DNA of 64,000 nucleotides from Patescibacteria group bacterium. GTDB lineage: Bacteria; Patescibacteriota; Microgenomatia; UBA1406; GWC2-37-13. Below the pieces are notes generated by a model. It saw only the letters and a program-made list of their open reading frames with translations, ran no database searches and had not been told where the DNA came from. Positions 1 to 64,000 of the stretch are shown piece by piece. Position 1 is the stretch's first letter. Each line of letters begins with the position of its first letter. The stretch is taken from NCBI GenBank assembly GCA_026004455.1, contig BPJE01000001.1:310001-374000 (forward strand), read 5' to 3'. Made by a program: the position numbers and the translations under genes.

Positions 1-999
1 CTCTCTAATCTTGGTTATAATCTTCTTTCTGATGGACGACCAATCATTGGTCTTTCATCAAAAGAATTACTACAACTAATTTTAGAAGTTGATAAAAATG
101 CTTTTTTAATTCCTTGTCATGTCTGGACACCTTGGTTTTCTTTATATGGTTCAAAATCAGGTTATGATTCAATTGAAGAGTCATTTGAGGAATTGTCAAA
201 ATATATTTTTGCCATTGAAACTGGTTTATCATCTGACCCAATTATGAACTGGCAAATAAAAGAATTAGAAAATCGATCAATTGTTTCTTTTTCTGATGCT
301 CACTCTGGCCAAAAACTAGGTCGCGAAGCAACTGTTTTTATACCTTTAAATAAAGATCGATCTGATCAATCTTATTCTTACTACGACATCTATAAAGCCC
401 TAAAACAAGACCAAGACGCAAAATTTAAAATTGGTTTTACAATTGAATTTTTTCCAGAAGAAGGCAAATATCATTGGTCAGGCCATAGAATTTGTGGGAT
501 TAGATATAGTCCTGATGAAGTAATTCAAAAAGGAGAAATTTGTCCAAAATGTGGCCAACCACTAACCATTGGTGTTGAAAATCGAGTAATAAAATTAAGC
601 AGTAAAAAATTAACAACAAACGACCTTTTGTTTGTAAAAAATAATACTGGATTAACTTTTGTTTATGATAAAGAAAAAAAACATCGACCATTTGTCTCAA
701 TTGTTCCTCTTCTTGAAGTATTAAATGAAATTTATAACTCACCAAAAAAAACAGAAAACGAATATTTAAGATTAACAAAAGAATTAGGCAGCGAGTTTGA
801 AATTCTTCTTAAAAAACCATATGAGGAAATTGAAAAAGTTGGTGGTAAAAAACTAAAACAAGCAATTGAAATTATTAGAGAAAGAAAAGTCTATGTTGAT
901 CCAGGTTATGATGGGGTTTTTGGAAAAGTAAAAATTTTTACTAATCAAAGCTTAAAAACTGATGAAAAACCAACAACAAATCAAATCGCTCTTTTTTGA
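1..999 (+). CDS. PHP-domain protein, endonuclease Q-like (TIGR00375-type) family, 5' truncated by window
   Basis: Frame is open from base 1 (LSNLGYNLLSDGRPIIGLSSKELL...CHVWTPWFSLYGSKSGYDSIEE...ICPKCGQPLTIGV); the ORF-track start at 193 is internal. Confidence 0.75.
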   Translation, partial: LSNLGYNLLSDGRPIIGLSSKELLQLILEVDKNAFLIPCHVWTPWFSLYGSKSGYDSIEESFEELSKYIFAIETGLSSDPIMNWQIKELENRSIVSFSDAHSGQKLGREATVFIPLNKDRSDQSYSYYDIYKALKQDQDAKFKIGFTIEFFPEEGKYHWSGHRICGIRYSPDEVIQKGEICPKCGQPLTIGVENRVIKLSSKKLTTNDLLFVKNNTGLTFVYDKEKKHRPFVSIVPLLEVLNEIYNSPKKTENEYLRLTKELGSEFEILLKKPYEEIEKVGGKKLKQAIEIIRERKVYVDPGYDGVFGKVKIFTNQSLKTDEKPTTNQIALF

Positions 1000-2203
1000 A
1001 AAAATCTCTAAAATTATTTTTTTATTAACTATTTTTTTTCTTCCCACTCAATTTGGTAAATATTTTTTTTTCGACTTTTCTTATCTGAATGGGCTACGAG
1101 TTGATTATCTAGCGATAAAAATTTTTTTTATTGATATTTTAATATTTATTCTTTTTGTTTTTAATTTAAAAAAAACTCTTTCTTTTTTAACTAAAAAAAA
1201 TTTTCTTTTATTTTATCTATTTTTAATAATTAATTTTTTTATTAGTACAAAAAAATTTTTAACCCTTTTTTTTATTATTAAAATCTTTGAATTTTTGATT
1301 TTTTTCTTTTTGTCAACAATTTATTTTTCAAAAATAAAACCAAAAAATATTTTGATTGTTTTTTTGTTAATAGGAATAGCTGAATTATTTTTAAGCTTTT
1401 ATCAATTTATTTTTGGTCACTCAGTTGGCAGTTTGTTTTACTTTTTAGGAGAAAGATTAATTTCAATCTCAACTCCAGGAATTGCAAAAATTATTTTTGA
1501 AAATAAAGAGTTTCTAAGAGCATACGGGACATTTTCTCATCCAAACTCTCTGGCCGGTTTTTTTCTTGCTCTTTATTTTTTTGTTTTAACAGAAAAAAAA
1601 TTTCAAAAAGACATTATTTTAAAATATCTTAATCTTTTAATTTTTAATCTATTAATTTTTTTATCATTTTCAAAAACAGCAATTATTTGTTTTTTAATTC
1701 TAAACACAGTTTATTTTTTAAAAAATAAATCTAAATGTTTTATTTGCAATATTTCAAAAATTTTTACTCCAATAATTTTATCATTATTTTTTTTATTAGG
1801 AAATACTGATATCTTAACTTTTAATAAAAGAATATTTTTATTAGCAAAAAGTATTATGATTTTAAAAAATAATTTTTTACTTGGAGTTGGTCTAAATAAC
1901 TATTTGTTTTTTCAAAGTCAAATACCAGATAAGTTGGCCCTTTTTTTTAACCAGCCAGTTCATAATATTTTTCTATTACTTTTAACTGAAATTGGTATTT
2001 TTGGATTAATAATAATTTTATTTTTGTTTTTAAAAATAAACAAAATTTTGACTATTAATTTATATCTAACAACTGCTATTTTTATAACAGGATTTTTTGA
2101 TCATTATTGGTTGACATTAAATCAAAATTTTTTACTTATGGCTTTTATTTATGGGAGTGTTTCTAGTTCTTTTTTTATTTTTAAATTAAGATCAAGAAGT
2201 TGA
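962..2203 (+). CDS. O-antigen ligase/polymerase-like polytopic membrane protein
   Basis: Many TM segments, YGTFSHPNSLAGFF and GVGLNNY motifs typical of Wzy/WaaL-type proteins; overlaps the upstream ORF end. Confidence 0.65.
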   Translation: MKNQQQIKSLFFEKISKIIFLLTIFFLPTQFGKYFFFDFSYLNGLRVDYLAIKIFFIDILIFILFVFNLKKTLSFLTKKNFLLFYLFLIINFFISTKKFLTLFFIIKIFEFLIFFFLSTIYFSKIKPKNILIVFLLIGIAELFLSFYQFIFGHSVGSLFYFLGERLISISTPGIAKIIFENKEFLRAYGTFSHPNSLAGFFLALYFFVLTEKKFQKDIILKYLNLLIFNLLIFLSFSKTAIICFLILNTVYFLKNKSKCFICNISKIFTPIILSLFFLLGNTDILTFNKRIFLLAKSIMILKNNFLLGVGLNNYLFFQSQIPDKLALFFNQPVHNIFLLLLTEIGIFGLIIILFLFLKINKILTINLYLTTAIFITGFFDHYWLTLNQNFLLMAFIYGSVSSSFFIFKLRSRS

Positions 2204-2736
2204 TTAATATCTTGCTGAAGCCCCTGAGGAGAAAGCTTCATAATTTCAATAATTAATTCATTATGTTTGGCATTAGAAAGTTTAACTAACTCAATAAAAC
2301 TTGAAGGTGGTTGATTACCTTGTTTTTTAGCTTCTTTTATTAAATCAATAATTTTTTCAAAATATTTTTCCCCTTTAGAAAAAGTAGTAATCGCTGCTTG
2401 ATTTTTACCTTTTTTAGCAAGAAGTAAGGCCATTGCTGCTCTTTTATCAGAAAAATTAAGATAAAGCTGGGCTTTTTTTAATAAATCTCGAATTATAAAT
2501 TCATTAATTCTATCTCGAATAATTTTTAAAAAATATAAAGGATGATCAGGTAAAATACCCGGATATGGAAGATCATAAATAACTTTTTGTTGAGAAGTAT
2601 TAATTTGCGTTCCAGATGACTCCATTACAAAATACGTCATTGCTGGAAGAACTATTAAGCTAAGAAAGATTATTAAAATCTTACTAAGCCTTTGAAATAA
2701 TTTCATAATAATTTTAAATACTATATTATACCACAA
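2149..2736 (-). CDS. DUF5667-like exported protein
   Basis: N-terminal TM, LPYPGILPDHPLYFLKIIRDRI motif. Confidence 0.55.
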   Translation of the reverse strand: MWYNIVFKIIMKLFQRLSKILIIFLSLIVLPAMTYFVMESSGTQINTSQQKVIYDLPYPGILPDHPLYFLKIIRDRINEFIIRDLLKKAQLYLNFSDKRAAMALLLAKKGKNQAAITTFSKGEKYFEKIIDLIKEAKKQGNQPPSSFIELVKLSNAKHNELIIEIMKLSPQGLQQDINQLLDLNLKIKKELETLP

Positions 2737-2755
2737 AAAATATAAAAATAAAAAA

Positions 2756-2775
2756 AGGCGCCTAAAACGGCGCCT
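2756..2775 (-). terminator. Intrinsic terminator downstream of HU gene
   Basis: GGCGCC/GGCGCC hairpin (aggcgcctaaaacggcgcct) flanked by A/T tracts, directly 3' of the minus-strand HU ORF. Confidence 0.7.
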
Positions 2776-2796
2776 GTTTTTAAAAAAAACAAAAAT

Positions 2797-3078
2797 TTAT
2801 TTAATCATTCTTTTTAAAGATTTTCCAGCAGTAAATCCTGGAGTTTTAGTGGCTGGGATTTGGATTTCTGCACCAGTTTGAGGATTGCGTCCTTTTCTGG
2901 CCGCTCTTTTTCTGACCATAAAGGTTCCAAATCCGGTGACAACCACTTTTTCTCCTCTTTTCATCGCATCAGCAATAATATTAAAAACTGTTGAAACGGC
3001 TTCTTTAGCTGCTTTTGCAGTTAAATTGGCTTTTTTAGCAACCTGAGCGACTAAATCAGCTTTTGTCATTTTTATCAC
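2797..3078 (-). CDS. HU-family DNA-binding protein
   Basis: MTKADLVAQVAKKANLTAKAAKEAV...GFGTFMVRKRAARKGRNPQTGAEIQIPA, canonical HU. Confidence 0.95.
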   Translation of the reverse strand: MIKMTKADLVAQVAKKANLTAKAAKEAVSTVFNIIADAMKRGEKVVVTGFGTFMVRKRAARKGRNPQTGAEIQIPATKTPGFTAGKSLKRMIK

Positions 3079-3412
3079 CTCCTTTTATTTTGTTATAACT
3101 TATAACTTAAATTAATCATTAACAGATTAGTGTTTTTTTGGCTTTGTGTCAAGCCGTATTTAAAATATCTTATTATAACAATCCGTATCAAAATAAAGCC
3201 ATATGACAATATAAAATTAAACAAGAAGAGTAGTTAAGTAATTAAGAAATAAAATAATTAATGGAAGAAAAAAATACAAAACAAATTCAATAGAAATTAA
3301 AAATTGAAAATTAAAAATTATTAGGTCAATTAGAAATTAGGCTAATTTTTTAATTATTATATGTTAAACATTAGATGTTAAGTGTTCTTTCTGTATTTTG
3401 ATCAATGATCCG

Positions 3413-3651
3413 ATGAAGAAAAACCAAGAGAAAGGCTTTTGAAATATGGTCCAGAAACGCTTTCTATCACTGAACTTTTAGCCATTATTTTTGGTCGAGG
3501 TGTTAAAGGTGAATCAGTAATTGATGTTAGTCAAAAATTAATTAGTCGTTTTTCTTCACTTGAGATTCTTTCTCAAATATCCCTCAAGCATCAGTTAATA
3601 ATTTTAAAAAAATTAAGGATTAAAATTTTATCAAGAAAGAGAAGCTTTTAA
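3413..3651 (+). pseudogene. Truncated radC copy
   Basis: 3413-3576 is identical to 22616-22779 inside intact radC, then degenerates and stops. Confidence 0.85.
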
Positions 3652-4752
3652 AAAATCCTCTAAAATGAAATAATATTGCTCTAAGCTTTTTATATCCACC
3701 CATTCATTATCTGAATGAAGACCTTGACCAATTGGGCCAAAAGTTACTCCATCACAACCAAATCGATTAAAATGCCTGATATCTGATCCACCATGTTTAA
3801 CAATTGTTTTTGATTTTTTTCTAGTGACTTTTTGAACTGATTTTTTTAATTTTAAAACAAAAGGATTTTTTTCTTCAGTGATTTGTGGTGGTTCAAATAA
3901 AATTATTTCAAGTTCTCCCTCTTTATCAATAATTTTTTTTATCTTATTTAAAAATAAATTTTTTCCTTTTTCAAAAGACAATCCTTTTAACTCTTCAGGA
4001 ATATATCGACAATCAAAAGAAATAATTGCTTCATCTGGAATTTTGTTAAAAGTAGTATTGGTTGTTTCAATTTTTGCTAAATTAAAAGTTGTCTGCCAAG
4101 TTTCTTTTTTTGGAGTTGGATAATTTTTTAAAATGTTATTAACAATTTTATTGGCTAAAACTAAAGCATTTTTACCCTGCCATGGATAAGCGCCATGACC
4201 AGTAATGCCTTTAGTTTTAATTTTAAGCCATATAATTCCTTTAGCTTTGTTATTTATCCCAAAATCAGTTGGTTCACCAGCAACAACAAAATCAGCTCTC
4301 ACTCCTTTTTCTAATTGATAAAGCGTTCCTTTAAAGCCACCAACCTCCTCATCGGTAACCAGTTGTAATCCAATAGGTAAAGACACACCATGGCTTGTCT
4401 CGACAATTTTTTTAAACACCAAAATCTCAACTGCCGCTGCTGCTTTCATATCAATTGCTCCTCGACCATAAAGCTTGCCATTTTCCTCATATGGTTTAAA
4501 TTGATTATCTTTTGCAGCAACTACATCTAAATGAGCATTTAAAATCACTTTAAATTTTTTTGGTCTTGATTTTCCCGGATAAACTAAAGCTGAAGGAACA
4601 CTATTTTTTTCAAAATATTCAATGGTTAAATTTTTTATTTCTTTTAACTCTTTTAAAGCCTCATCAAGGACTTTTTTTAACTCATCTTTATTTGATGAAA
4701 CAGAGGGAGTTGAGATAAGTGATTTGGATAGGGATAAAATGTTTTGAATCAT
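3631..4752 (-). CDS. M20-family amidohydrolase/peptidase (DapE/ArgE-like), copy A
   Basis: NAHLDVVAA, GRGAIDMKAA, VTDEEVGG, GGSDIRHFN motifs; identical to 23517-24638 over most of its length. Confidence 0.85.
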   Translation of the reverse strand: MIQNILSLSKSLISTPSVSSNKDELKKVLDEALKELKEIKNLTIEYFEKNSVPSALVYPGKSRPKKFKVILNAHLDVVAAKDNQFKPYEENGKLYGRGAIDMKAAAAVEILVFKKIVETSHGVSLPIGLQLVTDEEVGGFKGTLYQLEKGVRADFVVAGEPTDFGINNKAKGIIWLKIKTKGITGHGAYPWQGKNALVLANKIVNNILKNYPTPKKETWQTTFNLAKIETTNTTFNKIPDEAIISFDCRYIPEELKGLSFEKGKNLFLNKIKKIIDKEGELEIILFEPPQITEEKNPFVLKLKKSVQKVTRKKSKTIVKHGGSDIRHFNRFGCDGVTFGPIGQGLHSDNEWVDIKSLEQYYFILEDFLKASLS

Positions 4753-4896
4753 AAGTTAGTTTTAATTTTAACAAATTTTCTAAATAAAAGGATTCATTTA
4801 TATCTTAAGTAAAAAATTTAACACAATTTGATTCTGTGTACCGAGGTGCTATATTTATTACACCTCCGAGGTGTAAAAGTGTAAAAGTTAATTCTT

Positions 4897-6147
4897 TTAA
4901 AAGTAATAAAAAGGTAAAAGTTCAATTTTTTTTGCCTTTATGTTAATTGTTTTTTTATCTTTTCCTAAATAACAAACACAGCCTTTAAAAAGTTTGTATT
5001 TTTCTAAAAAAAGCAAAAGATTTTTTGTATCTTCAAGGCCAATTACTTTTTTATATTTTATTTCATAAGGAACAATGTTTTCATTTTTTACCACGACAAA
5101 ATCAACCTCATTTTTATATTGATCTTGCCAAAAATAATTAGTGTTTAAGATCGAGGCAAAGTAATTTTCAAAAAGAAGCTCTGGTCTTTGAAAGTCGATC
5201 AGCGAATAAGAAAATGATGTTGATGACAAATAATATTTTTTTAATCTTTTTTCAACACTAACAATGTTTTTGGAAAAATTATAAAATTTTTTGATTAAAA
5301 AGGCTTGGGTTAAATAATCAAAATACAAAGATAGGGTTTTGTTGCTGATTTTTAAGTCCTTGGACAAATTGATTAAATTAATTAAAGCACCGGGATATTG
5401 AGCTAAAAGTTTAACAATCGAGTAAGCAATTTCAGGATAATCAAAAGAAAAAACTTTGGTCATATCCTCGAAAATGATTTTTTTAACAATTGAGACAAAA
5501 TACTCTTTTTTTTCCAAATCATCCTTAAAGTTTATTGACTCAATAAACTGGGATGTTAAAAAAGTTTTTATTTCTTTTTCTAACTCCTTTTCAAAAACCA
5601 AGGGTTTTTTTAACATTTCCTCTTTTTCTTTAAAATAAAGATATTCGTTGAAAGTTAAAGGATTTAAATTAAAGGAGAGTGTTCTTCCAGCAAGACTTTC
5701 TTGAGTTTTCTTTTTAATAAAAAGAGAGGTTGAGCCGGAGATAAAAAATTTGATATTGGGATAAAGATCATAATAAACTTTTATTTGATTTTGAAAATTA
5801 GGTAACTTTTGCACTTCATCTAAAAAAACATAGATTTTTTCATTTTTAAAATCAATTTGGGCCTGAGTTGAATATAGAGAAAAAAGATCATCCAAAGATA
5901 ATGTTTCTTCATCAAAAGTAAAGTAAAGGATTTTAAAGCAATTAATATGTTTTTCTTCCAAAAGATAATTTATTAACTGAAAAAGCAAAGTGCTTTTACC
6001 CACGCGGCGAAGACCAGTAAGCTCAACAATAAATCGATTATTAATATTTTTTAAAAGAGAGGAGAACAAAAACCTTTTCTTTTTATAAGGATAAAAATAT
6101 CCCTTTTCCCAATGGCGATTATATTTTAATAAATTTATTTCCATCAT
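4897..6147 (-). CDS. AAA-family ATPase with DUF4143-type C-terminal domain
   Basis: GLRRVGKSTLLFQL Walker A, VFLDEVQKL Walker B, C-terminal NEVDFVVVKNENIVPYEIKYK nuclease-like motif. Confidence 0.8.
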   Translation of the reverse strand: MMEINLLKYNRHWEKGYFYPYKKKRFLFSSLLKNINNRFIVELTGLRRVGKSTLLFQLINYLLEEKHINCFKILYFTFDEETLSLDDLFSLYSTQAQIDFKNEKIYVFLDEVQKLPNFQNQIKVYYDLYPNIKFFISGSTSLFIKKKTQESLAGRTLSFNLNPLTFNEYLYFKEKEEMLKKPLVFEKELEKEIKTFLTSQFIESINFKDDLEKKEYFVSIVKKIIFEDMTKVFSFDYPEIAYSIVKLLAQYPGALINLINLSKDLKISNKTLSLYFDYLTQAFLIKKFYNFSKNIVSVEKRLKKYYLSSTSFSYSLIDFQRPELLFENYFASILNTNYFWQDQYKNEVDFVVVKNENIVPYEIKYKKVIGLEDTKNLLLFLEKYKLFKGCVCYLGKDKKTINIKAKKIELLPFYYF

Positions 6148-6308
6148 GTTTCCAATAAATTAATAATTTATTAGAAGTATACTTCCAATATTTTATATTG
6201 TCAAGAGGATAATTTATCCTTTGCCTTAACAACAAAAACAGAAAACAATTTTAATCCCGAGACGCCATATTTATTGCGCCTTTGGGGTGTGTGGAGTGGA
6301 GTGTTTAT

Positions 6309-7388
6309 TTAAAAATTTTTTAAAAACTCTTCCAAAATTAGATAATATTTTTCTAAACTTTCAATCTCTACATATTCATTATCAGAACCAATACCAAAGC
6401 CTTTTGGTCCAAACTCAATACCCTCAATACCAATAAGATTATAATGTCTAATATCTGATGAACCGTTTGCCCCTCTTAAAACAGCTGTATTATTTGTGAT
6501 TTTTTTTATTATTTTTTTAATTTTTTTTATATAAGCATTATTTTTTTTAGTATAAAAAGAAGATTCAAAAATTTTAATTTCCAGATTTGAATAATTATTT
6601 AAACAGCTTTTAATTTTTTTTAAAATTTGTTTTTTTTCTTCGGGAATATATCTGATATCAAAACCTAAAATACACTTATCTGGAATTTTGTTATAGGTAA
6701 TATTTTCTGTTTTTATAGTTGCCAAATTAATAGTGGTTTTCCATTTGTCGTTTTTAGGATTTGAAAATTTTTTTATTAGTTTATTTATTACTTTATTAGT
6801 TAATTCAATTGCATTTTTTCCTCGCCAAGGATAAGCGCTGTGAGCAGTTACACCATTAATTATAATGTCAGCCCAGATAATACCTTTTGCTTTGTGAACA
6901 ATATCAAAATTAGTTGGCTCAGATGAAATAACAAACTCAGAAAGCAAATTGTTTTCAATTTGGTATTTAGTACCATTAAATCCACCAATTTCTTCATCAG
7001 TAACTACTTGTAGAGCAATAGGGTATTTTAATTTATTAGCGTAGTTTTTAAAAATATAAACTAAAACTGAAAGCCCTCCTTTCATATCTAAGCTTCCGGC
7101 GCCAAACAACCTTTCCTCTTTAATTAAAGGAAAAAATTGACTTTCTTTTGCTGGGATTATATCAAGATGACCATTTAGAATTAATTTAAATTTTTTATTT
7201 TTAGGTAAGAAATTATAAAAAAGTAATGATTCATAATTATTTTTCTTAAACTCAAGAAATTTATAATCTTTTAATATTTTTTTAATTTCTAATAAAGCAA
7301 TTTTTAAGGCTTTAAAATTATAACTATTTGTATTGAGTTTTATTAAATTTTTTGTTAAATTAATAATTTCTTTTTTTGTTTTTATCAT
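6309..7388 (-). CDS. M20-family amidohydrolase/peptidase, divergent paralog
   Basis: NGHLDIIPA, GAGSLDMKGG, VTDEEIGG, GSSDIRHYN motifs. Confidence 0.85.
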   Translation of the reverse strand: MIKTKKEIINLTKNLIKLNTNSYNFKALKIALLEIKKILKDYKFLEFKKNNYESLLFYNFLPKNKKFKLILNGHLDIIPAKESQFFPLIKEERLFGAGSLDMKGGLSVLVYIFKNYANKLKYPIALQVVTDEEIGGFNGTKYQIENNLLSEFVISSEPTNFDIVHKAKGIIWADIIINGVTAHSAYPWRGKNAIELTNKVINKLIKKFSNPKNDKWKTTINLATIKTENITYNKIPDKCILGFDIRYIPEEKKQILKKIKSCLNNYSNLEIKIFESSFYTKKNNAYIKKIKKIIKKITNNTAVLRGANGSSDIRHYNLIGIEGIEFGPKGFGIGSDNEYVEIESLEKYYLILEEFLKNF

Positions 7389-7410
7389 TTATTTAAATTA
7401 TAAAAAAATT

Positions 7411-8925
7411 TTATTGAAAAAGTTGCATTTCTTGGGACGAAACATAATTTAATGAACCTGGGTTAACAATTATATTAGGATCTGTACATATTATTTGACC
7501 CCACACCGCTTGTTTATTTCCATGCAATCTGCCTTTTTTTGCTTCATTAGAATCTGCTGGTAAAGCATCGTATAACCCGCCAATAAATTTATATCTGCCA
7601 CTTTTTGGATCAAAACCAAAAAACAATCTATGTATTATTTCAAATTCACCATTTTCAGGATCATTAACATGATAAGCAGGTATTTCTGGTTGAATTATAT
7701 ATGGTCCTCTCATTTTCATGTTTCTTTTAAGTTCTCCCATAAAGTCTTTTTGTTTCTCAAAATCAATAGGTCTTAAATGACCATAGCATCCATAATGCAA
7801 CCATAATGGTTTAAATCTAAAATTGGGACTATTTCTAATGAATTCTTCTACAGCCTCTAAATTATAATGGCCAACAATTGGGAATCCCATATAAGCAAAA
7901 TATTCTTTTGTATCGTTTATTATTTGAGGATAAAAACCTCCAGTCATTTCTAAAGACGAACCAATAAATGGTATTCCATTTTCATCAACACCTATAGACA
8001 ACGAACCGTTTTGAAGCCCAATAATTATAAAATTTACAACTCTTGGATCATCAATATTTGGTGTAATTGACAATTTTCTTAACTGCCCTCTTATTTTATC
8101 ATCTTCCAATAATGGAATATTGTAAGGTGTATTTTTTCCTGGATGTATTAACCAAGTTTTCGGATAAGAAGTTCTCATATAAAGAGCAACGTTTCTTCCA
8201 AGCATCTTTTTTACACCATCTGGACTTAAAAAACCACCAAAACCAGATAATAATTTAACCCACTGTCTTCTTTGCTCAGAATCCATATTTAATAAATCAT
8301 TAGGAAATACTCCAAACTCTGATGTTGCCATTGCCTCATATTTTGCATCTGTTGCCGTACCTAAAAATATTCCTTTACCAAAATATTCTTTTAAAGTTTC
8401 TAAACAACTGTCAAAATTTACACCAAAGAATGATAAAGGAGAGTATGGTTTATTAGGGTCTTCACCATTATCGGGAGAGCCGAACCCTCTCATTAAATTA
8501 TACATTGCTAGTGAATTTTCTATTTCAAATATTCTTGGCGCTAGTAATTTATATAATTCTTCTGGACTAAATCTTTGTGTTTGTTCTAAAAGACTTAAAG
8601 GCAATCCTGCCATATCAACTTGTACCATTAAATTAATAAAGTTGCCATCAAATCTTACCAAAGGATAACTACCTTCTGGTTGTCGGATTCCTAAAACATT
8701 GCTAAAAGCACAATTATAGTCGTTTAAAATTTGAGCAATAGCTTCAATTATCTGAGGTGGATATTCTACATGACCTAAAAATCTATTAAATTCTGCTTTC
8801 TCATATTCTCCTGTTACTGGATTTTTAGCTAATGATGGAATATTTCTTACTGTTTCAATTGGACCTTGAAAAACCTTTTCTTGTTTTAATAACGTCTCGT
8901 TTTGATATGGTTTAAAGCTTTCCAT
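7411..8925 (-). CDS. Uncharacterised 504-aa protein, possibly a distant ATP-grasp-like enzyme
   Basis: Long ORF preceded by an attenuator; C-terminal PYIIQPEIPAY...RLFFGFDPKSGRYKFIGGLYDALP...KGRLHGNKQAVWG loosely resembles ATP-grasp C-termini; no confident family. Confidence 0.4.
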   Translation of the reverse strand: MESFKPYQNETLLKQEKVFQGPIETVRNIPSLAKNPVTGEYEKAEFNRFLGHVEYPPQIIEAIAQILNDYNCAFSNVLGIRQPEGSYPLVRFDGNFINLMVQVDMAGLPLSLLEQTQRFSPEELYKLLAPRIFEIENSLAMYNLMRGFGSPDNGEDPNKPYSPLSFFGVNFDSCLETLKEYFGKGIFLGTATDAKYEAMATSEFGVFPNDLLNMDSEQRRQWVKLLSGFGGFLSPDGVKKMLGRNVALYMRTSYPKTWLIHPGKNTPYNIPLLEDDKIRGQLRKLSITPNIDDPRVVNFIIIGLQNGSLSIGVDENGIPFIGSSLEMTGGFYPQIINDTKEYFAYMGFPIVGHYNLEAVEEFIRNSPNFRFKPLWLHYGCYGHLRPIDFEKQKDFMGELKRNMKMRGPYIIQPEIPAYHVNDPENGEFEIIHRLFFGFDPKSGRYKFIGGLYDALPADSNEAKKGRLHGNKQAVWGQIICTDPNIIVNPGSLNYVSSQEMQLFQ

Positions 8926-8992
8926 ATTTTTACAATAAAAAAATAATTAAATTTATAATTAAATTTTTTTATTCAAAAACTTCTAACCCATC

Positions 8993-9019
8993 AAAAAATC
9001 CCGCCTTTTTTGGCGGGAG
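8993..9019 (-). terminator. Attenuator terminator hairpin, copy 1
   Basis: Minus strand CTCCCGCC-AAAAAA-GGCGGG-A-TTTTTT. Confidence 0.8.
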
Positions 9020-9053
9020 TAAATTTTAAATGGGTTTTATCAATCACCTCATC

Positions 9054-9061
9054 CTCCCGCC
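9054..9061 (-). promoter_or_regulatory. Antiterminator element GGCGGGAG, copy 1
   Basis: 8-nt perfect complement of CTCCCGCC (9012-9019) in the terminator 5' arm. Confidence 0.65.
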
Positions 9062-9118
9062 TTAAGCGGTAATAAGGATAAAGAGGACGATAATGATTGA
9101 TAAAACCTTAGTTTTCAT
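9062..9118 (-). CDS. Leader peptide MKTKVLSIIIVLFILITA, copy 1
   Basis: 18 codons rich in Ile/Leu/Val, stop abuts the antiterminator; near-identical peptide at 30450-30506. Confidence 0.75.
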   Translation of the reverse strand: MKTKVLSIIIVLFILITA

Positions 9119-9131
9119 ATTGTGAAAATAT

Positions 9132-9159
9132 ATTATAACACAATTTTTTATTTTTGCAA
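9132..9159 (-). promoter_or_regulatory. Sigma70-type promoter for leader copy 1
   Basis: Minus strand TTGCAA-16 nt-TATAAT, with the leader ATG about 13 nt after the -10 box. Confidence 0.55.
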
Positions 9160-9392
9160 TAATTAAATTAAAAAAAATCAAAAATCAAAAGTCAAAAGTC
9201 AAAATGAAAATTAAAAATTCAAAATTTAAAAAACTTTTGACTTTTACCTTTTACTTTTGACTTTTGAATTTTAACTTTTAAATTATTAATTTATTGAATT
9301 ATTTATTATTGATTAAAAATTTATTATTTTTTTATTATTTTTTTACACGTTCTACGTTCCACGTTACACTTTTAAATATTAGATGTTCTTTG

Positions 9393-9775
9393 TGGAGATG
9401 TCCGGAATTGAACCGGAGTCTGAGAAAACACTTTTATAAATCTTTAGTCAGAGATAGTTTGTTTTTTACTCTTGTTTTGCTAAGCTAACAAACAAACTTT
9501 AGCAAAACAGTTGGTTGAGATTTATCGATCTTAAAGCCAACCAAAAACTCTTTAAGATCTTATTCCGATTGGTTTATCCCTTTTTAGATTAAATCGGACA
9601 AAATCTAAAAAGAGAGCTTTTATGCCCAATTAGTTAACATATGCATAAGCATAGTTAGCATTTCGAGCATAAAAAGTAGCTTCTGCTTCTTTAGCAGTTA
9701 TTTTTTCCGTTTAACGCCCAGGTGCGCTCTGACGATTTATAAAAGTGCGATTTCCCATCGATTCCTGTCATCCCC
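9393..9775 (-). ncRNA. ssrA: tmRNA
   Basis: Minus strand 5' GGGGATGACAGGAATCGATGGGAAATCGC, 3' CCGGTTCAATTCCGGACATCTCCA; acceptor pairs GGGGATG/CATCTCC; internal tag ORF; adjacent smpB. Confidence 0.9.
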
Positions 9776-9778
9776 ATT

Positions 9779-9815
9779 AGAAACTCTTAATGAGTGAAAC
9801 GAATTTAGAGTTTCT
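9779..9815 (-). other. Hairpin immediately upstream of mature tmRNA 5' end
   Basis: 9-bp perfect inverted repeat agaaactct/agagtttct. Confidence 0.6.
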
Positions 9816-9817
9816 TA

Positions 9818-9893
9818 TGTCCTCCAAAAATCGCTCTTCAGCGCGTCGAGCGAATAGCGATGATTTAAGCGCTGAAGTAAGATTTGGAGGACA
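9818..9893 (-). other. Nested inverted-repeat structure between smpB and ssrA
   Basis: TGTCCTCCAAA/TTTGGAGGACA outer stem (11 bp) and CTTCAGCGC/GCGCTGAAG inner stem (9 bp). Confidence 0.65.
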
Positions 9894-9908
9894 AATTATT
9901 TATTAACC

Positions 9909-10355
9909 TTATCTTTTAAGGTACTCCTTTATTTCTTTATTTTCTTCTCTTTTTATATCTTTTTCTTTTTCTAATTTTCTTTTTTCAATATCTTTTCTTC
10001 CTCGAACCAAAGCAATCTCAAGCTTTAAAATACTACCTTTATTATAGCAAGATTTAGGCGCTATTGTCAATCCACCGACCTTCATTTTTGTTGCTAATTT
10101 TAAAATCTCTTTTTTTTTAAGAAGTAGTTTTCTTGAACGAGTAGGATTATAATTTTTATCATTATCAAATTTATATTTAGGAATATTAGCGTTAATTAAA
10201 TAAACCCCATCATCAAGAAGTTTTACATATGAATCTTCAAGTTTTAAACCACCATTTTTAATTGACTTCACCTCAGATCCAGTTAAAACTATTCCTGCTT
10301 CAAAACTCTCAATTTCCTCATAATCCCGATAAAATTTTTTGTTTATGATTTTCAT
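9909..10355 (-). CDS. smpB: SsrA-binding protein
   Basis: YEEIESFEAGIVLTGSEVKSIKNGGLKLEDSYV, RSRKLLLKKKEI motifs. Confidence 0.95.
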   Translation of the reverse strand: MKIINKKFYRDYEEIESFEAGIVLTGSEVKSIKNGGLKLEDSYVKLLDDGVYLINANIPKYKFDNDKNYNPTRSRKLLLKKKEILKLATKMKVGGLTIAPKSCYNKGSILKLEIALVRGRKDIEKRKLEKEKDIKREENKEIKEYLKR

Positions 10356-10404
10356 ATATGTTATTATAGTTTATAGATAGGTTTTTATAAATTATTTTTT
10401 CCCT

Positions 10405-11139
10405 ATGACAAATTTAAAAGACTTATTTAAAATAACTATTTTTGTCTTAGTAGTTTTTTGGTTAATAAAAGTTTTTGATATTTCTTATCCAATAAATATT
10501 ACCACTTCATCAAGATCATCAGAGTTAGCAGTTGTTGGTCAAGGAAAAATCGATGTTTCACCAGATGTTTTTTATGTTTCTGCTGGAGTTATTGTTGATA
10601 ATAAAAAAACAGTGAAAGAAGTCCAAAATGAGATAAATACTATTAATAATAAAATCATTGATCTTTTAAAACATTATGGTTTAGGAAAAGAAAATTTAAA
10701 AACAACTAATTACTCAATCTATCCAAAACAAACTTATGATAAAGATGGTAATAGTCAGATTACTGGTTATTCTGGAAGTGTCAATATAAGAATAAAAGTT
10801 AAGGATATTTCTTTATTATCAAAGATAATTGATGAAATAACTACCGCTGGTGCAAATGAGATTTATGGTATAAGTTATGAAATTGATAATCCAGATAAAT
10901 TTCAAGAAGAAGCAAGAAAGATCGCTATTGAAAATGCTAAACAACAAGCAAAAAAAATCGCTCAAGATCTAGGAATAAAACTGGGAAAAATAACTAATAT
11001 TATTGAAGGAAATAGTGGCGATAATAATCGAGTTTATTTACCAATGGTTGGTGGCGGAGATTTACAAAAATCAGTTTCAATTGAGCCAGGAACCCAAACA
11101 ATTACCTCAACCGTAACTTTGTATTTTGAAAAAAAATAA
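10405..11139 (+). CDS. SIMPL-domain (DUF541) protein
   Basis: GQGKIDVSPDVFYVSAGV...NYSIYPKQTYDKDGNSQITGYSGSVNIRIKVKD. Confidence 0.85.
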   Translation: MTNLKDLFKITIFVLVVFWLIKVFDISYPINITTSSRSSELAVVGQGKIDVSPDVFYVSAGVIVDNKKTVKEVQNEINTINNKIIDLLKHYGLGKENLKTTNYSIYPKQTYDKDGNSQITGYSGSVNIRIKVKDISLLSKIIDEITTAGANEIYGISYEIDNPDKFQEEARKIAIENAKQQAKKIAQDLGIKLGKITNIIEGNSGDNNRVYLPMVGGGDLQKSVSIEPGTQTITSTVTLYFEKK

Positions 11140-11140
11140 T

Positions 11141-12553
11141 TTAGTCAACTTTTTCCAGTTGCAAAAGAACAATTGAATTTGGAGTCATTAATATTGATTT
11201 TTCTCCTTTTAAACTAATTTGATTGTTAATGGGAATAAGATTTAACTGAGTTTCTTGTTTACCATCAAGATATTTTTTTGTTAGTTTATATTTTTGACCA
11301 TCTAAATTTTTAAAAGTTACTGGCACCATCTCAATGTTTTTTTCAGCAATATCATAATTAGTTAAAATTAGACTAATTTTTTTATCATTAATTGAGGCAA
11401 TTGCTGAGACATAAGTTCCTTCACCATCAACAATCAATCGATTACCATCTAAACTATTTAACATCTGAAGCGCATACCAACGCGGTTTTTTACCACCTTG
11501 ATAATCAATTATTCCCCAAGAGGCGCCATTTGGGCCATCTTTTATCTCAAATAAAAATGCTGCTTCAATATTGATATTTATAAAATTTCTAATTGAAGCG
11601 ATAGTATGAGCTGCGCCAACAGTAGTATCAGCAATTGGATTTTTTTCACTATCATAACCCCATTCAGAGATAATTTTAGGGATATTGTTATATCTATAAT
11701 ATTTTGATTCCTCAGAAAGCCATTTATTTAAATTAATTACATCATCAACATAATCATTAGTTTTTTTTGAATAATGATGCCAACTTAAAAAATCAACTCT
11801 TAAATTATTGGTAATTGCAAAATCTAAAAATCTTTGAATCCAGTTTTTATACAAAGCAGTTGTTGCTGGACCGCCAATTTTAAATGGATAGACATTTTTA
11901 ACATTTTCTGCTCCTTTTACTGAATAAAAATAAAGTTCAAGATAGTTTTTTTCTCCTGAATAATGCCATTTGCCAAAAGTCTCTAAATCCGGTTCATTCC
12001 AGACTTCATAATAAATATCAGTTCTCCAATAAGGATAATTGACTCCACAAGGCAAAACAGTATCCTTACCACTATATCTTTCAATTGTTTTTTGAACTAG
12101 AAAACTCCATTGTAACCAGTTTTTTGGTTTACCAACTAATGAGCCATCTTGAGAAAGGGAGGGAGGCATATAACCAAGAGAAAAAAATGGCTTAGCTCCA
12201 ACTTGATATATCCGACAAACCACCTGATCTAATTTGTCAAAATTTAAATACATATTGTTATTTTCAATCTTAACCACATCATAAAAATCATAGATATGAT
12301 CAACTCGGATATATTTTGGATAAAGTTCAGCTACTTGAGAAATCGCATTTTCAAAAAACTTTGGATCAGGATCCTCACCTCCTTGAGCTAAGGCCTTCCA
12401 ACGATCTGGAAACGGGCCAGAAACTTTTTTTGTATCAACAACAATATTGGCTTTTATTGATGAAGCTTTTGAAAACAATTGAAAAGAAAAAAATAAAATC
12501 GGTAGAATTAATAAACCTAAAAAAATTTTCAAAAAAAAATTTATTTCTTTCAT
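11141..12553 (-). CDS. Secreted glycoside hydrolase-like (beta/alpha)8 protein
   Basis: Signal/TM N-terminus; YEVWNEPDLETFGKWHYSGEKNY and SEWGYDSE acid motifs as in GH39/GH5-like enzymes. Confidence 0.65.
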   Translation of the reverse strand: MKEINFFLKIFLGLLILPILFFSFQLFSKASSIKANIVVDTKKVSGPFPDRWKALAQGGEDPDPKFFENAISQVAELYPKYIRVDHIYDFYDVVKIENNNMYLNFDKLDQVVCRIYQVGAKPFFSLGYMPPSLSQDGSLVGKPKNWLQWSFLVQKTIERYSGKDTVLPCGVNYPYWRTDIYYEVWNEPDLETFGKWHYSGEKNYLELYFYSVKGAENVKNVYPFKIGGPATTALYKNWIQRFLDFAITNNLRVDFLSWHHYSKKTNDYVDDVINLNKWLSEESKYYRYNNIPKIISEWGYDSEKNPIADTTVGAAHTIASIRNFININIEAAFLFEIKDGPNGASWGIIDYQGGKKPRWYALQMLNSLDGNRLIVDGEGTYVSAIASINDKKISLILTNYDIAEKNIEMVPVTFKNLDGQKYKLTKKYLDGKQETQLNLIPINNQISLKGEKSILMTPNSIVLLQLEKVD

Positions 12554-12561
12554 TTTTATAA

Positions 12562-15039
12562 TTACTTATCTTCTTTTAATGGTAATTCTTCTTCCATCAT
12601 CATAGTTTTTGCTTCTTCTTTTTTTGCGGCTCTTTTTATCTCAACTTTATCTGACTCTGCTTTTAATTTTTCTGTAATTTCTTTTTCTTTGTCAAACAAG
12701 GCTTTAACAGTTTTTGCTGCTTCAAGTTTAGCTTTTAAATAAGTTACTAACTGTTCACCGTTTAAATTATTAATCATAAAAATTGGTAAAATATAACCAA
12801 CCTCATCTAATCCTTGTTGTTTAACTGATTCATCAGGAGAATATAATTTATTTAAAGTGTTTGTTATGACAACAATATCTTGTTCAACCCATTGGTCTCG
12901 AGTTTTTATATTTTCATTTGTTGGTATTTCACCTTTTTCATATTGTTCTTGCCACATTTTTTTCACTTGTTCATACTCATCAATAGGAACTGTTGGCGGA
13001 ATAGTTATCATTTGTTCAATATTTTTTTCTGGTTCAGTAACAATTGGTGTTTGAGCCTCAACCACTTGTTTAACTTCTTCTGGCTTAACACTTAATTGAT
13101 TGGCAATTTCTTCAATCGCTTTATTATCTGATTTAATAATTGTGTGGTATTCTTTTACAATCTCAGCAATTTTTTGTTTTTCAAGATTAGTTTGTTTACT
13201 GATGTTTTCTAAAATTTCCTTAGCTGGTTTGTCAATCTGTTGATTTAAAAGCGTTAAAACCTGTTTGATATTTGATTGATCAGTATTAATCTTAGAAGCT
13301 AAATCAACAATAATTTTTGGATTTGTATTTATATAACTTGCTGTTGTTGATGATATTTGTTGAACTTTTGTTGTTGGTAACTTTACTTTAAAAGACACTG
13401 CCTGAGTGACAGTTGAAGTTTTTGGTAAAGAATTAACAATTGCCATTTTCTGACTAATCTGTTGTATAGGTGGTGAAAAAATTGAAGTTACTATTTTTCC
13501 TGCTAGCTGATCTTTTTGAGAAGCTCTGTTTGATAACTCAACACGAATATTAATATATTTTTGTCTATCAGATATAGTTGTTGCCTGAGTTGGATTTTTA
13601 AGATAATTTATTGTTTCTCTCGCTTGTTTATTAGTTTCAAAATTGGCAATGTCAGTTAAATTTGAAACTTTCATGTTTAAAGAACTAACAATTTCCTCAG
13701 TTTTTGCTTTTTTAATCTCTTCAATTGTTTCAATCTTTTTTATTTGTTCTGTTTTTATCTCTTTGGTAGTTGAATTGGTAGTTGCAAAAGAGGTTAATTT
13801 TGTTGGAGACAAAGACGGAGGCGGTGGTTGATTATGAAAATTTCCTAAACTTGACATTAATAAATTTTTAACCGCATTAATACCATCACAACAATAATCC
13901 CTAAAAGTTCTCAGCAACCACCAGGGAAAAAATATTACTGCCCAAAGCATAATAAGGGAGATAATATATTCTGCATAAGGATCAATGTAATTAATGTTAT
14001 TTAATATTGAAAGTTTTTGCGCTGGCCCACCCCATAAAATATTAGTTGCTGTTGGATAAACATAGCCAATAGCCGTTTCGCTTCTTGAAAAATCAAAAAC
14101 AAAAGGTATTCCATTTTTCCAAATTGTCGCTAATCCACCTAAAAACAACGCCATTAAAGGACCATAAAAAACCCATTGAAAAAAAACACCTACCCAGATC
14201 CAACCAACATTTTTTGAAAAACCGAACGAAAAAAGAGTTGCTAAAAAAGGTGAAACAAAAAGCAAAAACCATAAGATAATTTTTCTTAAAATAATCATTC
14301 CTCCTAATAAGTAATAAGTTATTTCAGTAAGCTTTAAAACAAAAAGTTGATTTTTGACTGCTTCTTGCACAGCAATATTTAAATCTTTAAAACCATAAAA
14401 ATTATAATTATCTTCTTGACTAACTTTATTAAAATAAGTATTAAAAAGATCTCGACCACCTAAAGTCTCAATAAAAAACTTCATTAAAATATCAGATAAC
14501 TGAATAATAGACAAAACAATAGTCGCAGAAAAAGTAATATACAAAAGTGATAATAAAATTCTTATTAATGATGGCCAAATTTTAATTCCGGTATCAAAAT
14601 TAGTTTTTTGACTAATAATTATGCCCATACCCAATAAAGCAGCAACAAGAATAGTAAAAAAATAGGCAACATTTCTAGCCGAAGACCAAATTTTTAATAA
14701 TGTTGGATGGTTGTCTATAGAAGGATGAGTTATTACCCAATAAATAAACTGTCTGGCTCTTTCTTTTGCTCTTCCCTCTATTGTCACCTCTTCATCATAG
14801 GTCCAAAAATGATACTTAATAGGATCTGATTTAAAAACCTCATAGTCTGTCGTACACAATTCACCAGTGTTTTTTTCAATATATATTTGTTCTATTTCAG
14901 GAGGACATTTATATGCTCTTGGATAATCATTTATTGATTGATTTTGTGATTTTTGAATATCTTCATTAGCAAAAACAATTTTATTTAAAGATAAAATAAA
15001 AACAAAAAAAATAATTATTAGTATTAAAATTTTTTTCAT
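12562..15039 (-). CDS. Polytopic membrane protein, possible VirB6/TrbL-like secretion component with long coiled C-terminus
   Basis: Signal peptide, multiple TM helices, Lys/Glu/Gln-rich C-terminal extension; near a VirB2-like ORF. Confidence 0.45.
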   Translation of the reverse strand: MKKILILIIIFFVFILSLNKIVFANEDIQKSQNQSINDYPRAYKCPPEIEQIYIEKNTGELCTTDYEVFKSDPIKYHFWTYDEEVTIEGRAKERARQFIYWVITHPSIDNHPTLLKIWSSARNVAYFFTILVAALLGMGIIISQKTNFDTGIKIWPSLIRILLSLLYITFSATIVLSIIQLSDILMKFFIETLGGRDLFNTYFNKVSQEDNYNFYGFKDLNIAVQEAVKNQLFVLKLTEITYYLLGGMIILRKIILWFLLFVSPFLATLFSFGFSKNVGWIWVGVFFQWVFYGPLMALFLGGLATIWKNGIPFVFDFSRSETAIGYVYPTATNILWGGPAQKLSILNNINYIDPYAEYIISLIMLWAVIFFPWWLLRTFRDYCCDGINAVKNLLMSSLGNFHNQPPPPSLSPTKLTSFATTNSTTKEIKTEQIKKIETIEEIKKAKTEEIVSSLNMKVSNLTDIANFETNKQARETINYLKNPTQATTISDRQKYINIRVELSNRASQKDQLAGKIVTSIFSPPIQQISQKMAIVNSLPKTSTVTQAVSFKVKLPTTKVQQISSTTASYINTNPKIIVDLASKINTDQSNIKQVLTLLNQQIDKPAKEILENISKQTNLEKQKIAEIVKEYHTIIKSDNKAIEEIANQLSVKPEEVKQVVEAQTPIVTEPEKNIEQMITIPPTVPIDEYEQVKKMWQEQYEKGEIPTNENIKTRDQWVEQDIVVITNTLNKLYSPDESVKQQGLDEVGYILPIFMINNLNGEQLVTYLKAKLEAAKTVKALFDKEKEITEKLKAESDKVEIKRAAKKEEAKTMMMEEELPLKEDK

Positions 15040-15056
15040 AAATATTTTTTATTTTA

Positions 15057-15629
15057 TTATAAAAATAAATTAATACTTGCTATTGCTAAAAAAATAAATC
15101 CAATTATTATGCTTTTATAAAAATCTTTTAAAATACCAGATCTTGGTAACACACTTGGTGGTGCAGCACTTAGTGGTGGAGTACTTGATGGTAAAACATT
15201 CGTTGGTGGGGTATTTGGTGGAGTATCTTCAGGATTATACAAAACACAGATATCAGTTGATCCAGGTGCTTGGGCTATTAATTTAAAAATCACATAAGCA
15301 AAAACACCAGAACCTGAGTATGGAGAATTTTCTGATCCGCTAATAATTATTTTTCCAGCTCCAGAAGGACTAGATGAAACAGTAGAAAAAGTGTTACCTG
15401 GAGAAACAGAAACATACTCTAAGTATTGAGTATCATAACTCATTCCTACTTGCGTTGATGTATAAGACTTTCCCTCAGTATTAATGTTTATTGTAAACTT
15501 TATTTCTTGACCTTTTTGAAATTCGCCCTCTGGTGGAAGCAAATCAAAAGTTATCGCGAAAACATTGGAAAAATTAATAAAAAAAAACCCAAAAAAAATT
15601 AATAAAAAAATTTGTGCTCTTTTAAACAT
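15057..15629 (-). CDS. Cohesin-domain-like anchored surface protein
   Basis: ITFDLLPPEGEFQKGQEIKFTININTEGKSYTSTQVGMSYDTQYLEYVSV...GSGVFAYVIFKLIA, Pro-rich linker, C-terminal TM. Confidence 0.6.
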   Translation of the reverse strand: MFKRAQIFLLIFFGFFFINFSNVFAITFDLLPPEGEFQKGQEIKFTININTEGKSYTSTQVGMSYDTQYLEYVSVSPGNTFSTVSSSPSGAGKIIISGSENSPYSGSGVFAYVIFKLIAQAPGSTDICVLYNPEDTPPNTPPTNVLPSSTPPLSAAPPSVLPRSGILKDFYKSIIIGFIFLAIASINLFL

Positions 15630-15667
15630 AAAATTATCATAATAAATAATATTTTTTTAATCAACAA

Positions 15668-17353
15668 TTATTTTATTTCCACATTATAAAGAGGGCCGCG
15701 AAGTTGAATATTGGCAGGTGCCCGAGCATTAAACCAGTCTTTAAATTCTTTTCCGTCAAAACTAACACTTCCAGCATCACCTGATAGATTAATAGTGGTA
15801 GTTTTTCCATAATTGAAATCTGCAGAAACAGAGATATTATTTATCCGATTAAATGGACTTATACCTCTTTTTCTTAATTCTTGCTTAACTCTTTCTTCAT
15901 TCCAAACATCACCACCAGCATCAACTTGATAAAGATAGCGAGAGGTTGAAGAGTCGGCTTTTGCCAAAAGAAGAGCATTGACAATATCAGCTACTTCTTC
16001 TGATTTCAACCAAGCAGTATTATTGTATTGACTTCTTGATCCCCAATTACAATAAAAAATTGGTGAATCTTTATCATATGATTTTGAAAACAAATCAGAA
16101 AAATTATTTATATCACCATCGGTGTCGCGATTATTTTTTGTCCAAGAAGTTCCACTCCAACCAATATCAGCTGAAGAAAAAATATAACCACCATGAGTTG
16201 AAGAAAACCAAGCCTTAATGATTTGACCATCTTTTTTCATCACCCTTCCTGCAGTTTCATTAACTGCTTGCTCCCATGATCCACCTTTTGGGTCTGGTTT
16301 AAAAACTTGACAATATTCTGTTGCACAAATTGATCTTTGACCATTGTTTGTATAAGCCAAGGCATATGAGCGAGCAGCAATTGCTTGAGCTTTTAAAGCG
16401 CTAAAACCATCTGTTCCCCAATTATTTGGCACTTCATAAATTCTTTTTACATAATCCTCAAGAGAATATTCCCCATAACCATCAACTTTAATTTTTATAT
16501 TGGCATCAACAGTTTCAATATTATCAAAATTATAATAAACTCTAAGTATCTCTTCTTCGTTTTGACCTGATTTAGCCCTGCCATATGCACCCCATTGATT
16601 TAAACCAACTCGATTTGGAACACCAAATGTAAAAAATCCAAATCTTGGAGAGAATCCAGGATCACGAAAACTGCCATTTCTGGGATCATAATCTGGTTTA
16701 CAACTATAAGAAATATTAGCTGAACGAGGAACATAAATACTAGCAAATTTTTTGGCAATTAATTCTTGCTGTTTAGCTGATAACTGAGCAATTTTTAATC
16801 GAGTTTGGGTAATTTGTTGATTTAGTATGGTTGCTTGTTTATTAACTTCATTTTTAAGATACGCTAGCTGATTTTTTTCTATTTCTAATTTTTTTTTAGT
16901 TTCTTCCAAATTTTTTATATAAAGAACAATTTTTATAATCATATCTTTATCTTGATTGACAATTTTTTGTTGATAAAAAAATCCATTTAATGAAGAAGAT
17001 AGGTTTTTACTAAAAAAAATATTTAAAAAAAACTGATTATTTTTATTGGCATTTTTATAAAAAGAAGCTGTCCTTTGATTTAAGAGATTTTTTTGATAAG
17101 CAAGAACTTCCTCACCTTTTTTTACTTCTTCTTCTTTTTTATTGATTTCCACCCCTAATTCAGTTATTCGAATCTTAATGTTGTTTAATCTTTGATTTAA
17201 TTCCTGATAATTTTTTTCTTTACTAATAAGGTCTTTTTTTAAGTTTTCAATTTGTATTACTACTTCTTCTAATTCATCTGCTTCGACAAAACAAAATAAT
17301 AAAAATTTTAAAAAAACAAATACTAAAAGAAAAATAATTATTTTTTTTATCAT
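15668..17353 (-). CDS. SpoIID-like protein with N-terminal coiled coil
   Basis: GLNQWGAYGRAKSGQNEEEILRVYY and LKAQAIAARSYALAY...EYCQVF...TAGRVMKKDGQIIKAWFSSTHGG. Confidence 0.85.
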   Translation of the reverse strand: MIKKIIIFLLVFVFLKFLLFCFVEADELEEVVIQIENLKKDLISKEKNYQELNQRLNNIKIRITELGVEINKKEEEVKKGEEVLAYQKNLLNQRTASFYKNANKNNQFFLNIFFSKNLSSSLNGFFYQQKIVNQDKDMIIKIVLYIKNLEETKKKLEIEKNQLAYLKNEVNKQATILNQQITQTRLKIAQLSAKQQELIAKKFASIYVPRSANISYSCKPDYDPRNGSFRDPGFSPRFGFFTFGVPNRVGLNQWGAYGRAKSGQNEEEILRVYYNFDNIETVDANIKIKVDGYGEYSLEDYVKRIYEVPNNWGTDGFSALKAQAIAARSYALAYTNNGQRSICATEYCQVFKPDPKGGSWEQAVNETAGRVMKKDGQIIKAWFSSTHGGYIFSSADIGWSGTSWTKNNRDTDGDINNFSDLFSKSYDKDSPIFYCNWGSRSQYNNTAWLKSEEVADIVNALLLAKADSSTSRYLYQVDAGGDVWNEERVKQELRKRGISPFNRINNISVSADFNYGKTTTINLSGDAGSVSFDGKEFKDWFNARAPANIQLRGPLYNVEIK

Positions 17354-17429
17354 AAAAATGATTATAATTATTTAAAAATATAAAAAAACATGTTTATCTT
17401 TTAATTTTTGCTATATTTTATTTTATGAT

Positions 17430-18005
17430 ATGATAAAAAAATTAACAATTTTTATTTTAATAATCTTTGTTTTTTTTATAAAAACAAACTTTGCTCAAAC
17501 ACCTGTCGAGCAACAAAAAAACAATTCCCCTAGATATGCGGTTTGTGATCTTTGTGGGTTTTGTCCACCAAGTCCACCACCACAAAATTGGCTTAAATGT
17601 AAACAATGTTTGTACCCTGACTTAAACGACGATCCAACCTTAATGGAAAGTTTAAAAATCGATACAAAAACTAATTTACCTCCATCACCAAAGCCTGGTA
17701 GACAATATACTTTTTTCGGTTGTTTAGGAAATAGTAATAGCTTTACTGAAGAAGGTGCGGCTGGAGGATTGATTCAAAGTATTTTAAATATTATTTTTTC
17801 CATTACTGGAGGAATTGCTTTTATTTACTTTTTATATGGAAGCTTTATTATTGTCACCTCTCAATCTGATCCAGAAAAGCTAAATTATGGAAAACGCGTT
17901 ATTACAGGGTCTATTATTGGTTTAATATTTACTTTAGGAAGTATTTTTATTGTTAATTTCATTGCTTCAGGAGTGTTAAAATTGCCAGGTTTTGGTGGTC
18001 AATAA
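17430..18005 (+). CDS. Pilin-like TrbC/VirB2-type small membrane protein
   Basis: Signal peptide, Cys-rich segment, two C-terminal TMs (GGIAFIYFLYGSFIIVTSQSDPEKLNYGKRVITGSIIGLIFTLGSIFIVNFI). Confidence 0.6.
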   Translation: MIKKLTIFILIIFVFFIKTNFAQTPVEQQKNNSPRYAVCDLCGFCPPSPPPQNWLKCKQCLYPDLNDDPTLMESLKIDTKTNLPPSPKPGRQYTFFGCLGNSNSFTEEGAAGGLIQSILNIIFSITGGIAFIYFLYGSFIIVTSQSDPEKLNYGKRVITGSIIGLIFTLGSIFIVNFIASGVLKLPGFGGQ

Positions 18006-18008
18006 AAT

Positions 18009-18362
18009 TTATTTTTTTCCATATTTTTTTAAAAAAACACCAAATAGAGCACTGCTTAAAATTGAGGGAATAAAAAATGTCGGTAAACCTGTTGCTGGAA
18101 TTGATTTAGCGTTTATTGAATAACTATTATTTTGATAGTTATTTGTTTTTGTTTCATTTTTACTTATAACGTTATTTGTTTTTATTTCATTTTCACTTAT
18201 AACCACCTTTGATATTGATGTTGGTGTTGGAGAAATGTTTGTTTTTTTAGCAAAACTTGGAGTAAACTTTCCCAAATTTAGCCTTCCACTAACAACAGCA
18301 AAAAAAATAATAATAACAACTAATCCTAATATAAAAGAAATAATTTTATTAAAATTATCCAT
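18009..18362 (-). CDS. Small bitopic membrane protein with internal direct repeat
   Basis: N- and C-terminal hydrophobic segments; repeated ISENEIKTNNV/ISKNETKTNNY. Confidence 0.5.
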   Translation of the reverse strand: MDNFNKIISFILGLVVIIIFFAVVSGRLNLGKFTPSFAKKTNISPTPTSISKVVISENEIKTNNVISKNETKTNNYQNNSYSINAKSIPATGLPTFFIPSILSSALFGVFLKKYGKK

Positions 18363-18394
18363 ATAGTATATATTATATCATTTATTATTATTTA

Positions 18395-18973
18395 TTGCAA
18401 GTTTTTAAAAATAGTTGTATATTAAACTTAATTATGAAAAACCCACAAATACTTTTTTCCTGGCGGGCACCTCTTAGACCTTATAAAAAAAGATCAAAGC
18501 TTATTATAAGATTTTTTTTAAGTGTGGCGTTTTTGTTGTCAGCAATTGTTTTTTTCTTTGGAGATAAAATCTTAATTATTCCTATTTGGGCAACTCTTTT
18601 TCTTTTTTATGTATTAACCATTACTCCTCCTCCTGAAGTAGAAAATAAAATTACTACTTTTGGAATTGATGCGGCTGGAGTAGTAGTTCGTTGGGAAAAT
18701 TTATCTCATTTTTATTTTGAAAAAAAATTTAGTTTTTATACTTTAACTGTTGTTAGTCATGGACCATACTATTATCACCTTTATTTAGTAGTCCCAAATG
18801 AGGCGATTAAAAATAAGTTAATTGAAATTTTAAGCCAATATCTTTTTTATCAAGAAAAACCACAAAAAACCCTTGTTGATAAATTTATTTCTTTTTTATC
18901 AGACCTTATTCCTGATGAGATCGAAGAACAAACTCAAGATGTTTTACGAAAATTAAAGCGGGCATCTCTTTAA
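18395..18973 (+). CDS. Hypothetical membrane protein
   Basis: ORF with two TM segments; ATG at 18434 (MKNPQILFSWRAPLRPYKKRS) is a likely alternative start. Confidence 0.6.
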   Translation: MQVFKNSCILNLIMKNPQILFSWRAPLRPYKKRSKLIIRFFLSVAFLLSAIVFFFGDKILIIPIWATLFLFYVLTITPPPEVENKITTFGIDAAGVVVRWENLSHFYFEKKFSFYTLTVVSHGPYYYHLYLVVPNEAIKNKLIEILSQYLFYQEKPQKTLVDKFISFLSDLIPDEIEEQTQDVLRKLKRASL

Positions 18974-19544
18974 CTCCAAAAATTCGTCCCCAGTTAATCA
19001 CCCCTTCATCAGTTGATACTAAAAAACCTTCTTTTTGTTTTGCTAAAACAATAATCTCAAAATCAGCAACACTATCTAAAAATCCCTCTCTTGTTGCTTT
19101 TCTATATCTTTCTCTAAATCTTCTTATAAACTCTCCAATTTTGATTTGAAAATCTTTTTCGCTTAATTTTTTCTCATTCATAAATCTTTTTGCTGACTCT
19201 TTAATTTCTTCTTCGGCAATATTTAAACCACGATAACTTCTCGCTCTTATATCTTCGATTATTTTTTTAAAAATTTCACTAGAGAACTGAGTTTTGTTTA
19301 AATCTGGTGATTCAATAGTAATTAAAGACAAAAACTCTTTAGCTTTTTCTAAATCTTCACCCTCAAAAAAACCTAAAAACTCTTTAACAACTCCTGGCGT
19401 CATAAAAAACTCACCCTTTTTATTCTGTTTTATTTGTTTAATTAAAGATGAAAAGTTTTTAATTACTTCTTTTGTTGTTTTACCTAAACTCAAACCTGCC
19501 TCCATGTTAAAAAATATATTCGTGTCCAAAACAAAACTTTCCAT
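18906..19544 (-). CDS. PIN-domain protein resembling RNA ligase partner family
   Basis: MESFVLDTNIFFNMEAG...EFFMTPGVVKEFLGF...DFEIIVLAKQKEGFLVSTDEGVINWGRIFGVKE. Confidence 0.6.
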   Translation of the reverse strand: MESFVLDTNIFFNMEAGLSLGKTTKEVIKNFSSLIKQIKQNKKGEFFMTPGVVKEFLGFFEGEDLEKAKEFLSLITIESPDLNKTQFSSEIFKKIIEDIRARSYRGLNIAEEEIKESAKRFMNEKKLSEKDFQIKIGEFIRRFRERYRKATREGFLDSVADFEIIVLAKQKEGFLVSTDEGVINWGRIFGVKEMPALIFVKHLEFVLRSHQE

Positions 19545-19545
19545 A

Positions 19546-20634
19546 TTAATCTTGAACTCTCACTGGCATAATAATGTGTAAAAAATCATTATTATCAACC
19601 ATTTTAAAAACTGTTGGCGAATCAGGTCGTAATAACTCAATTTTAATTTTTTTTGAATTGGTTTTACTTAAAAAATCAATTAAAAACTTTGAGTTAAAAG
19701 CGATTTTAATTGGCTCGCCTTTTATTTCTGCTTCTTGAAAACTAATATTCTCTTCTTTAATATTGGTTTTTGGACTAAATTTTATTCCGTTTTTCTCAAT
19801 TTCTAATAAAACAATATTAGAAAACTCTCGAGCAAAAACAGAAACTAATTTTACGTTTCTTAAAAACTCATCTTTATCTAAAACAACTTGAGTTGTACTT
19901 TCTTTAGGAATCACCCTTTGATAAGGAGGATATTCTCCTTCAATAAGTCTAGTTGAAAATTCATCTTCGTTAACATAAAAAGTTAAAACTTTTTCTTCTT
20001 CCTCAAAAGAAAACTCAATCTCATCAACTTCGACAATTCTTAACACCTCACTTAAAAACGAACTAGGAATAATAACTGATGATATTGGTAATCTTGTTTT
20101 TAAATTGTATAAAGACAATCTAAAACCATCAGTAGCAACAATTTGAGTTATTTCATCAATACCAACAAAATTTACCCCTGTTAAAACTGGTCTTGTCTCA
20201 TCAACTGAGGCAGCAAAAGAAATTATAGGAAAAATCTCTTTTAATATTTTTATATTTATTTTTTGTTTTTCGCTTGTTATTTTTTTTAAAAGTGGAAAAT
20301 CTTTTGCTGCTATAATTGGAAATATTCCTCTATTTTTTTGTTGACTAATAACAAGATTTTTTTCTTTAAACATAAAATCAACCTCCCCAGGGAGAAGAAG
20401 AGATAAAAATTCAGAGATTTTTTTCGGTTCAACTACTATTTCAAAATCATTATCACCCTCTGTTTTTAAATAAGTTTTATAATATGAATTTAAATTAGTT
20501 GAATGAATAAAAAGTTTGTTTTTTTCTTTTTTTAAAAAAATTCCTTGAAGAGCAGTTGATGAAGAAATTCTATTTGATATAAATTTTGTTGCTAAATTAA
20601 TTTTCCCCAACAATAAATCTCTATTAATTTTCAT
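19546..20634 (-). CDS. dnaN: DNA polymerase III sliding clamp beta subunit
   Basis: Overall architecture, ATDGFRLSLYNL, terminal LHIIMPVRVQD; downstream of dnaA. Confidence 0.93.
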   Translation of the reverse strand: MKINRDLLLGKINLATKFISNRISSSTALQGIFLKKEKNKLFIHSTNLNSYYKTYLKTEGDNDFEIVVEPKKISEFLSLLLPGEVDFMFKEKNLVISQQKNRGIFPIIAAKDFPLLKKITSEKQKINIKILKEIFPIISFAASVDETRPVLTGVNFVGIDEITQIVATDGFRLSLYNLKTRLPISSVIIPSSFLSEVLRIVEVDEIEFSFEEEEKVLTFYVNEDEFSTRLIEGEYPPYQRVIPKESTTQVVLDKDEFLRNVKLVSVFAREFSNIVLLEIEKNGIKFSPKTNIKEENISFQEAEIKGEPIKIAFNSKFLIDFLSKTNSKKIKIELLRPDSPTVFKMVDNNDFLHIIMPVRVQD

Positions 20635-20757
20635 TTTCTCGAATAATTAAATTTATAATTAGTAATAATAGATTGTGTGTATAAGTGTATAAAAAATAAA
20701 CCTTGTTTTCAAGACAAAACAAAAATTAAAAAATCTTTTGTGGATTAGATGTTAATT

Positions 20758-22095
20758 TTATGTTGATTGATCAATAGCTTGGATTATTTCATCAATCTCT
20801 TTTTTAAAATCAGGATTTTTTAGAATCATTTTTGAGATTTTTTCTTCAGCATGTAAAACCGTTGTATGATCTTTTCTTTTTAATTCAAACGCCACTTCAA
20901 CTAATTTTAAATTAAGTTTTTTTCTTAATAAATACATTGCTATCTGTCTTGGAAGAGCGAGACTTTCTTTTCTTATAGGGCTTTTTAAATGGGATATTTT
21001 TACATTATAATAATTGGCTACAGTTTTTATAATATCAGTCGGGGTAATTTTTTTAACTTTTTGACTGTTATTTTTATTTAAAAAATAATCCTCGACAACC
21101 TCTAGATCAATAACTTCTTTTTTTCCAAGAATTTTTGCGTAAATTGATAGAAGGGTTCCCTCTAAAGCTCGTGAGTCAGTAATTTTTTCAGCGATAATTT
21201 TTGCCGCCTCAATATCAAGGTTAATGTTTTTTTCCCGGGCTTTGATTAATAAAATTGCTGATCTTAGTTCAAAATCAGGTGGTTGAATGTCAACAATTAA
21301 TCCTCCAGAAAAACGAGATCGAAGTCTGTCTTCAAGGTTTTTTATTTCTTCCGGTGGTCTATCAGAGGTTAAGATTATTTGACCTCCAGAGGAAATAATT
21401 GAGTTAAAAGTGTGAAAAAACTCCTCTTGAACATGAATTTTTCCAGCAATAAACTGAATATCATCAATAATTAAAAGATTAAGCGAACGGTATTTTTTTC
21501 TGAATTTTTGAGTGGTTTTTTCTCTGATTGATTCAATTAGTTCATTAGTAAAATTATCTCCCGGGCAAAAATATATTTTTTTATTTTTGTCTTTTTCTAA
21601 AATTGCTCGTGCTACTGCTTGGGCTAAATGAGTTTTTCCCACACCAACACCACCATAAAGAAATAATGGATTATAAGCTAAGCCTGGATTTTTAACTACA
21701 GCTTGAGCTGCAGCATAAGCAACTTGATTAGTTGAGGAAACAGCGAAATTTTCAAAACTATATTTTTTATTTAGGCCAGCTCTTAAAAATAAGTCATCAG
21801 TGCTTGGCTCAAAGCTTAAAAGCGGGGTTGTTACTTGTCTTTTTGTTTGTTCAATAATAACAAACTCAACAGCAATCTTTTTTTTAAAGATTAATTTTAT
21901 TTTTTCTTCAATTTCTTTTGTTTTTGGTTCTAAAAATTTTTTTATTCCAAAACTATTGCAACCAATAATGATTTTATCTTCTTTTAATTCTTGGGGTTTT
22001 GTTTGTTTTAAAATAGAGTAGAGAACCGAGTTTTTATCGGTATAATTTTCAATTTTTTTTAAAAACTCATCCCAAAAAGAACTTAAGAAAGACAT
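20758..22095 (-). CDS. dnaA: Chromosomal replication initiator DnaA
   Basis: NPLFLYGGVGVGKTHLAQAV, LLIIDDIQFIAGK, KRKDHTTVLHAEEKI. Confidence 0.97.
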   Translation of the reverse strand: MSFLSSFWDEFLKKIENYTDKNSVLYSILKQTKPQELKEDKIIIGCNSFGIKKFLEPKTKEIEEKIKLIFKKKIAVEFVIIEQTKRQVTTPLLSFEPSTDDLFLRAGLNKKYSFENFAVSSTNQVAYAAAQAVVKNPGLAYNPLFLYGGVGVGKTHLAQAVARAILEKDKNKKIYFCPGDNFTNELIESIREKTTQKFRKKYRSLNLLIIDDIQFIAGKIHVQEEFFHTFNSIISSGGQIILTSDRPPEEIKNLEDRLRSRFSGGLIVDIQPPDFELRSAILLIKAREKNINLDIEAAKIIAEKITDSRALEGTLLSIYAKILGKKEVIDLEVVEDYFLNKNNSQKVKKITPTDIIKTVANYYNVKISHLKSPIRKESLALPRQIAMYLLRKKLNLKLVEVAFELKRKDHTTVLHAEEKISKMILKNPDFKKEIDEIIQAIDQST

Positions 22096-22228
22096 ATTTT
22101 TTTATTGTGGATAACTTGTCCACAAATAATAAACAATTTCACAAAAGTTGTCAAGAGAAAAAACACTAAAAAAAACTTTTTATTTATAGCTTGCCATTTT
22201 AATCTAAATTAGGTATATTTATTATATT
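22096..22228. other. Candidate oriC / dnaA promoter region
   Basis: TGTGGATAA (22106-22114) and TTGTCCACA (22116-22124) form an inverted DnaA-box pair directly upstream of dnaA; AT-rich. Confidence 0.5.
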
Positions 22229-22302
22229 GGGCCCGTAGTTCAGTTGGCTAGAACGCTTGGCTGGCAGTCAAGAGATCAGGGGTTCGAGTCCCCTCGGGTC
22301 CA
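22229..22302 (+). tRNA. tRNA-Ala (anticodon GGC)
   Basis: GGGCCCG...CTTGG-CTGGCAG-TCAAG...AGGGG-TTCGAGT-CCCCT-CGGGTCC-A cloverleaf; CCA not encoded. Confidence 0.93.
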
Positions 22303-22422
22303 CTACAATATACTTCGCAATTTTTTTATTATCATATCAACCTAAACCCTCATTTTCGTAGGTTATAATCCATTGAAAAAAGAAGAGTAATTAAGTAATT
22401 AAGAAATTAATTAATTAAAAAA

Positions 22423-22458
22423 AAGGACAGAACCTTTTTTAAAAAAGGTTCTGTCCTT
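22423..22458. repeat. Perfect 36-bp palindrome, terminator-like
   Basis: aaggacagaaccttttttaaaaaaggttctgtcctt; related copy at 45441-45470. Confidence 0.8.
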
Positions 22459-22466
22459 AATAATTA

Positions 22467-22553
22467 ACTCAATTTAAAAATTACTCATTTTTGTTTATTT
22501 TTAATATTATTCTGATAATCCACAAGTGACCGTGTAGGTCGAATTGGAGGATT
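22467..22553. repeat. Dispersed intergenic repeat, inverted copy at 42010-42092
   Basis: ctcaatttaaaaattactcatttttgtttatttttaatattattctgataatccacaag... matches the reverse complement of the 42-kb copy. Confidence 0.75.
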
Positions 22554-22593
22554 AACTTTTTGACTTTTGAATTTTGATTTTTGATTTATTATT

Positions 22594-23280
22594 ATGTCTT
22601 TTCAGCAACTACCCAATGAAGAAAAACCAAGAGAAAGGCTTTTGAAATATGGTCCAGAAACGCTTTCTATCACTGAACTTTTAGCCATTATTTTTGGTCG
22701 AGGTGTTAAAGGTGAATCAGTAATTGATGTTAGTCAAAAATTAATTAGTCGTTTTTCTTCACTTGAGATTCTTTCTCAAGCATCAGTTGAAGATTTAAAA
22801 AAGTTTAAAGGATTAGGAATAGCGAAAATCTGTCAATTAAAAGCTTGTTTTGAAATTGCTAGAAGATTAAATTTTTCTGAAAAAAAATCAAAGAAAAAAA
22901 ACAAAAATCAATTTGTCTCACCAAAAGATATTTTTAATCAAATAAGGGGTAAGATTATTAATTACAATAAAGAACATTTTTTAGTTGTTTGTCTTAATAA
23001 TCGCAATGAAATTATTGCTGTTGAGATAATCTCGGTTGGTACTTTAAACAATAGCCTTGTTCATCCAAGAGAGACATTTGAAGTGGCAATAAAACATCAC
23101 TCAGCTCAAATTATTATCTGCCACAATCACCCTTCTGGTGATGTCACTCCATCAGAAGATGACCTGATAATCACCAAAAAATTGATTCAAGCGGGAAAAA
23201 TCATTGATATTGAAGTGATTGATCATCTAATAATTTCAAAAACTGATTACTTTAGTTTTGCTCAAGCAAAATTGATTTAA
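22594..23280 (+). CDS. radC: RadC-family JAMM domain protein
   Basis: RERLLKYGPETLSITELLAIIFGRG...IICHNHPSGDVTPSEDD. Confidence 0.93.
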   Translation: MSFQQLPNEEKPRERLLKYGPETLSITELLAIIFGRGVKGESVIDVSQKLISRFSSLEILSQASVEDLKKFKGLGIAKICQLKACFEIARRLNFSEKKSKKKNKNQFVSPKDIFNQIRGKIINYNKEHFLVVCLNNRNEIIAVEIISVGTLNNSLVHPRETFEVAIKHHSAQIIICHNHPSGDVTPSEDDLIITKKLIQAGKIIDIEVIDHLIISKTDYFSFAQAKLI

Positions 23281-23336
23281 AGTATTGTAATGTTTTCCAA
23301 CTTAACAAGATTTTTAAATTAAGTTATCATATCAAT

Positions 23337-23465
23337 ATGAAAAAAGTCAATGTTTATATGTTTCGAAAAAAATTAGCTAAATATCTTGTTCAAGTTGAAA
23401 AAACTGGTGATCTTTTGTTGGTTTACAAATATAAACAAGCCGTTAGTAAAAATTTCTCTGCCTGA
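23337..23465 (+). pseudogene. Degenerate Phd/RelB-like antitoxin
   Basis: MKKVNVYMFRKKLAKYLVQVEKTGDLLLVYKYKQAV, then frame change to VKISLPEIRKIKIDFQKVKRLKSYQERNAF. Confidence 0.5.
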
Positions 23466-23516
23466 AATAAGAAAAATAAAAATAGATTTTCAAAAAGTTA
23501 AGAGATTAAAATCTTA

Positions 23517-24638
23517 TCAAGAAAGGAATGCTTTTAAAAAATCCTCTAAAATGAAATAATATTGCTCTAAGCTTTTTATATCCACCCATTCATTATCTGA
23601 ATGAAGACCTTGACCAATTGGGCCAAAAGTTACTCCATCACAACCAAATCGATTAAAATGCCTGATATCTGATCCACCATGTTTAACAATTGTTTTTGAT
23701 TTTTTTCTAGTGACTTTTTGAACTGATTTTTTTAATTTTAAAACAAAAGGATTTTTTTCTTCAGTGATTTGTGGTGGTTCAAATAAAATTATTTCAAGTT
23801 CTCCCTCTTTATCAATAATTTTTTTTATCTTATTTAAAAATAAATTTTTTCCTTTTTCAAAAGACAATCCTTTTAACTCTTCAGGAATATATCGACAATC
23901 AAAAGAAATAATTGCTTCATCTGGAATTTTGTTAAAAGTAGTATTGGTTGTTTCAATTTTTGCTAAATTAAAAGTTGTCTGCCAAGTTTCTTTTTTTGGA
24001 GTTGGATAATTTTTTAAAATGTTATTAACAATTTTATTGGCTAAAACTAAAGCATTTTTACCCTGCCATGGATAAGCGCCATGACCAGTAATGCCTTTAG
24101 TTTTAATTTTAAGCCATATAATTCCTTTAGCTTTGTTATTTATCCCAAAATCAGTTGGTTCACCAGCAACAACAAAATCAGCTCTCACTCCTTTTTCTAA
24201 TTGATAAAGCGTTCCTTTAAAGCCACCAACCTCCTCATCGGTAACCAGTTGTAATCCAATAGGTAAAGACACACCATGGCTTGTCTCGACAATTTTTTTA
24301 AACACCAAAATCTCAACTGCCGCTGCTGCTTTCATATCAATTGCTCCTCGACCATAAAGCTTGCCATTTTCCTCATATGGTTTAAATTGATTATCTTTTG
24401 CAGCAACTACATCTAAATGAGCATTTAAAATCACTTTAAATTTTTTTGGCCTTGTTGTTCCAGGATAAACTAAGGCTGAAGAAACACCATCTTTTTCAAA
24501 ATACTCAATTGTCAACCCTTTTACTCCTTTTAACTCTTCCAAACCCACCTCAAGAACTTTTTTTAACTTATCTTTATTTGATGAAACTGATGGAACTGAG
24601 ATAAGCGATTTAGACAAAGATAGGATTTTGGGTAACAT
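23517..24638 (-). CDS. M20-family amidohydrolase/peptidase, copy B
   Basis: Same motifs as copy A; last gene of the attenuator-controlled cluster. Confidence 0.87.
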   Translation of the reverse strand: MLPKILSLSKSLISVPSVSSNKDKLKKVLEVGLEELKGVKGLTIEYFEKDGVSSALVYPGTTRPKKFKVILNAHLDVVAAKDNQFKPYEENGKLYGRGAIDMKAAAAVEILVFKKIVETSHGVSLPIGLQLVTDEEVGGFKGTLYQLEKGVRADFVVAGEPTDFGINNKAKGIIWLKIKTKGITGHGAYPWQGKNALVLANKIVNNILKNYPTPKKETWQTTFNLAKIETTNTTFNKIPDEAIISFDCRYIPEELKGLSFEKGKNLFLNKIKKIIDKEGELEIILFEPPQITEEKNPFVLKLKKSVQKVTRKKSKTIVKHGGSDIRHFNRFGCDGVTFGPIGQGLHSDNEWVDIKSLEQYYFILEDFLKAFLS

Positions 24639-24662
24639 AAATTTAATTTTATTATAACAAAT

Positions 24663-25883
24663 TTATTCTATTAAAGCTTGCTTTACCCTGTTTAAAACTT
24701 CTATTATTTCTTCTTCAGATCCAGGGACTTTTATTCTAACATAAGAGTCGTCTAAGGGATAAGTTTTTATGAAATCAGAACCTCTTTCGGTGACAATTTG
24801 CCAGCGTCTAAGTCTTTGAAAAAAATTATCTACTGGTCCTTGAGCCAATAATATTGGAACAGCCTCATGAGTTGGAAAAACTCGAACGCCTAATTGTGTT
24901 AGGCCATTAATCAATTGTCTTTTTAATAAAACTGTTTTTTCTCTTATTTGTTGAAGATGAGGTTTTATTATTTCTGGTTTTAATACTTCGTTTAAAACCA
25001 ATTGTTGAGGGCCGCCAACCCCAAAAACAAGTTGTAAACTTTTATATAATTCTCCTAATTCTTTTGACATAATTGCGTATCCCACTCTTGCCCCAGCCAT
25101 ACCTAAACTTTTAGCAATACCACGCAAAACAATTAGGTTTGGGTATTGATCAACAAGATGAATTGCCGATTGATTATCATCAACTACATCACCATAAGCT
25201 TCATCAATAATAACTACATCTTTATGTTGGTTTGCTATTTCAACTAATTCTCTAATTGACTCTAAAGAAGAAAAATCACCAGTAGGATTATTGGGATTAT
25301 CAATATAGATAAAACGATGACCATTCATTTGCTTTCTTTGATCAATTAATAATCTTATTTTTTCATAGTAAGGCAAATCTAATGATGGTTGAATTGGTAG
25401 GTAAGGAAAATTTAAATAACCATTTTGTTTTTTTCCATGCGCCTCAACAAATGAAGCAATATTAGCAAATTGGGGGCCGATTCCTAATACTCCTATTTCT
25501 TCTTGAGTTGTTAAATCAGGTAATTGCCAGATAATTTTTGCTAAAATTCCATAACTACCAGGTCCATCAAAAATAATTTCATGATTACCTGATGAATCTA
25601 AACCAAATCTTTCTTCTATTAATCTACTTGGTTGTTCACAAAATCGATCTGGAGGATATTTCCAAAAAGCTTCAATTAAAGTACCGGTTTCTAGTGTTTG
25701 AATTAATATATCTTTTAAAACTTGAGGCGGCGGTTCATTTGAATCTCCTAAACCACAATCTATTAATGGTAGGTGAGTTAAAATTTCCAAACCACCATTA
25801 TCATCTTTATATTCACCTCTTTTTGAGGCATAATCAACTACTCGCCAAGGATCTCTTATTATTGGTGAAATTTTTTCTCCCAT
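24663..25883 (-). CDS. PLP-dependent class I/II aminotransferase (HisC-like fold)
   Basis: IDNPNNPTGDFSS, VVIIDEAYGDV, RGIAKSLGMAGARVGY (PLP Lys). Confidence 0.85.
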   Translation of the reverse strand: MGEKISPIIRDPWRVVDYASKRGEYKDDNGGLEILTHLPLIDCGLGDSNEPPPQVLKDILIQTLETGTLIEAFWKYPPDRFCEQPSRLIEERFGLDSSGNHEIIFDGPGSYGILAKIIWQLPDLTTQEEIGVLGIGPQFANIASFVEAHGKKQNGYLNFPYLPIQPSLDLPYYEKIRLLIDQRKQMNGHRFIYIDNPNNPTGDFSSLESIRELVEIANQHKDVVIIDEAYGDVVDDNQSAIHLVDQYPNLIVLRGIAKSLGMAGARVGYAIMSKELGELYKSLQLVFGVGGPQQLVLNEVLKPEIIKPHLQQIREKTVLLKRQLINGLTQLGVRVFPTHEAVPILLAQGPVDNFFQRLRRWQIVTERGSDFIKTYPLDDSYVRIKVPGSEEEIIEVLNRVKQALIE

Positions 25884-25890
25884 AAAACTA

Positions 25891-25912
25891 AAAAACCCCG
25901 CTTTCGCGGGGC
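25891..25912 (-). terminator. Attenuator terminator of the Phe leader
   Basis: Minus strand GCCCCGC-GAAA-GCGGGG-TTTTTT. Confidence 0.8.
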
Positions 25913-25930
25913 TTAAATTAATTTTTAATT

Positions 25931-25993
25931 TTAATTTACATTAAAAAATCGCCCCGCAATAAAGTGGGGTAAAGAAAAAGAAAAAAATTGCAT
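25931..25993 (-). CDS. Phe-rich leader peptide MQFFSFSLPHFIAGRFFNVN
   Basis: 6 Phe in 20 codons, all TTT; overlaps antiterminator GCGGGGC (25951-25957), the perfect complement of terminator arm GCCCCGC (25906-25912). Confidence 0.75.
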   Translation of the reverse strand: MQFFSFSLPHFIAGRFFNVN

Positions 25994-26023
25994 TAATTAA
26001 ATTTTTCATAATCTATTGTTTTA

Positions 26024-27133
26024 TCAACTAATTTCTAATTTTTCAATTAAGTATTTTCTAATTTTTCTTTCATCAATTTCAAAACCTAAGCCGGGTTTAT
26101 TAGGAACCTCAACAAAACCTTTATTATCAACAAAAAAACTTTCTTTAACTAAGTCATCTTTATAAAAAAAATTTACCGGTGACATATCTGCAGGATACAT
26201 ATAATTCGGCAATGATGAAATAGCAATATTAAATGCCCGACCAATTCCTGTTTCTAACATACCACCACACCATACTCCAATATTATTTTTTTGACATAAA
26301 TCATGTATTTTTTTACTTTCTAAAAGCCCACCAACTCGACCTGGTTTAATATTAATTATTTGACAAGCTTTAAGATAGATGGCTTTTCTGGCATCTTCTA
26401 CTGATAAAATACTTTCATCCAAACAGATGGGTGTTTTTATCTTTTTTTGCAGTACTGAGTGATCAATAATATCATCATCAGCTAATGGTTGTTCAATCAT
26501 CATTAAATTAAATTTATCAAGGGTTTTAAATATATTAATGTCTTCTAAAGTATATGCCGAATTTGCATCAACCATTAATGGTATATCTCCATATTTATTT
26601 CTTATTGCTTCAACTACTCTTACATCCCAATTAGGCTGAATTTTTATTTTTATTCTTTGAAAACCCTGGCTTAATCTTAAACTAACTTCATCTAAAGTTT
26701 CTTCTAATGTTTTTTTAATTCCAATACTTTCACCGACAGGAATTTTATTTTTTATCCCACCAAGAATTTTTTTAAGAGATTTTTTTTCTTTTAATGAAAT
26801 TATCATCCAAACAGCATTTTCTAAACCAGTTTTGGCAAAATTATGGTTTTTGATTGGTTTTAAAAAAATCATTAACTCCTCAACTGTTTTAAATTCTTTA
26901 TTTAAAACCAAAGGTGCAATATATTTTTTTAATACCAACATACAAATATCAGTTGTTTCAGGTTTGTAAAATGGAAATGGTAACGCAGCACTTTCTCCAA
27001 AACCAACAAAACCATCATTTGTTTCTACTTTCACAACAACTGTTGGTTTTTCATAAATTGTACCAAAACTAGTGGTAAACGAAGTTACCATCGGAATCGC
27101 AACTTTATATAAAGTGATTTTTTTAATTTTCAT
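26024..27133 (-). CDS. N-succinylamino acid racemase / o-succinylbenzoate synthase family (enolase superfamily)
   Basis: TTSFGTIYEKPTVVVKVETNDGFVGFGES, RIKIKIQPNWD (KxK), MVDANSAYTLED, MIEQPLADDD, ICLDESI, IINIKPGRVGGLLE, GGMLETGIGRA. Confidence 0.9.
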   Translation of the reverse strand: MKIKKITLYKVAIPMVTSFTTSFGTIYEKPTVVVKVETNDGFVGFGESAALPFPFYKPETTDICMLVLKKYIAPLVLNKEFKTVEELMIFLKPIKNHNFAKTGLENAVWMIISLKEKKSLKKILGGIKNKIPVGESIGIKKTLEETLDEVSLRLSQGFQRIKIKIQPNWDVRVVEAIRNKYGDIPLMVDANSAYTLEDINIFKTLDKFNLMMIEQPLADDDIIDHSVLQKKIKTPICLDESILSVEDARKAIYLKACQIINIKPGRVGGLLESKKIHDLCQKNNIGVWCGGMLETGIGRAFNIAISSLPNYMYPADMSPVNFFYKDDLVKESFFVDNKGFVEVPNKPGLGFEIDERKIRKYLIEKLEIS

Positions 27134-27137
27134 AAAT

Positions 27138-28646
27138 TTATTTTACAATTACCCTTCTTGATTTAACAAGATCAATTAATGATTTATTTAATGGTCCTCC
27201 ATGTTTATCAACAAATTTTAAGGCTCGGTCAGCTCCGTTAGCTTTATTTTGTAAAACCCATAGTGGATAACGTAATAATCTTTGTTCTTGTTGACTAAGA
27301 CCTCTAGCGGCAATCTCTAAAATTTTACTAGCAAAATTATAAACAGATAAGCCTGCAATTTCACCTTGAAGTCCATCTTGTATTGACTTATTTCTTAATT
27401 CTCTTAACATTTCCCATGGGTATTGATTTAAGTAACTCCATGCTTCATCTAAATTTCTAATTAGTCCCGCTTGAATAGCTGAAGGTGCTATTATTACTGA
27501 TTGCGCAACATCTTCACCCATATTCAAAAGTTCTTGATCTGGAAAATTAGCTCCTGGATCTCTTCCTTCAATCCACATAGATGTAGCAAATTGATTAAAA
27601 ATTTCTTCAACTTTTGTTGTGTGTATATCTTCTAAAGCGCTAATAAAATCATCTAAGGGGAAATTCTCGGAATTTAAAGAAAAACGAATACGAGCGCTAG
27701 CAAATTGAGCAAACTGCATTGCAACAAAATGATCGATTTGAGGTTCTACTACTACTGGTTGTGGAGGAAAACTGTTAAATAAATCTCTTAGTCTAATCGC
27801 TTGCCAACTTTTTCCTTTTAAATAATTAATTACCGATGGGTTACTTGGAATTACTAGAATTCTATCACCTACGTTTTTGTATTCTTCGTTTGCGCCTCCT
27901 GATAAAACAAAATGAATTGCGGTATCCTTACCAAACATCCAGTTAAAATATTGGGATAAATTATGAAAGGGTTGCTCTGGAAATTGAGAAACCCTTCTAT
28001 CACCAGAAACTTTTGAATATTTCATCATTCTATCCCACATTGTTAATCTAGATTCTTTGTAAGAAGAAGGTCTTCCTTCTTCAAAAGGACTATTAGCAAA
28101 TAAGCCAATAAAAGCAGCTCCTGCGCCAATTATTACACTGCAAGCTCTAGCAGCCTCATAAACTTCAACCCCTGTCGATGGACTATTTTGCGCTCTTGCA
28201 TCAATACCAGCAGTATGATCCCAACCTCGATACCAAAGATATGGATATATTCCTTTAGGAGCAACAAAAGCTTTATATGTTTCTAAATCCCTTTTTCCTA
28301 AGGGATGAATTGACATATTAATAACTGAAGCTCCTTCATTTTCTAAAGCCTCTTGAACCATCTGTAAATCAACCTTCATTAATTCAGCTAAAGACTCCAA
28401 AGATGATTGATATGGAATTGAGGTTTCTTGTAAATTAAATCCATTATCCAATCCTTGTTCTCCAAATTGGTTTGTTTTAACGCCAATTATAGTATTTCCG
28501 GCGAAGTCCATTATTGGATTAAAACCATTTTTTTCATGTATATTGATAAGGGATTTAAAGAAATTTGGACTTACACCATGGGGTAAACCTGTTTTAATAT
28601 TAGTAATTGATTTTTCTATTTCCGCACCAAAAGTTCTTTCTCTCAT
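27138..28646 (-). CDS. GCS2-like (glutamate-cysteine ligase family) carboxylate-amine ligase
   Basis: FGAEIEKSI start, YRGWDHTAGIDARAQNSPSTG, LFANSPFEEGRPSSYKESRLTMWDRM. Confidence 0.6.
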   Translation of the reverse strand: MRERTFGAEIEKSITNIKTGLPHGVSPNFFKSLINIHEKNGFNPIMDFAGNTIIGVKTNQFGEQGLDNGFNLQETSIPYQSSLESLAELMKVDLQMVQEALENEGASVINMSIHPLGKRDLETYKAFVAPKGIYPYLWYRGWDHTAGIDARAQNSPSTGVEVYEAARACSVIIGAGAAFIGLFANSPFEEGRPSSYKESRLTMWDRMMKYSKVSGDRRVSQFPEQPFHNLSQYFNWMFGKDTAIHFVLSGGANEEYKNVGDRILVIPSNPSVINYLKGKSWQAIRLRDLFNSFPPQPVVVEPQIDHFVAMQFAQFASARIRFSLNSENFPLDDFISALEDIHTTKVEEIFNQFATSMWIEGRDPGANFPDQELLNMGEDVAQSVIIAPSAIQAGLIRNLDEAWSYLNQYPWEMLRELRNKSIQDGLQGEIAGLSVYNFASKILEIAARGLSQQEQRLLRYPLWVLQNKANGADRALKFVDKHGGPLNKSLIDLVKSRRVIVK

Positions 28647-28650
28647 ATTT

Positions 28651-30330
28651 TTATCTATTCAACCCTGATGGGTTTTTTGAACTGTTAAAACTATTAATTA
28701 CTTCTTGGGGAACTATTTCAGGACTTAATGTAACTGCTGTTTCATCAGATGTTAGTTTAACATTTTCCATTACTTCTAAAATTCCTCGGCAAGTGGCTTC
28801 GGTTATGTTTTTGATTGTTTCGGGATATTCTAAAAGCATCGGTTGGAAACGAATAACCCCAGGTAAGGCTCCCACCAAAATTCCATATTTAATTAAAAGA
28901 TGCCATTGGATTAATTCCATTAGTTCTTTTGAACCAACATCAATTCCGCGGTTCATTCTTAAACCTCTTAAGTTTAAACCAAATTTTTGTGCCACCTCAT
29001 CAATTATTTGAGCGTTTTCGTCAATAATTTGTTGAATTTTTGGTTGAGTGACAAACTCTGCCACTAACATAGCTCTAATTAAACCGCCATTTCCCGAGTT
29101 TGTGGTAATCATTGATAAAGGATAAGCCTTTTCTGCGATTTTTTTTGGAATCAACATCATTCCATACGGTTGACCGTTTAAAGCAGATTTAGCTGTTGTT
29201 AAAACAAGATGAGAATATGAAGCTAATTCTGGCAAATGATCAATTCTCCAATAAAAACCGGTTCTTCCTGTTCCTTGTTGAACTGTGTCAATAATAATTG
29301 GTAAAGAATAACCATTAGTTCCTTCCCTTAAAACTTCTACTAATTCTTTTACTAATTGATGATCAGCCGGAACAATACCAGCATCACCAACAATTGGTTC
29401 TAAAATTACATCTGTTGCTTCACCGTTAGCAATTTTCTCTTTAACTATTTTTAAAAATAATTCTTTATTTTCAGCTGTTGGTACAGGTAAACAACGGTCT
29501 ACCCATAAAGGACCACCACGATTTTCAACCTGTTTAGCAACACCAAAGCCTGTACCTTCTTTTGCTGTTCCAAGTCCTCCACACCAAGTACCATCTATTT
29601 GAAGTACTCTTGGATTTTTACCGGGAAACACAGATTCTCCATAAGCACAAACAGCCTCAATTGCTGCACTATTTACTGCTGTACCTGAACTTTCAGAAAA
29701 AAAATAAACTTCTTCAGGATTGGGGTATAAACTCTTAAAATACTCAGCAGCAATTATTTGATGAATTCCAGGATGATATGGTAAACAAAAATTATCACCC
29801 CTACCATCAAAAGAAAGAATTGATTGTATTACAGATGAAGCAGGAAATTCAGCCCCTAAATTTAATGAAGTAGCTGATCCTAAAACATCATGAAATATTC
29901 CATCAAAATGTCCTTTTAATCCTTGATTTGACGCACCAAAAATTTCTTTAAGTCCTCCTCTTTGTCTTAATAAAGGAATACCATCAAGTTGCCAAACTAA
30001 TGTTGGAGAGGTAAAAACATTTCGGGCTCTTTCTATCCATCTAGCCCCCTCTAGATTAAACCACACAGAACGTTTTGGGTTAAACCTTTTTCCTTTAGTT
30101 GAGTCATCACTTAAAATATAAGCTAATCTTATAGCTCCCGCGTATAATCTTTCACTTTGAGCTAATTGAGCTTCGATAATAGCTTGTTCTGTAGGCGTTA
30201 AATCAATTCCTAAATTATTTATTACCGATTTTAAAGACCTTCGGCCCGTTTCAAAAATAACATTTACGTGCATTTGCAATTCTTCAGGTAAACGTCTCTC
30301 TCTTGCTGTTAAATTAAATTGCCTTTCCAT
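28651..30330 (-). CDS. PLP-dependent class III aminotransferase
   Basis: FFSESSGTAVNSAAIEAV, IIIDTVQQGTGRTG, LTTAKSALNGQPYG (candidate PLP Lys). Confidence 0.8.
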   Translation of the reverse strand: MERQFNLTARERRLPEELQMHVNVIFETGRRSLKSVINNLGIDLTPTEQAIIEAQLAQSERLYAGAIRLAYILSDDSTKGKRFNPKRSVWFNLEGARWIERARNVFTSPTLVWQLDGIPLLRQRGGLKEIFGASNQGLKGHFDGIFHDVLGSATSLNLGAEFPASSVIQSILSFDGRGDNFCLPYHPGIHQIIAAEYFKSLYPNPEEVYFFSESSGTAVNSAAIEAVCAYGESVFPGKNPRVLQIDGTWCGGLGTAKEGTGFGVAKQVENRGGPLWVDRCLPVPTAENKELFLKIVKEKIANGEATDVILEPIVGDAGIVPADHQLVKELVEVLREGTNGYSLPIIIDTVQQGTGRTGFYWRIDHLPELASYSHLVLTTAKSALNGQPYGMMLIPKKIAEKAYPLSMITTNSGNGGLIRAMLVAEFVTQPKIQQIIDENAQIIDEVAQKFGLNLRGLRMNRGIDVGSKELMELIQWHLLIKYGILVGALPGVIRFQPMLLEYPETIKNITEATCRGILEVMENVKLTSDETAVTLSPEIVPQEVINSFNSSKNPSGLNR

Positions 30331-30385
30331 ATTTTATTTTTTCACTACTATGACTAAAACTTATAAATTTTTAAAATTAACCTAC

Positions 30386-30411
30386 AAAAAAACCCGCCTT
30401 TTTGGCGGGAG
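30386..30411 (-). terminator. Attenuator terminator hairpin, copy 2
   Basis: Minus strand CTCCCGCC-AAAAA-GGCGGG-TTTTTTT. Confidence 0.8.
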
Positions 30412-30441
30412 TTTTAAAAAAGTTTTATCAATCAAATCATC

Positions 30442-30449
30442 CTCCCGCC
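30442..30449 (-). promoter_or_regulatory. Antiterminator element GGCGGGAG, copy 2
   Basis: 8-nt perfect complement of the terminator 5' arm (30404-30411). Confidence 0.65.
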
Positions 30450-30506
30450 TTAAGCGGTAATAAGAATAAAGAGGACGAAAATGATTGATAAAACCTTAGT
30501 TTTCAT
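30450..30506 (-). CDS. Leader peptide MKTKVLSIIFVLFILITA, copy 2
   Basis: 18 codons rich in Ile/Leu/Val; one amino acid different from copy 1. Confidence 0.75.
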   Translation of the reverse strand: MKTKVLSIIFVLFILITA

Positions 30507-30694
30507 GTTTTAAAAATATATTATAACACAATAACACAATTTTTTATTTTTGCAATAATTTATAGTTTTTTATAAAAATTTGTGGTAAAAATAGATTAAA
30601 AATTGATATTAATAGTATAAATTTATAGATTAAAAAGTTTATATAAAAAAACAATTTTTTTATCATAATTTATTGAATTCAAGCTTTCTAATTA

Positions 30695-31594
30695 TTGATT
30701 TTTTTTGCCATATATGATATATTATGGGTTATTATGGATAATCTTTTGATACCGTCTTTAGTTGATAAATTTATTAAATACTTAGAATCTCAAGGAAAAT
30801 CAAGTTTTACCATCATAGCCTATAAAAAAGACTTAGAACAGTTTGTTGGTTATTTGACTAGTAAAGAAATAAATGATATTCGTGAAGTAAAAAAGGATGA
30901 TATTTCTTCTTTTATTAATAAATTAATTACTGATGGCTATACAAAAAAATCAGCCTCAAGAAAACTTAATTCTATCAGAACTTTTTTTCGCTACCTCAAA
31001 AATGAGGGAATACTTGAACAAAATCCATCTCTTGACGTTTCTCATCCAAAATATGCTCAAGCATTACCAAGAATTTTTAGCAAATTAGAGTATAGAGCGC
31101 TTCGCGATTATGCTAAAGAAGATCCAAGAACCTATGCTTTAGTTGAAACCCTTCTTCAAACTGGAATGAAAATTGGGGAGCTTGCAAATTTAAGGATTGA
31201 AGATATTAAAGAAAAAACAATTTATATCAGGCCATATGGCAAATCACCAAGTCGCGAAGTACCAATTAATAAAGCTTTAAAAAGGGCTCTTGATGAGTAT
31301 TTAAAAGTTAGACCAAATGGAAAAACTAACCATCTTTTTATCACTCGTACTGGTAATCAGCTCTTAATAAGAAACATTAGACAAATAATTGATCGTTGTT
31401 TTAAAGAGGTGGGAATTGAAAATGCAACAGTTAATGATTTACGAAATACTTTTATTGCTCATCAACTCCAAAACGGCGCCTCAATTGAATATATTGCTCA
31501 ACTTGTTGGTCATAAAAGACTTTCTTCAACTGAGCGATTTTTAACCTTAGTTAAAGAAGAAACAAAAAGAAAAGAAGCTTTAGGAGAGCTTTAA
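30695..31594 (+). CDS. Tyrosine recombinase (XerC/D)-like protein with degenerate active site
   Basis: SAM-like N-domain and catalytic-domain architecture (ETLLQTGMKIGELANLRIEDI, NDLRNTFIAHQLQNGASIEYIAQLVGHKRLSSTERF). A likely start is MDNLLIPSLVDKF. Confidence 0.8.
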   Translation: MIFFAIYDILWVIMDNLLIPSLVDKFIKYLESQGKSSFTIIAYKKDLEQFVGYLTSKEINDIREVKKDDISSFINKLITDGYTKKSASRKLNSIRTFFRYLKNEGILEQNPSLDVSHPKYAQALPRIFSKLEYRALRDYAKEDPRTYALVETLLQTGMKIGELANLRIEDIKEKTIYIRPYGKSPSREVPINKALKRALDEYLKVRPNGKTNHLFITRTGNQLLIRNIRQIIDRCFKEVGIENATVNDLRNTFIAHQLQNGASIEYIAQLVGHKRLSSTERFLTLVKEETKRKEALGEL

Positions 31595-31595
31595 T

Positions 31596-31946
31596 TTATT
31601 TTTTTATCTCAAAAACTTCAAATATTTCTTTTACATCTTGAAAATAAATTTCAATATTATCAACACGACTAATTGGTGGGCCTTGTTTTAAAAGAGAGAT
31701 CATTTTATTGATTTTTTCTTCATCATCGCTTTGAATTACTACTTCCACTCCGCCGTTTTTTCCAAACACTTCAGGGCGGTCATAAACATTTCTTACCCAA
31801 CCAGTAACACCAATTATTTTTGCCTGGATTTTTGTCCAAGCACGAAAACCGACTCCAATAACATTACCTTTTATGTATAAATGAGCTTGTTTGAGCATAG
31901 TATAACTATTATAACAGTTATAACAGCTATAATATTTCTGGATCAA
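31596..31946 (-). CDS. Acylphosphatase
   Basis: AHLYIKGNVIGVGFRAWTKIQAKIIGVTGWVRNVYDRPEVFGKNGGVEVVIQ. Confidence 0.9.
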   Translation of the reverse strand: MIQKYYSCYNCYNSYTMLKQAHLYIKGNVIGVGFRAWTKIQAKIIGVTGWVRNVYDRPEVFGKNGGVEVVIQSDDEEKINKMISLLKQGPPISRVDNIEIYFQDVKEIFEVFEIKK

Positions 31947-32385
31947 CTGTTTTTGCTTTTAAAAAATATTCTTGGGCTTTTTTTTCATCGTCTAAAGCTT
32001 GATATTCTTGAAAAAGCTGATATAAAACATCTCTTGAGTAAGGATTTTTTTCTAAAATTTGTTCAAGTTTTTTAATTTTTTGTTTTTTGGCATTTTCTTT
32101 GGCAAACACTTCTTTTTCCAATGATTTTCCATAAAAATTTTCAAAGTATTTTAATTGATCGGTAAAAAAGTTATTAGGTTTTATTTTTTCTAAAAAAATA
32201 ACAACATCTTTTTTATTCAAATTAACAACTCCTAAAAAAAGAGGGGAGATATCTTGTGAAAAAACAATGTTTAAAAATAAAAAAAATGACAGTAAAATTA
32301 ATATTAAATATTGATAAATGTGTTGATGATTTTTTTTACCAGAAATTTTTTTTAATTTTTCAATAATCTCTTTCGTTTTGTTCAT
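31927..32385 (-). CDS. Membrane-anchored TPR-like protein
   Basis: Single N-terminal TM, C-terminal helical repeat (DVLYQLFQEYQALDDEKKAQEYFLKAKTVDP). Confidence 0.5.
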   Translation of the reverse strand: MNKTKEIIEKLKKISGKKNHQHIYQYLILILLSFFLFLNIVFSQDISPLFLGVVNLNKKDVVIFLEKIKPNNFFTDQLKYFENFYGKSLEKEVFAKENAKKQKIKKLEQILEKNPYSRDVLYQLFQEYQALDDEKKAQEYFLKAKTVDPEIL

Positions 32386-34771
32386 AGTTTTATTATATAC
32401 TTTTTATATGGAGTTAATTGATTATCAAATAATTTTTGATCAGATTATTACTATTTCTTTAGCGGTTTTGGCTGCTGTTTTAGCGGCCGGATTAACTTTG
32501 GTTTTAATGTATCTAGTCGTGATTTATTTTCGCTTAAAAAAAAGAGAACAAATCTCGCTTGATATGGTAACCATTGAGGTAAAAGTACCAAAAGATAATG
32601 AGATTAAAATTGATGCAGCTGAGCAAATGTTTGCCTCTTTTTCTACTTTAAAAAAATCAGGTTTTTGGTCGTTTTTGGAAGTTGACGATGTAATTGGTTT
32701 TGAGATTGTCGCTAAATCTGCGGAAATAAGATTTTATGTCACTGCGCCAAATAAAATTATTGATTTAGTTGAAAAAACTATTTATAGTTATTATCAAAAT
32801 GCTGATATTAAAAAAGTTGAGGAACCAAATATTTTTAGTGAAAATGGAAAAGTGGCTTATGGGGCTTTGGTTATTAAAGAGGTTCCTTATTTTCCTTTAA
32901 AAACTTATAAAGAACTACCAATAGATTCAATCTCATCAATCACCTCAGCGATGTCAAAAATGGGTGAGGGAGAAGGAGCAATCGTTCAAATTTTAATTAG
33001 ACCAGCTGACAGTAAATGGAAAAAACATGGAAAAGATTATGTAGCCACCACGAAAAAAAATGAAGCTAACCCAGAAAAAGCAACTTTTAAAACTGATCCA
33101 AAAATTTTAGAGCGTATTGATGATAAATGTTCTAGGCCAGGTTTTGAGACGGTGATTAGATTTGTTGTTTCCTCACCAACGAAAGAGATGGCCGATATTC
33201 ATTTGAAAAATATAAAAAACTCTTTTGCTCAATTTACTTCAGATCAAAATAGTTTTACAGGAGCAAAAATTTTGTTTAAGGGTAGCTTTATGATTAATTT
33301 TATTTATAAATTTTTTCCTGTTATTGATATTGGTTTTTGGCCATTTGGAAAACATATATCAATTTTAACTAATGATGAGTTAGCGTCAATTTTTCATTTT
33401 CCCAATAAAACAGTTGAGACACCTCATATTCAATGGTTAAAAGCAAAAACAGCGCCTGTACCAGCTGAAGTTCCTCAACAAGGAGGGACATTTATTGGTT
33501 ATGGTTATTATCGAGGAGTAAGAAGACCAGTTTATATTGGGTTCGAGGATAGACGGCGTCATACTTATATCATTGGAAAAACTGGCACTGGTAAATCAGT
33601 GTTGCTTGAAGATATGGCGGTTCAAGATATTAAAGCTGGATATGGCGTTTGTGTGATTGATCCTCATGGGGATTTAATTGATAACATTATTAAATTTATT
33701 CCACCGCAGCGAGCTGAGGATGTAATATATTTTGATCCTTCAGATACAGAGCGACCAATGGGACTTAATCTTCTTGAAGCTTATACTGAAGAACAAAAGC
33801 ACTTTTTAACAACCTCAATTATTAATTTAATGTATAAGCTTTATGATCCTCAAAGAACTGGTATTATTGGTCCACGATTTGAACATGCAGTTCGAAACGC
33901 GATGTTAACAGTGATGAGTGAACCAGGAACAACTTTTGTTGAGATAGTACGAGTACTAACTGATCCAAAATATGTGCAAGAATTATTACCGAAAGTTCAA
34001 GACCCAATTGTTCGTCGTTATTGGACAGACCAGATTGCTCAGACTTCTGATTTTCATAAAAGTGAAGTTTTGGATTATATTGTCTCAAAATTTGGTCGTT
34101 TTGTTACTAATAAGACAATGAGAAATATTATTGGTCAATCAAAAAGCGCTTTTGATTTTAGAAAGGTGATGGATGAAGGAAAAATTCTTTTGATTAATCT
34201 ATCAAAAGGAAAATTAGGTGAGGAAAACTCATCATTTTTAGGATTAGTGTTAATCCCAAAAATATTAATTGCGGCAATGAGTCGACAAGAAATACCTGAA
34301 GAAAAACGCCGTGATTTTTTTCTTTATGTTGATGAGTTTCAAAACTTTGCTACTCCTGATTTTGCCACGATTTTGTCTGAGGCAAGAAAATATCATCTTA
34401 ATTTAACTGTTGCCAATCAGTTTATTGGTCAGATGGATGAGGAAGTAAAAAATGCGGTTTTTGGTAATGTTGGTACTTTGATTACCTTTCGTGTTGGTGT
34501 TACTGATGCCTCATATATTCAAAGAGAATATCAACCAATATTTGGCGAATCAGATTTGATTAATATTGAACGGTTTCATGTTTATATGAAAACAATTGTT
34601 GATAATGAACCAGTACCACCATTTTCTGTTGATTTAACAAAAGATTATAAAAAATACAAAGCACAAGCTAATGAAAAAGTTGCTCAAGCTATTATTCAAC
34701 TATCAAGATTAAGGTATGGTCGACCAAAAGAGTTAGTTGAGGCAGAGATTGCTCAAAGAGCAAGGTTGTAA
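32378..34771 (+). CDS. VirD4/TraD-like (type IV secretion/DUF87) ATPase
   Basis: HTYIIGKTGTGKSVLLEDMAVQDI Walker A; FFLYVDEFQNFATPDFATILSEARKYHLNLTVANQF. Confidence 0.8.
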   Translation: MFIVLLYTFYMELIDYQIIFDQIITISLAVLAAVLAAGLTLVLMYLVVIYFRLKKREQISLDMVTIEVKVPKDNEIKIDAAEQMFASFSTLKKSGFWSFLEVDDVIGFEIVAKSAEIRFYVTAPNKIIDLVEKTIYSYYQNADIKKVEEPNIFSENGKVAYGALVIKEVPYFPLKTYKELPIDSISSITSAMSKMGEGEGAIVQILIRPADSKWKKHGKDYVATTKKNEANPEKATFKTDPKILERIDDKCSRPGFETVIRFVVSSPTKEMADIHLKNIKNSFAQFTSDQNSFTGAKILFKGSFMINFIYKFFPVIDIGFWPFGKHISILTNDELASIFHFPNKTVETPHIQWLKAKTAPVPAEVPQQGGTFIGYGYYRGVRRPVYIGFEDRRRHTYIIGKTGTGKSVLLEDMAVQDIKAGYGVCVIDPHGDLIDNIIKFIPPQRAEDVIYFDPSDTERPMGLNLLEAYTEEQKHFLTTSIINLMYKLYDPQRTGIIGPRFEHAVRNAMLTVMSEPGTTFVEIVRVLTDPKYVQELLPKVQDPIVRRYWTDQIAQTSDFHKSEVLDYIVSKFGRFVTNKTMRNIIGQSKSAFDFRKVMDEGKILLINLSKGKLGEENSSFLGLVLIPKILIAAMSRQEIPEEKRRDFFLYVDEFQNFATPDFATILSEARKYHLNLTVANQFIGQMDEEVKNAVFGNVGTLITFRVGVTDASYIQREYQPIFGESDLINIERFHVYMKTIVDNEPVPPFSVDLTKDYKKYKAQANEKVAQAIIQLSRLRYGRPKELVEAEIAQRARL

Positions 34772-34776
34772 ATACT

Positions 34777-35577
34777 ATGGAACAGCATCCAATACCACGT
34801 CAGATAACTACTTTTGAGTTTAAACTAATTGGTTTTTTAACTGTTAAACAGTTTGTTTATTTGCTTGTTTTTACTGGTTTAACATTAATTGTTTATTATT
34901 TAACCCCAATTCCATTTTTAAATTATTTTTTTGCTTTTTTAGTTGCTGCTGGAGGAGTGGCTTTTGTATTTGTGCCAATTAATGATCGGTCAATGGATAT
35001 TTGGTTAAAAAATTTAATAAAAAGATTAACATCGCCAACCCAGTATTTTTATAAAAAACAAAATAAACCGCCAAAAATTTTAGTTGATATTGTTTCATCA
35101 TCTCAACAGATTGCTCAAAACTATCTTGATGCTCAAAAAAAGCTAAATAATTATTTAGCGAGTAAAAATCAAGGACAAACTAATAATAAAAAACAAGCAG
35201 TAATTAATATCTTAAATAGTAAAGATGAGTTTAAGATGCTTCAAAAATCATCTGCAACCATCTCTCAAAAACCATTTCAACCATCAACAATTACTTCTCA
35301 AAAACAACCGTTTATTACCGGAGTGGTGAGAAATTATAAAAAACTGCCATTAGCCGGTATATTGATTTATGTAAAAAAAGATGAAAGCTCAACCCCAATA
35401 AGAATTTTTAAAACTAATAGTCATGGTGTTTTTTTAAGCTATAATCCTTTTCCAACTGGAGAATATGTCCTTGAGATAAAAGATCCAAAACAAGTTCATT
35501 TTTTTGATAAAATGAAAATTAGAGTAGAAAATATCAATAATCAACCAATAGAAATTTTATCAAAAGAGTTGCTTTAA
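34777..35577 (+). CDS. PrgI-family-like membrane protein with C-terminal carboxypeptidase-regulatory-like domain
   Basis: IPRQITTFEFKLIGFLTVKQFVYL, two TMs, C-terminal ITGVVRNYKKLPLAGILIYVKKD. Confidence 0.65.
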   Translation: MEQHPIPRQITTFEFKLIGFLTVKQFVYLLVFTGLTLIVYYLTPIPFLNYFFAFLVAAGGVAFVFVPINDRSMDIWLKNLIKRLTSPTQYFYKKQNKPPKILVDIVSSSQQIAQNYLDAQKKLNNYLASKNQGQTNNKKQAVINILNSKDEFKMLQKSSATISQKPFQPSTITSQKQPFITGVVRNYKKLPLAGILIYVKKDESSTPIRIFKTNSHGVFLSYNPFPTGEYVLEIKDPKQVHFFDKMKIRVENINNQPIEILSKELL

Positions 35578-35582
35578 ATCTT

Positions 35583-36239
35583 ATGTCAATAAACAAACCA
35601 ACATCACCAATTAAGGCCTCAACACAATCTTTTATTGAGATTGAAGAGATAAAAGACGATGTTATTTTAATGAAAGATTATTCGGCTTCAGTAGTGATTG
35701 AGGTTGGGGCGGTTAATTTTTGGTTGTTATCTCAAGAGGAGCAAACATCAATGATTTATTCTTATGCTAGTTTACTTAATTCTTTATCTTTTCCAGTACA
35801 AATTTTGATTTTGTCAAAAAAAATGGATATTTCTGCTTATCTTGATTATCTTGATGGAAAAATTAATAATCAAAACAATCCTTTATTAAAGACTCAACTA
35901 TTAAATTACAAAGAGTTTATAAAAAATATAGTTAAAAAAAATGTTGTTTTGGAAAAAAGATTTTTCTTTGTTGTGCCTTTTTCACCACTTGAGTTAGGAA
36001 TTTCTGGTGCTAATCCTGGGTCTTTGAATAAAGACTATGTTATTTCAAGAGCTAAAACTTCTCTTTATCCAAAACGAGATAATTTGATTCGTCTTTTATC
36101 AAAAATTGGGTTACAAGCCAGTGTTCTGTCAGGTCAACAATTAGTGGAGCTTTTTTATAATCTTTATAATCCAACCTCAACTGGTAGAAGACTAGCGCCA
36201 ATTGAAAGTTATACTGATGTAATTATGACACAAATTTAA
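35583..36239 (+). CDS. Type IV secretion-associated protein (VirB4 N-domain-like/TraC-like)
   Basis: IEEIKDDVILMKDYSASVVIEVGAVNFWLLSQEEQ; adjacent to the VirB4-like ATPase. Confidence 0.5.
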   Translation: MSINKPTSPIKASTQSFIEIEEIKDDVILMKDYSASVVIEVGAVNFWLLSQEEQTSMIYSYASLLNSLSFPVQILILSKKMDISAYLDYLDGKINNQNNPLLKTQLLNYKEFIKNIVKKNVVLEKRFFFVVPFSPLELGISGANPGSLNKDYVISRAKTSLYPKRDNLIRLLSKIGLQASVLSGQQLVELFYNLYNPTSTGRRLAPIESYTDVIMTQI

Positions 36240-36244
36240 AAAAT

Positions 36245-37999
36245 ATGAACATTTTTAATTTATTTTCCACCAGTAATAAAAATAATACTACTCAATCAAC
36301 TAATTCTAATTTGGCTCAAACTTTAGCAAAAGGTATGATATCAATTAAAGATATTATTGCACCATCATATGTTGAGGTTGATTTTAATCACATAAAAATT
36401 GATGATAAATTTTATCGGACACTATATGTTGTTGGTTATCCACGCTATGTTTCTGCTAATTGGCTTTATTCTTTGATTACTTTTGATCATCCTTTATATA
36501 TCTCAATGTATATCTATCCAACTGAGTCAAAAAATGTTTTAGAGGATTTGAAGCGAAAGATTGCTGAGATGGAAGCAACGATTGAAAATGATATTAAAGC
36601 GGGAAAAGTGGTTGATCCGACAGTTCAGGTGGCTTTAGATGATGCTTTGGCGCTTCAAGCAGAGCTAGCCAAAGGAGCAGAAAGATTTTTTCAATTTGGT
36701 CTTTATATTACCATTCCTGCTGAGAGTCTTGAAGAGTTAAATCAATTAACCAAAGAAGTTGATTCAGTTTTGTCCTCGCTTTTAATTATTGCTCGTCAAG
36801 CAACTTTAGAGATGGAAGAGGGCTTTAAATCAACTTTACCTCTTTTTTATGACAAACTTTCAGTTTGGCGCAATATGGATACAACATCTTTAGCAACGAC
36901 TTTTCCTTTTGCTACTGCTTCTTTAACAAGAAATGAGGGGATTTTATATGGAATTAATGAACACGATGGATCACTAATTATTTTTGATCGATTTACCCTT
37001 GAAAATTCTAACTCAGTGATTTTAGGTAAGTCAGGAGGTGGAAAAAGCTTTTTAGTCAAACTTGAGACCTTACGATTATTAATGATGGGGGTTGAAGTGA
37101 TAATTATTGATCCGGAAAACGAGTATCAAAAACTAGCTCAGTCAATGGGAGGTGAGTTTATTGTTTTTTCAACCTCATCTCAGTATAAGATTAATCCTTT
37201 TGATCTAGAAAAAACCAATGCCGGTCCAGATGAGCTTTCCAATAAAATTTTAGATTTACATTCATTAATGAGAGTGATTATGGGGGAATTAACTCCATCT
37301 CAAGATGCTTTACTTGATCGAGCTTTAGTGATGACTTATAAAGCTAAGGGGATTACTCAAGATCCAGAGACATTTGCCAATGAACCGCCTTTGCTTGAAG
37401 ATTTGTATAAAGTTTTAATTGGAATGGAGACACCTGAGGCAAAAGAATTAGCTGATAGATTGGAAAAATTTATCTCCGGATCAGCTGCTGGTATTTTTAA
37501 TCAAAGATCAAATTTTGATATTAAAAATCAATTTACAGTTTTTGGAATTAGAGATCTTGAAGAGAATTTGCGACCAGTGGCAATGTATATTATTTTGGAC
37601 TATATTTGGAACAAAGTCCGTCGTGATCCAAGAAAAAGGATTTTAGTGGTTGATGAGGCTTGGTATTTGATAAAACAAAAAGATTCTGGTGCGTATCTAT
37701 ATTCTTTTGCCAAAAGAGCTAGAAAATATAAATTTGGATTAACAACTATTACTCAAGATGTTGAGGATTTTTTATCAACTGATGAGGGAAAAGCAATTAT
37801 TACTAATTCATCTTTGCAAATAATCTTAAAACAATCAACTGCCGCAGTGGAAAAAATTTCTCAAGTTTTTTATCTAACAGGTGGTGAAAAACACTTTTTG
37901 CTTCAAGCAGGTGTTGGTGAAGGATTGTTTTTTGCTGGTCATTCTCATGTTGGTTTTCAAGTTATTGCTTCAGAGGAAGAAAAAAAGCTTATTGAATAA
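36245..37999 (+). CDS. VirB4/TraC-like type IV secretion ATPase
   Basis: NSVILGKSGGGKSFLVKLETLRLLMMGVEVIIIDPENEY; ILVVDEAWYLIK; TTITQDVEDFL. Confidence 0.88.
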   Translation: MNIFNLFSTSNKNNTTQSTNSNLAQTLAKGMISIKDIIAPSYVEVDFNHIKIDDKFYRTLYVVGYPRYVSANWLYSLITFDHPLYISMYIYPTESKNVLEDLKRKIAEMEATIENDIKAGKVVDPTVQVALDDALALQAELAKGAERFFQFGLYITIPAESLEELNQLTKEVDSVLSSLLIIARQATLEMEEGFKSTLPLFYDKLSVWRNMDTTSLATTFPFATASLTRNEGILYGINEHDGSLIIFDRFTLENSNSVILGKSGGGKSFLVKLETLRLLMMGVEVIIIDPENEYQKLAQSMGGEFIVFSTSSQYKINPFDLEKTNAGPDELSNKILDLHSLMRVIMGELTPSQDALLDRALVMTYKAKGITQDPETFANEPPLLEDLYKVLIGMETPEAKELADRLEKFISGSAAGIFNQRSNFDIKNQFTVFGIRDLEENLRPVAMYIILDYIWNKVRRDPRKRILVVDEAWYLIKQKDSGAYLYSFAKRARKYKFGLTTITQDVEDFLSTDEGKAIITNSSLQIILKQSTAAVEKISQVFYLTGGEKHFLLQAGVGEGLFFAGHSHVGFQVIASEEEKKLIE

Positions 38000-38001
38000 A
38001 A

Positions 38002-39081
38002 TTATCTATAGAAAACTGGTTTTTCTTTTTGAGGTAGAACAAGACTCATTTTTCTATCTTTAAGAGAGATTCTCTCAACATAAGCTTTTATTTTTTGACC
38101 AATTTTAATATCTTCATCACCTTTAAGCTTTGAAATATGAATCAATCCTTCAACTCCTGGTTCAAGTCTGACAAAATAACCATATTTTTCTTTTCTAACA
38201 ACCTCTCCCTCAACTTCTTTATCTTTTGGATATTTTTCTTCAATCTTCTCCCAAGGATCAGGAGTTAATCTTTTTAAAGATAGATTAAGTTTTAGATCTT
38301 TTTCATTTTTCTCAACAACATAAACATCAATTGTCTCACCAACTTTTACATAAGCAGCCGCATTACTAACTTTCTCCCAAGATATTTCTGAAATATGAAT
38401 TAACCCCTCAACTCCCTCAACCTCACAAAACACTCCAAACTCTGATGCTCCTAAAACTTTAGCTTTATATACTTCTCCTTCTTTTATTGAATCAAATTTT
38501 TTCTTCAAATCTTTTTGAGAAATTTTTAAAGCTGAAGCTTTTTGAGAAACTACTAGACGATTTTTTTCTTTATTAACTTCTAAAATTTTTACCTTAATTT
38601 TTTGTCCCATTAATTTTTCTGGTTCATGAATAAAAGGCTCTGTCAATTGAATTTTTGGAATTACACCACGAATTCCCATAAAATCAACAAAAACTCCACC
38701 TTTTCCATACTCGCCGCAAAGAACTTCTATCTCTTCCTCTTTTTCTTTTTTCTCTTTTAATATTTCCCATTTACCTTTTTCAAAAAACTTTCTTAATGAA
38801 ACAATTGGATAACCATTTTTTGATTCCTCACTAATGATTTTTACTTGAATTTTGTCACCTGGTTTTAAATATGGAAGATAAGTCGAGACCTCTTTAATCT
38901 CTAATTCTCCAAGTTGAGCATAAGCTTTAGCACCAATATCAAATATTATTCCTTTCTTAGACAAAGACACAATTACCGCCTCAACTTCTTTTCCTTTTTT
39001 TAAAGTTGGCGGTTGGTATTTTTTAAGAAGGGTGTCCATTAAATTTTCTGTAGTTTTTGTTTCGGTTTTATTTTTTGTCAT
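38002..39081 (-). CDS. rpsA: Ribosomal protein S1 (multiple S1 domains)
   Basis: Repeated S1 motifs: GEVYKAKVLGASEFGVFCEVEGVEGLIHISEISWEK, VVRKEKYGYFVRLEPGVEGLIHISKL. Confidence 0.88.
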   Translation of the reverse strand: MTKNKTETKTTENLMDTLLKKYQPPTLKKGKEVEAVIVSLSKKGIIFDIGAKAYAQLGELEIKEVSTYLPYLKPGDKIQVKIISEESKNGYPIVSLRKFFEKGKWEILKEKKEKEEEIEVLCGEYGKGGVFVDFMGIRGVIPKIQLTEPFIHEPEKLMGQKIKVKILEVNKEKNRLVVSQKASALKISQKDLKKKFDSIKEGEVYKAKVLGASEFGVFCEVEGVEGLIHISEISWEKVSNAAAYVKVGETIDVYVVEKNEKDLKLNLSLKRLTPDPWEKIEEKYPKDKEVEGEVVRKEKYGYFVRLEPGVEGLIHISKLKGDEDIKIGQKIKAYVERISLKDRKMSLVLPQKEKPVFYR

Positions 39082-39152
39082 AATAAAAAAACCTCTCCTT
39101 ATTCTATATATAATAACAAAAAAATAGAAAAAAACAATAATAATTAATTGGG

Positions 39153-40802
39153 TTATTCTTTTATTTCAAAATAAGTTTTTAAAAGATCACGGGCGATTGG
39201 TCCGGCAATATCAGATCCTTGTCCACCTTCTTCAACTAAAACCGTTAAGACTATTTCTGGATCATCATATGGAGCAAAAGCGCTAATCCAAGCATGAGGC
39301 ATGCCTGAGGTAGCATGAGATTCAGCCGTACCAGTTTTACAGCCGATTTGAATCTCTTTTTCTTTATTCTGACTTTTAATTTTAAAGTTAAATAATGGCC
39401 AACCAGTACCACCAGTTGAACAAGCTTGTTTCATACCTTCACGAACAAGATCAATTGTTTTTTGAGAAATTGGGAGTTTTTTGCAATTTGAAGGATCATT
39501 TTTTAAAATTTTTCCTTGACAATAAATTCCATTATTAGCAAAAACAGCGCTTACAAAATTCATTTGAAGAGGCGTAGTTTGTAAATATCCTTGACCAATA
39601 GAAAGGTTGTAAGTATCACCAGTATACCAACGATCATGAAGAACAGTTTCTTTCCAAAAAATTGATGGAACTAGTCCTTCTTCTTCTTCAATTCCAAGAC
39701 CAGTTTTTTTACCTAGACCAAAAATTTCTGACCATTTTTTAATTTTTTCCACCCCAGTTTTTTCTCCAGCTAAATAGAAAAAAATATCATTTGATCTTTT
39801 AATTGCTTTAACAACATCAACTATTCCTTCAGTTTTTCCATATTGTAGAAAATACCAATTACCAAAACTTAAAGTTCCAGCTTTAATTACACCTTTATCT
39901 TCAAATTCTGTTTTTTCATTAATTGCTTTTTCCTCTAATGCCGCTGTTGCTACTATTAATTTAAATAATGATCCTGGTGGATAAACTCCTTCAGTGACTC
40001 GATTAAAAAGTGGGTGATTTTTATCTTCAAGATAATTTTTTACTTGATAATTTTTTTCTTCAAAATTTTGAGGATTAAAAGATGGAGAAGAAACAAGAGT
40101 AAGGATTTCTCCAGTTTTTGGATTGCTAGCAATGATCGCCGCTTTTTTATTTTTTATTAGTTCATATGCTTTTTTTTGCAGCTTCATATCAATTGATAGT
40201 TGTATTTTTTCTCCTTTTATTGGAGGAATGACAGCGACTGTTTTTAAAAAATTACCTCGAGCATCAACTTGAATAAGTTTTTTTCCAGATTGACCTCGAA
40301 GTTGACAATCAAAAAGTTTCTCAATACCTTTTTTTCCAATTTTATCACCTGATTTTAGTTTGATTAAACAAGCATCATTTTTTAAATCATTTTTATCTGC
40401 TTCTTGAATATAACCGATTAAATGAGCGGTTTCTTCAGGGTAAAGATATAAGCGTTTTGATGATATTCTTTCTTGATTTTGAATAATTTCTTTTATTGGC
40501 GTGTTAATTTTTGGTGGTTGGTTTTTAACAATAGTAAAACCTTTTCTATCAACAATTTCTCCTCGTTCCGGTTCAATTAAAAACTCTTTTAATCGATTAT
40601 CTTCTGAAAGGTTGCGATAATAATTACCTTTAATAATTGTTAACTCAAATAAACGACTAAAAATTAGACATGAAAAAACAATTATAAAAATTAAAAATAA
40701 ATAAAAGAAAAATTCATTGTTTTTTTCATTAAAGTTAGAAAAACCAATGCCTTTGTCTTTAGCTTTTTGAAAATATGATATTTTTTTCATTTTAAGAAAC
40801 AA
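39153..40802 (-). CDS. Penicillin-binding protein 2-type transpeptidase
   Basis: GVYPPGSLFKLIVATAAL (SxxK), KRSND (SxN), KTGTAE (KTG). Confidence 0.9.
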   Translation of the reverse strand: MFLKMKKISYFQKAKDKGIGFSNFNEKNNEFFFYLFLIFIIVFSCLIFSRLFELTIIKGNYYRNLSEDNRLKEFLIEPERGEIVDRKGFTIVKNQPPKINTPIKEIIQNQERISSKRLYLYPEETAHLIGYIQEADKNDLKNDACLIKLKSGDKIGKKGIEKLFDCQLRGQSGKKLIQVDARGNFLKTVAVIPPIKGEKIQLSIDMKLQKKAYELIKNKKAAIIASNPKTGEILTLVSSPSFNPQNFEEKNYQVKNYLEDKNHPLFNRVTEGVYPPGSLFKLIVATAALEEKAINEKTEFEDKGVIKAGTLSFGNWYFLQYGKTEGIVDVVKAIKRSNDIFFYLAGEKTGVEKIKKWSEIFGLGKKTGLGIEEEEGLVPSIFWKETVLHDRWYTGDTYNLSIGQGYLQTTPLQMNFVSAVFANNGIYCQGKILKNDPSNCKKLPISQKTIDLVREGMKQACSTGGTGWPLFNFKIKSQNKEKEIQIGCKTGTAESHATSGMPHAWISAFAPYDDPEIVLTVLVEEGGQGSDIAGPIARDLLKTYFEIKE

Positions 40803-41949
40803 AATATCCTTGACTAAAAAATCCTAGTAACAAAATATGGAAAATTATAAAAATTATTAACAAGAAGATTTTTAAAAATAAATTTTTTAATGTTGCCAAA
40901 TAAATAAAAAATGATATTGAAAAAAGACTATAGCGAGGAATTGAAGAAAATGTGCCAGTAAGTGTTGGTAAAATTAAATTAGCAAAAGAAAAAAGATTTA
41001 AGGAAAAGAAAAAATAATTTTTGATTTTTAATTTAAAATTTTTAATCAAAATTAAATTTTTAAGATCAAAAAGCAAAATAACAAATACCAATGAAAAAAT
41101 TAAAAATTCAATAAGAGAGATAAAATACTGAAAATTAAAAGAGGCAGTAAAAAATATTTTTAAATAACGCCAGATAACTTGAGGTAAAATTATTATATGA
41201 TTTGATCTATTAGCACCAAAAGCTGGTTGGGCATTTAAAAACATTAATGGATCACTAGTTGTTTTCCATAAATAAAAACAGTATAAAAAAAGACCAGATA
41301 TTGGGAGTATAACGTATAACGTATAACGTATAACGTGTAGTTTTAAATTTTTTTTGATATTTATACAGTTTATTCTTGAAATTATTTTAAAAATAATTGG
41401 AATAACAAGAAAAACCCCAACAAGTCTTGTTAAACTAGCAAAAAAAGCTACTAGCGAAGCTTTAAAAAGACTGTCTTTTTTGAGGAAATAGAGCGTTAGA
41501 GCAAGAAACAGAAAAAAAAGTCCTTCGGTATAAACCGCGCCAAAATAAAAAGAAGTTGGAAAAAAAAGAATAAAAAGTAGTAAGTAGTAAGTATTAAGTA
41601 GCAAATCTTTTTCAAAAGTTTTTTTTAAAAAATAAAGACCAATTAAAAGACTAATATTTGAGATCAAAATTCCAGTTAATAATTCATTTTTTATAAAAAA
41701 ACTAAACAGTCTTATTAAAAGCGGATAAAGAGGAAAAAATGCTTGTTCAAATTGAGAATAGCCATTTTTCGCAATTAAAAGATAATGAATGCCATCAAAA
41801 TTAGCCAGTTTTGTTAAAAAATTTGGCAGTAAAAATTGTTCTAATTCTTGGCGGTATGGAAAAAATCCAAGGTATGGAATAAATTTTTCTGAAGCGAATA
41901 TTATAAAAAAATCAATTATTCTCCAAATTAAAAAATAAACAAAAATCAT
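40792..41949 (-). CDS. PIG-V-like/mannosyltransferase family membrane protein
   Basis: FDGIHYLLIAKNGYSQFEQAFFPLYPLLIRLF, many TMs. Confidence 0.7.
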   Translation of the reverse strand: MIFVYFLIWRIIDFFIIFASEKFIPYLGFFPYRQELEQFLLPNFLTKLANFDGIHYLLIAKNGYSQFEQAFFPLYPLLIRLFSFFIKNELLTGILISNISLLIGLYFLKKTFEKDLLLNTYYLLLFILFFPTSFYFGAVYTEGLFFLFLALTLYFLKKDSLFKASLVAFFASLTRLVGVFLVIPIIFKIISRINCINIKKNLKLHVIRYTLYVILPISGLFLYCFYLWKTTSDPLMFLNAQPAFGANRSNHIIILPQVIWRYLKIFFTASFNFQYFISLIEFLIFSLVFVILLFDLKNLILIKNFKLKIKNYFFFSLNLFSFANLILPTLTGTFSSIPRYSLFSISFFIYLATLKNLFLKIFLLIIFIIFHILLLGFFSQGYFVS

Positions 41950-42009
41950 AAAGAAATTATAACATTAATATAAATTAAAATTTAAAATTAAAAATTCAAA
42001 ATTTAAAAC

Positions 42010-42092
42010 CTCTAATCCGACCTACGAGGTTGCTTGTGGATTATCAGAATAATATAGAAATAAACAAAAATGAATAATTTTTAAATTGAGAT
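42010..42092. repeat. Dispersed intergenic repeat (inverted copy of 22467-22553)
   Basis: Reverse complement matches with scattered mismatches. Confidence 0.75.
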
Positions 42093-42113
42093 TTTTAATT
42101 TTTTTAATTATTA

Positions 42114-43439
42114 TTATCCTATTTTTTCAACAATTTTTTTAATAACAAGCGAGGGATCAAGGCGTTTTTTTAAGATCTTCATTGTTTGGCCAAGTAAAAA
42201 ATTTAAAGCATTTTTTTTGCCGTTTTTATAATCAGCGACTGCTTGAGGATTGGTTTTTAGCGCTTCATCAACGGCTTTATTTAATTCTTCATCACTAACA
42301 TTAGCAACAGTTGTTGCTTGTTTAAAACTAGAGATAATTTTTTCATAATCATCGCGATAAAGAGTCACTTGTAATTTTTTATTAGCTAAAAAGTTAACTA
42401 ATTTTGAGATATCAATGTTTTGTTTTTGACCATAGGTAAAAAGTTCCTCAAGCCAATTAGCTTGACTACTTGTTTCAAAAAGAAGCGAAGCAAGATTTTT
42501 ATCAAGATGATATTTTTTTGACCAATCATCTAAAAGTTGATCATAGTTTTTTGGTAGTTGATTTTTAATTTGCAAAAGCCAGTTTTCAGTAATTTTAATT
42601 GGTGGAATATCAGGCTCAGGAAAATAACGATAATCAGCAGCATCTTCTTTTGAACGCTGAGAATAAGTAATGTTTTTTTCAGCATTGTATCCTCGAGTTT
42701 CTTGAACAGGTGTTTTTCCTGTCTCCAAAATCTCTTCTTGTCTTTTAATCTCTATCTCAATTGCTTTTTCTAAAAATCTAAATGAGTTAATATTTTTTAA
42801 CTCAACTTTATAATTTGGTAACACTGATTTATCAATTGTTAACGAAATATTCGCTTCAAGCCTCATCTGGCCTTTTTCCATATCAGCATCTGATATATCT
42901 AGATAGCGGATGATTTGATAAAGTTTTTTGGCATATTCTTTTGCTTGAGATGGAGAATGAATATCTGGCTCAGTAACAATTTCAACTAAAGGAACACCAC
43001 TTCGATTAAAATCAATTAAAGTAACTTTTTTCCCATTGATAGTGCTGTGAATGAGTTTTCCAGTATCTTCTTCAAGATGAATTCGTCTGATTCTTATAGC
43101 ACCTTCTGAAGTATTAATTTTTCCATCATAACAAAAAGGTAGATCATATTGAGATATTTGATAGCCTTTTGGTAAATCTGGGTAAAAATAATGTTTTCGA
43201 TCAAATTTTGAAAATTTATTTATCTGACAATTTAAAGCTAGACCAAACATTAAAGTCCAGTCAATTGCTTTTTTATTAGGAACAGGTAGAGCTCCAGGAA
43301 GTCCCAAACATACAGGACAAGTATAAATATTTGGTTTTTTGGCAAAAAAAGGATCGTTTTTACAACTACAAAACATCTTTGAAGCAGTTTTAAGCTCAAT
43401 ATGGATTTCCATACCAATAATTGGTAAGTATTTTTTCAT
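42114..43439 (-). CDS. gatB: Asp/Glu-tRNA amidotransferase subunit B
   Basis: IGMEIHIELKTASKMFCSC...YTCPVCLGLPGALPVPN...PDLPKGYQISQYDLPF. Confidence 0.96.
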   Translation of the reverse strand: MKKYLPIIGMEIHIELKTASKMFCSCKNDPFFAKKPNIYTCPVCLGLPGALPVPNKKAIDWTLMFGLALNCQINKFSKFDRKHYFYPDLPKGYQISQYDLPFCYDGKINTSEGAIRIRRIHLEEDTGKLIHSTINGKKVTLIDFNRSGVPLVEIVTEPDIHSPSQAKEYAKKLYQIIRYLDISDADMEKGQMRLEANISLTIDKSVLPNYKVELKNINSFRFLEKAIEIEIKRQEEILETGKTPVQETRGYNAEKNITYSQRSKEDAADYRYFPEPDIPPIKITENWLLQIKNQLPKNYDQLLDDWSKKYHLDKNLASLLFETSSQANWLEELFTYGQKQNIDISKLVNFLANKKLQVTLYRDDYEKIISSFKQATTVANVSDEELNKAVDEALKTNPQAVADYKNGKKNALNFLLGQTMKILKKRLDPSLVIKKIVEKIG

Positions 43440-43441
43440 AA

Positions 43442-44842
43442 TTAGATTTTATTATTTAACTCATAAATATTAGCAGCAGTAATAAGTTTTTCTTCTTGAA
43501 AATAGTCTGCCATAATATTTAGTCCTAGATAAAGATTGGTTTTTGCATCTTTATACATCGGTACTGATATTCCACAAATTCCAGCTAAAGATGATGGTTC
43601 AACCAACATGTCTTGAAGTTCGCCAAACATTGGATCGCCAGATGTTGCTCCAAGTGGCAGAGCAAAAGAAGGTGATGTTGGCGAGATTAAAAGATCATAT
43701 TTGGAAAAAAGTTGCTTGAAATTTTTTATATACAAAGCTCTGACTTTTTGAGCTGTTTTATAAACAAGTTCCTCTTGTTGTAAAAAATTTGACAATCCAA
43801 AAATTCCTAACATTATTCTGTTTTTTGCCTCATGACCAAAATATTTTCTTGGATTACTATATCTTATACCATCATAGCGAGCTAAATTGCTTGAAACTTC
43901 AGCTCGCTGAACGATAGTATAGACAGCAATAGCATGTTCATGCGATAAAACTTTGTCTTTTTCTAGATTTTTTGAGGTTGAAATGAGGTCAACTTTTGCG
44001 CCTAGTTTTTCAAAAAGTTTTCCTGCCTCCAAAGTTTTTTGAGCTGCTAAAGTTGATTTTATTTGTGGATGGTCAATATAGACAATGCCAATTTTAAAAT
44101 TCTTAATATCTTTTTTTAAAGCTAAAGTATAGTCAGGAACTTCTTTTTCTGAAGTAGTCGCATCTTTTTTGTCTTTTCCAGCAATAATATTTAGTAAAAT
44201 AGCGCTGTCTTCAACAGTTTTGGTGATTGGTCCAGGTGAATCAAGAGATGACCCCATGGCAATTATTCCATAACGACTGACTCTTCCATAAGTTGGTTTT
44301 AAACCAACTACCCCACACCAAGCTGCTGGTTGGCGGATTGATCCAGCAGTTTCAGTGCCAAGACTAGCAATTGCCATATCAGAGGCAACTGCGGCAGCTG
44401 ACCCTCCTGATGAGCCACCAGGTAAAAATTTGGGATTGCGAGGATTTTTTGTTGGTCCATAGTCTGATGTCTCAGTTGATGAACCATGAGCCCAAGCATC
44501 CATATTAGTTTTGCCAAAAACAACTCCGCCAGCTTCCTTTATTTTTTTTGTTACGGTTGATTCATATTGAGGTAGATATCCATCCAATACTTTTGATGAG
44601 GCAGTAGTTGGCAAACCTACAGTTAAAAAATTATCTTTGACAGCAATCGGTATTCCCTTTAGGGGTTTATTTTCATTTTCTTTTGCTTTTTTTAAAGCAT
44701 CTTTATCAACTGAAAGATAGACATTAAGCAATTGATTTTTTTCCTCATAAACTTTCCATAAATCGTGATATAAATCATCAAGAGAAATTTCTTTTTTTTC
44801 TAAAAGAGTAAGAGCTTTTTTTAAGGTTAAAGTATTTAGCAT
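43442..44842 (-). CDS. gatA: Asp/Glu-tRNA amidotransferase subunit A
   Basis: Amidase signature [13 protein letters not shown]...[26 protein letters not shown]. Confidence 0.96.
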   Translation of the reverse strand: MLNTLTLKKALTLLEKKEISLDDLYHDLWKVYEEKNQLLNVYLSVDKDALKKAKENENKPLKGIPIAVKDNFLTVGLPTTASSKVLDGYLPQYESTVTKKIKEAGGVVFGKTNMDAWAHGSSTETSDYGPTKNPRNPKFLPGGSSGGSAAAVASDMAIASLGTETAGSIRQPAAWCGVVGLKPTYGRVSRYGIIAMGSSLDSPGPITKTVEDSAILLNIIAGKDKKDATTSEKEVPDYTLALKKDIKNFKIGIVYIDHPQIKSTLAAQKTLEAGKLFEKLGAKVDLISTSKNLEKDKVLSHEHAIAVYTIVQRAEVSSNLARYDGIRYSNPRKYFGHEAKNRIMLGIFGLSNFLQQEELVYKTAQKVRALYIKNFKQLFSKYDLLISPTSPSFALPLGATSGDPMFGELQDMLVEPSSLAGICGISVPMYKDAKTNLYLGLNIMADYFQEEKLITAANIYELNNKI

Positions 44843-44844
44843 AG

Positions 44845-45144
44845 TTAGTCTTCTTCTAAAACTTGATCAACAACAAAATAACCATTATATTTGTTTTTAG
44901 CTTCTCTTAAAGCCTCATCTTGTGAAAGCATCGATTTTTCATCAACAATATCTTCCCGAAAAACATTTTCTAAAAAAGTTGTTTGGTATAAAGGTTCGAT
45001 ATTTTTAACATCAACACTAAAAAGATTATCAATTACCTCAAGAGTTTTATTAAATCCTGATAAAAGTTCATCAGCCTCTTTTTCAGAGATTGGGATTTTT
45101 GCCAAGCTAGCAATTTTTAAAACAAGAGTTTTGTCTAATTTCAT
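44845..45144 (-). CDS. gatC: Asp/Glu-tRNA amidotransferase subunit C
   Basis: [45 protein letters not shown], upstream of gatA. Confidence 0.93.
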   Translation of the reverse strand: MKLDKTLVLKIASLAKIPISEKEADELLSGFNKTLEVIDNLFSVDVKNIEPLYQTTFLENVFREDIVDEKSMLSQDEALREAKNKYNGYFVVDQVLEED

Positions 45145-45440
45145 AAATAATAATTATACTAAATAAAAAAGTAATTAAGTAATTGAGTAATCAAACAGAA
45201 AAAGTATTAAGTAGAAAGTATTAAGTATTAAGCAAAAATAGTGTCATCCTTAATTTATTTGGATTTTAATGTTATTTTAAATTTATTTCAGAATCTTAAA
45301 AGAGATACCAAAAAAAGTTCAACATGACATAAAAAAATAAAATCTGTAGCGACATAGCACTGTCCTGTCAATAAAATTAACAAATTTAATAAAGACTATC
45401 TGTGCATAACTGCAAAAACAATCTTGGATAATAATAAAAA

Positions 45441-45470
45441 GTACAGAACTTTTTAAAAAGGTTCTGTCCT
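45441..45470. repeat. Partial copy of the 22423-22458 palindrome
   Basis: gtacagaactttttaaaaaggttctgtcct. Confidence 0.7.
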
Positions 45471-45659
45471 TAATAATTAGTCAATTTTTAAACGTTAGAT
45501 GTTAAATGTTAGATAAAGTGACCTTGTAGGTCAAATTATTGAGAGATGTTTATACATAGGATTTCGCCTGCGAGGTGATAAAACCTATTATTCAGTCTAT
45601 TTCCAAGTTATCGAAGGTATTGAAATTTCACGTGTAATTTCGAGGTGTAAGGTATTGTT

Positions 45660-46076
45660 TTATTCTTCAAATGATTCCTTTTGAGGAGGGTTTGTTCCTT
45701 TTGGGTATCTTACTTGTATTTTTCTTCCATCTTTTAAAGTAAAAATTACATAATTCCATTCAATTTCGCTTAAATTAAATTCTACATAACTGTAATTATT
45801 CTCTGAGGTTGCTCGTACTCCTTTTGTTATCGGCTGAAGATTTTTCTTAAGTCTTTCGGTAATTGCTTTTTCTAACTCTTGTTTTTTAAAATAATCTCCT
45901 TTAAGCTTGGCAATTAAATCTTGGTAACCTAAATTTATTTTCATAGCTAAATAAGAACCTAGATTTTTTCTAATTTTTGGCGAATGAGCAATAAATATAT
46001 TATCAACCATAAACCTTGATAAAATTAGTGAAAAAAATATAACTAAAATTATTTTTAATTTAAGATAGTTTTTCAT
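45660..46076 (-). CDS. Hypothetical exported protein
   Basis: Single N-terminal TM; ORF of 138 aa. Confidence 0.5.
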   Translation of the reverse strand: MKNYLKLKIILVIFFSLILSRFMVDNIFIAHSPKIRKNLGSYLAMKINLGYQDLIAKLKGDYFKKQELEKAITERLKKNLQPITKGVRATSENNYSYVEFNLSEIEWNYVIFTLKDGRKIQVRYPKGTNPPQKESFEE

Positions 46077-46082
46077 AAAATG

Positions 46083-48017
46083 CTATTTTACATCAACTTC
46101 AATTGTTATAGTTTGGTTTTTGTTTAAAGAAATAATATTTGCTTCATGAGTTAATACATCGTACATAGGATTATTAATACTTATTGTATTATTAATAATT
46201 GGAATTTTTAGTTGAAACGGTGATTTTTTATATTTTAGCTCTACTTTTACTTTATTAAAATGATTTTTTACATCTTGTGAACATTTTGATATAACGCCTG
46301 AAAGAGGTTGTTTTAGATTGATCTGATCTCCTTTACATATCAGCACATAATTAGTAAAAGTAGGAGAAGGATAATAAAAAGCTACTTCAAGATTTGGATA
46401 AGAAGGATCATAATCAATATTTTTGTTCCAAGACTTAATCACTAATTTAAAAGTTATCTTTCTATCTTGGTTATTACACCAAGTTTTTATTGATGTATTA
46501 TTCAAAGAACTACTATTAAGTTGAACTTCTGTTTCATTCTGGCATGAAATCTTGTCTTTGTAAATATTAAAGGAACCACAGTTTTGATTTGCATTCAATG
46601 ATTTTGTGCATTTAGCATAATATTTTATTCCAATATTACCTTCACCACAATCAAATTCATAACAATTTATTTCACCTAAAGGGGGTGTTAGATTTGGTTT
46701 TGGTATTGTATTGCAATAATTTTCTAAATCGCTTATTTGTTGTTGACACCTATTATCACTATAATAGTATTCTGTATTTTGTTCACAGTGACCAATATTA
46801 GAATCTGAGCAATAAGAGTAATATATGACATTGCTGTTTGGGTATGGACATTTTCTTTCTTGACATAAGGGTTGTTTTTGGCAATATTTGTTTAAATCAT
46901 CTATCCTTTCGTTACAATTCTCATCACTATAATACTGAATATTTTGAAGTCTATTATTATAATAAATATATTTTTTCCAAATAGGCTTATTGTTTGTATT
47001 AGTAATCTGTTGTGAACATATTCCATGTTTATAACATTTACTAGTAATTAATACATCTTTATCTTGAGGTGGTTTTCTGGCATAATCTTCACCTTGAATT
47101 GATTTTCTTTCGTAGGCTTGATCTGTATCCTGAGTTGATGACACTTCTTGAATTTCTGATGCATTTTCAGTTTCATCATTTTGTCTAGATTCAAAATTTT
47201 GGCAATTTTTACATGAACAGCCAAGTCCATTTACAAATACTGAACCATTATTATTGTATCCAATATAACAACTTAAAGATATACTTTGAGGTGTGCAACC
47301 AGAGTGCATTCCTGTATAGTCAAAAGATAAAGTTTGTCCTTTTGACAGAGTAGCAACTGCATGTTCAGAATCATGAACATAAGGTTGAGTCCATTGAGGA
47401 CTATAAGAGAATACTCCCCCTGGAAACTTATTCCAACCAGCAACATGAGATTTATTATATTCAAGTTTTACATCACCGCCTTTTTCGCTTTGAAAAGTAA
47501 TCCATGAATAAAACGCTTTTTTGTCATTTGCATTTCTAACCTCAAATTCAGCCTTAAGTGAAAAACAACCATTATTTATTTCAGATATATTATTGCTTGC
47601 ATTAATATTATTTGTTTTATTTTGTTGAATATTTGAATTTGATTGCCAACAAGATCCATTGTCACAATTTGGATCTCTGCTTAAACAATAGCTATTCTTT
47701 TGATTACCATTAAAAAAATAGCACCAAAGCCCATTACCACATTGTTCATTGGTTTGACATCTATTATTATTCATTAATAACCAAGCATCTATAGGATTAG
47801 ATGGATTACCTTTTTTGATTTCTTCTTCGTTGCAAACAGGATTTCCACCATTTCTTTGAAAAAATATATATCTTTTATTGTTTATATTTTGAATACAACT
47901 TAAAGAAGCTATTTCTGCTGCTTTAGTCTTTGTAGTCTTTTTATTTTTCAAAAACAAAATAGATATTAATAAAGAGATAAAAATTATAATAATAACAGTT
48001 ATTTTTAAAATTTTCAT
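46083..48017 (-). CDS. Cys-rich secreted/surface protein with internal repeats
   Basis: N-terminal TM; repeated YYSDENCNERIDDLNKYC / YYSDNRCQQQISDLENYC; many Cys. Confidence 0.6.
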   Translation of the reverse strand: MKILKITVIIIIFISLLISILFLKNKKTTKTKAAEIASLSCIQNINNKRYIFFQRNGGNPVCNEEEIKKGNPSNPIDAWLLMNNNRCQTNEQCGNGLWCYFFNGNQKNSYCLSRDPNCDNGSCWQSNSNIQQNKTNNINASNNISEINNGCFSLKAEFEVRNANDKKAFYSWITFQSEKGGDVKLEYNKSHVAGWNKFPGGVFSYSPQWTQPYVHDSEHAVATLSKGQTLSFDYTGMHSGCTPQSISLSCYIGYNNNGSVFVNGLGCSCKNCQNFESRQNDETENASEIQEVSSTQDTDQAYERKSIQGEDYARKPPQDKDVLITSKCYKHGICSQQITNTNNKPIWKKYIYYNNRLQNIQYYSDENCNERIDDLNKYCQKQPLCQERKCPYPNSNVIYYSYCSDSNIGHCEQNTEYYYSDNRCQQQISDLENYCNTIPKPNLTPPLGEINCYEFDCGEGNIGIKYYAKCTKSLNANQNCGSFNIYKDKISCQNETEVQLNSSSLNNTSIKTWCNNQDRKITFKLVIKSWNKNIDYDPSYPNLEVAFYYPSPTFTNYVLICKGDQINLKQPLSGVISKCSQDVKNHFNKVKVELKYKKSPFQLKIPIINNTISINNPMYDVLTHEANIISLNKNQTITIEVDVK

Positions 48018-48070
48018 TATAAGTTTTTTATTTTTTATTTAATTTAGTTGTTTTATATAATTTTAATAAA

Positions 48071-48202
48071 TTAATAAAAATTTTCAAGATTTGCTTCTTT
48101 TATTAAAAATTCAAAATATTCATCTGTTTTTATAAATTCCTTATGTATTGTTCTTTTAAATTTTTGATTTATAGAATTATCTTTTGGAGTCTTGGCTCTT
48201 TT
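48071..48202 (-). pseudogene. Transposase (integrase-core) C-terminal remnant
   Basis: Minus strand KRAKTPKDNSINQKFKRTIHKEFIKTDEYFEFLIKEANLENFY*, resembles the TPKDNxxxERFxRTxxEEF motif of DDE integrase-core transposases. Confidence 0.65.
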
Positions 48203-48509
48203 TTATATTTTTATATATGATTAATCTTTAATCTTTCTGCAGATTTGTTTAAAATGTTTATTAAACTTAAGATCAATTATTTTTTAATGCTGCTAATATT
48301 TTTCCATTGTTTTTTTTGGTTTTTGATTAATATTTCTAACTTTTTATAATATCACTGTTAAAGTTAATTTAACAAAGGTGGTTAAAAGGTAAATCTTCTA
48401 AAGTAAGTTGATATTGATACGTTGGAATAAAAATATTTTCATAAGAAATGGAAGGGATAACATAATATTATATTTTTTCGTTAATTCTTCGGTAAATATG
48501 CGGGAATTT

Positions 48510-49523
48510 TTACTTCATCTCTTTTAACTTCTTTTTAAAATAATCAACATAGGGAATAACTTTTGGATCTTGCTCATAAAGAACTGATAGATAAAGCGAT
48601 AGGAAACTACCAATTGCCATCAACTCAAATGCTTGTTCAATCTTGTTTTTTCCCTCAAGTTCATACCAGATAGTTTTAATCTGATTTTGCTCAACAACAT
48701 CTTTGGTAATAATAAATCTTTTTTGGATTGGAGCAGAGTAAACCGAAGAATAAAAGAAAACAAAAATTAGTAAATCTTTAAGAGTTCCAGGAAATTTTAA
48801 TCCTTCCATTAGATGATGATTTAGTTCAGGGATAACTCGAAAATCAGAGATTGATTTAGCAGTTTCATTGGTTTGATTGGCAATCGCATTACCAACTCCA
48901 GTTAAGTGTTCAGAGACGATATAAAAAGGATATTTTTGATAGATATTTTGCGCTAATTTTTTTATCTTATTGTTTTCAGTTTTTACCTCAATTTTGTATT
49001 CTTCAGTTTTTGCTTTTAAATAATCAATAGCAGAGTAAATATTTTTTGCTGATTCATTAATTAAGTCTAATCTAAAAAGCAGTCCTACAATTCCACCAAC
49101 AAAATAACCAAAACCAATTCGCGGCTGATTCGAGGGATTGTGAATTGGATTGATATGATAAAATGGCATTTGATTTTCTTCAAAAAAAGTTTTTAATTCA
49201 CCACCAACAGTCAAGCCAGTGATTAAAGCTTGTTTTTCTTTAGCTTGGTGAGCCATTTCTAGCACCTCTTCAGTTGTTCCAGAATATGAGGAAAGAATGA
49301 TTAATGTTTTTTCATTAACAAAGTATGGTAATTGATAATTATCATTGATAATAATTGGTTTTTTTAATTTGTCTTTAAAAAGCTCTTTAATAATCAATCC
49401 TGGAAATCTTGATCCACCCATACCGCAAACAACAATGTTTTCAATTTTATCTAAATAATTATTGGAAAAATTTATTTTTGTTGCTTCAGAGAAAGATTGT
49501 TCAAGTTGTTGAAGTAGTCGCAT
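48510..49523 (-). CDS. SIS-domain bifunctional phosphoglucose/phosphomannose isomerase
   Basis: [44 protein letters not shown]; probable start MRLLQQLEQ lies within the gatA'-derived sequence. Confidence 0.8.
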
Positions 49524-50202
49524 CTTTTTTGTCTTTTCCAGCAATAATATTTAGTAAAATAGCGCTGTCTTCAACAGTTTTGGTGATTGGTCCAGGTGAA
49601 TCAAGAGATGACCCCATGGCAATTATTCCATAACGACTGACTCTTCCATAAGTTGGTTTTAAACCAACTACCCCACACCAAGCTGCTGGTTGGCGGATTG
49701 ATCCAGCAGTTTCAGTGCCAAGACTAGCAATTGCCATATCAGAGGCAACTGCGGCAGCTGACCCTCCTGATGAGCCACCAGGTAAAAATTTGGGATTGCG
49801 AGGATTTTTTGTTGGTCCATAGTCTGATGTCTCAGTTGATGAACCATGAGCCCAAGCATCCATATTAGTTTTGCCAAAAACAACTCCGCCAGCTTCCTTT
49901 ATTTTTTTTGTTACGGTTGATTCATATTGAGGTAGATATCCATCCAATACTTTTGATGAGGCAGTAGTTGGCAAACCTACAGTTAAAAAATTATCTTTGA
50001 CAGCAATCGGTATTCCCTTTAGGGGTTTATTTTCATTTTCTTTTGCTTTTTTTAAAGCATCTTTATCAACTGAAAGATAGACATTAAGCAATTGATTTTT
50101 TTCCTCATAAACTTTCCATAAATCGTGATATAAATCATCAAGAGAAATTTCTTTTTTTTCTAAAAGAGTAAGAGCTTTTTTTAAGGTTAAAGTATTTAGC
50201 AT
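49501..50202 (-). pseudogene. Truncated duplicate of gatA
   Basis: Identical to the first part of 43442-44842, ending ...[12 protein letters not shown]. Confidence 0.88.
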
Positions 50203-50204
50203 AG

Positions 50205-50504
50205 TTAGTCTTCTTCTAAAACTTGATCAACAACAAAATAACCATTATATTTGTTTTTAGCTTCTCTTAAAGCCTCATCTTGTGAAAGCATCGATTTTTC
50301 ATCAACAATATCTTCCCGAAAAACATTTTCTAAAAAAGTTGTTTGGTATAAAGGTTCGATATTTTTAACATCAACACTAAAAAGATTATCAATTACCTCA
50401 AGAGTTTTATTAAATCCTGATAAAAGTTCATCAGCCTCTTTTTCAGAGATTGGGATTTTTGCCAAGCTAGCAATTTTTAAAACAAGAGTTTTGTCTAATT
50501 TCAT
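50205..50504 (-). CDS. gatC: Duplicate gatC
   Basis: Translation identical to 44845-45144. Confidence 0.85.
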
Positions 50505-50628
50505 AAATAATAATTATAAAAAGATAAAATCAAAATTCAAAATTGAAAAAACTTTTAAACTTTTAATATTAATTTATTGAATTATTTATTATTGATTAAA
50601 AATTTATTTATTTGTTTATTTATTATTT

Positions 50629-51381
50629 TTAAAACCTGGTGTAGAAGAATTCAGTGGGAATTTGAGGGTAGGATTGAAAAAGGATAATTTTTTTTGAAAC
50701 ACCGCTTTTGGCAATTGCTTGAGAGGAAACAGTTATTCCCTGTAAGGGTAAATTAGTGGTGCTTCTAAAATAAATTTTTCCATCATCAAAAAGATTTTTA
50801 ACAATAACAATTTGGCTATTAGTGAAGATATCAGAAGCAGGAATCGTAAAAGATTTAGCAAACTTATTGTTTGAACAGATATTTGAAGGAATAATAGCAT
50901 TATTGATCTGATTAGTTGGATCAACGATATATTTTTTTATGGCATTAGTTTTAATCAAAGTTAATTCAATTGCTTGAGATGAAGAAAAACAGATTTCAAG
51001 TGGAGCATTGATAGAGTTGCCAAAACTATTATTTTCGTTATTATAATTAGCTAAATAAAAAGTATAGCTTTGGCCATTTTTTAAAACAGGGGTAGTAAAG
51101 TCTTGCTTTTGAATAGTTTCTAAAGTTGCTCCACCAGTAAAATCAGAAAAATTAGCTAAAGACCCAGTACCAAAACTTATATTACTTACTTTTTCATTTA
51201 AAAGTGCCTCAATGGCTGATTCAGCAGCAGCTAAAGCTTTTTTATTGTCTTCTTCAAGTTTAGTAATTTGGGTTTCAGTGATGGTTTGAAAAGAAATAGA
51301 TAAAACCACCGTCATGACTGTTGCTAAGATCATTACCGCTATGAGCAAAACTTGGGATTTTCTCATTGTATTTCTTGCCAT
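50629..51381 (-). CDS. Type IV pilus PilX-like/pseudopilin-type membrane protein
   Basis: SQVLLIAVMILATVMTVVLSISFQTITETQITKLEEDNKKALAAAESAIEALL. Confidence 0.55.
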   Translation of the reverse strand: MARNTMRKSQVLLIAVMILATVMTVVLSISFQTITETQITKLEEDNKKALAAAESAIEALLNEKVSNISFGTGSLANFSDFTGGATLETIQKQDFTTPVLKNGQSYTFYLANYNNENNSFGNSINAPLEICFSSSQAIELTLIKTNAIKKYIVDPTNQINNAIIPSNICSNNKFAKSFTIPASDIFTNSQIVIVKNLFDDGKIYFRSTTNLPLQGITVSSQAIAKSGVSKKIILFQSYPQIPTEFFYTRF

Positions 51382-53003
51382 TGGTAATTCATAATTGATA
51401 AAATTGGTAATAGTTTCATATATTGATTTTTATCGAAAACAATAAAAAGTGATGGTTTTTGATTAGTATCATTTCTATTTACTAATGATACTTGATTTTT
51501 CGATATTAAATTACCTTTTATTTTTAATCCAGTAGGACTTTGATAAGTGAATTGATTTAATGCAATAAAAATTCCATTAGCATTATTAACTGTCGAATTA
51601 AAAACAATATTTTTTGCTACAATGGCAATTGAATTTAAGTTTGAATTAAAATTATTTATGTTTATATTTAAATTACCATAATCATTATTGTTTGAATTTC
51701 TAACAACTAGTAAAAAATCATAATTATTAGGTTGATTATTAATTGTTAAATTATCTGATTTAATAATATAGATACCATTAGAATTAATATTTGCAATATT
51801 TTCAATCTCTTTTGTTTGTTTTCTTGATTTTATATATTCATAAAAATTAATCTCGATTTGATTGTTTAATTGACTATAAGATCCAAGATACCAATTTTTA
51901 ATACTAGCTTGAATAGGATTATAAGAGGGGCCAGGATTGTAGCTACCAGAGGCAAGAATAATACCGGGATCAGATGAAGGAGAATTAATAATTACGTATC
52001 GATTAGTATTATCATCTATGTTATCAAATGGTTGAGGATTTGTAACAACAGAAATATTGTGATTTCCTAGTTTATTAAGAGAAGTATCTTTTAGTTTATA
52101 CCAAGGTGAAGAATTGATAACAGATACTGTGCCATATGAATTTGCTCCATTCCCATTTGAGCCATCACATTGGTAGCTTGGTGGACCATCAACACATTTT
52201 CCTCGACACTCAGCAATTCCATCATTCCAAGCACGGCAAAAAACATCATAATTACCAGTTGCACTAGGTGTCCAAGAAAAACTATAATTACCAGCAGCAG
52301 TGACGTTTTGAGTGCTATTCAAAGGTGTAAAAGAACAAGCACCCTCCGGATTAGCTACCATACCGACCGAGGTAACCGGCCCATTAGCATTTTCATAGGT
52401 AGCAGAAAGAGTTATTGTATCTCCTAATAAAACATTTACAGGAGGATTAAGTCCGTTAATTTTTAAGTTTTTACAATTTGGTGTTAAAGGCGTATAATGC
52501 CACCATAAGTCAACATAATAATAGTTATTTTGATTGATGTCGCCAGTAATTACCTGAGAGGATAAAATTGAGACAGAAGAACCATTAATAGGAGTATCAT
52601 TATGACAATTATCATTATTAAAACACAATGTATATCCAACATTACTTCCTGGAAGTGTGCTAACTGATATGGTTTTATTTCCGTAAAGATTAATAAACTC
52701 ATAAGGTTGATTTTGAGTCGATGAAGAGTCAATGGTTACGGTTTGTTGGGAGAAGGGGGGTATATTTAAATTTCCCGGCATTTTTACTTTATATCCCTTA
52801 ATTTTATAAGAAGGACAAGCGCAATTTCTAATATTAGGACAATTAGGATTTTTACAAATACCACTAATACATTGTAAACCGCTATTACAATAAGAAGGTC
52901 TACCGCAAGACTCAAAGCAATTATGATCGGCTAATGTTTTTTTTGTGTTAAATATAATAGACAAAATTAAAAAAAATAAAAAGAAAATAATTGTTTTTTT
53001 CAT
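51363..53003 (-). CDS. Secreted Cys-containing surface protein
   Basis: Signal-like N-terminus, CFESCGRPSYCNSGLQCISGICKNPNC, Ig-like central part. Confidence 0.55.
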   Translation of the reverse strand: MKKTIIFFLFFLILSIIFNTKKTLADHNCFESCGRPSYCNSGLQCISGICKNPNCPNIRNCACPSYKIKGYKVKMPGNLNIPPFSQQTVTIDSSSTQNQPYEFINLYGNKTISVSTLPGSNVGYTLCFNNDNCHNDTPINGSSVSILSSQVITGDINQNNYYYVDLWWHYTPLTPNCKNLKINGLNPPVNVLLGDTITLSATYENANGPVTSVGMVANPEGACSFTPLNSTQNVTAAGNYSFSWTPSATGNYDVFCRAWNDGIAECRGKCVDGPPSYQCDGSNGNGANSYGTVSVINSSPWYKLKDTSLNKLGNHNISVVTNPQPFDNIDDNTNRYVIINSPSSDPGIILASGSYNPGPSYNPIQASIKNWYLGSYSQLNNQIEINFYEYIKSRKQTKEIENIANINSNGIYIIKSDNLTINNQPNNYDFLLVVRNSNNNDYGNLNININNFNSNLNSIAIVAKNIVFNSTVNNANGIFIALNQFTYQSPTGLKIKGNLISKNQVSLVNRNDTNQKPSLFIVFDKNQYMKLLPILSIMNYQWQEIQ

Positions 53004-53040
53004 TAAAATAAGAATATCAAAGATAAAAATTTATGTCAAT

Positions 53041-53844
53041 ATGACGAGTTTTTTTATTTTTTTAATTATTTTCTTTCTTGAGGGGGCGGCTTTAGTTGAC
53101 CGCCAGATTATTTTTTTTCTTTACTCTTTAGTTCCAGCATTATATTATTTAGAAAAACAATTTAAAAAAGAGACAATATTTATTCCTTTATGGTTTTTTT
53201 TAAGTTATTTTTTATTTTTTCTGTTAAGTTTTCTTTCTTTTCATTATTCAGTTGATAAGATAAATACAATTGATTATTTATTTTTTTATTTAAGCGCATT
53301 TTTTATTTTTATTTTAGGTTTTAATGAAAAAGAAAAGATTAAAAAAATTTTTAAAAAAATTATTATTTTTTTAAGTTTAAGCTCTTGCTTTTTTTCTTTA
53401 TTACCAAGTTACTTTAATCTTAGTAACTACTTTAATCTTACTCCTTATCAACTTATTTTTCCTTTTTATCCTAATCATAATCATTTAGGAGATTTTTTGG
53501 GTTTAACTATGATTTATTTGCTTTTTGATTTTTTAAAAGAAAAAAAAATAAAAGACCTAATTTGTTTATTTATTTTTTTTCCTTTTTTCCTTTTTTCTTT
53601 TTCTCGGTCGGCTTATATTGATTTTTTAATCATAATTTTTTTTATTATTCTTAATAAAAGAAAATTTAATCAATTACCAAAAAAAATTGTTTTCAACTTA
53701 TTAATAATAATTTTTGTTTTTTTTCTTTTAACTCAAAAAGAGATTTATCAGTTTAAACCAATATCTTATTTTTTACCTTTTGTTCAAGAAAAACTTCATT
53801 TTCAACCACGAAGTGTTTTTTTCCGGCAGACCAGAATATTTTAA
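53041..53844 (+). CDS. O-antigen ligase-like protein, N-terminal part (frameshifted)
   Basis: PFYPNHNHLGDFLGLTMIYLLFDF; continues in another frame at 53780-55507. Confidence 0.65.
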   Translation: MTSFFIFLIIFFLEGAALVDRQIIFFLYSLVPALYYLEKQFKKETIFIPLWFFLSYFLFFLLSFLSFHYSVDKINTIDYLFFYLSAFFIFILGFNEKEKIKKIFKKIIIFLSLSSCFFSLLPSYFNLSNYFNLTPYQLIFPFYPNHNHLGDFLGLTMIYLLFDFLKEKKIKDLICLFIFFPFFLFSFSRSAYIDFLIIIFFIILNKRKFNQLPKKIVFNLLIIIFVFFLLTQKEIYQFKPISYFLPFVQEKLHFQPRSVFFRQTRIF

Positions 53845-55507
53845 ACAAGCAATATTAGGTTTCTTAGAAAAACCTTTTTTTGGTTGGGGGTTGGGTAATT
53901 TTATTTATTCTTCGCAAAAATATGTTGGCGAAAATTTACAGCAGGTATTAAGCGCGTTAAATTTACCTTTAACTATATTAACTGAAGTGGGTGTTTTTGG
54001 TTTTTTAAGCTTTATATTTTTTTTATTTTTGCTTTTCAAAAATATTAATTGGCAAAATAAACCTTTTTATTATTTATTTTTTTATTTATCTTTAAATTTT
54101 TTAACCGATTATACTTATTCAATTTATGGAATGTTTTTGTTGTGGTTTTTACTTGCTTCATTGTCAATGAACGATAATAAAAAAAAGAGCTTTTCTTTCT
54201 ATCCATTTGTTTCTTTTGTTGTCACTTTTTTTATTTTTTTAAAATTAACCGGACAGATTTTAACATTAGTTGGCTATCCGAATTATGGCTTTTATTTGTT
54301 TTCATTTAATCACTCAACTTTTCAAGCAATGTTGGATTATCAATTAAAAACGAGGAAAATAGAAAAAGCCCAACAATTAGCTAATAATTATTATCAATTA
54401 TCTTTAAACTCATCTTCTTCACTAAGTTATCTCTCTCAATTTTGGCAAAATTTAGGTAATAAGGAAAAAGCTTTATTTTTTGCCCAACAAATTACTGATA
54501 ATGACAAATTTCCTTCTTTTGATACTTTAAAAAAAGTTTATTTTTTAAAAAAAGATTTAGAAGGGAAAGAAAAAGCTGATAAATATTTTATGAAGTTTTT
54601 TGAAAATTTTAAAACTACCTTTTGGTTAAATGAAAGTTTTGAGAATGAAGTTTGGCAATTTTGTTTTGAAAATAATATAGTTGGTTGTCGTTATCGTTAT
54701 TTTTATTTACCACCCAAAAAAACTATTGAGAAAAATAAAAATCAAAATTTTCCTAAGGTAATTTACACTTTAAACAATGAGGGTTTTAATGAAAGGTTTA
54801 ATTATCCAATAAATAAAGAAAAAGATGTTTTTCGGATTTTAGTTATTGGCGATGCTAATACTTTTGGGTTTTTGGTTAATACCAAAGATAATTGGGTGGA
54901 AAAACTTGAGGATAAATTTAAAAATCAAAATTCAAAAGTCAAAATTAACTACAAAAAAGTTGAAATAATTAACTTAGCTTATCATAGTTATGATTTAGCT
55001 TATCAAGTTGAGCGATTTCATCAGCAAGGATTAAAATATAAACCTGATTTAGTTATTTGGATGAGTAATAATTTTTCAAGAATTAATGAGATATTTTTGC
55101 CAATAACTGAAAAATATGCTTGGATTGAAAATAATCCTTTAGAAAAAGAAAAATACCAAAAACAAGGAATAAATTTTCCCTCATGGGAATTAGCTTATGA
55201 AGAGTATCAAAAAAAAGTTAAAGAAGAAAAAATAGATGTTGAAGGCTATCAAAAAGAAAAAATCAAAGAATTTTTTAAGTTATATAAAGGTTCATTGGTT
55301 TTTATAAATCTATATGATATCCCAGATTGGATAAAAGAAACTTTATTATCTTATCCTGATGTTTATATTTTTAATCCTAAAGATTTCTCCCAAAATGATG
55401 ATTATTACTATGAAAAAGTAAAAGCCATTAACCCAAAAGGTCATGAAGCACTGGCAGAAATGATTTATGAGTTTTTGGTAGAAAAAGTATTAAGTAGTGA
55501 GCATTAA
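53780..55507 (+). CDS. O-antigen ligase-like C-terminal part fused to TPR-like and SGNH/GDSL-hydrolase-like regions
   Basis: FFSGRPEYFKQAILGFLEKPFFGWGLGNF; LVIGDANTFGFLVNTKDNWVEKLEDKF; terminal NPKGHEALAEMIYEFL. Confidence 0.65.
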   Translation: MFKKNFIFNHEVFFSGRPEYFKQAILGFLEKPFFGWGLGNFIYSSQKYVGENLQQVLSALNLPLTILTEVGVFGFLSFIFFLFLLFKNINWQNKPFYYLFFYLSLNFLTDYTYSIYGMFLLWFLLASLSMNDNKKKSFSFYPFVSFVVTFFIFLKLTGQILTLVGYPNYGFYLFSFNHSTFQAMLDYQLKTRKIEKAQQLANNYYQLSLNSSSSLSYLSQFWQNLGNKEKALFFAQQITDNDKFPSFDTLKKVYFLKKDLEGKEKADKYFMKFFENFKTTFWLNESFENEVWQFCFENNIVGCRYRYFYLPPKKTIEKNKNQNFPKVIYTLNNEGFNERFNYPINKEKDVFRILVIGDANTFGFLVNTKDNWVEKLEDKFKNQNSKVKINYKKVEIINLAYHSYDLAYQVERFHQQGLKYKPDLVIWMSNNFSRINEIFLPITEKYAWIENNPLEKEKYQKQGINFPSWELAYEEYQKKVKEEKIDVEGYQKEKIKEFFKLYKGSLVFINLYDIPDWIKETLLSYPDVYIFNPKDFSQNDDYYYEKVKAINPKGHEALAEMIYEFLVEKVLSSEH

Positions 55508-55576
55508 AAAAATTAAAAATTTTTATTTGTTTAGGATTTAGAGTTTAGAATTTAGGATTTATTTTAATTAGGTCAA

Positions 55577-56833
55577 TTAGGTTAACATAATCTCTTTCAA
55601 TTTATCAAAACTGACAATGTTAATGGTAGTTGAATTAATTATTTCTTTTGCTTCGTAATCTAAATTTATCAAAAATGCCTCTTTTGGTTGATAAAGTTTT
55701 ATAAAACTTCTTAAACTTTTTGAAATGGTTGGTTTTTTCAATGTAGTTGCTTTAATTTCAACTGGGATAATTTCTACTCCTTTTTGAATAATAAAATCAA
55801 CCTCAGCTGAAAGGCGACTGCGCCAAAAATTAATTTTTGTAACCGGATCAGATTTTTCTTCTAAGGTATTAAGAACAAAATTTTCAAAAAGTTCCCCTTT
55901 ATCTGGTCGGATGAAAAAAGAGGTAAAATTGCGAATTAAAAGATTACGAAGTCCTGTATCATAAAAATATACTTTTGGCATTTTGATAATTTCTTTTTTA
56001 GGATTAGAGAAAAAAGGACGGATAATTTTTATAACAAAACTTTTTTCTAAATAATAAAGGTAATTATCAAGAGTAACTCGGTTTGAGCCAATTGAAGAAG
56101 CTAAAAAATCTTTATTAACAATATTTCCTAAAGAAGCAGCTAAAAGCATCACTAATTTTATAAACGAAGGCTCATTTTTTACCGCAAAATAACCTTTGAT
56201 ATCTTTTTCTATGTATGAAGAATAAATTTCTTCCAAGATAACAATTTTTTCTTGTTCGGTTTCCGCCAAAACAACCTTTGGATAACCGCCGTATTTTAAA
56301 TACTCATCTAAATATTTTCTTAATTTATCTAAATAAACTTTTTTAATTGGTTTGAATTGGTCAATGTTTTTTTCTTTAAATAAAACGAACTCTTTAAAAC
56401 TTAAAGGATAAAGAAAAAATGTTTTTTTTCTTCCGGTTAATGGTTCAACAACTTTGTTTTTTATTTCCAAAGAAGAAGAGCCAGAGATTATTAATTTGCA
56501 ATTTAAATTTGAATCATAAATACCTTTAAGAAAAATCCCTGGTTCTTTTATTCTTTGAATTTCATCAATAAAAACATAAAGCTTTTTATTTTGACTATTT
56601 TTTTTTAAGAATTCAATAAAGTTTTGTTGGTCGCTAACAATCTCTCGGTTAGAAAAAATATCAAGATTAAAAAAAAATGTGTTTTCTTTTTTTTGTTGAA
56701 GGTGTTTTTCAATAAGTTTTAAGGTGGTAGTTTTCCCAACCTGTCTTGGGCCCAAGACTAAAGAAATTTCCTTATTTTCAAGGTGTTTTTTTAAATCATC
56801 AATAATTTTTCTCTCTATCAGTACATTTTGCAT
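55577..56833 (-). CDS. AAA-family ATPase with DUF4143-type C-terminal domain
   Basis: LVLGPRQVGKTTTLKLIEKHL; YVFIDEIQRIKEPG; SAEVDFIIQKGVEIIPVEIKATTLKKP. Confidence 0.85.
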   Translation of the reverse strand: MQNVLIERKIIDDLKKHLENKEISLVLGPRQVGKTTTLKLIEKHLQQKKENTFFFNLDIFSNREIVSDQQNFIEFLKKNSQNKKLYVFIDEIQRIKEPGIFLKGIYDSNLNCKLIISGSSSLEIKNKVVEPLTGRKKTFFLYPLSFKEFVLFKEKNIDQFKPIKKVYLDKLRKYLDEYLKYGGYPKVVLAETEQEKIVILEEIYSSYIEKDIKGYFAVKNEPSFIKLVMLLAASLGNIVNKDFLASSIGSNRVTLDNYLYYLEKSFVIKIIRPFFSNPKKEIIKMPKVYFYDTGLRNLLIRNFTSFFIRPDKGELFENFVLNTLEEKSDPVTKINFWRSRLSAEVDFIIQKGVEIIPVEIKATTLKKPTISKSLRSFIKLYQPKEAFLINLDYEAKEIINSTTINIVSFDKLKEIMLT

Positions 56834-57112
56834 ATATAAAATGTATCATATTATATACATTTTGTCAAGGATTAAAATTTATTTATTATTTTTTTACACG
56901 TTACACGTTATACGCCTGCCCTGAACCGAACTTGTTCTGGTTTGGGGTTCCACGTTACCCATTTATTGATTAGATCAATTAGAATAATTAGAAATTTTTT
57001 ATTTTTCATGTTATACGTTCCATGTTCCATGTTCTAATTTTCATGTTTCACGTTTTACGTTTTACGTTACACGTTTAATCTAGATTAGATCAATTAGGTT
57101 AATTAGAAATTA

Positions 57113-57240
57113 GAAATTATTTCCTGGTATATTTTCTCAACCTCTTTTCCCGCTTTTTTCCAGGAAAGTTTGTTTTTACCCAAAACCAAAGTTTTCACTG
57201 TCAATGAAAACTTTTTGGGGAGAGTTTTTAATAAAAAACA
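57113..57240 (-). pseudogene. Glycosyltransferase family 4-like C-terminal remnant
   Basis: Minus strand ...LKTLPKKFSLTVKTLVLGKNKLSWKKAGKEVEKIYQEIISNF*, typical GT-B C-terminal helix; no N-terminal part. Confidence 0.6.
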
Positions 57241-57341
57241 ATTGTATAATTTGGAAAATTAATCGAGATGTAAATTTTAATCTCTTAACAAACCCAAAAT
57301 GGTTAATAGTAGAAGAGTTTTTTTTGTAAAATTAAATTGTT

Positions 57342-58139
57342 ATGAGAGATAGTATTCAAATAATTATTGTTAGTCATAATCATGGTGGTTTTTTATATAA
57401 TTGTCTCGATTCTTTGCATAGAAATACGAGTTTAAAAATTAAAATTGTTGTTATAATTAACAACCCAAAAGATGATATTAGTTACGAAATAATAAAAAAA
57501 TTTTTAAATAAGTTTTATGAAATTAAAATATTAAAAAATAAAAAACCCCAAGGATTAGCAAAAAATCTCAATCAAGGAATTAAATTATTTAATGAAGATT
57601 TTATTTTAATTTTAAATCCGGATACAATTTTAACAAAGAATGCGATTGATAATTTATATAAGTTTGCCAAAAATATGCCAAAAGCTGCTATTTGTGGACC
57701 AAAAATACTTAATCCCGATGAAAGTATTCAATATTCTGCAAGACGATTTCCTAATTTTAAAACTTTTTTAATAAGAAGACTGCCTTGGCGCAAATTTTTT
57801 ATCAATTCAAAAATCAATCTTCATCATTTAGGCTATGATTTGGATCTTAATAAAAGTCAAAGGGTTGATTGGTTACTAGGAGCATGTTGGTTAGTAAAAA
57901 GAAAAGCAATAGAGGACATAGGTTTATTTGATGAAAGATATTATTTGTATGTGGAAGATATTGACTATTGTTATAGGGTATGGAAAAAAGGATGGGAATG
58001 TTGGTATGTTCCTCAATCAACAATTATTCATTATCATCAAGCGGAAAGCGACAAGAGGTTTTTTACCATTTATAATCTTTATCATATAAAAAGCATGTTT
58101 TATTATTTCTTAAAAAACAATTTAAAAATTATAAAATGA
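57342..58139 (+). CDS. Family 2 glycosyltransferase (rhamnosyltransferase-like)
   Basis: IIIVSHNHGGFLYNCLDSL, LILNPDTILT, WLLGACWLVKRKAIEDIGLFDERYYLYVEDIDYCYRVWKKGW. Confidence 0.88.
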   Translation: MRDSIQIIIVSHNHGGFLYNCLDSLHRNTSLKIKIVVIINNPKDDISYEIIKKFLNKFYEIKILKNKKPQGLAKNLNQGIKLFNEDFILILNPDTILTKNAIDNLYKFAKNMPKAAICGPKILNPDESIQYSARRFPNFKTFLIRRLPWRKFFINSKINLHHLGYDLDLNKSQRVDWLLGACWLVKRKAIEDIGLFDERYYLYVEDIDYCYRVWKKGWECWYVPQSTIIHYHQAESDKRFFTIYNLYHIKSMFYYFLKNNLKIIK

Positions 58140-59194
58140 AAATTCTTTTAATTCACAATTTTTATCAATATTGGGGCGGGGAAGATAGTTATGTGACTTC
58201 ATTAAAAAAACTTTTAGAAAAAAATGGACATGAGGTTTATTTATATTCAAAAGATAGTAAAAATATAAAAACATTTTGGGACAAGATAAAAGTTGGTATT
58301 GGTTTATTTTATAATCCTTGGGTTGAGAAAGAACTGATAAAAATTATAAAAGAGTTTAAACCAGATATAGTACAAATTCAAAACATATATCCATTAATAA
58401 CACCAATAGTTTATCGTGTTTGTAAAAAATTCAATATACCGATTGTCCAGAGGATTTCTAATTTTCGATGGGTTTGTCCTAAAGGGCTTCTTTTCAGAAA
58501 AGGAAAGATATGTGAGTTGTGCGTGAAAAAAAAATTTAGTTATCCATCAATTATTTTTGGTTGTTATCACAACTCAAGAATAGCCACTTTGCTTTTTTCT
58601 TTATCTTTTTATTTCTATAAATTAACTGGTGTATTTGATTTGATTGATAAAATAATTTTTCCAACAAAATTTATACAGCGTTATTATTTGGAATCAATTG
58701 ATTTTTTATCTAAAAATAAAACTGTGGTCATACCTAACTTTACCTTACCAGAACAAAATTATTCTTTAAAAATTAATAATATAGGAAATTATTTTATTTA
58801 TGTTGGACGATTATCTGAAGAAAAAGGTATTATTTCACTTTTAGAAACATTTAAATCGCTACCTAAGGTTAAGTTATTAATTATAGGAGACGGGCCTTTA
58901 GGAAAAAAAATTAATGAATATAAAGAATTTAAGAATATAGAGTTTAAGCAATTTTTAAATAGGGGAATGGTGAAGAATTATTTAAGTAAAGCAATACTTT
59001 GTATAGTTCCTTCTATAGGGTACGATGTTTTTCCAAATGTTATAATAGAATCTTTTTCTGTGGGCGTTCCAGTTATTCTTCCGAATAAAAGTAATTTTAA
59101 AAATTTGATTAAAAATGGTAAAACTGGTTTATATTATGATAATAATATATATAGTAAAAAAAATTTAACGATAACAATAAAAAAAAATTCTTAA
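58136..59194 (+). CDS. Family 4 glycosyltransferase, C-terminus frameshifted
   Basis: FYQYWGGEDSYVTSLKKLLEKNGHEV, YVGRLSEEKGI, PNVIIESFSVGVPVI; homologous-looking continuation to 59327 in another frame. Confidence 0.85.
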   Translation: MKILLIHNFYQYWGGEDSYVTSLKKLLEKNGHEVYLYSKDSKNIKTFWDKIKVGIGLFYNPWVEKELIKIIKEFKPDIVQIQNIYPLITPIVYRVCKKFNIPIVQRISNFRWVCPKGLLFRKGKICELCVKKKFSYPSIIFGCYHNSRIATLLFSLSFYFYKLTGVFDLIDKIIFPTKFIQRYYLESIDFLSKNKTVVIPNFTLPEQNYSLKINNIGNYFIYVGRLSEEKGIISLLETFKSLPKVKLLIIGDGPLGKKINEYKEFKNIEFKQFLNRGMVKNYLSKAILCIVPSIGYDVFPNVIIESFSVGVPVILPNKSNFKNLIKNGKTGLYYDNNIYSKKNLTITIKKNS

Positions 59195-59300
59195 AAAAAA
59201 AGAATTAATTAGGCAAATGAAGAAAAATGTATTTCAAGAATATAAAGATAAGTACGATGGTTATTTGAGTTATTTACAATTAGTGCGATTATACAAAATT

Positions 59301-60152
59301 TTAATAGCCGGTAAAAAAATTGATTAGCATATTAATACCCTGTTTTATATTAATTTTTGAATTCCATCCTAAAATTTTCCTTGCTTTATCGGAAGAAACC
59401 ACAGCCGATGGTGGATCGCCAACTCTTGTTGCAGTTGTTTTAATAGTAACAGGAAATTTGTTAGCTATTAAATTAGCAATTTCTTTTATTGATACACATT
59501 CAGGACTAACTATATTAAAAGTTTTATTTATAATTTTTGTTTTGATAGCTAATAGAAATGCTTGATTTATATCATCTATGTATGTAAATTGTCTTAGTTG
59601 ATTTCCGCTACCATGTATGATAATAGGCTTTTTTTTCCTAGCGTTATTAATAAATAAAGGAATTACTGCATGTGATCTCATATTGGGACCATAAACAGTA
59701 CCTAAACGTAAAATTATCCACGGAATTTTATTAAATACTGAACGAATAACTAATTCTCCGCCCAATTTAGCAATAGAATAGGGGTGAATAGGATTACAAG
59801 GATGATTTTCATCCAGTGGTTGATAAATAGGTTTTCCATACACTTCCCAAGTGGAGGCATAAATGATTTTTTTTATTGTATATTTATTAGCAACTTCAAT
59901 TAAATTTTGTGTCCCAAGGATAGCAGTTTTTAAGGCATTTTGAGGATTTTTTTCTGCTTGGTAAACATCACCAATTGCGGCTAGATGAATAATATAATCA
60001 ACCTCTCTGATTAATTCATCTAGTGTTTTTTTATCGAAAAGATCCTGACCTGTAACAAGGTCAAAGGGAACAACGGCAATTTTTTTACTTTTTAAAAATT
60101 TAACTAAATGTTTACCAATAAAACCAGAAGAACCGGTGATTAAAACTTTCAT
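59301..60152 (-). CDS. NAD-dependent epimerase/dehydratase (SDR)
   Basis: VLITGSSGFIGKHLVKFL; STWEVYG; HPYSIAKLGGE. Confidence 0.88.
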   Translation of the reverse strand: MKVLITGSSGFIGKHLVKFLKSKKIAVVPFDLVTGQDLFDKKTLDELIREVDYIIHLAAIGDVYQAEKNPQNALKTAILGTQNLIEVANKYTIKKIIYASTWEVYGKPIYQPLDENHPCNPIHPYSIAKLGGELVIRSVFNKIPWIILRLGTVYGPNMRSHAVIPLFINNARKKKPIIIHGSGNQLRQFTYIDDINQAFLLAIKTKIINKTFNIVSPECVSIKEIANLIANKFPVTIKTTATRVGDPPSAVVSSDKARKILGWNSKINIKQGINMLINFFTGY

Positions 60153-60153
60153 A

Positions 60154-60486
60154 TCAACCCCCTTTTTTAATCCATTTTAAAACTTCAGAATTCGTAATAT
60201 ATAAAATATTAGATTTATAACTAATAATTTTAAATAATTTTTCTAGCGATTGCCAAAGATTTTGTTGTTCGATTTCCCAAGAATGTCCAAACAAATGAAA
60301 ATAGCCTCCGGTTTTGAATAAAATATTGATAATTTTTATTGATGTATATAATGGATCAGTATTGAAGTTTGAAGAAGCTCCCCAATTATATAAACCACTG
60401 AAATTTTTTTCTCTAATTAGTTGTTTCAAATAAGACAAATAAGAACGTTTGGAAAAATGAATTGTAATAGGCATAAAAAGGATCAA
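60154..60486 (-). CDS. Polysaccharide deacetylase, C-terminal part in shifted frame
   Basis: FMPITIHFSKRSYLSYLKQLIREKN...GGYFHLFGHSWEIEQQNLWQSLEKLFKII. Confidence 0.65.
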   Translation of the reverse strand: MILFMPITIHFSKRSYLSYLKQLIREKNFSGLYNWGASSNFNTDPLYTSIKIINILFKTGGYFHLFGHSWEIEQQNLWQSLEKLFKIISYKSNILYITNSEVLKWIKKGG

Positions 60487-60889
60487 ATTTTAGATTGGTA
60501 TGAAATAAAACAGTGCTTCTTGCTAGTTTATAGCCTGCCTTTTTTACAAGATTTAAAAGATTTGGATTAGCTTTTCCTTTTGGATAACAAAAAGAAATAA
60601 CTGGTTTTTTAATTATCTCCTCTAATTTTTTTTTACTTTCGATTAGTTCGTGTTGAGCTTGATTTTCATCAATTTTGGTTAATATTGGATGAGTCAGGGT
60701 ATGAGAGCCAATTTCCATACCTAGAGAATAGATTTTTTTAATATAATTCCTTTTCATTACTTGTCTTTCTTTATTTTGAAGAGGTATATAAAAAGTTCCT
60801 TTAATATTATATTTAATGAGAAAACTTAATAATTTTTTATCTAGCGGATACCCATCATCCCAACTTGTAGTAAAAATTAATTTATTCAT
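60413..60889 (-). CDS. Polysaccharide deacetylase, N-terminal part (frameshifted)
   Basis: TTSWDDGYPLDKKLLSFLIKYNIKGTFYIP, EIGSHTLTHPILTKI, SFCYPKGKAN. Confidence 0.8.
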   Translation of the reverse strand: MNKLIFTTSWDDGYPLDKKLLSFLIKYNIKGTFYIPLQNKERQVMKRNYIKKIYSLGMEIGSHTLTHPILTKIDENQAQHELIESKKKLEEIIKKPVISFCYPKGKANPNLLNLVKKAGYKLARSTVLFHTNLKFDPFYAYYNSFFQTFLFVLFETTN

Positions 60890-61551
60890 TTGTGAGCCTT
60901 AACCATGTAACCAATATCTAAAATAATTTTATCTTTAACACCTTTCATTCTTTCTTTTTTATAAAAATTTAGTAGATCTTGTGCACCAGCAGTAGCTGTT
61001 CTTGGGTCAATTTTCCAGTTAGAAAATCTCGATTCTTTTAAGAATCTAATTATTGCACTTTTTGTATATCTTAGATAATCATATTCTTGGGGAGCATGTA
61101 TAGGATATATTGAGGGAAAAGAAATATAAAGGATACCACCAGGAGTTAATATATGATAAATAAATTTTAAAACAGTAAGTGGATTATAAATATATTCCAT
61201 TACCTCAAGACAAAAAATTACATCGAAGGATTCTTTAATAATTTTATTAAAATCTTTTTTATAACATACTGATTTAAGTATCCAACCATATTTATCACTA
61301 TAGATAATATCATTTAAATCTATATAAAAATCGGGATTAAAATTTCCTTGAAGATTATTATCAAGTATTTTATACTCCTTGACATCCCATTTCTTCACTC
61401 TATTTTTAACAGGCTTCAGTCCTCCGCCTATATCTAATACTTTGTTAGCGGTTACGTTAATATTTTCCAACCATTTTTCTAATTGAACCCTAAATAAACT
61501 TTCTAAACCCAAAAATCTTTTGATATAACTTATTAATTTATTATTAATCAT
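60886..61551 (-). CDS. SAM-dependent methyltransferase
   Basis: NKVLDIGGGLKPVK; FDVIFCLEVMEYIYNPLTVLKFIYHILTPGGILYISFPS. Confidence 0.85.
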   Translation of the reverse strand: MINNKLISYIKRFLGLESLFRVQLEKWLENINVTANKVLDIGGGLKPVKNRVKKWDVKEYKILDNNLQGNFNPDFYIDLNDIIYSDKYGWILKSVCYKKDFNKIIKESFDVIFCLEVMEYIYNPLTVLKFIYHILTPGGILYISFPSIYPIHAPQEYDYLRYTKSAIIRFLKESRFSNWKIDPRTATAGAQDLLNFYKKERMKGVKDKIILDIGYMVKAHK

Positions 61552-62819
61552 ATTTTAGCTAAAGATTTATAAATTTTTAATAAAAAGAAATAAATAAAAA
61601 GAAAACTAAGAGAATGCAATATCATAATAATAGGTATTCTTAATCTTGCAAATTCATTATAACCTGTAAATGAAACAGTAATAAGTGTATACCAAGAAGA
61701 GAGAATAAAAAATAGCAGAATATTTAGATCGAGTTTTTCTTTTATAATATTTCTTGTTTTTCTAAAGAAAAAGAGAGCAGAAATTATCAATAAGATAAAA
61801 CCATCAATATAGTCAATAAAATGGTAAGTATTCCATAATAAGCTATTATTATAAGTAATGTTTTTATCTCTCCTATCTATTAAAATTGAAGGAATTATAA
61901 TAAAACTCTTCGTTAAAAATGATAGTTTGTTTTCAAATATTACTTGATATCCTGCTGAAAATATTTCTTTATCATTATAACCCTTTGAAAGAAGAATGTC
62001 TCTTAATTCATACGGAGTTAATTTGTTATTAGATTTTATTGTAGAATACATATCATATATAACAGGGTTTTTTATATCTTTCTTCTCTATAAGATCATAG
62101 TAAATAATTTTTCCTATTAAATTGATATCGAGAATTTTTGAAATAGAGACAGTCGAAATATAAAAATGAGACAAAACAACCCATATAAAGAAAATAATTA
62201 CATAGACAACTATAGGAAAGATTTTTATATTTAGCATCTTTCTATACCGTAATAAAACTACAGAGTATAAAATAAAAGGAAGAAAAATAAATATTGGCTT
62301 TACCATCATAAGCAATACTCCTGTTAATGTTGTAAAAAAATAAATAATAAATAAATTTTTTTTTATTAACAAAGTACAAAGTGTAATATATAGTAATAGT
62401 AAAAAAATACTTAAAGTTTCAGGCAGAATTATATTTTGGTATTTAATAATTTGATAATCACTTATACTTAAAAAAACAATTCCTAAAGATAGTTGAGTTT
62501 TTTTTGTTAGTTGGTAAATTAGGTAATATAATAATTCTGCAGAGAGTGCAGCAATTAAAACTTGGAAAAAAATAATAAAATGAGGTTTAAGATTAAATAA
62601 ACATAAAAAAATAGGATAAATAGGTGTTCTTGTTATGTTCAAAAAGGGTTTCCCCTGAATAATATTTTTTGCAAATTCTATATAACTAGGGCTATCATTA
62701 GTCAGCAAGGCTATTTTATTCCACTCTATAAGAAAAATGCTTAGTAGAATTGAATAAAAAAAAATAAAGATACCAGAAATTAAATGTTGTTTATTTTCTA
62801 TTAGAGACTTAAAGTTCAT
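61548..62819 (-). CDS. GT39/PMT-like polytopic glycosyltransferase
   Basis: NDSPSYIEFAKNIIQGKPFLNITRTPIYPIFLCLF, many TMs. Confidence 0.6.
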   Translation of the reverse strand: MNFKSLIENKQHLISGIFIFFYSILLSIFLIEWNKIALLTNDSPSYIEFAKNIIQGKPFLNITRTPIYPIFLCLFNLKPHFIIFFQVLIAALSAELLYYLIYQLTKKTQLSLGIVFLSISDYQIIKYQNIILPETLSIFLLLLYITLCTLLIKKNLFIIYFFTTLTGVLLMMVKPIFIFLPFILYSVVLLRYRKMLNIKIFPIVVYVIIFFIWVVLSHFYISTVSISKILDINLIGKIIYYDLIEKKDIKNPVIYDMYSTIKSNNKLTPYELRDILLSKGYNDKEIFSAGYQVIFENKLSFLTKSFIIIPSILIDRRDKNITYNNSLLWNTYHFIDYIDGFILLIISALFFFRKTRNIIKEKLDLNILLFFILSSWYTLITVSFTGYNEFARLRIPIIMILHSLSFLFIYFFLLKIYKSLAKI

Positions 62820-62876
62820 ATCTTAATCTTATTATAATTAATTATAATAAAAATCTAATTATGTTATATTATTCTT

Positions 62877-64000
62877 ATGGATCTAGATAAAAAATTATTT
62901 TTTCTGTATTTATTCAGTTTGTTATTAATAAAGTTATTCCCTGTTTATATTTTTATAGAATCACGTTTTTTCACCACTCATAGCCTATCAAAGATTATTT
63001 TAATTTTAATATTTATTATACTGGTTTTTATCAAAAAAGAAGATTGTAAACTTCTTTTAACAAAAAATTCTATCTTTCATTTTTTTATCTTTTTTTTTAT
63101 TACTCAGACACTATCAATTATTAAATCCAACAATCTCTTGTTGTTCTTAAAGGACTTCCAAAATCTATTAAGTTTTTTTGTTATAACATTTTTATCTGTT
63201 TATTTTCTTAGGAAAAAAAATTTTTTGTATAAAACTTTTTATTCTATTGTTTATTTAGGATTCTTTATTGTTTTGTTAGATCTTCTTTTCTTTCTTTTCT
63301 TCAATAAAATAATATTTTTCTTGCAAAATTTCATTCAAAAAGAAGTAATACTAAATTACCAATTTAATTTAATGAGAAATCGATATAACTTGTATCTAAA
63401 TTCAGAATTATTTTTGCCATTTTTTCTTTTATATTTTAAAACTCGGAAGGGAAAATTAACTAAAACTTTTAGTTTAATTTTTATTTTTATTTTGATTTTT
63501 AACACTTTTGCTTCGGCGTTTCGTCATAGATTATTACTTCTTATTGTAGTTTTAACATTCTTAATAAGAATTAAATTTAGAAAAAAGATCGTAAAAAATT
63601 CCTTGATATTAGTCACTTTATTTCTATTCTTTTTTTTTGGTTTTATATTTAAAAATACTACTTCAGTGAATATTGTTGACAGAACAATTCTTAGGGATCC
63701 AGCCGATCTGAGTAGTATAGAAGGAAGAATAGAAAATTTTAAATTATCTATAAATTTGTTTTTTTATTCTCCTATATTTGGCATTGGATTAGGGAATTTT
63801 CAAGAGTATAGTAAAGACTTGTCCAAATTTTATAATTTTGATAAAACCAGGCAGTTTTTTTATTCAATAAGTTCGACAGATCCCCACAATATTATATCTA
63901 AAGTTTTAGCAGAGACAGGGATTATAGGTTTGGTTGGATATGTTGCTTTAATCTTTAAATTTTTCCAGAATGATTTTTTTTCATTCTCTGACAAAAGAGT
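62877..64000 (+). CDS. O-antigen ligase-like membrane protein, 3' truncated by window
   Basis: Open frame from ATG 62877 to the window end: MDLDKKLFFLYLFSLLL...SSIEGRIENFKLSINLFFYSPIFGIGLGNFQEY...SSTDPHNIISKVLAETGIIGL. Confidence 0.75.
   Translation, partial: MDLDKKLFFLYLFSLLLIKLFPVYIFIESRFFTTHSLSKIILILIFIILVFIKKEDCKLLLTKNSIFHFFIFFFITQTLSIIKSNNLLLFLKDFQNLLSFFVITFLSVYFLRKKNFLYKTFYSIVYLGFFIVLLDLLFFLFFNKIIFFLQNFIQKEVILNYQFNLMRNRYNLYLNSELFLPFFLLYFKTRKGKLTKTFSLIFIFILIFNTFASAFRHRLLLLIVVLTFLIRIKFRKKIVKNSLILVTLFLFFFFGFIFKNTTSVNIVDRTILRDPADLSSIEGRIENFKLSINLFFYSPIFGIGLGNFQEYSKDLSKFYNFDKTRQFFYSISSTDPHNIISKVLAETGIIGLVGYVALIFKFFQNDFFSFSDKR

Follow-up and report, generated by a model that had tools for sequence, protein, structure and literature searches.

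A leader-peptide attenuator that senses phenylalanine through a translating ribosome very probably controls a HisC/CobD-like aminotransferase gene on the minus strand of the 64,000-nucleotide stretch of Patescibacteria DNA analysed here (the window); we would put the probability of this reading at about 90%. The host is an ultrasmall uncultured bacterium, and to our knowledge very little is known of gene regulation in the Patescibacteria; those of this clade are thought to be without most amino-acid synthesis. A 2024 review (PMC11665869) lists amino acid synthesis among the pathways missing in Patescibacteria, and calls the mechanisms governing differentiation unknown.

Anatomy of the Phe element

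Reading along the minus strand, one meets arms 1, 2, 3 and 4 and a U6 tract in this order, and then the ATG of the aminotransferase gene at 25883 (Table 1). The initial annotation had placed the arms, the loop, the U-run and this ATG, and reading the sequence bears out its positions to the nucleotide. It had also proposed that CCCC, GCGGGGC, GCCCCGC and GCGGGG pair in alternative ways; this is confirmed, with computed pairing energies of −8.1 (1:2), −18.4 (2:3) and −16.0 kcal/mol (3:4) for pairings that are mutually exclusive. RNA folding, which it had named as a check, showed the 196-nt region to be 4.7 SD better in fold stability than its dinucleotide shuffles. The arm 1:arm 2 duplex falls within the best 4.5% of shuffles; this pairing is short, and we count its −8.1 kcal/mol against the attenuator reading. 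The intrinsic terminator, with stem and U6 tract ending at 25890, lies upstream of and in cis to the aminotransferase gene. It is one of five strong intrinsic terminators found by a scan of the window, three of which (at 30409, 25911 and 9018, all on the minus strand) have a perfect competing upstream arm 2, and each of these three carries a leader peptide, namely MKTKVLSIIFVLFILITA, the Phe leader and MKTKVLSIIIVLFILITA, respectively.

Table 1. Features of the Phe element and of its gene cluster (positions in the window)
Feature	Position	Strand	Details
Class III aminotransferase-like gene, 559 aa (upstream)	28651..30330	−	PF00202, 3e-13
GCS2 (glutamate-cysteine ligase-like) gene, 502 aa (upstream)	27138..28646	−	PF04107, 2.5e-08
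MenC/N-acylamino-acid-racemase-like gene, 369 aa (upstream)	26024..27133	−	TIGR01928, 354 bits
Candidate promoter of Phe leader	26018..26046	−	TTGAAA 26046-26041, 17-nt spacer, TAAAAC 26023-26018
Leader ORF MKNLINAIFFFFFTPLYCGAIF (corrected frame)	25941..26009	−	ATG at 26009, 14 nt past MenC-like stop
Regulatory codons TTT TTC TTT TTC TTT (5 Phe)	25971..25985	−	Sixth Phe at peptide end
Arm 1, CCCC	25966..25969	−	Right after Phe run; partner GGGG of arm 2
Arm 2, GCGGGGC	25951..25957	−	Partner arm 1 or arm 3 (antiterminator)
Arm 3, GCCCCGC	25906..25912	−	Partner arm 2 or arm 4
Terminator loop, GAAA	25905-25902	−	Between arm 3 and arm 4
Intrinsic terminator	25890..25901	−	Arm 4 GCGGGG 25901-25896; U6 tract 25895-25890
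Class I/II PLP aminotransferase gene, HisC/CobD-like, 406 aa (regulated gene 1)	24663..25883	−	Pfam PF00155, 3.3e-31
M20 DapE/ArgE-like deacylase/peptidase gene, 373 aa (probable regulated gene 2)	23517..24638	−	PF01546, TIGR01910
First attenuator, leader MKTKVLSIIFVLFILITA (Ile/Leu/Val-rich)	30386..30506	−	Arms GGCGGGAG / CTCCCGCC / GGCGGG-T7
Paralogous Ile/Leu/Val attenuator, leader MKTKVLSIIIVLFILITA	8993..9118	−	Before unannotated 504-aa gene

In MKNLINAIFFFFFTPLYCGAIF, the five-Phe run stops 1 nt short of arm 1, and the stop codon is found at +14 nt from the start of arm 2, a placement in which a terminating ribosome would mask arm 2. We have shuffled the upstream part of the element only (20,000 dinucleotide shuffles): an ATG ORF ending in range arose in 11.7% of the shuffles, a rightly ending ATG leader with at least four consecutive Phe in 0.1%, and one with at least five in 0.015%. 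The leader had originally been read in another frame as MQFFSFSLPHFIAGRFFNVN, with six TTT codons. This ATG ORF does exist over the same arms, but as a leader it is very probably in the wrong frame, since it is without a long Phe run and its stop lies at +24 nt from arm 2, whereas the frame of MKNLINAIFFFFFTPLYCGAIF, whose ATG stands 17 nt upstream of the start of MQFFSFSLPHFIAGRFFNVN at 25992, puts FFFFF just before arm 1 and aligns with the leaders FFFFNPTFCGAAF (L186), FFFFFNPSDCGAGS (L197) and FFFFSPTYCGDGS (L213) of relatives in both run and stop position (+14/+15 nt). Translation of MQFFSFSLPHFIAGRFFNVN as the leader, which would still make the element Phe-sensing, is thus highly improbable.

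In the mechanism that we propose, RNA polymerase would transcribe the leader with a ribosome translating MKNLINAIFFFFFTPLYCGAIF at the same time. Under shortage of Phe-tRNA(Phe), this ribosome would stall in the five-Phe run and cover arm 1, arm 2 would then pair with arm 3 as antiterminator, and transcription would proceed to the genes of the aminotransferase and the M20 protein. With ample Phe, the ribosome would go on to the stop just past arm 2 and cover arm 2, arms 3 and 4 would pair, and transcription would end at the U-tract before the aminotransferase ATG. We infer that ribosomes stall at the Phe codons and thereby control read-through, and that termination and a response to Phe occur in vivo.

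Phe leaders in related genomes

No ortholog of the window aminotransferase was detectable in 98 relatives, and none of the GCS2-like gene was found by direct search of the relatives; conservation was therefore tested by the arm pattern instead, and it is a conservation of position and type, not of an identical gene. Phe-run leaders of like anatomy were found at L186, L187, L188, L189, L190, L191, L197 and L213, and also at L133. The family of the 895-kb source genome includes Ca. Roizmanbacteria, with L186, L188 and L197 sharing sequence with named Roizmanbacteria records. The stop lies at +14 from arm 2 in the window leader MKNLINAIFFFFFTPLYCGAIF as well as in MRKQKILFGFFFFNPTFCGAAF (L186), MKNPGKLFTFFFNPTFSGVIF (L187) and MLGQLLVQKFFFFSPTYCGDGS (L213), and at +15 in MKINLEYFFFFFNPSDCGAGS (L197); the Phe leaders of L188, L189, L190 and L191 are similar, with stops at +10 to +18.

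The order of a MenC-like gene followed, at some distance, by a Phe leader and an enzyme gene recurs in L187, L190 (then M20) and L230 (another family of the order). L187 reads Ile/Leu/Val leader, 519-aa gene, MenC-like gene, 378-aa gene, class III aminotransferase-like gene, opposite-strand gene, Phe leader, 391-aa gene and M20; L190 reads GCS2-like, MenC-like and radical SAM genes, Phe leader, 349-aa gene and M20; and L230 reads MenC-like gene, 229-aa gene, Phe leader and a distant relative of the L190 gene (27% identity). Loss of the Phe codons or of the stem complementarity at orthologous loci had been named as what would speak against the attenuator, and all three loci have kept a Phe-run leader together with intact arms.

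An Ile/Leu/Val-type leader accompanies the Phe leader on the same strand, about 0.4-7 kb apart, in six loci (the window, L186, L187, L188, L189 and L197). The proposal that a second amino acid is sensed mid-cluster is supported by six loci in which an Ile/Leu/Val leader lies upstream of the Phe leader, and by covariation of the flanks of the 2:3 pairing (see below). In L186, two unannotated genes (5111-6544 and 10546-11997) are paralogs with 49% identity, one behind the Ile/Leu/Val leader and the other behind the Phe leader, so that related genes there bear different leader types.

A pattern of Phe run, arm 2 and arm 3 matched only the source genome when searched over 389 genomes of the phylum, a range at which exact arms and codons are too strict, and in the genome collection it gave at least 80 loci among at least 119 stretches. 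With arm 4 and a T-run added, the matches listed comprised four Patescibacteria loci and one Bacteroidetes locus (L131). The latter resembles a stack of terminators, accompanied by an ORF that starts at TTG.

Candidate attenuators across the family and class

We have also searched with the arms only (arm 2, arm 3, arm 4 and T's), ignoring the leader. For two arm types, 25 and 30 of 73 family genomes matched, and the reversed pattern gave zero matches; in a wider draw from the class, 20 of 142 matched. An ATG leader was present in 73 of the 77 unique structures (22.7 expected from shuffles) and a strong amino-acid run in 49 (0.87 expected), the latter ratio being somewhat optimistic, since the run thresholds were set after inspection of the leaders, which leaves the former unaffected. 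Covariation was checked at the flanks of the arm 2 and arm 3 cores, positions that are free in the search pattern, by permuting partners among 78 elements with kinship ignored: on the loop side, 76 flanking pairs were observed against 40.3 expected (0 of 5000 permutations reached 76), and on the outer side 45 against 37.5 (639 of 5000 reached 45). As for the arm 1:arm 2 pairing, 28.6% of all elements fall in the best 5% of shuffles; this is only modestly above chance, and we have therefore kept it out of the main arguments.

It could be argued that the terminator is a constitutive one, leaky and intra-operon or marking the end of the MenC-like operon, with the Phe-rich ORF as a by-product of T-rich sequence. 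The element indeed adjoins the MenC-like gene in a T-rich region, and ATG ORFs ending in range are not rare in the shuffles (11.7%); however, a run of five Phe is (0.015%), and the order of leader, arms and gene recurs before unrelated genes with amino-acid-specific leaders, as the 49 strong runs against 0.87 expected attest. With about 6 nt between the end of the U-tract and the aminotransferase ATG, there is also no room for a downstream promoter, and we consider such a terminator very unlikely. There is likewise little to recommend the reading that general translation arrest, or an amino acid such as Tyr or Thr-Pro, is sensed in place of Phe. Although T, P, L, Y and C follow the Phe run in the peptide, and Phe and Tyr occur together in related aromatic leaders of the clade (FYFYFY), Phe is the one residue that forms a run, and it does so where a ribosome stalled on it would lie over arm 1; the run is common to the closest leaders, whereas the later residues vary (TPLYCGAIF, NPTFCGAAF, NPSDCGAGS). 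Taken together, the pheA/pheST-like attenuation suggested at the outset, with a second amino acid sensed mid-cluster, is supported, once the frame of the peptide is corrected.

Promoter and initiation

The candidate promoter of the window leader, 8 nt before its ATG, is weak when taken alone (5/6 and 4/6 matches as we read the boxes), yet its geometry is that of the better −35/−10 pairs that most relatives with a Phe leader have 7-9 nt upstream of the ATG. A −10-like box (at least 5/6) ending 5-12 nt before the ATG was found in 44 of 79 leaders (16.6 expected from mononucleotide shuffles), and 25 of these 44 have a −35-like box at 16-18 nt (a raw count with no shuffle expectation). A Shine-Dalgarno-like motif 4-18 nt upstream is present in only 4 of the 79, again as a raw count with no shuffle expectation, and no Shine-Dalgarno motif stands before the window Phe leader. 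These patterns in the DNA suggest that many leader transcripts may begin at or near the leader ATG, i.e. that they are near-leaderless. Because the candidate promoter in the window is weak, transcription may come in from the upstream Ile/Leu/Val-attenuated operon instead of starting at a near-leaderless promoter of its own, in which case the Ile/Leu/Val and Phe attenuators would act in series.

The gene cluster and its two probable attenuators

The window cluster runs from the Ile/Leu/Val leader through the class III aminotransferase-like, GCS2-like and MenC-like genes to the Phe leader, the class I/II aminotransferase and M20. The fold class of the 406-aa aminotransferase is clear from its sequence, its closest solved structures being histidinol-phosphate aminotransferases, and among solved structures N-acylamino acid racemases are close matches of the MenC-like protein (~1e-89). 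M20 genes go along with such attenuator clusters in relatives. In the window, the M20 genes at 3631-4752 and 23517-24638 encode proteins that are 95% identical, and a third copy (6309-7388) is 45% identical; given the 95% identical genes and the near-identical Ile/Leu/Val leaders in both clusters, parts of the cluster seem to be duplicated within the window. The 504-aa protein (7411-8925) directly behind the paralogous Ile/Leu/Val attenuator is without a Pfam match even at E ≤ 1.

For the unannotated cluster proteins, Pfam gave mostly nothing or weak matches (ATP-grasp, alanine dehydrogenase-like, M15 peptidase, radical SAM), which is too little to name a pathway, and the functions of the downstream enzymes are predictions. 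Ligase-like (GCS2, ATP-grasp) and aminotransferase-like proteins occur alongside the MenC-like and M20 proteins, and M20 proteins like these act as deacylases or peptidases. Attenuation by both Ile/Leu/Val and Phe would make sense if the cluster made or salvaged hydrophobic amino acids by way of N-acyl amino acids, which is our conjecture. The broader picture, in which the clade would run a wide starvation regulon by near-leaderless leader-peptide attenuators, with a serial Ile/Leu/Val-then-Phe gate and with the unannotated enzymes behind the attenuators forming a novel N-acyl amino acid pathway, is tentative and, in our estimate, rather doubtful; if the serial gate is true, full synthesis of the aminotransferase and the M20 deacylase would require a shortage of both kinds of amino acid.

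Leader type and downstream gene

The gene behind the window leader is a HisC-like aminotransferase; in relatives the link between leader and gene is often clear (DAHP synthase, HisG, HisS, ThrS). By Pfam, His leaders precede HisG (L025, L026), HisS (L045) and an aromatic amino acid lyase of histidase's family (L012), Thr leaders precede ThrS-like synthetases (L033, L034), and class IV aminotransferases lie behind Ile/Leu/Val leaders (L009, L011, L062). The genes behind Phe/Tyr leaders include those of DAHP synthase (L014, L023, L049) and transaldolase (L024), a beta-eliminating lyase gene follows a Tyr leader (L043), and in other families Phe leaders stand before genes that we take, by reading their sequence, to be PheS (L204, L208). 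Pairings without an obvious link are His with nucleoside hydrolase, Phe/Tyr with PfkB kinases, and Phe with unannotated proteins; for the inosine-uridine nucleoside hydrolases behind the His-type leaders of L018 and L027, no link to histidine supply is evident, save perhaps through purine or PRPP metabolism.

Tandem attenuators before one gene were observed in L014 (two aromatic-type leaders, DAHP synthase) and L029 (two, similar protein), and two Ile/Leu/Val-type leaders stand in tandem in L201. In L199 (12868 to 266), a Phe/Tyr leader is followed by a gene run opening with transaldolase, whose further proteins we read as presumable shikimate pathway enzymes, and immediately upstream of that leader there is a cluster that has an Ile/Leu/Val attenuator and an M20 gene. 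Two loci of another family of the class, L203 and L207, have Met-run leaders (MSMMMTC in a TTG-started frame, and MGMMMTC) with the same arms, and behind them a protein that we presume, from its sequence, to be SAM-hydrolase-like; a Met attenuator would be unusual.

The switches of the relatives for Phe, Tyr, His, Thr and branched-chain amino acids suggest that these reduced bacteria may sense amino-acid shortage through the ribosome. Such attenuators would be evidence, readable in a genome, of amino-acid-specific shortage sensing in some Patescibacteria cells. The leaders also label genes, since a Phe, Tyr, His or Ile/Leu/Val leader before the gene of an unannotated protein points to a link with that amino acid that can be tested, and near-leaderless leader transcripts, if confirmed, would mean attenuation without Shine-Dalgarno initiation.

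Comparison with known systems

The mechanism itself is known, and we take the window element to be a genuine attenuator of this familiar type. In the searchable literature, which leaves most subscription papers outside, no paper was found that describes such attenuation by leader peptides in the Candidate Phyla Radiation, Patescibacteria, Parcubacteria or Microgenomates; the leaders mentioned in a Microgenomates paper (PMC7143001) are bacteriocin leaders. In that literature, neither the wide use of the mechanism by Patescibacteria, nor leader mRNAs that are near-leaderless, nor the Ile/Leu/Val-then-Phe arrangement in one cluster appears to have been described.

The best Rfam match of the window element is RF01859 (Phe_leader; 43 bits, E 2.7e-6, full length), which does not reach the gathering score of 55 bits; over the 73 family genomes, none lies above the cut-off and 42 match at E ≤ 0.01. 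This model also matches an Ile/Leu/Val leader of this clade (G023:C1:123330), so that it supports the architecture and was set aside as proof of Phe specificity. No Rfam match to a T-box at or above the curated score was found in the window; T-box riboswitches also sense amino acid supply via tRNA and choose between terminator and antiterminator, but the window element contains a leader ORF with a codon run, something that T-boxes can do without.

Phe leader attenuators before E. coli pheA (pheL) and pheST are classical. With these and with RF01859, the window element has in common a short Phe-run leader, competing arms 1-4 and a U-tract terminator before the structural gene. In contrast to the E. 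coli systems, it belongs to a Patescibacterium, has a HisC-like aminotransferase and M20 downstream and not pheA or pheST, is without a Shine-Dalgarno motif, and sits in the middle of a cluster that an Ile/Leu/Val attenuator precedes. Attenuators of amino acid genes have also been described in Actinobacteria (PMC1262725), and the classical attenuators of proteobacteria and Actinobacteria agree with those reported here in the ribosome logic, the codon runs, and the biosynthetic and aminoacyl-tRNA synthetase genes that they precede. The elements reported here differ from them in that the Phe-type leaders stop past arm 2, many appear to be near-leaderless, and several of the proteins downstream belong to unrecognised families.
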